A stretch of DNA of 35,117 bases from a virus: positions 1 to 35,117 of the IMG/VR virus record IMGVR_UViG_3300007734_000619. The stretch is one strand, 5' to 3'. Below the pieces are notes generated by a model, which was given only the letters and a program-made list of their open reading frames with translations, searched no databases and was not told the DNA's origin. Shown here one piece after another: positions 1-35,117 of the stretch. The first letter of the stretch is position 1; each line of letters opens with the position of its first letter. A program made the translations under genes and the position numbers.

Positions 1-174
1 CAACCCGTCATCAAGCGCGCGCGCGACGGGCCTGCCTGCCGTGGCAATACCCACCATACGTTCATCGTCAAACAGGCCAATACTAAATTTGTGGCCCACC
101 GGGGGCTTGTTGTGCCGGTGATGTTCCCGCACGTAATCTTGCGCGGTTTTTAGTGATATAGGTCTAATATCCAT
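1..174 (-). CDS. XF1762 family protein, N-terminal part (copy A, cut by window edge)
   Basis: The start codon lies at 174-172 on the minus strand and the frame stays open off the left edge, giving 58 residues that begin MDIRPISLKTAQDYV. It matches the complete copy at 34515-34958 at 53 of 58 positions, including the HHRHNKPPVGHKFSIG block. At the DNA level the two copies differ at many synonymous sites, so this is a paralogue and not a repeated contig end. The family is small, phage-associated and GNAT-like in appearance; its reaction is unknown. An AGGAT Shine-Dalgarno lies just upstream. A promoter at 181-210 shares its -35 hexamer with the opposing DUF2800 promoter. Confidence 0.85.
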   Translation of the reverse strand, partial: MDIRPISLKTAQDYVREHHRHNKPPVGHKFSIGLFDDERMVGIATAGRPVARALDDGL

Positions 175-180
175 GTTTAT

Positions 181-210
181 ATCCTAACACGCTAAAAAAG
201 TCTTTGACAA
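181..210 (-). promoter_or_regulatory. Candidate divergent promoter for XF1762 copy A
   Basis: Read on the minus strand, TTGTCA (210-205) and TAGGAT (186-181) are 18 bp apart. The -35 hexamer overlaps the plus-strand TTGACA, because TTGACAA reads as a -35 element in both directions. The -10 is imperfect and the leader to the start codon at 174 is very short. Confidence 0.45.
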
Positions 211-233
211 GTTATTTTTATCTGGCTTATAAT
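204..233 (+). promoter_or_regulatory. Consensus sigma70 promoter for the replication operon
   Basis: Perfect -35 TTGACA (204-209) and perfect -10 TATAAT (228-233) are separated by 18 bp. The start codon at 264 lies 30 bp downstream of the -10 box, behind an AAAGGA Shine-Dalgarno at 251-256. This would be read by host RNA polymerase early in infection. A TTG at 204 would extend the reading frame but sits inside the promoter, so it is not the start. Confidence 0.88.
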
Positions 234-263
234 CTGGCCTCCACTTCACTAAAGGAAAATAAA

Positions 264-1388
264 ATGGCTTCACACTCTCTAATCGCCGGTGGCAGCACCG
301 CCAAACGCGTTATCAATTGCCCAGGCTCCGTGGCGCTGGTCGCCAAGATGCCGCCAAAAGCAAGTAGCACCTACGCCGACAAAGGCACCCTGCTGCACAA
401 CATCATTGCGTCTGTGTTGGACAGCGACACCATCACGCCGGAGTCCTTGCTTGGCGCAACCTACGCCAATGAAACCTTCACGCAAGACCTGCTCGACGAG
501 AAAATCCTGCCCGCGATGGCGGCACTGGATGCAATCGATCCTGAAGGAGTAATGGAATATGCTGTCGAAACCGTGGTCGGGTTTGGCACTTATATGCCGG
601 GCGTGTTTGGTAGCGCCGATCTACTTGGTCGTTTGGGCAATCGCGCTGTTGTGCTTGACTGGAAATTCGGTGATGGTGTGGCCGTCGATGCGGAAGAAAA
701 CGAACAAGGAATGTTCTACGCCGCAGCGGCGATGAGGACACCCGCAACGCAGTGGGTGTTCGACGGTGCCGAGGAAGTCGAGATCATCATTGTGCAACCG
801 CCAGCGGTTAAGCGGTGGGTGACGACGGTCAAGCGCGTGAAGGAGTTCGAGCGCGCGCTTAAGAAGGCCATCAAGATTAGCACCATGCCCGACGCGGCGA
901 TTGTGACCGGCGATCATTGCCGGTGGTGCGCGGCCAAGCCGACCTGCCCCGCTATGACGGGTGCGGTTGACCGCGCGCTGAAGGTGCAGTTGGACGCCCT
1001 CGACGACAACACGCTAGGCGCGTATGCTGCCAACGCCGTGCTGTTGCAAGGCTGGATCGACGACCTGAACGCGCTGGTGCAGACCAAGATTGAAAAGGGT
1101 TATAAAATACCCGGTTGGAAATTGGTCGCCAAGCGCGGCACGCGCAAGTGGGCCGACCAGGGCAAGGCGGCAGACGCGCTGAACGCGTTGGGCGTTGACC
1201 CCATGAAGTTGGAGATAGTTTCTCCGGCCCAAGCTGAGAAGTTGCTGAAGGCTAAAAAACAGAATCTGCCTGAAGGACTGACGGTGTCAGTGTCATCAGG
1301 CGATACGTTGGCACCGGAGTCAGATCCGAGGCCAGCGGTTTTGCAAATCGCGTCGCAGATGGTTGCGGCGCTCTCTAAAATTATCTAG
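264..1388 (+). CDS. DUF2800 family protein, PD-(D/E)XK nuclease-like with Fe-S cysteines
   Basis: 374 residues. Visible motifs are RVINCPGS (res 15-22), GTLLH (41-45), GSADLLG (116-122), LDWKFGDG (131-138, the D-x-K pair at 132/134) and an EQGMFYAAA helix (147-155). This layout fits the DUF2800 branch of the RecB/Cas4-like nuclease fold. One N-terminal cysteine (C19) plus C219, C222 and C228 matches the one-plus-three cysteine spacing of Cas4/AddB-type 4Fe-4S nucleases; that assignment is inference. The start at 264 has an AAAGGA site and a perfect promoter, and the longer TTG start at 204 would lie inside the promoter. It is the first gene of the replication operon and probably processes DNA ends or recombination intermediates. 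Confidence 0.85.
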   Translation: MASHSLIAGGSTAKRVINCPGSVALVAKMPPKASSTYADKGTLLHNIIASVLDSDTITPESLLGATYANETFTQDLLDEKILPAMAALDAIDPEGVMEYAVETVVGFGTYMPGVFGSADLLGRLGNRAVVLDWKFGDGVAVDAEENEQGMFYAAAAMRTPATQWVFDGAEEVEIIIVQPPAVKRWVTTVKRVKEFERALKKAIKISTMPDAAIVTGDHCRWCAAKPTCPAMTGAVDRALKVQLDALDDNTLGAYAANAVLLQGWIDDLNALVQTKIEKGYKIPGWKLVAKRGTRKWADQGKAADALNALGVDPMKLEIVSPAQAEKLLKAKKQNLPEGLTVSVSSGDTLAPESDPRPAVLQIASQMVAALSKII

Positions 1389-1398
1389 GAGTAAAGTA

Positions 1399-2079
1399 AT
1401 GTCAAATATAGTCACGTTTGCAGGTGCCAAACTTCCCGCTGTTGCTTCCCTCTCCACGTCGCTCCGCAAGCTGGAGGCCGACGTGGGCACGCCCGGTATG
1501 GTCATTCTCAAGATGGACAAGACCGGGCACTGGGTATTCGGTGCAGACCAGACCGAAATCGAGGACGGTTCGCAGTGGGCCGTCAATCCGTTCTCCTTCG
1601 TTCACGGCTTTATCGCGTGGGGTGACGGTGAGGTGTTGGGTGAGCGTATGGCATCGGTCAGCGATCCGCTGCCGGAGTTGGACGCAGCGCCCCCGGGCGC
1701 TAAGAAGGGGTGGGAAACGCAGGTCGGCATGAGCTTGAAGTGCCTGAACGGCGAGGACGCCGGGATGGAGGCGAAGTTCACCACGACCAGCGTCGGCGGT
1801 AAGCGTGCGGTGCAGTCGCTGGCCGTTGCCATTGCCGGTCAGGTGGACACCGACCAGAGCAAGCCCGTGCCGCTGGTCGAGTTGGACACGGAGCATTACC
1901 AGCACAAGAGCTACGGGCGCATTTACACCCCGATCTTTAAGGTGTTGGAGTGGGTCAGCATCAACGGGGATGAACCTGCCCCCGTTGCCGCCAAGTTAGC
2001 TGCACCGGCACCGGCCCCCGCGCCGGAACCGGCAGCAGCGCCAGCCCCGGCTGGCCGTCGCCGTCGGGTTGCGGCGTAA
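1399..2079 (+). CDS. Conserved phage protein of unknown function in the replication operon
   Basis: 226 residues starting at the ATG at 1399, with AGGAG at 1387-1391. The globular part (about res 1-190) is unrecognised but well formed, with motifs such as HWVFGADQTEIEDG and WAVNPFSFVHG. A Pro/Ala/Glu-rich linker follows, ending in the basic tail GRRRRVAA. Phages of this gene order often have a single-stranded DNA-binding protein (DUF2815) between DUF2800 and the polymerase. This protein occupies that slot, but I see no DUF2815 or OB-fold signature, and its tail is basic where SSB tails are acidic. A helix-destabilising or polymerase-accessory role is possible from position only. A strong terminator follows directly. 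Confidence 0.8.
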   Translation: MSNIVTFAGAKLPAVASLSTSLRKLEADVGTPGMVILKMDKTGHWVFGADQTEIEDGSQWAVNPFSFVHGFIAWGDGEVLGERMASVSDPLPELDAAPPGAKKGWETQVGMSLKCLNGEDAGMEAKFTTTSVGGKRAVQSLAVAIAGQVDTDQSKPVPLVELDTEHYQHKSYGRIYTPIFKVLEWVSINGDEPAPVAAKLAAPAPAPAPEPAAAPAPAGRRRRVAA

Positions 2080-2084
2080 GAAGG

Positions 2085-2110
2085 GTGGGGGCTTCGGCCC
2101 CCGCTTTTTT
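2085..2110 (+). terminator. Rho-independent terminator with UUCG loop
   Basis: A GGGGGC / GCCCCC stem (2087-2092, 2097-2102) closed by a TTCG tetraloop is extended by two further pairs and followed by six T (2105-2110). It sits between gene 1399-2079 and the polymerase start at 2114, so it occupies the polymerase leader. Confidence 0.9.
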
Positions 2111-2113
2111 GCT

Positions 2114-4072
2114 ATGACCGTATTTTTTTGCGATTTTGAAACGCGTAGCCGGTGCAACCTGCCCGCCGCTGGCGTTTACAATTACGCGCGCGACGCCTCG
2201 ACCGAGGTGTTGTGCATGTCCTACGCCTTCGATGGCGGCGAGGTGCAGACGTGGCGCCCCGGTGACGCTTTCCCCGACATTGGCGACGCGCAAATCCGCG
2301 CCCACAACGCCGCTTTCGAGCGTCTGATTTTTTGGTATGTCCTGTGCCCTGAGTTCGGTATCCCCGAGCCGCTGCTGACGCAGTTCTACTGCACCGCTTC
2401 GCAAGCCCGCGCCAATTGCGCGCCGGGTAGTCTGGAGGACGTAGGCCGCTTTGCCGGCGCCAGCATGAAGAAAGACCATCGCGGCGCGCAGCTTATTCGC
2501 CTGTTGTCGATCCCCCGCGCCGATGGCACGTTCAACAACGACCCCGACCTGATGGCCGAGATGGTGCGCTACTGCGAGCAGGATGTGCGCGCCATGCGCG
2601 AGATCAGTCGCGGTCTGCGTGACCTGTCCGACCAAGAACTGGCCGATTACCACGTCAACGAGCGCATCAACGACCGGGGCGTGCTGGTGGACGTGCCTCT
2701 GTGCCGCGCCGCCATGACCTACGCCGAGGCCGAACTGGTAGAAATCCAGCAGATCGTCCGTGATGTGACCGATGGCGCCATCACCAGCGTCCGGTCGCCC
2801 AAGATGCGCCAGTGGGTGCAGGCCCGCGTCGGCCCCGAGGCCATCAAGTTGATGACGCTGCACGTTGACGGCGAAGTGAAATACAGCATCGACAAGACCG
2901 TGCGCGCCAACCTGCTGCTGCTGGCCGAGGAAAACCCCGACGAGGTGCCGCCCGCCGTGGCCGATGTGATTCAGTGCGCGGATGACCTGTGGGCTAGTTC
3001 GGTCGCCAAGTTTAAACGGTTGGCCGATCTGGCCGACGTGGACGACCAGCGGGTGCGCGGCGCGTTCGTGTTTGCTGGCGGCAGCGCCACCGGGCGGGCG
3101 TCGTCGTATGGCGCCCAAGTGCATAACTTCACCCGCAAGTGCGCCCGCGAACCCGACGCTGTGCGGCAGGCAATGGTGCGCGGGCACCAAATTGTGCCAA
3201 ACTACGGCAAGCGCGTGACCGACGTGCTAAAGGGGATGCTACGCCCCGCGCTGATGCCCGCCGCCGGCAATGTGCTGGTGGTGGCCGACTGGTCGGCGAT
3301 TGAAGGCCGCGTCAATCCGTGGCTGTCGAACTGCCCCGCTGGTGAGGCTAAACTTAACGTGTTCCGGTCGGGGCTTGACCCCTACAAGGTCAACGCTACG
3401 ACAACCTTCGGCGTGGCCTACGACGACGTGACCGACATGCAGCGCCAAGTCGGCAAGGTGCAGGAACTGGCGCTAGGCTTTCTCGGTGGCCCCGGCAGCT
3501 TTGAAACCTTTGGCCGCGTTTACGGCGTGCGGATGCTTGATGCCGAGATCGCCCGCGCTATTTCGACCTGGCGCCGGGCTAACCCGTGGGCCATGAAGCA
3601 CGGCCAAGACTTGGAGGCCGCCTACACCCGCGCCCTGCGCCGCAAGGGGCATGAGTGCCCCGCCGGGCGCGTGTGCTACCTCTACGATGGTCAGCATCTT
3701 TGGTATTCCCTGCCGTCAGGTCGGGTGCTATGCTACCCCTTCGCCCGCTTAGAAAATGATGGTGTCTCGTACGCCAAGGCGTCGTGGAAACCGGCGGCTG
3801 ATGCGACCGAATGGCCGCGCGCCCGTCTGTGGCGCGGTCTGGCCGTCGAGAACATCACGCAGGCGACCGCGAACGATATTCTGCGCCATTCGCTGCGCGA
3901 ACTGGAGGCTGTAGTTTTGCATATCCATGACGAGATTGTTGTCGAGTGCCCCGAGCGTATGGGTGATGCGACCGCTGCCCGACTGCGTGAGGTGATGTGC
4001 GCGCCGCCGGTGTGGGCCGCTGGCCTGCCGCTAGGCGTGGGAATAGAGATTATGACCCGATACGGGAAGTAG
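2114..4072 (+). CDS. Family A DNA polymerase with 3'-5' exonuclease domain
   Basis: 653 residues. The exonuclease domain shows Exo I DFET (D7, E9), an Exo II-like HNAAFE (res 64-69) and Exo III YCEQDV. The polymerase domain shows motif A DWSAIEGR (from D392), a motif B-like stretch KVQELALGFLGGPGSF, and motif C HDE (605-607). No 5'-nuclease domain is present, so this is a Klenow-type replicative enzyme. I chose the ATG at 2114 because it places FCDFET at the extreme N-terminus as in relatives; a TTG at 2069 would encode the upstream terminator. No clear Shine-Dalgarno precedes 2114, and the leader is the terminator hairpin. It would replicate phage DNA together with the primase-helicase downstream. 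Confidence 0.95.
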   Translation: MTVFFCDFETRSRCNLPAAGVYNYARDASTEVLCMSYAFDGGEVQTWRPGDAFPDIGDAQIRAHNAAFERLIFWYVLCPEFGIPEPLLTQFYCTASQARANCAPGSLEDVGRFAGASMKKDHRGAQLIRLLSIPRADGTFNNDPDLMAEMVRYCEQDVRAMREISRGLRDLSDQELADYHVNERINDRGVLVDVPLCRAAMTYAEAELVEIQQIVRDVTDGAITSVRSPKMRQWVQARVGPEAIKLMTLHVDGEVKYSIDKTVRANLLLLAEENPDEVPPAVADVIQCADDLWASSVAKFKRLADLADVDDQRVRGAFVFAGGSATGRASSYGAQVHNFTRKCAREPDAVRQAMVRGHQIVPNYGKRVTDVLKGMLRPALMPAAGNVLVVADWSAIEGRVNPWLSNCPAGEAKLNVFRSGLDPYKVNATTTFGVAYDDVTDMQRQVGKVQELALGFLGGPGSFETFGRVYGVRMLDAEIARAISTWRRANPWAMKHGQDLEAAYTRALRRKGHECPAGRVCYLYDGQHLWYSLPSGRVLCYPFARLENDGVSYAKASWKPAADATEWPRARLWRGLAVENITQATANDILRHSLRELEAVVLHIHDEIVVECPERMGDATAARLREVMCAPPVWAAGLPLGVGIEIMTRYGK

Positions 4073-4080
4073 AAAAAGCA

Positions 4081-4110
4081 ACGGCCTGCGGGGGAGGAAC
4101 CGCAGGCCGT
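4081..4110 (-). terminator. Strong 11-bp hairpin; terminator only when read on the minus strand
   Basis: Arms 4081-4091 and 4100-4110 are perfectly complementary (11 bp) around an 8-nt loop GGGAGGAA. On the plus strand no T-run follows, so it should not terminate the operon; it could protect or process the polymerase mRNA end. On the minus strand the stem is followed by TGCTTTTTC, which fits a rho-independent terminator for antisense transcription. Confidence 0.5.
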
Positions 4111-4142
4111 CCATATCGACCACCAACAAGGAAACGACACAA

Positions 4143-6473
4143 ATGGACTTTTTAGAGTTTTTTGCATCGCTTGCTCCCACTGGAGAGAGCGCGCTAATTG
4201 TCAAACAAAAGCCCCGCACGGTCAAGGGCGTTGAGCAATACACATGGCCCCCGTTCTTGCCTGAAAAATACCGCGCCGGCGGCGCGTGGTACGGCAATAC
4301 CGGCAGCTTCATTCTTGACCGGATGCGCGACGGTAAACTCAGCGCCAGTGCCGCCAACTGCACGCACTGCCTAGTTTTGGTCTTGGACGACGTGGGCACG
4401 AAGGCGAAAGTGCCGCCGCTGGCCCCGACGTGGCGCATGGAAACTTCGCCCGGCAACTTCCAATATGGTTACGTTCTCAGCGTCCAGCCGACCTGCGGCG
4501 AGTTTACCGCCGCCATCAAGGCCATTGCCGAGGCCGGCTTCACCGACGGCGGGGCGACCAACCCCGTACGTAATTTCCGTCTGCCCGGATCGGTTAACCT
4601 CAAGCCGGGGCGCGACGCGTGGGCGTCGGTGCTGGTCGAGTTTGAACCGGCGCGCGAGTACACGCTGGCCGAAATCTGCGCCGCGCTAGGCGTGACGCCC
4701 GCCGAGGCCGACACCGCCGGCCCGCACCGCATCGATCTGGCCGACGACGGCGGCGACGACGTGCTGGCGTGGTTGTCGGAGGCCGGGCACCTGACCGCCC
4801 AAGGCAATAGCGCCGGGTGGTGGGGCGTGGTCTGCCCCAACAACGCCGCGCACACGACCGGCGAGATCGAAGGCCGGTATATGCCCGTCAACCGCGCCTA
4901 TACCTGCCTGCACGAGCATTGCTTGGAATGGGATAGCGTCGCCTTTCTCGAATGGGTCGCGTCGCAGGGGGGCCCGGCACATGCGCCCGGTCTGCGCTCC
5001 GAACTGCTCGCCCCGGTCATGCAGGCCGCGCTCGCTAAACTGAAGCCCGGCGACCTGTTCAGCGCTGGCACCGCCGCCGGCGCCATGATCGCCGCCGTCG
5101 AACACAAGGAATTGGGCCGCGTCGAGAAGGCCGGATGGTATACCCGCTTCGCCTATATCCAGTCCGACGAGGCATTTTTTGATACCCAAGAGCGCGCCCT
5201 GATCCCGCGCAGCTCGTTTAACGCCCTATTCCGGCATGTGCCGTGCTATTCGATTCACACCGACGCCAAGGGCAAGGCGCGCCGCGTCGAGGCGTCCATC
5301 TGCTACGACGAGAACCGGCAGGCAATGGGAGCCCCGACCCTTGCGGGCCTAACCTACGCCTCGGGCGACGGCGTGCTGGTGGCGCAGGCGAGTGCTAACT
5401 ACGGCAATATGTGGCGCGACGCCCGCCCGCCGGTCAACCGCGAACTGAAGGCCGACTTGTCGCCGTGGCTGGATCACTGCGCCGCCCTGATCCCGAACGA
5501 GGCCGAGCGCGCGCATATATTCAATGTCATGGCCTGCAAGCTCCAGAACCCGCGCGTCAAGATCAATCACGCGATACTGATCGCCGGGTATCAAGGCTCC
5601 GGCAAGGATACATTTTGGGCGCCGTTCCTGTGGGCCGTCTGCGGGCACGGCGACACCGCGCGCAACAAGGGCGAATTGAGCAACACGACGTTAAACTCGC
5701 AATGGGGCTATGCCTTAGAGGCCGAAATTATCATCCTGAACGAACTACGCGAGAGCGAAGCGAAAGAGCGCCGGGCCCTAGCGAACCACCTGAAAGGCAT
5801 TATTGCTGCACCGCCGCATGTTTTGGTGGTCAACAAGAAAAACCAACACCCGTACAACGTCGTAAACCGGTGCCTGGTGATCGCCTCGTCGAACGATTCC
5901 GTGCCGATAACGCTTGATTCGCAGGATCGCCGGTGGTTTTGTGTCTGGTCGGGCTTGGGCCGTATGGAACCCGAGCGCGGGCGTCAATTGTGGTCGTGGT
6001 TTGAATCCGGCGGTTTCGAGGCCGTCGCCGCTTGGCTTTACCGGCGCGACGTGCGCACCTTCAACCCGGCCGCAGCGCCGCCCGTAACTGAATACAAGCT
6101 GAACCTGATCGATAACGGGCAATCGCCCGCTGAGAGCGTGCTGTGCCAGATGATACGGAACCGCGAAGGCGCATTCGAGGCCGGCGCTGTCGCCGCACCT
6201 TTTCACGTCCTGTGCGCCGACCTGACGCTCCGCGCCGGCCTGGCGCCGGGCTTGCGGATACCGGCCGCCGCGCTGTATCACGCCCTGCTGGAGTGTGGAT
6301 GGGTAGACTGCGGGCGCGTCGCCAGCGCTGAACTGACCAGCAAGCGCCACGTATACTGTGCGCCGGAACTGTCGCAGCGCGCGAAGTCAGAACTGCGCCG
6401 CCTGGTAGAAACGTCGCCCGGATCGGCGCTAGGCGACGCGCTTAAAAAATCGCCATTATCGGCGGTTAGATAG
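4143..6473 (+). CDS. Bifunctional primase-helicase (AEP-like primase plus DUF5906/SF3-type ATPase)
   Basis: 776 residues. The N-terminal half resembles archaeo-eukaryotic-type phage and plasmid primases: acidic LDDVG (res 81-85), METSPGNFQYGY (99-110) and RNFRLPGSVNLK (143-154). The C-terminal half is a helicase ATPase: Walker A GYQGSGKD (482-489, K488), Walker B IIILNE (529-534) and a sensor-like NRCLVIASSND (575-585) followed by a DRRW arginine motif. This order is typical of primase-helicases with a DUF5906 or D5/VirE-like motor. It would unwind the phage genome and make primers for the polymerase encoded just upstream. Shine-Dalgarno AAGGA at about 4130 sets the ATG at 4143. Confidence 0.88.
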   Translation: MDFLEFFASLAPTGESALIVKQKPRTVKGVEQYTWPPFLPEKYRAGGAWYGNTGSFILDRMRDGKLSASAANCTHCLVLVLDDVGTKAKVPPLAPTWRMETSPGNFQYGYVLSVQPTCGEFTAAIKAIAEAGFTDGGATNPVRNFRLPGSVNLKPGRDAWASVLVEFEPAREYTLAEICAALGVTPAEADTAGPHRIDLADDGGDDVLAWLSEAGHLTAQGNSAGWWGVVCPNNAAHTTGEIEGRYMPVNRAYTCLHEHCLEWDSVAFLEWVASQGGPAHAPGLRSELLAPVMQAALAKLKPGDLFSAGTAAGAMIAAVEHKELGRVEKAGWYTRFAYIQSDEAFFDTQERALIPRSSFNALFRHVPCYSIHTDAKGKARRVEASICYDENRQAMGAPTLAGLTYASGDGVLVAQASANYGNMWRDARPPVNRELKADLSPWLDHCAALIPNEAERAHIFNVMACKLQNPRVKINHAILIAGYQGSGKDTFWAPFLWAVCGHGDTARNKGELSNTTLNSQWGYALEAEIIILNELRESEAKERRALANHLKGIIAAPPHVLVVNKKNQHPYNVVNRCLVIASSNDSVPITLDSQDRRWFCVWSGLGRMEPERGRQLWSWFESGGFEAVAAWLYRRDVRTFNPAAAPPVTEYKLNLIDNGQSPAESVLCQMIRNREGAFEAGAVAAPFHVLCADLTLRAGLAPGLRIPAAALYHALLECGWVDCGRVASAELTSKRHVYCAPELSQRAKSELRRLVETSPGSALGDALKKSPLSAVR

Positions 6474-6474
6474 G

Positions 6475-6500
6475 AAACGGGCCTTTCGGCCCGTTTTTTT
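6475..6500 (+). terminator. Rho-independent terminator ending the replication operon
   Basis: An ACGGGCC / GGCCCGT stem (6477-6483, 6488-6494) around TTTC is followed by a run of T to 6500. A-T pairs extend the stem. Read from the minus side a shorter TTTCC follows, so it may also slow transcription arriving from the convergent minus-strand block. Confidence 0.9.
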
Positions 6501-6558
6501 AGTCTGTCAGAACGTCAATAATCCACTGGATTATTAACGCAAGCGCCGCGTATATCAT
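6499..6558 (-). CDS. Candidate 19-aa hydrophobic micropeptide
   Basis: ATG at 6558-6556 overlaps the TGA of the upstream gene (6557-6555) in an ATGA junction. The peptide is MIYAALALIIQWIIDVLTD, one short membrane-like helix, and it stops inside the T-run of the terminator at 6475-6500. Its DNA contains a perfect 9-bp palindrome, AATAATCCA C TGGATTATT (6517-6535), so this stretch may be regulatory and not coding. Translation is plausible by coupling, but the length makes it uncertain. Confidence 0.35.
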   Translation of the reverse strand: MIYAALALIIQWIIDVLTD

Positions 6559-6971
6559 CCGTTTGTATCCTCGTCGATCTTATCCAGCGCTTCGAGGATC
6601 CGGTCGCTATGCTCCGCGCTGGCTATAAAATCGACCGCCTCCCGCACCAGCGCGCGCAACTCGCACGCCTGATTTTCGAGGTCGATCACCCGGCCCCAAA
6701 CGATTGCCAGGGGCGTATTGTTGGCCGCATACGCAGCGCGTTCGCTTTCTTCTGTCGTCAATTGCATGATTTTCTCCCGGTTAGGTAACGCCGCCACCCT
6801 TTTTTTGCGCGAATTGTTCCCATTGAACGACTCCCACCACCACGCACTATTACCCGGCGAATCCCACGCCGCCACAAAATCGTGATTGGTAGATTTCACG
6901 GCCATTTCCATGGCCGCCCGTGCGGTCTCGCAGTGTTCCGCGCAAAATCGCGCCGCCGATTGATTTTCCAT
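6555..6971 (-). CDS. Hypothetical protein, possibly two fused or frameshifted small genes
   Basis: 138 residues as read, no family recognised. The start at 6971 has AGGGGAG behind a doubled CTAACC motif. The reading frame crosses a second complete gene start: ATG at 6767 with GGGAGA six bases upstream and another CTAACC element (6779-6788). Residues 69-138 (MQLTTEESER...) look like an independent 70-aa helical protein. A run of seven A at about 6797-6803 precedes this junction. One extra A would end the first gene at ACC-TAA inside the motif, as the neighbouring 44-aa gene does. The annotation as one protein is therefore provisional. Confidence 0.65.
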   Translation of the reverse strand: MENQSAARFCAEHCETARAAMEMAVKSTNHDFVAAWDSPGNSAWWWESFNGNNSRKKRVAALPNREKIMQLTTEESERAAYAANNTPLAIVWGRVIDLENQACELRALVREAVDFIASAEHSDRILEALDKIDEDTNG

Positions 6972-6987
6972 GTTGCTCCCCTTTAGG

Positions 6988-7122
6988 TTAGGTTAAACAA
7001 ACGGCCAGCGCCAGCAACAGCGCCGTCGCCAGTAGCGTTAATGACAAGGCAAACAGCGCCTCGATGATCTCGCCGGGGCGCGCCGGCTTGTTGTGCTTCA
7101 TATCCTGCATATGGTAATTCAT
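6988..7122 (-). CDS. Small single-pass membrane protein (44 aa)
   Basis: Begins MNYHMQDMKHNKPARPGEII and continues as one hydrophobic helix of about 22 residues (res 21-43: LFALSLTLL, LLLALAVCLT) to the C-terminus. The predicted topology is a basic N-terminus in the cytoplasm. Its ATG overlaps the TGA of the upstream 53-aa gene (ATGA at 7119-7122), and its TAA lies inside the CTAACC motif of the downstream gene. It is therefore coupled at both ends. Function unknown; an early membrane-acting host-takeover peptide is a fair guess from position only. Confidence 0.65.
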   Translation of the reverse strand: MNYHMQDMKHNKPARPGEIIEALFALSLTLLATALLLALAVCLT

Positions 7123-7280
7123 GCGATTATCCATTCGTCAAAGGTTAACAACGGTGCGCCGTTGCGCGTAATATCCCCGCCGGCGCCGTCGTCGGCGCAC
7201 GCCCGGTATATCTCATATTCGGCGCTATTGGCGCCGCGCGCTTGCGTTTGCCATTCGGCATTAGGTGTTAGATCGTCCAT
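7119..7280 (-). CDS. Hypothetical small acidic protein (53 aa)
   Basis: Starts MDDLTPNAEWQTQARG at 7280, chosen because AGAGAGGG lies 6 nt upstream. A longer GTG start at 7364 is possible but has no good ribosome site and would add a low-complexity basic stretch. It contains a TRNGAPLLTFDEW segment near the C-terminus. It overlaps the next gene by ATGA. No family recognised. Confidence 0.65.
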   Translation of the reverse strand: MDDLTPNAEWQTQARGANSAEYEIYRACADDGAGGDITRNGAPLLTFDEWIIA

Positions 7281-7380
7281 AATTTCCCTCTCTATGTCGT
7301 GGTGGTGTAGGTGGCCCGCCCGCGCCGCTGTGGTTTCGCGCATCCGCGCGGCTCTCTGCTGCACGCGGGCGAGCCGTTGA

Positions 7381-7557
7381 TTAGTCTATTACGCTGTAAT
7401 TGGGATACACTTTTACCGCTATACCGTCGCCAATGGCCGGGTCAAGCGCCAGCGTGCGATTTTGCGGGCAGTCCATAAAACAATGCCCGAATACCGTTAT
7501 CAGATACGCGCGCCCGGTTTCGTTCGCGCGCGCTTGCGCGTATTCGCGGGTATCCAT
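7381..7557 (-). CDS. Hypothetical protein (58 aa)
   Basis: Begins MDTREYAQARANETGRAYLI and ends KVYPNYSVID. Its ATG overlaps the TGA of the 166-aa gene upstream (TGATG at 7555-7559), indicating translational coupling. Two cysteines (FGHCFMDC) are close together. No family recognised. About 100 nt separate it from the next gene at 7280, and that spacer holds only the ribosome site. Confidence 0.65.
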   Translation of the reverse strand: MDTREYAQARANETGRAYLITVFGHCFMDCPQNRTLALDPAIGDGIAVKVYPNYSVID

Positions 7558-8057
7558 CAGCTAAACCAGCGCGACGCTAGGCCGCGCCCGTATTCGCGCT
7601 TGAAGCTGGCGCGCATGTAGTCGCCCGCACGCAGTCCCTTGTAGCGCTGGACGGTTTCGCCGGTTTCGGTATTGTGATGCAAAGTAGGCGCCGGCATGCA
7701 CTGCGTGCGCTTCCAATTCCAGAGCACGGACGCCATGACAGCGCAAACAGCGCGCCGGTATTCCGTTGGAAAGTACTGCCCGGTGCAGTAGTCGATACTG
7801 ATAGCGCCATCGTCACGCGTGACGATCGTCAAGCGCCCGCTGTATGCGCCCCGGCTGGCCGTCAGGATATCATCGGCGCTGATTGAATCGCGCAGCTCCA
7901 CGTCGCGAATAAGCCGGCGCGCGTCGTGGCGGTCCTTGGTAATCGCGCGCTGTTCCGCGCGGTAGCTTTTGACGTTGCCATAATTGCCGAATTCAAGCCC
8001 GGCGCGCTGGCCGATGAATGCGTACAGCGCCGTAATAATCTGCTGTTTTTTGTCCAT
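7557..8057 (-). CDS. Conserved phage hypothetical protein (166 aa)
   Basis: Starts MDKKQQIITALYAFIGQRAG. It has the look of a well-conserved environmental phage protein, with blocks FGNYGNV, SADDILTASRGAYSGRL, DYCTGQYFPTEYRRAVCAV and a C-terminal YGRGLASRWF. Function is unknown. The start at 8057 has AAAGGG upstream and a CTAACCTAA element at 8073-8081. It lies downstream of the clamp-like gene in the same early block, and a GC-rich inverted repeat (8110-8127) separates them. Confidence 0.75.
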   Translation of the reverse strand: MDKKQQIITALYAFIGQRAGLEFGNYGNVKSYRAEQRAITKDRHDARRLIRDVELRDSISADDILTASRGAYSGRLTIVTRDDGAISIDYCTGQYFPTEYRRAVCAVMASVLWNWKRTQCMPAPTLHHNTETGETVQRYKGLRAGDYMRASFKREYGRGLASRWFS

Positions 8058-8109
8058 AATTTACCCTTTCGATTAGGTTAGTGTATCGACGCAGTGCGCG
8101 CCCCATAAC

Positions 8110-8127
8110 GCCCGGCAAGCCGGGCGC
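8110..8127 (-). repeat. GC-rich inverted repeat between clamp gene and next gene
   Basis: Arms CGCCCGGC and GCCGGGCG flank AA (8110-8127). It lies between the clamp-like stop (8141) and the 166-aa gene start (8057). No T-run follows on the minus strand, so it is more likely an attenuating or mRNA-stabilising hairpin than a terminator. Confidence 0.5.
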
Positions 8128-8140
8128 TATAAGTCGGGCG

Positions 8141-8833
8141 CTAAGCCGCTACAGCGCCGGCTACCGGTTCGGCTACCGGTTCGGCTACTGGCGCCGGCAG
8201 CGGTTCGGCTACTGGCGCCGGCAAGGCTTCGCGTGCCCAGGCTATCAGCGCCGGATCGGCGACCGTGTTACGGATCGGCATTATCACGGCAAACGCTTCG
8301 CTAGAAAATACGGCGATGCCTGAACCGTCGCCACCCTGTTTAAAATCAAAATGCCCTAGTTTATTGGTGTTCATATCAATGGCCGCTTTGCTGCAACGCA
8401 CCAAGTATTCGGGCTGATAAAAGGCCGGCGCGCCGTTAACGTCGGTCGGGACTACGCGCGCATAGTCCGGGAATTTACCGTCAATCAGCCTGAAAACGCA
8501 GATATTGCCCGCCCAGGCCGCGCGATGCTCGCCCGCTGGATCATCAGCAGTAGTAATGACGACGGGCGTATCGTTCGCTGATTTATAGGGCGCTTTCCAT
8601 GCCAGGATAGCCTTTACAGTGTCTGCCGGCATGATGCCTGTAAACGTGCCCGCGTTGTCGCCTTTTGCATCGTCGCGGCTTGCGAATAGCGTGTGGCCAT
8701 CGGTAGCAATAACGCGTGTTTGCATCGGATTAGACTCGATCAATAGGCCGTTAAGATAGTACCTGATATCCTGGACCGCCATAAAGCGCGCTGCAGCTTT
8801 CAGCTTGTTGCGGTATACGTTGATTGTTGCCAT
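8141..8833 (-). CDS. DNA sliding clamp-like protein (two-domain beta clamp, DnaN homologue)
   Basis: 230 residues. QDIRYYLNGLLIES (res 21-34), ATDGHTLFASR (43-53) and RLIDGKFPDYARVVP (115-129) correspond to bacterial DnaN domain 2 (QDVRYYLNGMLFE, ATDGHRLAV, LVDGRFPDYRRVLP in E. coli). AVIMPIRN (182-189) corresponds to the domain 3 end (VVMPMR). The DnaN domain 1 equivalent is missing: the protein begins where domain 2 begins. Residues 204-230 form a Pro/Ala/Glu-Val tail made of short repeats. Most likely it encircles or binds DNA as a processivity factor. Two domains per subunit would require a trimer for a six-domain ring. A TTTAGTTTAG variant of the block's leader motif and AAAGG precede the ATG. 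Confidence 0.82.
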   Translation of the reverse strand: MATINVYRNKLKAAARFMAVQDIRYYLNGLLIESNPMQTRVIATDGHTLFASRDDAKGDNAGTFTGIMPADTVKAILAWKAPYKSANDTPVVITTADDPAGEHRAAWAGNICVFRLIDGKFPDYARVVPTDVNGAPAFYQPEYLVRCSKAAIDMNTNKLGHFDFKQGGDGSGIAVFSSEAFAVIMPIRNTVADPALIAWAREALPAPVAEPLPAPVAEPVAEPVAGAVAA

Positions 8834-8910
8834 GATGATTTTACCTTTAGTTTAGTTTACTAACACGCCCGCGCGGAATTGCGCTGGCGTGGATGTTGCA
8901 AGGCATTAGA

Positions 8911-9090
8911 TTACAGCTGCGGAACGGAAAAATGCGGTATGTAATCCTGCGAAACAGGATCGCGCTGGCGTATTGCCAGCTGGAATTTTTCTTGTTGCGC
9001 ATTGGTATTGCCCGGCGCGCGCACGAATTCGTGCAATTGCGCGGTGTTATACGATGGGTATAAACGTTTAGATTTGTGGGCGCCATCCAT
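8911..9090 (-). CDS. Small conserved phage protein (59 aa), first gene of the early minus block
   Basis: Starts MDGAHKSKRLYPSYNTAQLH and ends PHFSVPQL. A YPSY-TAQL-EFV segment and a C-terminal VPQL are seen in other small phage proteins of unknown function. I chose this frame (start 9090, AAAAGG upstream) over an overlapping 79-aa frame at 8847-9086, whose composition (many Arg/Ser/Cys, no domain-like pattern) looks like a shadow. The leader has a doubled CTAACC element at 9106-9117 and a promoter candidate at 9137-9165. Confidence 0.7.
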   Translation of the reverse strand: MDGAHKSKRLYPSYNTAQLHEFVRAPGNTNAQQEKFQLAIRQRDPVSQDYIPHFSVPQL

Positions 9091-9136
9091 GATGTTTGCC
9101 TTTTCAGGTTAGGTTAGATTTTCGTGCAGCGAAGTC

Positions 9137-9165
9137 ATTACATCATACTGTTTCACTGTTTGCAA
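9137..9165 (-). promoter_or_regulatory. Candidate promoter of the early minus block
   Basis: On the minus strand, TTGCAA (9165-9160) and TGTAAT (9142-9137) are 17 bp apart. The -10 matches five of six consensus bases and the -35 four of six. It directs transcription toward the start at 9090. Confidence 0.5.
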
Positions 9166-9186
9166 GCTTTTTACATGCAAACACTG
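9154..9186. promoter_or_regulatory. Operator-like dyad overlapping the -35 box
   Basis: Arms CACTGTTTGCA (9154-9164) and TGCAAACACTG (9176-9186) are inverted with one mismatch in eleven. Their centres are 22 bp apart, two helical turns. One arm covers the -35 hexamer at 9160-9165, so a dimeric repressor bound here would block the early promoter. Confidence 0.45.
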
Positions 9187-9189
9187 AAA

Positions 9190-9395
9190 ATATATGCCAT
9201 ATAGGCCATCGATAGGCCATCGCGCTTTCGCAGCGGTCATAGGGGGATTGGCCATATATGCCATATATCAAGAAAGTAGAAGTCCTATTTTAAAATATTA
9301 TATATATATATAGTACAGGGCATGCGCGCCACATCGGCGCTGCGTGCGCTGGCGCGGCTCGACTTAAATTGCCGTGATATATGGCATATATGGCC
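9190..9395. repeat. AT-rich region with three ATATATGCCATATA elements; candidate origin or control region
   Basis: The core ATATATGCCATATA occurs at 9190-9203 and within a 21-bp element at 9250-9270. That 21-bp element is repeated perfectly in inverted orientation at 9375-9395. Between the inverted copies lies a run of almost pure A/T (about 9285-9313, containing TTTTAAAATATT and alternating TA). A direct repeat of TAGGCCATCG follows the first core. Symmetric elements around an easily melted core in a divergent gap suggest a replication origin, a regulator-binding region, or both. The assignment is inference. Confidence 0.55.
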
Positions 9396-9425
9396 TATAA
9401 CGCGATTGGCGTTACAATCGCGGGC

Positions 9426-9626
9426 ATGAAGGGCAGACCATGCAAAATTGATACGATAGCCTTTCGGCGCCCGCTGACGCCAGTAGCGCGCGCGGTATTG
9501 TTAGCAGCTGGCGCGGGCGATCTCTCGCAAGGCTGGAATGAGATTCTAGCGATCTACCAGCACTTGCACGCGCTAGGGTACCGCCCGGGCATGCGCCCGG
9601 AAAATATAGCGTTAGTGAAAAAATAG
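9426..9626 (+). CDS. Small protein, possible DNA-binding regulator (66 aa)
   Basis: Starts MKGRPCKIDTIAFRRPLTPV at 9426; an in-frame ATG at 9381 lies inside the inverted repeat and would add 15 residues. The start is uncertain because neither ATG has a good Shine-Dalgarno. The KGRPCK head is reminiscent of an AT-hook core. The body (ARAVLLAAGAGDLSQGWNEI, then HALGYRPG) resembles short helical phage proteins that often have a ribbon-helix-helix flavour, but no family is assigned. It directly follows the AT-rich repeat region, so binding those repeats is a reasonable hypothesis. Confidence 0.55.
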   Translation: MKGRPCKIDTIAFRRPLTPVARAVLLAAGAGDLSQGWNEILAIYQHLHALGYRPGMRPENIALVKK

Positions 9627-9678
9627 GGCATAAAGGCCGCCGCCCACATACTTTTTAGTTATAAGGGTTAAAATTCAA

Positions 9679-10124
9679 TGGCCTGGTGGCGCTGGCCTGA
9701 TGGCCTGATGGCCTGATGGCCTGGTGGCCTGATGGCCTGATGGCCTGATGGCCTGGTGGCCTGATGGCCTGATGGCCTGATGGCCTGATGGCCTGATGGC
9801 CTGATGGCCTGATGGCCTGATGGCCTGATGGCCTGATGGCCTGATGGCCTGATGGCCTGATGGCCTGATGGCCTGATGGCCTGGTGGCCTGATGGCCTGA
9901 TGGCCTGATGGCCTGATGGCCTGGTGGCCTGGTGGCCTGATGGCCTGATGGCCTGATGGCCTGATGGCCTGGTGGCCTGGTGGCCTGATGGCCTGGTGGC
10001 CTGATGGCCTGGTGGCCTGATGGCCCGCTGGCCCGCTGGCCCGCTGGCTCGCTGGCCCGCTGGCCCGCTGGCTCGCTGGCCCGCTGGCTCGCTGGCCCGC
10101 TGGCTCGCTGGCCCGCTGGCTCGC
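9679..10124. repeat. Octanucleotide satellite, 54 perfect-length 8-bp units
   Basis: After a flanking unit (9679-9686) and a 6-bp unit TGGCGC (9687-9692), 54 consecutive 8-bp units run from 9693 to 10124 with no length change. Units 1-41 (to 10020) are TGGCCTGA (32) or TGGCCTGG (9). Units 42-54 are TGGCCCGC (8) or TGGCTCGC (5), with the last eight strictly alternating as 16-bp dimers. Eight is not a multiple of three, so the A-type units put a TGA in every plus frame. The minus strand is open in all three frames with an 8-residue period. It lies between the control region and the terminase genes. Confidence 0.97.
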
Positions 10125-10308
10125 TGAATGTTGCAGCGCAGCATAGGGGGGAGGGGGTATTGGCTGGCGCGTAAACTTTGCGGTGCCCCCTCCCCTCTGA
10201 AAAACGGAAAACGGGCAACCGGAAACTACTTGCAGACTGTGGAAAAAAGAGCAAGCAAGATACTTGCAACCGCGCAATAGCGATTTCGCTGGTGATGAGT
10301 TATATTCC
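10125..10308. other. Non-coding leader of the late operon with G-rich inverted repeat
   Basis: No gene is visible. GGGGAGGGGG (10148-10157) and CCCCCTCCCC (10186-10195) form a perfect 10-bp inverted repeat with a 28-nt loop. The two adjacent G-runs could also form a non-B structure. TACTTGCA occurs twice as a direct repeat further on. I find no convincing sigma70 promoter here, although the late operon must be transcribed through or from this region. Confidence 0.5.
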
Positions 10309-10710
10309 ATGGCAAATAAGGCATATATGGACAATCCACCGGTGATAGACGGTAGACCCAAGCGGTATCGAGCGCCGAAGGTGCTGCCGAAGACGGACTA
10401 CCAGCGTTTGAATGAGCTGAAGCAGATGCTGCTGGACAGCAGTGGTCGGCGCGTAGTGCAGAAGGTGGTAGACATTGCGATGGACGACGGGCATCCGAGC
10501 CAGATGGCCGCGCTGAAGTTGTGTATGGAGCGCACGCTGCCGGTCAGCTTGTTTGAGAAGGACAAGGGGCACCGTGGTGCTGTGACGATCAACATTACTG
10601 GTATCGGTGAAGTCACCGCCAGCGCGGTCATAGACGCAACACCGGAACCGGAAGATGTAGAAGAAGAAGCAGACACCGACACCAAAGCCAACACCAAGGA
10701 CGCGACCTGA
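10309..10710 (+). CDS. Putative terminase small subunit
   Basis: 133 residues from the ATG at 10309, with a weak GATGAG ribosome site. The body is a helical stretch (YQRLNELKQMLLDSSGRRVV, QKVVDIAMDDGHPSQMAALK) followed by a TLPVSLFEK turn and a short beta segment VTINITGIG. The tail is very acidic (EPEDVEEEADTDTK). This composition and its position immediately before the large terminase, with stop and start overlapping as TGATG, support a DNA-recognition subunit of the packaging motor. Annotation rests mainly on context. It would recognise the phage packaging site, possibly the satellite or leader just upstream. Confidence 0.65.
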   Translation: MANKAYMDNPPVIDGRPKRYRAPKVLPKTDYQRLNELKQMLLDSSGRRVVQKVVDIAMDDGHPSQMAALKLCMERTLPVSLFEKDKGHRGAVTINITGIGEVTASAVIDATPEPEDVEEEADTDTKANTKDAT

Positions 10711-11966
10711 TGGCCGACCTGAACTTCAGCCTGCTTCCCTGGCAGCAAGAGGTCTTCAAGGACACGACGCGGTTCAAGGTGATTGCGGCTGGCCGGCGTT
10801 GCGGCAAGTCAAGACTGGCGGCAACGACGTTGCTGATCGAGGCACTGCGCTGCCCGCAGGGATCCGCGGTGCTGTATGTCAGCCCGACCATGGGTCAGTC
10901 CAGGCAGATCATCTGGGATCTGCTGCTGGATCTGGGGCGGGAGGTGATCCAGTCTAGCCATGTAAACAATCTGGATATCACGCTGATAAATGGCGCGCGC
11001 ATCTACGTCAGGGGCGCCGACCGGCCGGACACGCTGCGCGGGGTGAGTTTGACCTATGCCGTGCTGGATGAAGTGGCCGATATCAAGTCGGAAGCGTGGG
11101 AGCAGGTCATTCGGGCCTCTTTATCAGACAAAAAAGGCCGCGCGATCTTCATTGGCACCCCAAAAGGGCGCAATTGGTTCTTCGATCTGTTCAATTTAGG
11201 TAAAAATGAGACAGATTCGGACTGGAAGAGCTGGCACTTCACGACCAAAGACAACCCGATGATTGACCCGGACGAGATCGAGAGCGCGAAGAAGACGCTT
11301 TCGAGCTTCTCGTTCAAGCAGGAATACATGGCGAGCTTTGACACCGCTGGCAGCGACGTGTTTAAAGAGGAGTGGCTGAAATATGGCGAGGAACCAGAAG
11401 TCGGCAGCTATTACATCGCGTGCGACCTTGCCGGGTTTGAAGAAGTTGCCAAGCAAGCGGCGAACTCGCGCAAAAGGCTTGATGAAACCGCCATCGCGGT
11501 GGTCAAGGTTGTGGATGATGGCAAGTGGTGGGTTAAAAAGATTGAGCACGGCCGTTGGGATATCAAGGAAACGGCCTCCAACATCCTGACCGCAATACGG
11601 GACTATCGTCCTCTGGCGGTCGGAATCGAGCGCGGGGCGTTAAAAAACGCTGTTTTGCCGTATTTGAGTGACTTAATGCGGAAAAACAATGTATATTCCC
11701 ATATTATTGACCTGACACATGGCAACCGCAAAAAGGCCGACCGGATCATATGGGCGTTACAAGGCCGTTTCGAGCATGGGCGGGTTATCCTCAACAGTGA
11801 TGAGGATTTTGATGAATTTGTGGATCAGTTGTTGATGTTTCCCGCGCAGGGCGTGCATGACGACCTGCCCGACGCGCTATCTTATATAGACCAGTTGGCG
11901 ATAACGTCGTATTTTGAAGATCAGGAAGACACCTGGTTGCCGATCGACGTAGTGTCGGGAGTCTAA
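10710..11966 (+). CDS. terL: Terminase large subunit
   Basis: 418 residues. The ATPase domain shows Walker A GRRCGKS (res 28-34), Walker B AVLDE (117-121) and motif III GTPKG (149-153). The C-terminal RNase H-like nuclease shows D239 (ACDLAG), E307 (GIERGA) and the HDDLPDAL block (383-390). It packages DNA into the procapsid through the portal and cuts concatemers. Its ATG overlaps the small subunit stop, and the portal gene starts 2 nt after its stop. Length and motif order are normal for short-tailed phages. Confidence 0.95.
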   Translation: MADLNFSLLPWQQEVFKDTTRFKVIAAGRRCGKSRLAATTLLIEALRCPQGSAVLYVSPTMGQSRQIIWDLLLDLGREVIQSSHVNNLDITLINGARIYVRGADRPDTLRGVSLTYAVLDEVADIKSEAWEQVIRASLSDKKGRAIFIGTPKGRNWFFDLFNLGKNETDSDWKSWHFTTKDNPMIDPDEIESAKKTLSSFSFKQEYMASFDTAGSDVFKEEWLKYGEEPEVGSYYIACDLAGFEEVAKQAANSRKRLDETAIAVVKVVDDGKWWVKKIEHGRWDIKETASNILTAIRDYRPLAVGIERGALKNAVLPYLSDLMRKNNVYSHIIDLTHGNRKKADRIIWALQGRFEHGRVILNSDEDFDEFVDQLLMFPAQGVHDDLPDALSYIDQLAITSYFEDQEDTWLPIDVVSGV

Positions 11967-11968
11967 AT

Positions 11969-14044
11969 ATGGCGTTTGAAAAAGACAGCGAAATCGGCGA
12001 CGAGAATGAAGTCGTCGGCGAGTATGAATACCAGCAACCGACCGAGCAGGATCGGGAGCTGACCTCATTCGTTATTGACCACTGCGACCGCTGGCGCACT
12101 TACCGCGACACGAACTTTCTGGCGTTGTGGGAGGAATACGAGCGCATGTTTCGCGGCCAGTGGGCGGCGCAGGACAAGATGCGCGACTCCGAACGCAGCC
12201 GCATTGTGACGCCGGCCGCGCAGCAGGCGGTAGAAACGCGCCACGCTGAGATCATGGAAGCGATATTCGGCCAGGGCGATTTCTTCGACATCCAGGATGA
12301 TCTGCGGGACGTGAACAACAACCCGTTGGATGTTGAGCTGTTGAAGGCGCAGCTCATGGAAGATTTCAAAGTTGATAAGATCCGCAAGTCTATCGACCAG
12401 ATCGAGCTGATGGCCGAGATTTACGGCACTGGCATTGGCGAGATTGCGGTGGTTACGGAAAAGGTGTTTGTGCCGGCCACGCAACCGATACCGGGTCAGA
12501 TGGGACAGGCGGCGATTGGGGTGCAGGAGAAGGAGCGCATCGGCGTCAGGATCATGCCGGTGAATCCAAAGAATTTCCTATTCGACCCGAACGGCACCAG
12601 CATCGATGACTGCATGGGTGTAGCGGTAGAGAAGTATATTTCCATCCACAAGATAGTCAAAGGGCAGGAAGAGGGCATCTACCGCAAGGTGGAATTGGGC
12701 ACGGACTCGGAAGATACCAAGCTAGAGCCGACGCAGGAGATTACGCAATACCGCGATGACAAGGTGCGCCTGCTGACCTACTACGGTCTGGTGCCGCGCG
12801 AACTGCTGATGAACAGCGACGACAATGCGGATATTGTTGACCTGTTTCCGGAGAGTTCGGCGCAGGACGAGTATTCCGATTTGGTGGAAGCAATCGTTGT
12901 CATTGCCAACGAAAGCGTGTTGCTGAAGGCTGAAGAAAGCCCGTACATGATGAAAGATCGTCCGATCATCTCGTATCAGGACGATACCGTGCCTAACCGC
13001 TTACTCGGGCGCGGCACGGTCGAAAAAGCCTACAACATGCAGAAGGCCATCGACGCGCAGGTGCGTAGCCATCTGGACTCACTGGCGCTGACGACCAGCC
13101 CGATGATTGCGATGGATGCCACGCGTCTGCCGCGCGGGGCGAAGTTTGAAGTCAAGCCGGGCAAGGCTATTCTGACCAACGGGGCGCCGAGCGAGATCCT
13201 GTATCCGTTCAAGTTCGGAAATACTGACGGCACCAATCTGACAACGGCCAAAGCGTTCGAGACGATGCTGTTGCAGGCGACCGGCACGTTGGATTCTCAG
13301 GGCATGGTCAGCCAGGGCAACCGCGATGGCGCCGGCATGTCGATGGCGGTGGCGACCATCATCAAGAAATACAAGCGCACGCTGGTAAACTTTCAGGAAG
13401 ACTTCCTGATCCCGTTCATCTACAAGGCGGCGTATCGGTATATGCAGTTTGACCCCGAGCGTTATCCGTCTGTGGACATGAAGTTCATTCCGACGGCGAC
13501 CTTGGGCATCATCGCGCGCGAATACGAGCAGCAGCAGTTTATTGGCTTGTTGCAGACATTGGGGCCGGAAACGCCCGTGCTGCCGATAATCCTGAAGGGC
13601 ATTTTGAGCAATTCCAGCTTGTCGAATCGCTACGAGCTGATCGCCAAACTGGATGAAATGTCGCAACCGAACCCGGAAGCGCAACAGATGCAACAGGTGC
13701 AGCAGCAATTGGCTATGCAGTCGGCACAAGCACAGATCGCGGTAAATACCACGCAGGCCGAGCAGAATCGTGCAGAGGCGCAGAAGTTGCTAACCGAAGT
13801 GCAATTGATGCCGAAGGAAACAGAAGCAAAAATCTTGGCTTCCGTGACCAAGAACCTGCCAAACGCTGACGACGCCAACAGCCGCGAGTTTGACAAGCGG
13901 GTAAAGATTGCGGAATTGATGCTTAAAGAAGCCGACATTAAGAACAAGAGCAAGATTGTAGAATTGCAAATGTCGAATGCTAAGGATAATGTCGCGGAAA
14001 TGGAAAACGAGTTTCTGACTAAACTTTCTGGAGCGCTGAGATAA
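11969..14044 (+). CDS. Portal (head-tail connector) protein
   Basis: 691 residues. The N-terminal part has the [14 protein letters not shown] and [19 protein letters not shown] pattern of large podovirus portals. The middle shows the [12 protein letters not shown] and [20 protein letters not shown] blocks. The C-terminal 120 residues are Gln/Ala-rich and coiled-coil-like (about res 570-630), as in barrel-forming portals. It forms the dodecameric ring through which the terminase pumps DNA. GGAG at 11958-11961 sets the start. The stop overlaps the fibre gene start (TAATG). Confidence 0.9.
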
Positions 14045-16053
14045 TGGATATTGATAAAATGTTCAGCGACGGTAATATCGATGGCATAGCGGATAATGTG
14101 TTTGGCGTAGTCAACAATTCGGTGTCTGAAGTCAAAGAAATGCAGCGCAAAAAAGTTGCCGAAAACGTGCAGCTGGTTGTCGAGGCGTTAAAGAAGATCG
14201 AGTCAGACATACGCGAACGGTTTGATTCCGTAGGCAATGCTATTGAAAAGCGCGTCCTAACGATCAAAGATGGTCGTGATGGCGCCAATGGTAGCGACGG
14301 CAAGCCGGGCAAGGATGGCAAGGCTGGCCGCGATGGTGCGCCAGGCGTCAAAGGCGCGGACGGGCGCAACGGCACCGATGGCATAAACGGAACCGACGGC
14401 GTGTCGGTAACGAACGCGCACATCGACTTCGACGGCAGCCTGGTGATCTCGCTATCGTCGGGTATTGAGATAAACGTCGGCGAAGTCGTGGCGCCTGAAC
14501 TGGCAGAGCAGATCAGGATCGTTTCCAGTGGTGGTGGCACGTCTCAGTATGTGCTGGATACGCTGGCGTCGTTGCAGACGCAGATTAATAACCTGATCCC
14601 GTCACAAACGGGCAACAGCGGCAAGTTCCTGACCACTGACGGAACGGCTACATCGTGGGCAACCGTATCCGGCAGCGGCACGGTTACGTCTGTCGCGGTG
14701 TCAGGCGGCACAACCGGACTGACAACCTCGGGCGGACCGATCACTAGCACGGGAACGATTACGCTTGCTGGCACGCTGGCTGTCGCTAACGGCGGCACGG
14801 GCGTAGTCACCAGCACCGGCACGGGCAATGTTGTTCTCAGCACTTCCCCGACGCTTGTAACGCCGGCGCTCGGCACACCTTCTGCCCTGGTGGGCACGAA
14901 TATCACCGGAACGGCATCCGGGCTCACGGCCGGTAATGTCACCACCAATGCCAACCTGACGGGCGATGTAACGTCCGTAGGCAATGCGACAACCCTAACT
15001 AACGCGCCTGTCATTGCCAAATTATTGACCGGATATGTATCGGGCGCGGGGACTGTAGCCGCGACGGATTCAATCCTGCAAGCTATTCAAAAGCTGAACG
15101 GTAACGACGCAACTAATGCCAACCTGACTGGGGCGGTTACTTCAGTCGGTAATGCGACTTCATTGGGCAGCTTCACCTCGGCCAATCTTTCGGCAGCACT
15201 GACTGACGAAACGGGCACCGGCGCGGCGGTATTTGCAACCTCACCAACGCTTGTAACGCCAATTCTAGGCACGCCGACAAGCGGCACGCTGACCAATGCC
15301 ACCGGCCTGCCGATCTCCACGGGCGTATCTGGCCTTGGGACTGGTGTAGCTACCTTTCTCGCCACACCGTCCAGTGCGAATCTAGCCGCTACGCTTACAG
15401 ATGAAACGGGCACCGGCGCTGCGGTGTTTTCTACTTCTCCGACATTAGTTACTCCGCTATTGGGAACTCCGACAAGCGGCGTGCTAACAAACGCAACCGG
15501 TCTGCCGCTTTCTACCGGCGTAACCGGAACCCTGCCGGCAAACAACGGCGGGACGGGTGTGGCCAATAACGTAGCCAGCACCATTACTATGTCGGGCAGC
15601 TTTGCCAGCACGTTTGTGGTGACTGGTGCGTTCTCGTATACCCTGCCAGCCGCTTCAGATACCCTGGTCAATCTTGGGTCAACGCAGACCCTGACGGCAA
15701 AGACGCTGACGAATCCGACCGTAACAAATTACGTCGAATCCGTGGTCGCTATTGGAACGGTGACAACTTCATCAACTTTAGTGCTGACTAACGGAACGGT
15801 GCAGACCGCGACCTTAACCGCAGCTACTGCTTGCGCTTTCACAATGCCGACCGCAACGGCGGGCAAATCCTTTGTGCTTTTGCTTAAGCAAGCGGCGGCA
15901 ACAGGCAACGGTACCGCGACGTTTACTGGCGTAAAATTTGGCACTGCTGGTGCGCCAACCATTACCGCAACCGCTGGAAAGATGGATATTCTGACTTTTA
16001 TCTCTGACGGTACAAACTGGTATGGTTCAATTGCTCAAGGTTACACGCCATAA
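14044..16053 (+). CDS. Tail fibre-like protein with collagen-like segment
   Basis: 669 residues. An N-terminal helical region (about res 22-72) is followed by 15 consecutive Gly-X-Y triplets (G77 to G119, rich in KD, RD and SD), a trimerising collagen-like shaft. The rest is Thr/Ser/Gly-rich beta repeats. Related segments containing [11 protein letters not shown] occur near res 266, 400 and 465, and the latter two begin [11 protein letters not shown] and are nearly identical. Such modules are common in phage fibres and bind host surfaces. There is no signal peptide. It is coupled by TAATG to the portal before it and to the glycine-rich gene after it. A fibre directly behind the portal is an unusual position. 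Confidence 0.8.
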
Positions 16054-16883
16054 TGTTTGCCGCTAAAAACTTCTTTTTAACTGGCGCTGCTGTTTTGCTT
16101 GCGCCAACAGCCGTTGAATACTTGGTTGTTGCCAGCGGCGGTGGTGGCGGGTATTCAAGGGGCGGCGCTGGCGGTGCGGGAGGCTACAGAACCGCAACAG
16201 GGTTTGCGGTTTCATCGGGAACTCCGATTACGGTAACTGTTGGCGCTGGCGGCGCTGCGGGAACGTCGGGCGTGGTTGGAGCCAACGGCAATAATTCAGT
16301 ATTTAGCACTATTACTTCTACTGGCGGCGGGGGCGGCGCGACTAATTCAGCCACAACGCCTGGAAATGGCGGGTCTGGCGGCGGCGGTCATGCAAACTCA
16401 TCTGCGCAATTTGGCACTGGAACTGCTGGTCAAGGCAACAACGGCGGCACTGGTAACGGAACTGCCGACGCTGGCGGTGGCGGTGGCGGCGCATCTGCTG
16501 TTGGTCAAAATGCTCCGGTTACCGGCGCGGGTAACGGCGGCGCGGGATCGTCTAGCAGTATCAGCGGCGCGTCTGTGGGCTATGCCGGTGGCGGTGGCGG
16601 CGGTGCCGGATCAACTGGCCCAATTCCCGGAACTGCTTCACAAGGCGGCGGCGCTGGTGGTGGAACAACCGTTGCGGGAACGGCTGGAACTGTAAACACA
16701 GGCGGCGGTGGCGGTGGCGGTGGCGTTACCGCAAACGGCGGCGCTGGCGGCTCAGGCACTGTCATCATTCGGTATGCCGATACTTTTGCAGCCGCAGCTT
16801 CTACAACCGGCTCACCGACAATCACTGTGGCTGGCGGTTACAGAGTCTATAACTGGACTGGTTCAGGGAGCATTACATTTTGA
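16053..16883 (+). CDS. Glycine-rich tail fibre tip / adhesin-like protein
   Basis: 276 residues. The N-terminus (EYLVVASGGGGG) leads into long Gly-rich runs (res 33-235), and the end is a beta segment, GSGTVIIRYAD, then GGYRVYNWTGSGSITF. This matches the glycine-rich domain architecture of many phage fibre tips, comparable to T-even gp38-type adhesins that fold as polyglycine helices. It is the probable receptor-contacting partner of the upstream collagen-like fibre, to which it is coupled by TAATG. Its high GGC/GGT content makes the DNA repetitive and prone to recombination, in keeping with host-range evolution. Confidence 0.75.
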   Translation: MFAAKNFFLTGAAVLLAPTAVEYLVVASGGGGGYSRGGAGGAGGYRTATGFAVSSGTPITVTVGAGGAAGTSGVVGANGNNSVFSTITSTGGGGGATNSATTPGNGGSGGGGHANSSAQFGTGTAGQGNNGGTGNGTADAGGGGGGASAVGQNAPVTGAGNGGAGSSSSISGASVGYAGGGGGGAGSTGPIPGTASQGGGAGGGTTVAGTAGTVNTGGGGGGGGVTANGGAGGSGTVIIRYADTFAAAASTTGSPTITVAGGYRVYNWTGSGSITF

Positions 16884-17233
16884 GCCACTTTGCTAAAGTA
16901 GAAAATAGCGTGGTCACGCAAGTAATTGTTGTGTCAAACACGGACACGGCAAATTCTGAAGGCGTTGAAATGGAATCTATTGGCGCTGCGTTCTGTGAAC
17001 GGCTACTCGGTGGAGATTGGAAGCAGACCAGCTACAACGGCAAGATGCGTAAGAACTACGCCGGGATTGGCTACACCTTTGACGCAGCGCGTGACGCGTT
17101 TATCGCACCGCAACCGTTTCCATCATGGGTTCTGAACGAACAGTCTTGCCAGTGGGAATCGCCTGTGCCTATGCCTACTGACGGTAAGATGTATCAGTGG
17201 GATGAAGAATTGAAAGCGTGGGTTGAGAAATGA
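16880..17233 (+). CDS. Conserved virion-associated protein (117 aa), TTG start
   Basis: Begins MSHFAKVENSVVTQVIVVSN. The TTG start overlaps the TGA of the adhesin gene as TTGA. The N-terminal HFAKVENxVVTQVIV, the middle YAGIGYTFD and the C-terminal FPSWVLNE-WESPVPMP-YQWDE pattern are familiar from short structural proteins of environmental phages, often beside fibre genes. Homology to that group fixes the TTG start; the first in-frame ATG would remove the conserved N-terminus. The role is probably fibre or tail associated, without a known mechanism. Confidence 0.75.
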   Translation: MSHFAKVENSVVTQVIVVSNTDTANSEGVEMESIGAAFCERLLGGDWKQTSYNGKMRKNYAGIGYTFDAARDAFIAPQPFPSWVLNEQSCQWESPVPMPTDGKMYQWDEELKAWVEK

Positions 17234-17472
17234 AACCGGAATTGCAGAAATATTATGAAGACCGGTTTTCCATGATGGCGACTGAAGGCTGGACGGATCT
17301 GATGGTAGATGTTGACGGCATGGCCGCTGCGCTTAATAATATTTCTGCTGTAGATAGCGAAAAACAGTTACAGTTTAAAAAAGGCGAACTTTCGATTCTA
17401 ACGTGGCTGAAAACCTTACGAGAGGCCAGCTCACGCTCATACGAGGATTTGCAAGGTGAAACGAATATATGA
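17230..17472 (+). CDS. Conserved phage hypothetical protein (80 aa)
   Basis: Starts MKPELQKYYEDRFSMMATEG and overlaps the upstream stop by ATGA. Soluble, mostly helical, with a hydrophobic middle (TWLKTLREASSRSYEDL). Proteins of this size and pattern occur near structural genes of podoviruses. No function is assigned. It overlaps the next gene by 17 nt. Confidence 0.7.
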   Translation: MKPELQKYYEDRFSMMATEGWTDLMVDVDGMAAALNNISAVDSEKQLQFKKGELSILTWLKTLREASSRSYEDLQGETNI

Positions 17473-17683
17473 TTTTGTCTGCGAAAGCGGGCACAAGACT
17501 GAACGATACGTTGAGTTTCAACACAATATCGTTCATTGTGACTGTGGCGCGTCTGCTAAACGCGTCATTTCTGCTCCAGCAATCAAGTTGGAAGGGTGGT
17601 CTGGTTCATTTCCGTCAGCACATGGGCGGTTTGAGCAGCGGCACCTTGACAAATTGAAAGCAGAGCAAAAAGCTAACTCGTAA
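17456..17683 (+). CDS. FmdB-like zinc-ribbon protein (75 aa), GTG start
   Basis: Begins MKRIYDFVCESGHKTERYVE. C9 with H13, and CDC at about 28-30, suggest a small zinc ribbon of the FmdB putative regulatory type (YDFxCxxGHxxE, then CxCGxxAxRVISAP). The tail has the LEGWSGSFPSAHGRF pattern of phage versions. The GTG at 17456 is used because GAGG lies upstream and the family N-terminus starts there. The spacing of the second cysteine pair is compact, so metal binding is inferred. It overlaps the previous gene. Confidence 0.75.
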   Translation: MKRIYDFVCESGHKTERYVEFQHNIVHCDCGASAKRVISAPAIKLEGWSGSFPSAHGRFEQRHLDKLKAEQKANS

Positions 17684-17739
17684 CCAATTTTGGCGGGTTA
17701 ATCTCCTACAACCTTAAGTGGCAGGAAAAGGAAAATAGT

Positions 17740-18498
17740 ATGCTGATCGAAAACGAAGCCGAGTCGCAAGAGGATATCAAGTCAGATGATATAAAGCTGG
17801 AAGACACCGTTGAAGAAGCATCGTCTGTCGTCCCTGAGAAATACCGGGGTAAAACGCTAGATGATATTGTGAAGATGCACCAAGAAGCTGAAAAGCTGAT
17901 TGGCAAGCAAGCACAAGAAGTCGGTGAAGTCCGGAAACTGGCTGATGAACTCATTAAGCACAACCTCGGCAATACCCCGACAGCGACTAAAGAACAAGAG
18001 CCCGAAGTAGATTTTTTTGAAGACCCGAAGAAAGCAATTCAAGCAACCGTTGATCGACATCCAGATATCATCGCCGCGCGGCAAGCCAATGGTGATTTTA
18101 AAAAGATGCAGGTTCAGCAGAAGTTAAGCAAAGAGCATCCTGATTTTGTTGAAGTGGCTCAAGACCCCGAATTTGCAAATTGGGTGAAATCGAGTCCGAT
18201 ACGGTTAGGGCTTTGGGCGAAAGCTGATGGTGAATTCGATTACGATAGTGCTAACGAATTGTTGTCTACCTATAAAGAACTGCGCGGCGTTAAGGCAAAG
18301 CAAACGGAGAATGCAGGTGAAAAAACCCGTAAGCAAAACCTCAAAGCTGCATCGGTCGATGTGGGTGGATCTGGTGAGTCTTCAAGACGTGTCTATCGTC
18401 GGGCAGACCTTATTCGGCTGAAAATGAATGATCCGAACCGCTACGAGGCATTGAATGAAGAAATCATGCAAGCCTACGCAGAAGGTCGGGTCAAATAA
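17740..18498 (+). CDS. Capsid scaffolding protein
   Basis: 252 residues, highly charged and mostly helical. VPEKYRGKTLDDIVKMHQEA (res 31-50), a long helix EKLIGKQAQEVGEVRKLADE, and a basic C-terminus with RRADLIRLKMNDPNRYEALN match scaffold proteins of short-tailed phages. It directs capsid protein assembly and leaves before or during packaging. It lies 20 nt before the capsid gene, as expected. AAAAGGAAAA sets the ATG at 17740. Confidence 0.85.
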   Translation: MLIENEAESQEDIKSDDIKLEDTVEEASSVVPEKYRGKTLDDIVKMHQEAEKLIGKQAQEVGEVRKLADELIKHNLGNTPTATKEQEPEVDFFEDPKKAIQATVDRHPDIIAARQANGDFKKMQVQQKLSKEHPDFVEVAQDPEFANWVKSSPIRLGLWAKADGEFDYDSANELLSTYKELRGVKAKQTENAGEKTRKQNLKAASVDVGGSGESSRRVYRRADLIRLKMNDPNRYEALNEEIMQAYAEGRVK

Positions 18499-18518
18499 CT
18501 TAATTTAGGAGATTTACC

Positions 18519-19481
18519 ATGGCTTTTCCGACACCGGCAGTAACCGTCACCACCGCAGCTACTTTCATTCCAGAAATTTGGAGTGATGAGATTGTTGCCG
18601 CCTACAAGAAAAATCTTGTTCTGGCGAATGTTGTCAAACGCATGAACTTCAAGGGCAAAAAGGGCGACACCGTTCACGTCCCCGCCCCGACCCGTGGCTC
18701 GGCCTCGGCTAAAGCGGCATCTACCGCCGTTACGCTGATCGCCGCAACGGAAACCGAAGTTCAGATATCGATCAACAAGCACTATGAATACAGTCGCTTG
18801 ATCGAAGATATCGTCGAAGTGCAGGCGTTGAGTTCGCTGCGTTCCTTCTACACCGAAGACGCTGGATATGCCCTGGCGAAACAGGTCGATACCGACCTGA
18901 TCCAGCTCGGGCGCGCGTTCAACGGCGCCACCGTTGGCACGAACGACTACGCCACGGCAACTGCCACCAGCAAAGCGTTCATTGGTTCCGATGGCACGAC
19001 CGCGTATAACAGCAGCACTTCAAACGCGGCTGCGCTGACCGATGCGGCGATCCGTCGCACGATTCAACGTCTGGACGATACGGATGCGCCGATGGACGGT
19101 CGCTTCTTCATCATCCCGCCGTCGAGCCGTAACACGTTGATGGGCCTTGCTCGCTACACTGAGCAGGCGTTTGTCGGCAATGGCAACGCGATCCGCAACG
19201 GCGAAATAGGCCAACTCTACGGAATCCCCGTGTTCACGACCTCAAATGCAGACTTCGGCGCCGGCTCCAGCGGCCTCGATCGTATCTGCTTGATGGGGCA
19301 TCGTGACTCGATGATTCTGATCGAGCAGGTCGGTGTCCGTTCGCAGACGCAATACAAGCAGGAATATCTGGCTACGCTGTACACCGCCGATACCCTGTAC
19401 GGTGTTTCTGCTCTGCGTGCGGCGGCGAGTTCTGGCGCTGCGCTGTCCAGCAGCGCGTATGCGTTGGCCGTGCCTGCCTAA
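18519..19481 (+). CDS. Major capsid protein
   Basis: 320 residues. The N-terminus has PEIWSDEIVAAYKKNLVLAN and KGDTVHVPAPTRG. Then come the YSRLIEDIVEVQALSSLRSF spine-helix block and the late GIPVFTTSNAD and GVSALRAAASS segments, a pattern typical of HK97-fold coat proteins of podoviruses. It follows the scaffold gene, has a strong TTAGGAG ribosome site and is followed at once by a strong terminator, which fits a very highly expressed gene. Confidence 0.92.
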   Translation: MAFPTPAVTVTTAATFIPEIWSDEIVAAYKKNLVLANVVKRMNFKGKKGDTVHVPAPTRGSASAKAASTAVTLIAATETEVQISINKHYEYSRLIEDIVEVQALSSLRSFYTEDAGYALAKQVDTDLIQLGRAFNGATVGTNDYATATATSKAFIGSDGTTAYNSSTSNAAALTDAAIRRTIQRLDDTDAPMDGRFFIIPPSSRNTLMGLARYTEQAFVGNGNAIRNGEIGQLYGIPVFTTSNADFGAGSSGLDRICLMGHRDSMILIEQVGVRSQTQYKQEYLATLYTADTLYGVSALRAAASSGAALSSSAYALAVPA

Positions 19482-19490
19482 TGCAGACCA

Positions 19491-19522
19491 GCCCCCCGTC
19501 ATCGCTGACGGGGGGCATCTTT
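19491..19522 (+). terminator. Hairpin terminator after the capsid gene
   Basis: A perfect 11-bp stem (19491-19501 with 19506-19516) around TCGC is followed by ATCTTT. The T-run is short, so partial read-through into downstream structural genes is expected. Confidence 0.8.
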
Positions 19523-19541
19523 AACTTTAGGAGATTTAACT

Positions 19542-19868
19542 ATGGCAGCTGCTACCGCAATTACCTCCCGCCGTGGGAATGACCAGTTTCGCGGTCTTTT
19601 TAGCGATACTTGGCTCGTTGTCGCAACGCTAGACGCCGGTTCGCTGGTTGATGGCGCGGGTGAAACGGATACCGTAGCCGTTCCGGGCGTTGCCCTGGGC
19701 GATATGGTGATTGGTTGTTCTTTTGCTGTGAGCGAAGTCGGCATGAGCGTGACTGCTTATGTTGATTCGGCGGGGTCGGTATCGATTCGTATTCAAAACG
19801 AATCGGGTTCAACCGTTGATCTGGCGTCTTGCAAGATTCGCCTAGTAGTCGCTCGCTGCATCGTTTAA
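19542..19868 (+). CDS. Putative capsid decoration / head-associated protein (108 aa)
   Basis: Begins MAAATAITSRRGNDQFRGLF. It is beta-rich, with DTVAVPGVALGDMVIG, MSVTAYVDSAGSVSIRIQNE and a Val/Leu-rich end. Small beta proteins of this kind directly after the coat gene are often decoration or cement proteins. The assignment is by position and composition only. It has its own terminator downstream and sits between two terminators, so it may be strongly expressed. Confidence 0.6.
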   Translation: MAAATAITSRRGNDQFRGLFSDTWLVVATLDAGSLVDGAGETDTVAVPGVALGDMVIGCSFAVSEVGMSVTAYVDSAGSVSIRIQNESGSTVDLASCKIRLVVARCIV

Positions 19869-19872
19869 GGCC

Positions 19873-19898
19873 GGGGGGCTTCGGCCCCCTACCTTTTT
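19873..19898 (+). terminator. Rho-independent terminator with UUCG loop
   Basis: GGGGGC (19874-19879), loop TTCG, GCCCCC (19884-19889), then ACC and five T. The design closely resembles the terminator at 2085-2110. Confidence 0.88.
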
Positions 19899-19910
19899 AA
19901 AAGGATTGAA

Positions 19911-20120
19911 ATGGCTATCTTTCGATGTTTGCAAAGTGGCAATACGGTGACGTTCACCTTGCAGCATGACATTGATTCAATGCGTGGTCATCAGGGATAC
20001 GTACGAGTAGATGAAAAACCAGCAATTGAAGCATACGATCATAACGCGGTGCGAACGGATACGATGTTCACGGCTCCTATGAACGTAAAAAAGCGTGGCC
20101 GTCCTAGAAAAGAGGCATAG
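19911..20120 (+). CDS. Hypothetical small protein with AT-hook-like tail (69 aa)
   Basis: Starts MAIFRCLQSGNTVTFTLQHD, with AAAAGG upstream. The N-terminal half is beta-like with a HDIDSMRGHQGYVRVD segment; the C-terminus is KKRGRPRKEA. The RGRP core is that of an AT-hook, suggesting contact with DNA, perhaps packaged DNA, but similar tails occur by chance in basic phage proteins. Function unknown. Confidence 0.65.
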   Translation: MAIFRCLQSGNTVTFTLQHDIDSMRGHQGYVRVDEKPAIEAYDHNAVRTDTMFTAPMNVKKRGRPRKEA

Positions 20121-20123
20121 GTT

Positions 20124-20531
20124 ATGAAAGAAGGACTATTGTCCGGTGTGACCTGCCCGCTGGCGACGCAGGATATATCGACCAATTTGAAAAACCGAAA
20201 CCATGCTTTCAAAGAGTATGGCTATGGGCCTCCGAATCCAGATGAGGCAAATGATGCATTTTGGCTGAAGAAAGCCAAAATGTATAGCGCCCCAACGGAT
20301 TCAATTAAGGGTATGCGATGTGGTAATTGTGCGGCTTTTATCCAGACTCCAAAGATGATGAAATGTATCCTCGGTGGCCTAGAAAAAGACGAGAAGGAGG
20401 GCGAATTGTCCTACGATGAGCAATTTGTCGCGGCGGCTGATCTCGGCTATTGCGACCTGTTTCAGTTCACTTGTGCTGCGGCCCGCACTTGTGACGCGTG
20501 GAAATCCGGTGGGCCAATAACCAAGGAATAA
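20124..20531 (+). CDS. Cysteine-rich phage protein, possible metal or Fe-S binding (135 aa)
   Basis: Starts MKEGLLSGVTCPLATQDIST. The C-terminal half has CGNCAAF (C-x2-C), KMMKCI, LGYCDLFQFTC and RTCDAW, giving six or more ordered cysteines. This pattern recurs in environmental phage proteins near structural genes. It suggests a bound metal or iron-sulphur centre, but no fold is proven. No function known. It lies 3 nt after the preceding gene. Confidence 0.7.
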   Translation: MKEGLLSGVTCPLATQDISTNLKNRNHAFKEYGYGPPNPDEANDAFWLKKAKMYSAPTDSIKGMRCGNCAAFIQTPKMMKCILGGLEKDEKEGELSYDEQFVAAADLGYCDLFQFTCAAARTCDAWKSGGPITKE

Positions 20532-20535
20532 TTCC

Positions 20536-20700
20536 GTGAAAATGACCAAAGGGCAGAAGAAAATTGGCAAAGTAATGCATGAATACAAGATGGGGAAGCT
20601 GCATACCGGCAGCAAAGCTGGCCCGATGGTGAAATCCCGCAAGCAAGCGGTTGCCATTGCCATGTCTGAGGCCAAAATGCCTAAAAAGAGGGCGTATTGA
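20536..20700 (+). CDS. DUF6496-like small basic protein (54 aa), GTG start
   Basis: Begins MKMTKGQKKIGKVMHEYKMG. The block KIGKVMHEYKMGKLHTGSK, then SRKQAVAIAMSEA, matches the DUF6496 pattern. I chose the GTG at 20536 because AAGGA lies 8 nt upstream; the in-frame ATG at 20542 is too far from it. Very lysine-rich, so nucleic-acid binding is possible. Its TGA overlaps the TTG start of the next gene. Confidence 0.7.
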   Translation: MKMTKGQKKIGKVMHEYKMGKLHTGSKAGPMVKSRKQAVAIAMSEAKMPKKRAY

Positions 20701-20996
20701 AATCTCCTGCATGGACGCGAAAAGAGGGCAAAAACCCTAAAGGCGGCTTGAATGCTACCGGTAGAGCGTCCTATAATGCGGCTACTGGAGGGGATTTAAA
20801 GCCTCCGGTCAAGTCAGGTGACAACCCTCGTCGGGCCTCCTTTTTAGCAAGGATGGGCGCAATGCCTGGGCCAGAGCAGAAAAACGGGGAGCCTACACGT
20901 CTTCTGCTTTCTCTCAACGCGTGGGGTGCTTCATCCAAAGCAGATGCTCGGGCAAAAGCTCGTGCTATTTCGGCTAGGAATAAGGCACGAAAATGA
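20697..20996 (+). CDS. DUF6321-like protein (99 aa), TTG start
   Basis: Starts MKSPAWTRKEGKNPKGGLNA at a TTG that overlaps the upstream stop as TTGA. GGLNATGRASYN, GDNPRRASFLARMGAMPGPE and RLLLSLNAWGASSKADARAK match the pattern of DUF6321-type proteins, also seen beside DUF6496 proteins. Basic and soluble. Role unknown; the location amid structural genes suggests a virion or assembly link. The family N-terminus supports the TTG. Confidence 0.7.
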   Translation: MKSPAWTRKEGKNPKGGLNATGRASYNAATGGDLKPPVKSGDNPRRASFLARMGAMPGPEQKNGEPTRLLLSLNAWGASSKADARAKARAISARNKARK

Positions 20997-21325
20997 GAGA
21001 GATTTCAATTGGAAGCAACCCTACAGCTAATACGCTAACGACACTCTATACGGTGCCGAAGGGTTACTACGCCAAATTGACGCTATTGCACGCTGCAAAC
21101 GCGGGCAGCAATAAGCACATCACTTTTGACTGGTATGACTCCAGTAGCAACACTACGTTTTCGTTTGTTTATCAGTACGCAATCACCTCAAAAACATACC
21201 TAACTTTGCCGGTCTATTCTGGCATTGTGTTTGAGGAAAACGACATATTGAAGGTGACTACCGAAGCGGGATCAACATATGCCGTTGTAGCAACATTTGA
21301 AATTGAAGGGGACCAGCGCGCATGA
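20993..21325 (+). CDS. Small beta-rich structural protein (110 aa)
   Basis: Begins MREISIGSNPTANTLTTLYT. Alternating beta segments (VPKGYYAKLTLLHAAN, HITFDWYDSSSN, TYLTLPVYSGIVFEENDILK) suggest a jelly-roll or immunoglobulin-like fold, as in small head or tail proteins. It is coupled by ATGA to the gene before and after. No family named. Confidence 0.65.
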   Translation: MREISIGSNPTANTLTTLYTVPKGYYAKLTLLHAANAGSNKHITFDWYDSSSNTTFSFVYQYAITSKTYLTLPVYSGIVFEENDILKVTTEAGSTYAVVATFEIEGDQRA

Positions 21326-21981
21326 GTACTACCTTTCTGCAAGCTGTTAACGATGTCCTGGTGCGCCTGCGTGAAGTGCAGGTTGCCAGCCTTGCTGAAA
21401 CAACCTATGCCACGTTGATAGGGAAATTCGTCAACGACGCCAAGCGGCAGGTCGAAGACTCCTATTCGTGGAATGTCCTAACGACCACGATTACGGTGTC
21501 CACAGTAGCGGCCACGTCTTCCTATACGGTCACTGGATCAGGGCAGAAGTTTCAGGTGCGAGATGCAATCAACGCGACCAGCTTTGTTACGCTGACAAAC
21601 GTCACATTTGCGATGATGAACCGCTACCTGAATTTCCCCGCTTCGCCGGCTACGGGTATCCCTAGTTATTACTCGTTTAATGGCGTCGATGCTTCGACTT
21701 ACGACACCAAAGTGAGCGTGTTTCCGATTCCCGATGGCGTCTATTCGTTGAAATTCAGCCTTGTTGTGCCGCAAGCAACGCTTACCCTGGCGGAGGACGT
21801 GATATCGGTGCCGGCCGATGTGGTGATTCAAAACGCTTACGCGCGCGCGCTGGTCGAGCGCGGCGAAGATGGCGGACTGACCGGATCCGAGGCGTATCAG
21901 CTATACCGCGGGATGTTGTCCGATAGTATTGCTCTGGAAGGCACCCGCTTTCCGGAACAAGGCGAATTTGTTGCTATTTAG
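21322..21981 (+). CDS. Head-tail adaptor (tail tubular protein A / gp11-like)
   Basis: 219 residues. The N-terminus (FLQAVNDVLVRLREVQVASL, then KFVNDAKRQVEDSYSWNVL) and the C-terminal helices (QNAYARALVERGEDGGLTGS) fit the adaptor rings that bind the portal in podoviruses. The neighbours agree: a nozzle protein follows 10 nt later. Confidence 0.82.
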   Translation: MSTTFLQAVNDVLVRLREVQVASLAETTYATLIGKFVNDAKRQVEDSYSWNVLTTTITVSTVAATSSYTVTGSGQKFQVRDAINATSFVTLTNVTFAMMNRYLNFPASPATGIPSYYSFNGVDASTYDTKVSVFPIPDGVYSLKFSLVVPQATLTLAEDVISVPADVVIQNAYARALVERGEDGGLTGSEAYQLYRGMLSDSIALEGTRFPEQGEFVAI

Positions 21982-21991
21982 GGTTTGCTGA

Positions 21992-23551
21992 ATGCCACAG
22001 ACCATACAAGTATTCACGACCGCTGCGCCGGGGTTTTTCGGGTTAAATACCCAAGACTCCCCGCTAGACTTGGCGGCGGGATTTGCTTTGGTGGCAAACA
22101 ACTGCATTATTGACCAGTACGGGCGCATCGGATCTCGCAAAGGCTTCGCAAGGCTGAATTCTTCTACAGGCACTCTGGGCGCCAACGATATAGGCGTCCT
22201 GCACGAGCTGGTGCAGTCAGATGGCACTCTGACTATATTATTCGCTGGCAACAACAAGCTGTTCAAGCTGGACGGCAGCAATGCCTTTGTTGAGCTAACC
22301 TACGGTGGCGGTGGCACTGCGCCGACCATTACGGCGAGCAACTGGCAGTGCGCCTCACTCAACGGCATAACCTATTTCTTCCAATCTGCTCACGATCCGC
22401 TGATCTACGATCCTGCGGTTAGCGTAACGACCTTCCGGCGCGTGTCCGAGAAAACAGGATATGTAGGAACGGTCCCGAGCGCAAACATCGTCCTGAGCGC
22501 GTATGGTCGGTTGTGGGCGGCAAATACGGCTAGTGAAAAAACCACCATCTATTTTTCAGACCTGCTGTCCGGCCATATCTGGTCTACCGGCACGGCCGGC
22601 AGCTTGGATGTCAGCCGCGTTTGGGCGCAGGGTTCAGACGAAATTACGGGTTTGGCCTCGCACAATGGCTTTCTGTTTATCTTTGGAAAGCGCCAAATTC
22701 TGGTCTATTCCAACGCCACGAGCCCGGCTAACATAACCTTGAGCGACACGATTGTGGGCACGGGTTGCTTGTCGCGCGACAGCATCCAACCGATTGCAAC
22801 CGATGTGATCTTTCTGTCAAATACCGGCGTTCGTTCACTGCTACGCACCGTTTCTGAGAAATCGTTGCCGTTCCGAGATTTGTCAAAAAACGTCCGTAAT
22901 GACGTGATGGGCCTTGTTGCCAGTGAAGACTCTGCCGCAATCAAATCTGTCTTTTCCGAGCGTGATGCCTTCTACCTTTTGAATTTGCCAGCGTCAAAAA
23001 AGACGTATTGTTTCGACACCAGAGGCCAGCTTGAGGACGGTTCATCACGCGTTACGACGTGGGATTCAATTGAACCGACTTCGCTGTTGTCGCGTCGTAA
23101 CGGCGACCTGTTATTCGGCAAAAACGGATATGTCACCAAGTATTCCACTTTCCAAGATAACGCTTCCAGTTACAGGATTCAGTATTACACCAATCACGCC
23201 GATCTCGGAAACCAATCACAAACGTCTGTTTTAAAACGCTTGGCGATTGTGGTTATCGGTGGCACAAATCAATACATCACATTCAAATGGGCATTTGATT
23301 TTTCGTCAAACTACCTTTCTGCAAACTCATTCATACCAACGCAGGGGGTGTCGAATTACAACGTGGCCGAATACGGCGCAAACGGTAGCCCACTGGCTGA
23401 ATACGCGGATGGCGTGGCGCTGCAAACGCTAACGATTAGCGCCAGCGGCACGGGTAAGGTGGTGCAAACTGGCTATGAAGCTGATATTAGCGGCTCGCAA
23501 TTGTCGATTCAGAAGATTGAAATTCAAGCCAAAAATGGCAAATTTACGTAG
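21992..23551 (+). CDS. Tail nozzle / stabilisation protein (beta-propeller type)
   Basis: 519 residues, beta-rich throughout. GFFGLNTQDSPLDLAAGFAL (about res 14-33) and NNCIIDQYGRIGSRKGF are typical N-terminal features of podovirus nozzle proteins. Repeated blade-like units include GRLWAANTASEKTTIYFSDL, GFLFIFGKRQILVY and VIFLSNTGVRSLL. It would extend the adaptor ring, close the short tail and anchor the fibres. No enzyme motif is visible. Confidence 0.82.
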   Translation: MPQTIQVFTTAAPGFFGLNTQDSPLDLAAGFALVANNCIIDQYGRIGSRKGFARLNSSTGTLGANDIGVLHELVQSDGTLTILFAGNNKLFKLDGSNAFVELTYGGGGTAPTITASNWQCASLNGITYFFQSAHDPLIYDPAVSVTTFRRVSEKTGYVGTVPSANIVLSAYGRLWAANTASEKTTIYFSDLLSGHIWSTGTAGSLDVSRVWAQGSDEITGLASHNGFLFIFGKRQILVYSNATSPANITLSDTIVGTGCLSRDSIQPIATDVIFLSNTGVRSLLRTVSEKSLPFRDLSKNVRNDVMGLVASEDSAAIKSVFSERDAFYLLNLPASKKTYCFDTRGQLEDGSSRVTTWDSIEPTSLLSRRNGDLLFGKNGYVTKYSTFQDNASSYRIQYYTNHADLGNQSQTSVLKRLAIVVIGGTNQYITFKWAFDFSSNYLSANSFIPTQGVSNYNVAEYGANGSPLAEYADGVALQTLTISASGTGKVVQTGYEADISGSQLSIQKIEIQAKNGKFT

Positions 23552-23560
23552 GAATCTGTC

Positions 23561-24226
23561 ATGTCAAATTATGTTCAAAGCACCAATTTTGCAACTAAAG
23601 ACAATCTGTCACCCGGAGATCCGCTGAAGATTGTCAAAGGCACTGAGATAAATACTGAGTATGCAAATATCGCCACGGCGGTGGCGACTAAGGCTGATCT
23701 GGCATCGCCTACGTTTACCGGCACGCCTACGCTTCCTACTGGAACAATCGCCGTAACGCAAACGGTTGGCAATAGCAGCACGGCCATATCAACCACGGCA
23801 TTTGTTCAGGCGGCAATCGCGCTGCTGTATCCAGTCGGCTCGATATATATCAATGCTACGTCGAGCACTAATCCCGGAACGCTGTTGGGTTTCGGCACCT
23901 GGACGGCATTCGGTGCCGGGCGTGTGCCGGTCGGATTTGATTCAGGGAATGCGCTATTTGATGCGGCTGAAGAAACGGGCGGTAGCGCCAATGCAATCCT
24001 AGTTAGCCACAACCATACGGCTACAGACGCAGGACATGCACACACTACGCCGTTCACTACTACTGCAAACGGAACGGGCGGCGGTGCAGATAGACCTGTC
24101 CAATCCGGAACTACAACAACAAGCACGGCGTTCGCTAGTATTACCGTGTCTACTGAAGGATCCTCTGCTACTAACGCGAATTACCAACCTTACATCACGG
24201 TGTATATGTGGAAACGCACTGTCTAG
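23561..24226 (+). CDS. Short tail fibre with phage collar domain
   Basis: 221 residues. The N-terminal ADLASPTFTGTPTLPTG repeat is a common fibre shaft unit. YPVGSIYINATSSTNPGTLL (about res 91-110), FGTWTAFGAGRVPVGFD and the His-rich SHNHTATDAGHAH (149-161) define a collar-type C-terminal domain like T4 gp10/gp12 tips, where histidines can bind metal. It ends YQPYITVYMWKRT, the usual end of such domains. Probably a receptor-binding or tail-tip fibre. Confidence 0.82.
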   Translation: MSNYVQSTNFATKDNLSPGDPLKIVKGTEINTEYANIATAVATKADLASPTFTGTPTLPTGTIAVTQTVGNSSTAISTTAFVQAAIALLYPVGSIYINATSSTNPGTLLGFGTWTAFGAGRVPVGFDSGNALFDAAEETGGSANAILVSHNHTATDAGHAHTTPFTTTANGTGGGADRPVQSGTTTTSTAFASITVSTEGSSATNANYQPYITVYMWKRTV

Positions 24227-24522
24227 AAAAGATACCAGTTGTAAAAAATGCGTTTTTCATCGTGTATGTAGAAGAAATACCTGGAGCTACATTTATCCAT
24301 ATGGACGTTTTGAAGTGGACTAAAACGATACGGAATGATTTTCTTGCGGCATGGTTTTCATGGGCAAAAATGCAAACTTGTTCTCTCTACTTCATGCCGT
24401 TTATAGACAATAAAAAAATGGCTAAATGGGCTAAATTGTGCAAGTTTGAGTTAGTAAAACATCAACCGTGTTTAGATGGCGTAACACGTAAGCTATATCT
24501 TTGGAGAAACGATCATGGGTGA
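24208..24522 (+). CDS. Unrecognised phage protein, possibly acetyltransferase-like (104 aa)
   Basis: Read from a GTG at 24208 that overlaps the fibre gene; the true start may be later because no ribosome site is obvious. The pattern FIVYVEEIPGATFIHMDVLK, LAAWFSWAK, KMAKWAKLCKFELVKHQPCL and RKLYLWRN recalls the C-terminal half of small GNAT-like phage proteins, but no acetyl-CoA loop is clear. The DNA is visibly more A/T-rich than its neighbours, suggesting separate acquisition. It overlaps the next gene by 8 nt. Confidence 0.6.
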   Translation: METHCLEKIPVVKNAFFIVYVEEIPGATFIHMDVLKWTKTIRNDFLAAWFSWAKMQTCSLYFMPFIDNKKMAKWAKLCKFELVKHQPCLDGVTRKLYLWRNDHG

Positions 24523-25600
24523 TCTAGTTGGGGGAGTATTAAATTACTTCGGGGCAAAACAAGGCGCCGACGCCGCACGCGACGCCGCTAATATTTCTGC
24601 TCAAGCGCAACTGCAAGCTGCTCAACTAGCCGCTGCGGAAGCACGGTTTAGACCGGTCGGCGTCACCACGCGGTTTGGGCAATCAAACTTCACCACCGAT
24701 GCGAATGGCCGCGTGTCCGGCGCTGGCTACACGCTCAGCCCAGAACTGAAAGCCTATCAAGATCGGATTATGGGTCTGACCGGCCAAGGTTTAGGCGAGG
24801 CTGAAGCTGCACAAGGCCGATACGCGCCGCTGACAGGTGCTGCGTCCGGGCTGTTCAATCTCGGAGCCGGGTATCTTGCACAGTCACCGGAACAGGCCGC
24901 AGCCCAATATATGCAAAGGCAGCAGGATCTGCTGGCGCCATCGCGGGAACGGCAGTATGCGGGCTTGCAAAACCAGCTATTTAATACCGGACGCGGCGGG
25001 CTGGCCGTCGGCGGCACGGGGTTGCGACCAGGGGGCGGTGGCGGGCTCGGCGCCGCGAATCCAGAGATGGAAGCCTATTACAACGCGCTGGCGCAGCAGG
25101 ACGCCGGGTTGGCCGCGCAGGCGCAGCAGATGGGCCAGCAGCAGACGGCCTTTGGCGCTGGTCTATTCGGCACCGGCGCAGGACTGCTCGGCCAATACAC
25201 CAGCGGCCTAGCCGGTTCCTACTCACCGTTTACAGCTGGCCTCGGCACCGCGCAGACCATCGAATCTCTAGGCCAGGCACCGCTAGAAATGGGCGCGGCA
25301 CTGGGTGGTCGAAACGTCAATGCGACGGGCGCAAATGCGCTGTTTCAGGGCGGTATTAGCGCGGCTAAAACCATGCAGGGGGGAAGCGGCTACAGCCCGG
25401 GGGGTGGCTTGCTTTCCGGTTTAGGCAGTTATGTTTCTAAAAGTGTCCCATCGTTGACTAGTTTGTATAACCAATACCAGCAAAATAATTTGCAACAACA
25501 ATATAATAGAGACGATATGGGTAACGCGTATGAGTCGGGATACCGTGTACCTCCGTATGTCCCTCCACAGGAAATGCCTGGCTTTAGATACGGCGACTAG
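24515..25600 (+). CDS. Internal virion / DNA ejection protein 1 (Ala/Gly/Gln-rich)
   Basis: 361 residues. It begins MGDLVGGVLNYFGAKQGADA and then has a long Ala-rich helix (AANISAQAQLQAAQLAAAEA). The middle (RQQDLLAPSRERQYAGLQNQ, LFNTGRGGLAVGGTG) and the Gln-rich helices match the smallest of the three-protein ejection sets of podoviruses. Such proteins sit inside the head and are injected to form a channel across the cell envelope. It is followed by two larger proteins of the same style. Confidence 0.72.
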   Translation: MGDLVGGVLNYFGAKQGADAARDAANISAQAQLQAAQLAAAEARFRPVGVTTRFGQSNFTTDANGRVSGAGYTLSPELKAYQDRIMGLTGQGLGEAEAAQGRYAPLTGAASGLFNLGAGYLAQSPEQAAAQYMQRQQDLLAPSRERQYAGLQNQLFNTGRGGLAVGGTGLRPGGGGGLGAANPEMEAYYNALAQQDAGLAAQAQQMGQQQTAFGAGLFGTGAGLLGQYTSGLAGSYSPFTAGLGTAQTIESLGQAPLEMGAALGGRNVNATGANALFQGGISAAKTMQGGSGYSPGGGLLSGLGSYVSKSVPSLTSLYNQYQQNNLQQQYNRDDMGNAYESGYRVPPYVPPQEMPGFRYGD

Positions 25601-25611
25601 GAGATTAAATC

Positions 25612-26964
25612 ATGGCAGAGAGCGCAATTGCCGGACTGTTCCAGACACCGGAAATGTATCAGCAGGCGCAGTTACAGCGGCAAGAGCAAGAGGCCGCAAA
25701 CTACGCGCAGATGGATCCCATGCAGCGGGCTTCCTACGGCACCTTTAGAGCCGGCCAGCAGCTCGGCGCGGGCATCGGGCAACTGTTCGGCGTGCGGGAT
25801 CCGCAACTGCAAAGAATTACGCAGCAGCAGCAAATCCTTAGCAAGATAGACCAAAACGATCCTGAGTCTATCGCCAAGGGCGCGCAAATGGCCGCGCAGA
25901 TGGGCAATAACAGTCTGGCGGCGGCGCTGGCTACCCGCGCGCGGGAAGCCCTCGCGTCATTAGCATTGACTCAGCAACGGACGGAAGAAAAGAAAACGCC
26001 GCAACTGCGTAATGCGGAATCAATAAGCGCGCTCGAGGAAAGAATAGCGCGACTTAATGCGTTGCCAGAAAACACGCCGGGGCGTGCGGCGGCGTTGACA
26101 TCGTTTAAAGGTCAGCTTACAAACTTGCAAAGTTTGACCGGCAAAAACGCGCCGGCTGAGCCGGAAAAAATACGCTTGGCAAAAGAACTTGCAAGTTTGA
26201 CGGGTTTCCCCGAAGGTTCGCCGCAGTACAATGCCGAATACGCAAAAGCCTTTAACCGGCTGGCGTATGGCGCCGATAAGTCCGTGCGGTTTGGTGTAGA
26301 GCGCGAATCTATTTCGATGGAGTTATACGGTAAACCATTTGCCGACCTAACCCAAGCCGAAATTGTAACCGTCAATAAGCGCGCGGAGGCATCAGCAACA
26401 GGTAGAAACAAAGTTACGATAGAAAATATCCTACCCGGCGTAAAAGGCTTAAAAGATGTGCCGGGCTTGCGGTCGGCAATTATTGCTACGGTTAAACCGT
26501 TTAGGGATATCGTCAATACCACAGACCAAGCACTCCAGGCCGTAGAGGACTCAATGACGGAGGGAAACTACATCTCGTTTAACGCCGCGCGGTCGCAATT
26601 AGCCAAGGCGCTATCGGGTAGCGATGTGAGTTACCGGGAAATAAAAGGCGCGGGTGGCGACCCATCAATTTTTGGTGGCTTGCTAGACGCAACATCTACG
26701 ATGTTTACTGGAACACCTACGCTCGACACGCAAGCAAAAATTAAAAAGACACTGCAAGCCATGCGTTTGGTTGCGTTGAAGAAAGGCTCTGCGGAGGTAG
26801 AAGCGCAACGTAAACTGGCCGAACGGTCTGGATTCAACGCTGACGATTTTGCGGCGGCATCTGATATCCCCGAATTTAGGCCGCCGGCGGCTGGTGGTGG
26901 CGCGGCGGCGGGGTCGTTAATAGACCAAGCAAAAGCCGAGCAGGAAAAACGTCGGCAAAAATAG
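25612..26964 (+). CDS. Internal virion / DNA ejection protein 2
   Basis: 450 residues. The N-terminal MAESAIAGLFQTPEMYQQAQ, Gln/Glu/Ala-rich helices, QQLGAGIGQLFGVRDPQLQR and a long helical middle (ALEERIARLNAL) are typical of injected core proteins. A basic C-terminus ends QEKRRQK. No lytic transglycosylase motif is seen. AGGAG at about 25600 sets the start. It is paired with the genes before and after as one ejection module. Confidence 0.72.
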   Translation: MAESAIAGLFQTPEMYQQAQLQRQEQEAANYAQMDPMQRASYGTFRAGQQLGAGIGQLFGVRDPQLQRITQQQQILSKIDQNDPESIAKGAQMAAQMGNNSLAAALATRAREALASLALTQQRTEEKKTPQLRNAESISALEERIARLNALPENTPGRAAALTSFKGQLTNLQSLTGKNAPAEPEKIRLAKELASLTGFPEGSPQYNAEYAKAFNRLAYGADKSVRFGVERESISMELYGKPFADLTQAEIVTVNKRAEASATGRNKVTIENILPGVKGLKDVPGLRSAIIATVKPFRDIVNTTDQALQAVEDSMTEGNYISFNAARSQLAKALSGSDVSYREIKGAGGDPSIFGGLLDATSTMFTGTPTLDTQAKIKKTLQAMRLVALKKGSAEVEAQRKLAERSGFNADDFAAASDIPEFRPPAAGGGAAAGSLIDQAKAEQEKRRQK

Positions 26965-26984
26965 ATAGTTTCTAGGGGCTTATT

Positions 26985-29633
26985 ATGGCGCTTGATTTAT
27001 CAAAATTATCTGATGTTGAATTAGCCGCTATTGCATCCGGCGATTTGTCCAAGTTATCTGATGCTACGCTTGCGGCAATAGCTGGCGGCGCTCAGCCCGC
27101 AGCGCCTAGCACCGGCGCGGTGATTATGGAGTCGCTACGCAAAGGCATCACCAATATACCAACGTATACCAGCGCGGTTCTTAGTGGTTATGGCGCCGCT
27201 GTTGCGCCGCAATTTGGCGGCCCGCAAACCGACGTGGTTAAGGCAATGGAAAGCGCCGGCGCTGCGGTTCGTGATCCGGCTATGCGGTTTCTCGGCAGCA
27301 CCGGCGCGGAGCCTACTACGACGGGCCAACGTATTATCGCGGGCGGTGCGGAAATGGTTTCCGATCCCTCGTCATATCTGTTTGGCCCACTGGCCGCGAC
27401 GAAACGGTTAGGTATGTTTGGTCAGGCCGCGATGTATCCGGCTGAACAGGCCGTAGTGGGCATGGGTGGTCAAGCTGGCGCTATCGCGGGGCAATACGCG
27501 GGCGAGAAAGTAGGCGCGCCCACCATCGGCTCAGTGGTGGGCGGCTTATTGGGTGGCGCGGGTAGTGGTTATGGTATGGGAACTGCGCTAAAAGCGTTGC
27601 CTTTGAGTGGAAAAGCCTATGATGCGTCGGTAAATCTAGTTAAGAAAATCAGGGGCGCCGTGCCGGAAGATGAACTGTTGCGGGACGTAGATAGCCGTAT
27701 CAATAATGTCTTTATCGCGGCGGGTGCGGCAGACCCTAATTTTATGACCGCGCTAGAAGAAGCGGTCAAAGCGCAAAAAAGCGTATCGCTGCGCGCGCCA
27801 GGCGGTGCGGAAGTCAAGATGCCGATCAGCGCGCTGTTGGCAGATAACCCCGTCATCAATACGTTTATACAGAACCTATCATCCCGCGATCCAGTATTCC
27901 GCGCCCAATACGGCTCACAATACGAACTGGCAAAACGGGCGTTGACCGCCAATCAAATTCGGCTGTTTGGCGATCCAACCGCCGTCACGGTCAATCTTAA
28001 ACCCGTCGATATTGCAAAGGCGCAAGTTAAAAAAACGCGCACAATTGACGAGGAAATAGCCAGCCTATCGCGTAATCAAGAAATCGATCCGACCGCGCTC
28101 GGGCAACGGATAGAAGCTCTGGTAACAAAGAAAGAAGATGACGCGCGTAGAGCAGTAACCCCGCTATATACCGAAGCGTTCAAAATCGCTACGGATAAGA
28201 ACGTAGAACTCCCGGCAACGGCGGTGGACGATATCTATAACTTTGTGGCTGGCGCGCAATCATCCGATATCTTTAAGACTTTCCCCTCAATCTACAACCG
28301 CGTGCGGTCAAAATTCCGGCCGGAAACGACTGAACCTAGCGCAATTTTGACCGTAGAAGGACAACCGGTAGTGCCCGGCGGCGTAACCTTTTCGGCAGCT
28401 ACGGTAGAGGATTTGGATTCTCTTAAGAAAGAGATTAACCGCCAGTTACGCAAGACGACCGAACCGGCGGATATACGGCTGTTGAGTGAGCTAAAGAAAC
28501 GGGTAGGCGGGCATATCGACAGCCTTGACCCCGATTTTGTCACCGCATATCGTAACGCCGATAACGCCTATCTGCAAAAGGTCGGTCTACCGTTCGGTGC
28601 GGATACGCTCAAATTGATTGACCGCAAAAAGTTTGTCGAACAGATCGCGCCCGCGTTGATCGGCAACAAGTCAAACGTGGTGCAATTTTTAGAGGCCACT
28701 GGCGACGAAGGCATGCGGGTTACGCGGGACGCTTTCGTAGATAGTTTCAGCAGGGCCGCGCTCAAGAACGATGTGATCGACCCCAAAGCGGCAAACAAAT
28801 GGCTTGATAAAAATAAGGGCGGCGTGTCGTTGATACCTGGTCTTGACGACGAGTTGCGGGCTAGTGTCGATAACGTCCAAGCGTTGCTTAACTACAAGGC
28901 GCGGCTTAACGAGCAATTCAAACGCGTCGCTGGCGACCAGATCATCAGCAGCGAAGGACTTAAAAGCCCGCAAGAACTGGTGTCTAAAATGTATGGCGAC
29001 GTAGACTTTACGAACAAGTTTATGAAGCAATACGGGGCCAATAAAGACGCCGTTAGCGCAGCACGGTCGTTCATGCTGGATGATATCGTGACCTCTGGCG
29101 ATCCGATTGGTTTGCTAAACGACCGCAGTAAGGCGGCGGTGTTCAACCGCGTGTTTGGGCCTACCTATGCCGCAAAAGTAGCTGACTTCGCTACTGTGTC
29201 TAACCGGCTACAGCGCGATATTACCGACGTGTCTTTCCGTGGCGAAACGGTGCCAAAAACGCCGATTGAAGCGTTGACCGGTATACCGCCCGAGCAAATC
29301 ATTTCGCGTATCTACAATCCGGTGTCGGGCGTTACCTACGCTATAACTTCGTTAGCCAGCAAATTTTGGGCAAAGAAAGCCTCTGAAGCAACGGAAGCAC
29401 GGTTAAAAGAATTGCTGCTAAATCCAGCAGATGCAGTAAAGGTTTTTGCTGCCGTTAAGCCCCGCATAGATCAGCTAGACCGCGCTAAGATCGACGAGGC
29501 TATTGCCGTCGGCAAGAAATACGGCATCCAGTGGGTCAAAGACGCCGTTGACGATATTAAATCCGGCGCCGCGCGTGGGGCGCTACAAGCCCAAGGACAA
29601 CCCGCCCCGCAACAAGAGGAAGTCACCCAATAA
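26985..29633 (+). CDS. Large internal virion / ejection protein 3 (882 aa)
   Basis: The N-terminus carries two copies of an LSKLSD-x-xLAAIA unit (about res 5-33). Next is a Gly/Ala-rich region with GQAGAIAGQYAGEKVGAPTI and SVVGGLLGGAGSGYGMGTAL (about res 160-205), which could insert into membranes. The remaining 650 residues are helical and charged without an enzyme signature. Size and place at the end of the structural run fit the largest core protein of the ejection apparatus. A transglycosylase domain, found in some relatives, is not visible. Its TAA overlaps the next ATG. Confidence 0.7.
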   Translation: MALDLSKLSDVELAAIASGDLSKLSDATLAAIAGGAQPAAPSTGAVIMESLRKGITNIPTYTSAVLSGYGAAVAPQFGGPQTDVVKAMESAGAAVRDPAMRFLGSTGAEPTTTGQRIIAGGAEMVSDPSSYLFGPLAATKRLGMFGQAAMYPAEQAVVGMGGQAGAIAGQYAGEKVGAPTIGSVVGGLLGGAGSGYGMGTALKALPLSGKAYDASVNLVKKIRGAVPEDELLRDVDSRINNVFIAAGAADPNFMTALEEAVKAQKSVSLRAPGGAEVKMPISALLADNPVINTFIQNLSSRDPVFRAQYGSQYELAKRALTANQIRLFGDPTAVTVNLKPVDIAKAQVKKTRTIDEEIASLSRNQEIDPTALGQRIEALVTKKEDDARRAVTPLYTEAFKIATDKNVELPATAVDDIYNFVAGAQSSDIFKTFPSIYNRVRSKFRPETTEPSAILTVEGQPVVPGGVTFSAATVEDLDSLKKEINRQLRKTTEPADIRLLSELKKRVGGHIDSLDPDFVTAYRNADNAYLQKVGLPFGADTLKLIDRKKFVEQIAPALIGNKSNVVQFLEATGDEGMRVTRDAFVDSFSRAALKNDVIDPKAANKWLDKNKGGVSLIPGLDDELRASVDNVQALLNYKARLNEQFKRVAGDQIISSEGLKSPQELVSKMYGDVDFTNKFMKQYGANKDAVSAARSFMLDDIVTSGDPIGLLNDRSKAAVFNRVFGPTYAAKVADFATVSNRLQRDITDVSFRGETVPKTPIEALTGIPPEQIISRIYNPVSGVTYAITSLASKFWAKKASEATEARLKELLLNPADAVKVFAAVKPRIDQLDRAKIDEAIAVGKKYGIQWVKDAVDDIKSGAARGALQAQGQPAPQQEEVTQ

Positions 29634-29854
29634 TGGAAGCCCAGTCCCTAATCAATATCGTCGCGGCGATTGCTGCTTTCTTTGCCGGCTGGATGATAAA
29701 TTCTATTACCCGCGCAATTGAAAAAATTGAGGATAAGCTGAACGCGGTGCCAGTCGATTACGTATCGAAGAACGATTACAAAGACGATCTAAAACGTGTC
29801 TATGAAATGCTGGACAAAATCTTTGCCCGGCTAGACGACAAGGCAGATAAATAA
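29633..29854 (+). CDS. Small membrane protein with coiled coil, lysis-region (73 aa)
   Basis: One N-terminal membrane segment (LINIVAAIAAFFAGWMINSI) is followed by a charged helix (IEKIEDKL) and a second one (YKDDLKRVYEMLDKIFARLD). This layout is common for small phage proteins next to holins and may be an antiholin or accessory lysis factor; no family is fixed. It is coupled to the ejection gene by TAATG. Confidence 0.68.
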   Translation: MEAQSLINIVAAIAAFFAGWMINSITRAIEKIEDKLNAVPVDYVSKNDYKDDLKRVYEMLDKIFARLDDKADK

Positions 29855-29855
29855 A

Positions 29856-30011
29856 ATGGATACTCTAGAGATGTTGGTTAAGGCTTGGCCTATTTTATTG
29901 GCACTAATCACGCTCATTATTGTGTTGTCTAAAATCGACTTGCGCGTGGCTGTAATTGAAGAAAAAGTTAGAACTCTGTTTGACCTCTGGAACAAAAGGA
30001 CGGGTAAATAA
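29856..30011 (+). CDS. Small single-pass membrane protein (51 aa), lysis-region
   Basis: Starts MDTLEMLVKAWPILLALITL, with a membrane helix at about res 10-25, then a charged helix (KIDLRVAVIEEKVRTLFDLW). Its TAA overlaps the holin ATG (TAATG at 30009-30013). A second holin-like or antiholin function is plausible from its place. The start follows the previous stop by one base and has a ribosome site inside that gene. Confidence 0.65.
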   Translation: MDTLEMLVKAWPILLALITLIIVLSKIDLRVAVIEEKVRTLFDLWNKRTGK

Positions 30012-30418
30012 TGTTCCCTCTCGGCGCCATCCTTGATATCGGCTCCAAACTGATCGACAAGTTCTTCCCCGATCCCGCCCAGGCTGAACAGGCCAAATTG
30101 AAGTTGCTGGAGATGCAGCAAACCGGCGCACTGGCGCAGCTCAATGCAGACGTGGCAGAGCAGCACGACCTGACCGAACGCCTTAAAGCCGACATGGGCA
30201 GCGATTCTTGGCTGTCCAAGAATATCCGACCGATGACGTTAATCGCTATCCTGGCCGGCTATTTCGTTTTTGCTGGTCTGTCAGCGGCCAAGATTGAGGT
30301 GAATTCCGAGTATGTGCAGCTTCTCGGTCAGTGGGGGATGCTAATAATGTCTTTTTATTTTGGTGGCCGGACACTGGAAAAGATTATGAATATGAAAGAC
30401 AAGAAAGATGCTAAGTAA
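30011..30418 (+). CDS. Holin, 3TM type (GTA_holin_3TM-like)
   Basis: 135 residues. An N-terminal amphipathic part with LIDKFFPDPAQAEQAKLKLL is followed by DSWLSKNIRPMTLIAILAGY (about res 65-84) and two clear membrane segments. This is the pattern of 3TM holins of phages and gene-transfer agents. It would permeabilise the inner membrane and release the endolysin, encoded next with an 11-nt overlap. Confidence 0.85.
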   Translation: MFPLGAILDIGSKLIDKFFPDPAQAEQAKLKLLEMQQTGALAQLNADVAEQHDLTERLKADMGSDSWLSKNIRPMTLIAILAGYFVFAGLSAAKIEVNSEYVQLLGQWGMLIMSFYFGGRTLEKIMNMKDKKDAK

Positions 30419-30920
30419 CTGGCCGGCATCGCTGGCGCTGGTGCTGAAGTCTGAAGGGGGATTTTCCAACCACAACGCCGACCCTGGCGGCGTGACCATG
30501 CTCGGCGTGACCAAAAAGGTATGGGAAGCGTGGGTTAAGCACCCGGTCGATGTGGCCGAGATGCGCGCGCTGACGCCCGAGCTGGTCGCGCCGCTATACA
30601 AAGCGCAGTATTGGGACGCATGCAAATGCGACGACCTGCCGCGTGGGATCGACTATGCCGTATTTGACTCAGCAGTAAACATGGGCGCCGGCCGGGCCGC
30701 CAAGTTGTTGCAAGCAGCGTTAGGCGTCACGGCCGACGGCATTATCGGCAGGGGGACGCTCGGCGTGGCGGTCAACGCCGATCCTGACGAATTTCTAGAG
30801 AAATTCAGCGCGGCAAAAGAGCACTTTTACCGTGGCTTGCAAACGTTTGACGTATTCGGCAAAGGCTGGCTGCGCCGGGTTGCTGACGTTAAGCAGGTGG
30901 CTGAGGGGATGATTGCGTAA
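30408..30920 (+). CDS. Endolysin, glycoside hydrolase 108 muramidase with peptidoglycan-binding domain
   Basis: 170 residues. The catalytic block SEGGFSNHNADPGGVTMLGV (E16 in EGG, then the DPGG turn) is the GH108 signature. The C-terminal half (AVFDSAVNMGAGRAAKLLQA, LGVTADGIIGRGTL) fits the associated PG_binding_3 domain. It cleaves the glycan of peptidoglycan. No signal peptide or membrane anchor is present, so it depends on the holin for release. Its 3' end overlaps the convergent minus-strand gene by 32 nt, with no terminator between. Confidence 0.93.
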   Translation: MLSNWPASLALVLKSEGGFSNHNADPGGVTMLGVTKKVWEAWVKHPVDVAEMRALTPELVAPLYKAQYWDACKCDDLPRGIDYAVFDSAVNMGAGRAAKLLQAALGVTADGIIGRGTLGVAVNADPDEFLEKFSAAKEHFYRGLQTFDVFGKGWLRRVADVKQVAEGMIA

Positions 30921-31158
30921 CGTCCGGCTCGCCGTAGTCTTTCGCCATTAGCGCATTAACTGCCCAAATATATCGGCGCTCCATTCGCGCCGCATCCTGT
31001 TTAAACTCCATCATCGGCGTTACCAGCCTCTTAAGTTCCAGCAGATGTGCGGCAATGTCCTTCATCTGCTGCGCGTGGTTGAGAACCATCGCTTCAAGTT
31101 CGACAGGATTCAGACGTTTTATATCTTTAATCTGTTCGTATTTATCGCTTGGGTTCAT
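30889..31158 (-). CDS. Hypothetical helical protein (89 aa)
   Basis: Starts MNPSDKYEQIKDIKRLNPVE. Mostly helical and charged, ending in a Pro/Gln tail (QSSPQPPA). Its N-terminus resembles the next gene upstream: both carry Y-E-x-I then KRL, four residues, L, and an MV or LV pair, suggesting tandem paralogues. Coupled by TAATG to that gene. It is last in the minus-strand chain and overlaps the endolysin tail to tail. Function unknown. Confidence 0.65.
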   Translation of the reverse strand: MNPSDKYEQIKDIKRLNPVELEAMVLNHAQQMKDIAAHLLELKRLVTPMMEFKQDAARMERRYIWAVNALMAKDYGEPDVTQSSPQPPA

Positions 31159-31373
31159 TATTTTTCCTTATCCTCAATCTTCACAGACTCCAGAAACTGC
31201 GCCAGCAAATAAACACAAGGCAATATCAGGTCGCGGCAGATAGCATCGTGCACATCTGATTCAGTCATGCTCTGCGCGTAGATTTTAAGCGCACCGATGC
31301 GCTCACTGACCAGCATGTCAAGGTGGTCAAAATCCAGCCGCTTTACTTTTTCAATGTTTTCGTATTCGCTCAT
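31158..31373 (-). CDS. Hypothetical helical protein (71 aa)
   Basis: Starts MSEYENIEKVKRLDFDHLDM. The start at 31373 is set by the ATGA junction and AAGGAG inside the end of the upstream gene; the three-residue longer GTG start is not favoured. Likely a paralogue of the 89-aa gene downstream. Contains two isolated cysteines. No function recognised. Confidence 0.65.
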   Translation of the reverse strand: MSEYENIEKVKRLDFDHLDMLVSERIGALKIYAQSMTESDVHDAICRDLILPCVYLLAQFLESVKIEDKEK

Positions 31374-31573
31374 TTCCCGCACTCCTTAAAAACTTTTTTG
31401 ATGGCGGCGATAGCCGGAATTCTGACTGCACAAGCCGTTGTGTCTGGATGCATGAATCTCCACACCTCTAGCGCATTAAGCGCCAGCTTTAGCGCAGCTT
31501 GCGCGGCGGCGAGTTCGCGCTTGATCTTGTCAATCTCTGCGACTAGGTGCGCGTATCCCGGCTTGTCTTTCAT
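31370..31573 (-). CDS. Hypothetical protein ending KECGK (67 aa)
   Basis: Starts MKDKPGYAHLVAEIDKIKRE. A coiled-coil-like KRELAAAQAALKLALNALEV is followed by a WRFMHPDTT segment and the C-terminal KECGK. That end encodes the ribosome site (AAGGAG) of the next gene. It shares ELAAAQA and the C-terminal motif with the 125-aa gene upstream. No function recognised. Confidence 0.65.
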   Translation of the reverse strand: MKDKPGYAHLVAEIDKIKRELAAAQAALKLALNALEVWRFMHPDTTACAVRIPAIAAIKKVFKECGK

Positions 31574-31947
31574 TTCCCGCACTCCTTCATCGCCGCGTCG
31601 ATTGCGGCGTCAAGTGTGCTTCCTTCAGAAATATAAAAACCAATTGGCGTAATTGGATACCATTGAATCGCTACTTCCTTGCCAATTTCTGGTTTTTCGT
31701 AGTAACCCAAACGCTCATTAACGTTCACATACGCTCCTCCTTTTGCGGATTGCAACGTTTTACACAGCCACCGATACCTCTCTGCATCGGCTTGTGCGGC
31801 GGCAAGTTCGCGCTCCCGCACATCCTCAGGCGGGTGTGTGTAGAGTTTGTGTTTGCCGATTGGCAAATCCGGCAATGTGAATTTAGCGCCGCCTTTGTCA
31901 TTTAAAATTTCTATTTCCATTACAACAGGTTCCTCCCGGTGGTTCAT
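31570..31947 (-). CDS. Hypothetical accessory protein ending KECGK (125 aa)
   Basis: Starts MNHREEPVVMEIEILNDKGG. It has a KLYTHPPEDVRERELAAAQA region, often seen in modular accessory phage proteins. The C-terminal half (YEKPEIGKEVAIQWYPITPI, GFYISEGSTLDAAIDAAMK) has a fold-like pattern but no named family. ATGA overlaps at both ends. The alternative internal start MEIEIL (31920) lacks the junction ribosome site. Confidence 0.65.
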   Translation of the reverse strand: MNHREEPVVMEIEILNDKGGAKFTLPDLPIGKHKLYTHPPEDVRERELAAAQADAERYRWLCKTLQSAKGGAYVNVNERLGYYEKPEIGKEVAIQWYPITPIGFYISEGSTLDAAIDAAMKECGK

Positions 31948-32057
31948 TTCCCGCACTCCTTTGGCGTTATTTTATTTGCCGCTATTGTTCCATTGACAAC
32001 GCCCACAACAAAGGAGAGCGTTGAGCAAAACACAACTGCCCATACAATGGCTTTCAT
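31944..32057 (-). CDS. Micro-membrane protein ending KECGK (37 aa)
   Basis: Starts MKAIVWAVVFCSTLSFVVGV, one membrane or signal-like helix (res 3-22), then a short polar end ITPKECGK. ATGA overlaps bind it to the genes before and after, and its last codons hold the ribosome site for the next gene. A cleaved signal or anchored peptide are both possible. Confidence 0.6.
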   Translation of the reverse strand: MKAIVWAVVFCSTLSFVVGVVNGTIAANKITPKECGK

Positions 32058-32299
32058 TTCACTTCCTTGATACGAAATTCGTTAGCATTGCCAAACGCAT
32101 ACTCTTTTGGAACCCATCTACCATCGACGTTTGCATAGCAACCCCATTCGTAACGAGTCTCTATGCCAGTTCCTTTTTGGAAACCACGGCAATCTAAATA
32201 ATCAATGCCAACAGAAACCGCAATAATAAAAAAAATACATGCTGCAACTAACGCAATCAATAAAAATGGAACAATTACATCTTCGTAAAAGTCGTTCAT
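32054..32299 (-). CDS. Single-pass membrane protein with cysteine pair (81 aa)
   Basis: Starts MNDFYEDVIVPFLLIALVAA, one membrane helix (res 10-32). The outer domain IDYLDCRGFQKGTGIETRYE has two cysteines (C37, C54) that could form a disulphide outside the cytoplasm. A strong GGAGGTGA site sets the start. Small proteins with this CRGFQKGTGIET segment occur in other phages without known function. Possibly acts at the host envelope, for example in superinfection exclusion (inference). Confidence 0.7.
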   Translation of the reverse strand: MNDFYEDVIVPFLLIALVAACIFFIIAVSVGIDYLDCRGFQKGTGIETRYEWGCYANVDGRWVPKEYAFGNANEFRIKEVK

Positions 32300-32451
32300 T
32301 TCATCACCTCCCGATACTCCGCTATCGTTTTCTTGACATCAGTTTGCCCGGCTGGCGTCGGAACCCACTTGCCGTTGTCCAGCAAGTATTTGCCCCGGCT
32401 ACGCAAATAAGCGATAGCGGCAATTACCTTTTCGTCGTTTGTCTGAATCAT
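32296..32451 (-). CDS. Hypothetical protein (51 aa)
   Basis: Starts MIQTNDEKVIAAIAYLRSRG, then GKWVPTPAGQTDVKKTIAEY. Helical with a short central turn. ATGA overlaps on both sides. Its last codons contain the GGAGGTGA ribosome site of the next gene. No family recognised. Confidence 0.62.
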   Translation of the reverse strand: MIQTNDEKVIAAIAYLRSRGKYLLDNGKWVPTPAGQTDVKKTIAEYREVMK

Positions 32452-32612
32452 TTCCGTGTCTCCATGTATTTAGCGTAAGCATTAGCCAGTTCCAGATCGG
32501 CTTCTTTCCATTTTTTCGCCGTCGTGCTGGTCGGTGAGTTCATATACCTGCCTCTTGCCAACATAAACTTTTCAAGGACTACTTTGAATTGCGTCAGCGT
32601 CATCTTTTCCAT
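32448..32612 (-). CDS. Hypothetical protein (54 aa)
   Basis: Starts MEKMTLTQFKVVLEKFMLAR; basic and helical, with RGRYMNSPTSTTAKKWKEAD in the middle. Coupled by ATGA to the next gene and overlapping the previous one by 13 nt. No family recognised. Confidence 0.62.
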   Translation of the reverse strand: MEKMTLTQFKVVLEKFMLARGRYMNSPTSTTAKKWKEADLELANAYAKYMETRK

Positions 32613-32803
32613 TTGGTTGTGGCCCCCTTCAATATCTCGATGCGCTCCCGCGATACCCGCAAGCTGTTATACCGCTGGTGCAGGCGCTCCAGCACCACGA
32701 TGCGCCGCAGGTTGGCGCGTTCTTCGGTAAGCATGTCCAGCACCTCGGCTTCGGTCTTAGTGCCAAGGTTATGGTTTAGCTCACGCCAGGTTAGCTTTTT
32801 CAA
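32600..32803 (-). CDS. Hypothetical basic helical protein (67 aa), TTG start
   Basis: Starts MKKLTWRELNHNLGTKTEAE. TTG at 32803 is preferred because GGAGG lies 7 nt upstream; an earlier TTG at 32824 would add seven residues. LTWRELNHNL, EVLDMLTEERANLRRIVVLE and the basic C-terminus suggest an all-helical, perhaps DNA-binding, protein. It overlaps both neighbours. Confidence 0.6.
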   Translation of the reverse strand: MKKLTWRELNHNLGTKTEAEVLDMLTEERANLRRIVVLERLHQRYNSLRVSRERIEILKGATTKWKR

Positions 32804-32939
32804 TTTGTGCCTCCAGTTTGGCAATGGTTTCTATTACCTTAATTAACCCCCGTCGAGCGACGTTATACTGCCGCGTGCGGATTACTAACTCCCGTAGTGC
32901 GATCTTCAGTTTGGCTTTTGCCAGTTCTTTGCGTGTCAT
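32781..32939 (-). CDS. Hypothetical basic coiled-coil protein (52 aa)
   Basis: Starts MTRKELAKAKLKIALRELVI, with heptad-like spacing through TIAKLEAQIEKANLA. Overlaps the helicase stop by ATGA and the next gene by 23 nt. No family recognised. Confidence 0.62.
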   Translation of the reverse strand: MTRKELAKAKLKIALRELVIRTRQYNVARRGLIKVIETIAKLEAQIEKANLA

Positions 32940-34267
32940 TTCAGTGCCTCCATTGCTAGGTCAGATAAAGAGCGTTTGTCGTGCAGTGTTACGTAAATTT
33001 TCTCGTCAATAGTGTCCTCGGTCAGCAGGACGTAAACCCATACCTCATGCCGCTGGCCGCTGCGGTGCAGTCGCCCGTAGGTCTGCTCGAACAGTTCCAG
33101 TGACCACGGCAGCGACAGAAACACCATGTGACAACCACCGAATTGCAGGTTCAGGCCGTGGCCGGCAGACTTCGGATGCACCAGCAACAGCTTGACCTTG
33201 CCGGCGTTCCAGCGGTCGATGGCGTCCGGGTCGTCCAGCGTCGCCGCGCGCGGATACCGGCGCTGTAGTTCGGCCAGTTCCTCTTGGTATTGGTAGGCGA
33301 TGATCGTATTGGCGTGCTGGTTCTCGGCCAGCAGATCGGCCAGCGCCTCAAACTTGTGGTCGGAAAACCAGACCGCCGACTTGGTGGTGGTAAACTTGCC
33401 CGGACGGTCGCTTGGCGTTGTGCAGGTGTCGTAAACAAAACCGCTGCTCATCTGTTGCAGCTTGCCCGTGACAACCCCGGCGTTGGCCGCTACCGCCTGG
33501 GCGGTGGAAAACTGCACCATGAAATCCCTTTTCATGGCCTTGTATTCCCACATCTCCATCGTGCAGCGCATCTCGACGATGTGCAGCGGCGGCAGCTTGT
33601 CCTTGTATTCGCCAGCGTCCAAGACGAAGGTGGCCGGTTTAATGCGATCCATCACCATCGGCAGCGCGTCAGCGCGCGGCTCCCAATCGCCGTAATCCCG
33701 ATTGATGCAATGGAAATACTGCTGCAAGAAGGCACCCTTGCTGCGCCCGAGTAGCGTCTGGTCGATCACCTTGCACTGACCGAATACATCCTCCAGCCCG
33801 TTGCTGGTAAAGCTACCGGTCAAGCCCCACCGAATCGGAATAGCGTCCAGCACCTTCAACAGTGCCTTGAACCGCTTGCCGGACGGGTTCTTAAGCCGCG
33901 TCAATTCGTCGAACACCACACCATCAAAGCGCAACGGCTGTTCGGCCAGCCATTGCAGGTTGTCGTAGGTGGCGACTACGATCTGCACGCTGGCGTGCAA
34001 CGCCTTGACGCGTTGCGCCGGCGTGCCGGTGGCAACCGCCAGTGACAGGCCGGGTGCCCACAACTTGGCCTCCGTCGGCCAAACCGACTCGGCCACACGC
34101 TTTGGTGCAACAACCAAGAAGCGTTGCACCACGCCAGCGCGCAGCATGTCGCGCATGGCGGTCAGGGTCAACGCGGTCTTGCCCGCCCCGACGGGTGCGA
34201 GAATCATCGCGCGGTCCGACTCGTAGAGGAAGTCGGCGGCTATTTCTTGGTATGGTCTGAGAACCAT
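32936..34267 (-). CDS. SNF2-family DNA helicase / translocase
   Basis: 443 residues from ATG 34267, chosen because AGGTGG lies just upstream and MVLRPYQ is the usual start of the helicase core. Walker A APVGAGKT (24-31), motif II DELT (120-123, a DEAH-like variant), LTGSF (motif III), SAGHGLNLQ (motif V) and QTYGRLHRSGQR (395-406, motif VI) are all present. Such phage SNF2 proteins usually lie beside VRR-NUC and polymerase genes. They probably remodel protein-DNA complexes or branched DNA in replication. It overlaps the nuclease gene by 28 nt. Confidence 0.93.
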   Translation of the reverse strand: MVLRPYQEIAADFLYESDRAMILAPVGAGKTALTLTAMRDMLRAGVVQRFLVVAPKRVAESVWPTEAKLWAPGLSLAVATGTPAQRVKALHASVQIVVATYDNLQWLAEQPLRFDGVVFDELTRLKNPSGKRFKALLKVLDAIPIRWGLTGSFTSNGLEDVFGQCKVIDQTLLGRSKGAFLQQYFHCINRDYGDWEPRADALPMVMDRIKPATFVLDAGEYKDKLPPLHIVEMRCTMEMWEYKAMKRDFMVQFSTAQAVAANAGVVTGKLQQMSSGFVYDTCTTPSDRPGKFTTTKSAVWFSDHKFEALADLLAENQHANTIIAYQYQEELAELQRRYPRAATLDDPDAIDRWNAGKVKLLLVHPKSAGHGLNLQFGGCHMVFLSLPWSLELFEQTYGRLHRSGQRHEVWVYVLLTEDTIDEKIYVTLHDKRSLSDLAMEALK

Positions 34268-34521
34268 TCGTCCACCTGTCCTTTTGTCCATAAGCACGTA
34301 TACCGCTGTCCTAATTGGCGCATGTCCTCGGCAAACAAACCTTGCAGCTTGGATAACCGACCGCCGGGTTTCTTCAATTCCACAAACCACGTCGCCCCGT
34401 TCGGCAGACAGGCGATGCGATCTGCCACCCCGCGCTGCGCGGGTGAGCGAAACTTGTAAGTGCGCCCGCCGTTGCGCTGCACAACCCAGTCAAAATACTG
34501 TTCGACTTCTTTTTCTAGCAT
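34240..34521 (-). CDS. VRR-NUC domain nuclease (93 aa)
   Basis: Complete minimal PD-(D/E)XK nuclease: E6, KFRSPAQRGVADRI (res 23-36, D34), FVELKKPGGRLSKLQ (46-60, E48-x-K50, Q60). Phage VRR-NUC proteins stand alone and cut branched or single-strand/double-strand junction DNA, in line with its SNF2 helicase partner. The start at 34521 overlaps the XF1762 stop by 7 nt. Confidence 0.92.
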   Translation of the reverse strand: MLEKEVEQYFDWVVQRNGGRTYKFRSPAQRGVADRIACLPNGATWFVELKKPGGRLSKLQGLFAEDMRQLGQRYTCLWTKGQVDEWFSDHTKK

Positions 34522-34958
34522 TTACGTTCCCATCGGATACGGGAAATGCCCCCGCTGGCTATATCGGCGCGGGGCCGACTCGGTGTATCCCACCCCTTTC
34601 GGGGGGCTATTTCAGCTACTGCTGTCCATCCAGCACCACGCAAACTGGCGCCGGATTCGGTTCCTTGCGTATACGTTACGCATTTCAAATACCCTAACGC
34701 GGTGGCAGCGCGAACGATGGCGCCGTAGAGCATGGAGTTAGCATTGCGCGTGCCGTCTGTGCAGGTGCGCGTCACTTCTAACGTCAGCCCATCATCAAGC
34801 GCCCGCGCAACTGGCCGCCCCGCCGTAGCAATGCCCACCATCCGTTCGCCGTCGAACAAGCCAATACTGAATTTATGGCCCACCGGCGGTTTGTTGTGCC
34901 GGTGATGCTCGCGCACATACTCTTGTGCGGTTTTTAGTGATACGGGTTGGATGACCAT
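34515..34958 (-). CDS. XF1762 family protein (copy B, complete, GNAT-like)
   Basis: 147 residues from ATG 34958, MVIQPVSLKTAQEYV, the same start as copy A at 1-174; a longer start at 34979 is not supported by the paralogue. HHRHNKPPVGHKFSIGLF (res 18-35), RMVGIATAGRPVAR, LEVTRTC and DGTRNANSMLYGAIVRAA (about res 68-85) suggest an acyltransferase-like (GNAT) fold, with the last block near the acetyl-CoA site. The substrate is unknown. First gene of the minus-strand accessory chain, next to a divergent plus-strand promoter. Confidence 0.85.
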   Translation of the reverse strand: MVIQPVSLKTAQEYVREHHRHNKPPVGHKFSIGLFDGERMVGIATAGRPVARALDDGLTLEVTRTCTDGTRNANSMLYGAIVRAATALGYLKCVTYTQGTESGASLRGAGWTAVAEIAPRKGWDTPSRPRADIASGGISRIRWERKC

Positions 34959-34968
34959 GTAAAAAAGT

Positions 34969-34998
34969 TTAGCACACAAATAAAAAGTGTGGTATTAT
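34969..34998 (+). promoter_or_regulatory. Candidate sigma70 promoter at right edge
   Basis: TTAGCA (34969-34974) and TATTAT (34993-34998) with an 18-bp spacer. The arrangement and distance to the start (ATG 35030 after AAAGGA at 35017-35022) copy the left-edge promoter at 204-233, although with weaker hexamers. Confidence 0.55.
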
Positions 34999-35029
34999 TT
35001 TTTCTCCACCTCAAATAAAGGACAGTCAA

Positions 35030-35117
35030 ATGGAATACCACGGTGATGAAGATTCCGCAAAGAATTGACCGAGCGCCAGTTGGAAGTGGCCCTCGAAGAA
35101 GTCGTCGAGTGCATCCT
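35030..35117 (+). CDS. Partial small gene at window edge with apparent frameshift
   Basis: ATG at 35030 behind AAAGGA begins MEYHGDEDSAKN and then hits TGA (35066-35068). The frame beginning at 35065 reads LTERQLEVALEEVVECI to the edge, which looks like real protein. One extra G near 35064 would join them as MEYHGDEDSAKE-LTERQLEV. This is either a sequencing or assembly error at a contig end, or a broken gene. No family recognised. Confidence 0.45.

Follow-up and report, generated by a model that had tools for sequence, protein, structure and literature searches.

A Probable Replication Origin of a Freshwater Phage and Its Likely Reader, a DUF5906 Primase-Helicase

The window analyzed here is the whole 35,117-bp sequence of a freshwater phage, an IMG/VR virus record. 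Its region 9190-9395 is very probably the replication origin of the phage, at which a short repeated word would be read by the phage's own DUF5906 primase-helicase. We infer both the origin and its reader from sequence and covariation; ring loading, melting and bidirectionality are suggested only by analogy. An origin had been one of the two readings offered in the earlier note, and it is supported by a change of GC skew, by a layout kept among relatives and by words that follow the replication module.

Architecture of the Region

The features of the region and of the proposed initiator gene are as follows.

4143-6473, plus strand: DUF5906 primase-helicase, the proposed initiator (Pfam match, predicted fold, covariation with the words)
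6318-6344, plus strand: codons 726-734, the wing tip with the covarying residues 727 and 729
9190-9223, minus strand: degenerate outer copies ATATATGCCATATAG and GGCCATCGATAGGCCATCG
9250-9270, minus strand: left arm, a tandem pair of the 9-mer ATATATGGC, first proposed binding set of the initiator
9286-9312, no strand: A/T-only run of 27 bp, proposed DNA unwinding element; relatives have an AT-rich block at the same place
9313-9359, no strand: G+C-rich block with a 7-bp inverted repeat (9325-9331 and 9350-9356); relatives are also GC-rich here
9360-9369, plus strand: CGACTTAAAT element, found by eye
9375-9395, plus strand: right arm, a tandem pair of the 9-mer ATATATGGC, second proposed binding set of the initiator
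9413-9418, plus strand: -10-like box TACAAT, 7 nt before the small-ORF ATG, found by eye
9426-9626, plus strand: conserved small protein of 66 aa, first gene of the packaging/structural operon
10320-10331, no strand: degenerate word copy where terS begins, perhaps a second site of binding

The perfect 21-bp inverted repeat described in the earlier note (9250-9270 and 9375-9395, spaced by 104 bp) was confirmed as the longest perfect one in the window when all 35,117 bp were scanned with gaps of up to 300 bp. It exceeded the shuffled expectation, as the longest inverted repeat in 40 dinucleotide shuffles of the 400-bp region was 12 bp versus 21 bp in the real sequence. The second-longest perfect inverted repeat, of 14 bp, pairs 9190-9203 with 9378-9391 and is the third partial copy that had been noticed there. 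Each arm consists of ATATATGGC twice in tandem, and this 9-mer occurs four times in the window (0.2 expected), always in the arms region; the window's own word is TGGCATATA. The A/T-only core had been given as about 30 bp between the arms. Such a run is present and is the longest in the window (runner-up 16 bp), but it measures 27 bp and is not central: 15 bp separate it from the left arm, and 62 bp, including a block of 55-75% G+C, from the right arm. As had also been stated, the region lies between divergent genes, with minus-strand genes up to 9090 on one side and the plus-strand small ORF (9426-9626) on the other.

By eye, an element [G]CGAYTT resembling CGACTTAAAT was seen directly before the right arm in five relatives (L421, L431, L449, L473 and L599). 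Downstream of the arms, a -10-like TACAAT or TAGAAT stands about 7 nt before the small-ORF start in several relatives (TATAAT in the near relative L025), as for a leaderless transcript. The stretch from the small ORF to terS (9678-10130) is a long tandem array of the 8-bp unit GGCCTGAT and its variants, and arrays of other units occupy this gap in relatives, namely GGCTCGTC (L073), GCTG-rich units (L075) and CTGC-rich units (L154).

Genome Context

Contigs of about 33-36 kb have one circular gene order with differing break points, which indicates permuted or circular genomes. This order runs from VRR-NUC/SNF2 (minus) through DUF2800-DUF2815-PolA-DUF5906 (plus) and variable small genes (minus) to the region, the small protein, terS, terL and the structural genes (plus). 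Minus-strand genes thus separate the region from the end of the DUF5906 gene (6473), a distance of about 2.7 kb. One contig of 68218 bp (IMGVR_UViG_3300043446_000617, with loci L112 and L151) has two terminase loci about 34 kb apart and resembles a double-length genome. The minus strand of the window at 34515-34979 encodes a protein which we take to resemble a DNA modification protein of the Mom/acetyltransferase type.

Conservation of the Layout among Relatives

Megablast with the window against phage records gave no match, and an exact 16-mer search with the window arm returned mostly chance matches, the useful one being L025, in which the right arm is identical. Relatives were gathered by terminase and small-protein searches. 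The small-protein family comprises 88 loci (66-90 aa, with a G/A-RP motif at the start, upstream of terS); it had no Pfam or PHROGs match and no relative in the phage records searched.

At 15 loci, the window included, inverted arms of 13-22 bp were found upstream of the small protein, above every shuffle. The arms are about 100 bp apart (gap 71-108 bp), an AT-rich 25-mer begins 11-21 bp inside the left arm, and a GC-rich block is also common to the loci. The letters of the arms differ: TGACAATTTGACCCA (word A), ATGACTACATGACTAAC (word B) and others, and a third word, GCCAACATAGCCAACA (word K), was found beside further DUF5906 genes. Conservation of the repeats in related phages, which the earlier note had set as a refuting check, therefore holds for the layout and not for the letters. 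In a sister clade with terminases 84-86% identical, the arms were absent.

In each genome the words cluster at the one locus and are otherwise rare, and extra copies outside the arms are direct repeats about 10 bp apart. Preserved complementarity with changing letters would be expected if the arms merely paired as an RNA stem or a DNA cruciform and pairing alone were conserved. However, pairing explains neither the extra direct repeats of the same word outside the arms nor the covariation of the word with two protein residues described below, and such a structural element is highly improbable.

The complete genome of an uncultured podovirus, L599 (GenBank MW202483.1, Podoviridae sp. ctNMl277), also has an AT-rich core between TTGGTAGT and ACTACCAAC repeats, at 9820-10010; the DUF5906 relative encoded there carries the annotation "virulence associated protein E". 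A contig end shared by L191 and L193, 69 bp before the small ORF, was dropped from consideration, as the sequences there differ.

Association of the Words with the Replication Module

When viral contigs were scanned for words A and B, the same phage family was recovered together with viruses that have the replication module alone in common. Words were present without the small protein, terS and terL in L258, L267, L275, L283, L315, L317 and L322, and left-operon genes varied among genomes with the same word.

These observations bear on a regulatory reading, in which a repressor or activator bound to the arms would control the divergent left operon and the small-terS-terL operon. The position between divergent genes agrees with such an operator, as do outer word copies, which in several genomes adjoin the promoter box of the small ORF and are found upstream of terS. 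Copies that precede terS or coincide with its start were located at 10320-10331 of the window, at 6558 and 6567 of G008, at 8769 and 8778 of G012 and at 5541 of G003. Against it, viruses that have the words differ in their downstream genes, no encoded regulator that follows the words was found, the left-operon genes differ between genomes with the same word, and the primase-helicase was the only covarying protein. No cognate repressor gene was seen among the left-operon ORFs screened (at least 45 aa), and a left-operon gene as reader was discarded for its too variable gene content. An operator as the main function is unlikely. The DNA-looping repressor region that the earlier note had offered beside the origin is likewise the less likely option, because the words accompany the replication module into phages without the neighboring genes. 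A secondary transcriptional effect of the region is possible, given the word copies upstream of terS.

GC Skew

At four-fold sites, GC skew was negative in the plus-strand replication genes of all 11 genomes and positive in the plus-strand packaging/capsid genes of all 14 genomes. As these genes are co-oriented, gene direction does not explain the sign change across the region. In seven genomes, a fit that included transcription placed the switch at -4.75 to +0.5 kb of the small ORF with a resolution of 2-5 kb, and the best interval ended left of the region in three of the seven; the fit did not locate a replication terminus in these genomes. The inflection near 9.3 kb that had been set as a check thus appears as a sign change across the region, with a switch that is placed nearby only to within 2-5 kb.

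Predicted Structure of the DUF5906 Protein

The DUF5906 match of the window protein scored 44.4 bits (curated Pfam cut-off, 27.6), and all 27 relatives matched the family, 20 of the 27 also matching RepB_primase. The protein is predicted to comprise an AEP-type N-terminus, an SF3-type helicase and a C-terminal winged helix. In the structure model (pLDDT 81), the N-terminus resembles AEP PrimPol/RepB', and the helicase matches NrS-1, SaPI5 Rep, PriRep1 and D5; the top structural match of the model was NrS-1 (6k9c, Z 24.1), and SaPI5 Rep was among the closest folds. When folded alone, the C-terminal domain was predicted as helix-strand-helix-helix-strand-wing-strand, with residues 727 and 729 at the hairpin tip of the wing. 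Its fold matches were individually weak (best Z 6.7) and were mostly winged-helix chains; the P4 alpha origin-binding domain was absent among the matches listed.

Covariation of the DUF5906 Protein with the Words

In an alignment of 43 DUF5906 rows (24 with word A and 19 with word B; the set contains near-copies and counts one B genome twice), only columns 727 and 729 of 774 separated the words. Residue 727 was Ala in 24/24 rows with word A and Met in 19/19 rows with word B, and residue 729 was Arg in 19/19 rows with word B and in 0/24 with word A, these counts including related and hence non-independent genomes. When the labels of the 43 rows were shuffled, at most one separating column was obtained (mean 0.05). 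With the C-terminal domain left out of the tree, the word label changed at least seven times, on the starred branches. The near-identical pair L355 (word A) and L274 (word B) has 10 differences in residues 1-700 and 16 from residue 726 onward. Inspection of the hypervariable DUF5906 domain by eye in 11 genomes had given no pattern, which emerged with the word-labeled sets.

No column separated A from B in PolA, DUF2815, DUF2800, the small protein, TerS or TerL, and DUF5906, re-run in the same test with 47 rows, gave three separating columns. The joint change of the word with residues 727 and 729 points to the DUF5906 primase-helicase as the likely reader of the words. The 9426-9626 product, which had been put forward for a DNA-binding test, was not upheld as the binder of the repeats, as none of its columns separates the words while DUF5906 has perfectly separating ones; moreover, L218 and L219 use different words although few substitutions separate their small proteins.

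The same comparison bears on packaging. A pac site recognized by the small subunit of the terminase would agree with the adjacent terS, with the word copies upstream of it and with circularly permuted contigs, which are consistent with headful packaging. However, the words do not covary with TerS (0/113 columns separate A from B) and are also found in phages that lack this TerS/TerL, so that this reading was rejected as very improbable. Binding of the words by a host protein that varies from host to host is the least probable explanation of all: phages with different structural genes do have words in common, but a host protein predicts neither the covariation at 727 and 729 nor the divergence of L355 and L274 mainly from residue 726.

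Prediction for Word K and Limits of a Code

Word K had first been seen beside proteins with Ala727, Arg729 and Gln732, and the prediction, written beforehand, was that these residues would recur in further K viruses. At 42/42 loci, of which 35 were new and seven had already been seen, position 727 was Ala (once Gly) and position 729 was Arg as predicted; the Gln732 part of the prediction failed (26/42). A broader count gave agreement for the main words, its GCCAAT and GCCGAx "words" being partly noise from coding sequence or tandem arrays (checked in L446, L450 and L456).

A clean two-residue code for all words was not borne out. Ala727 is permissive, accompanying other letters in L450, L594 and L464, and the Arg-C rule fails in the distant relative L599, which has C at the "Arg" position yet Pro729. 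Nor do the window residues Ala727/Ala729 account for TGGCATATA, as elsewhere these residues accompany ...CAAT. Two further combinations were rare, TGACTAT with Met/non-Arg and TGACAAC with Ala/Arg, each being seen in a single genome. Individual residue-base contacts are put forward as a hypothesis. Rather tentatively, the words of this phage group, which is large and mostly uncultured, may be exchangeable origin "dialects", in which the wing tip would read the variable word base by base (C at one position for Arg729, T at a second for Met727) and wing and word would have been swapped together repeatedly.

Comparison with Known Systems

The best reading of the region is an origin resembling those of PICIs and SaPIs that would be read by DUF5906. 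PICI origins always have two iteron sets around an AT-rich region, an organization that no other known bacterial replicon was said to have in 2018 (PMC6092414), and the SaPI Rep helicase recognizes its origin by the C-terminal domain (PMC7581432). The window region also has two sets of short repeats around an AT-rich stretch, and its specificity would likewise be set by the C-terminus of the initiator helicase, as the covariation of 727/729 with the words suggests. Unlike the PICI/SaPI origins, which lie directly 3' of the initiator gene, that of the window is about 2.7 kb away beyond an opposed operon; origins of its type occur in autonomous phages, not satellites, and their arms are near-perfect inverted repeats about 100 bp apart.

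P4 alpha combines primase, helicase and a winged helix that binds origin repeats in one protein (PMC4234260). The window protein is likewise predicted to combine a primase, a helicase and a C-terminal winged helix, although its N-terminus is of the AEP/RepB type whereas P4 alpha has a TOPRIM primase, and no second, P4-like crr site was established in the window. The window type thus stands apart from PICI/SaPI and P4 by its AEP-type primase, its distant initiator gene and its frequent specificity switching.

NrS-1, the best structural match, shares the Pfam DUF5906 helicase. An 8-nt template motif has been described for its priming, the basis of recognition being left unexplained there (PMC7102993); no inverted iteron origin is described in that paper. 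In Bordetella phage BPP-1/BIP-1 and plasmid pRN1, an AEP primase, an SF3 helicase and a winged helix are likewise joined in one protein (PMC4234260), the domain set predicted for the window protein. For these, a stem-loop 3' of the gene is proposed as the origin, whereas the window has iteron arms that covary with the protein.

Proposed Mechanism and Implications

The C-terminal winged helix of DUF5906 would bind the tandem words in both arms and, by analogy, the protein assembled at each of the two inverted sets would open the intervening A/T-only run. The SF3 helicase domain would then load as opposed rings, the AEP domain would make primers, and two forks would start.

A likely origin and initiator are hereby assigned for an abundant freshwater phage group, of which the phage collection searched contains no close relative in culture, and a candidate DNA-reading surface is proposed for a Pfam family still called "unknown function". 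Because pairs that are nearly identical but differ in their word occur naturally, protein-DNA specificity can be tested directly. Possible reasons for the frequent switching of origin specificity are origin incompatibility or competition between co-infecting relatives, and, if the dialects are real, whether co-infecting phages share replication machinery or exclude each other from it could depend on the wing and the word.
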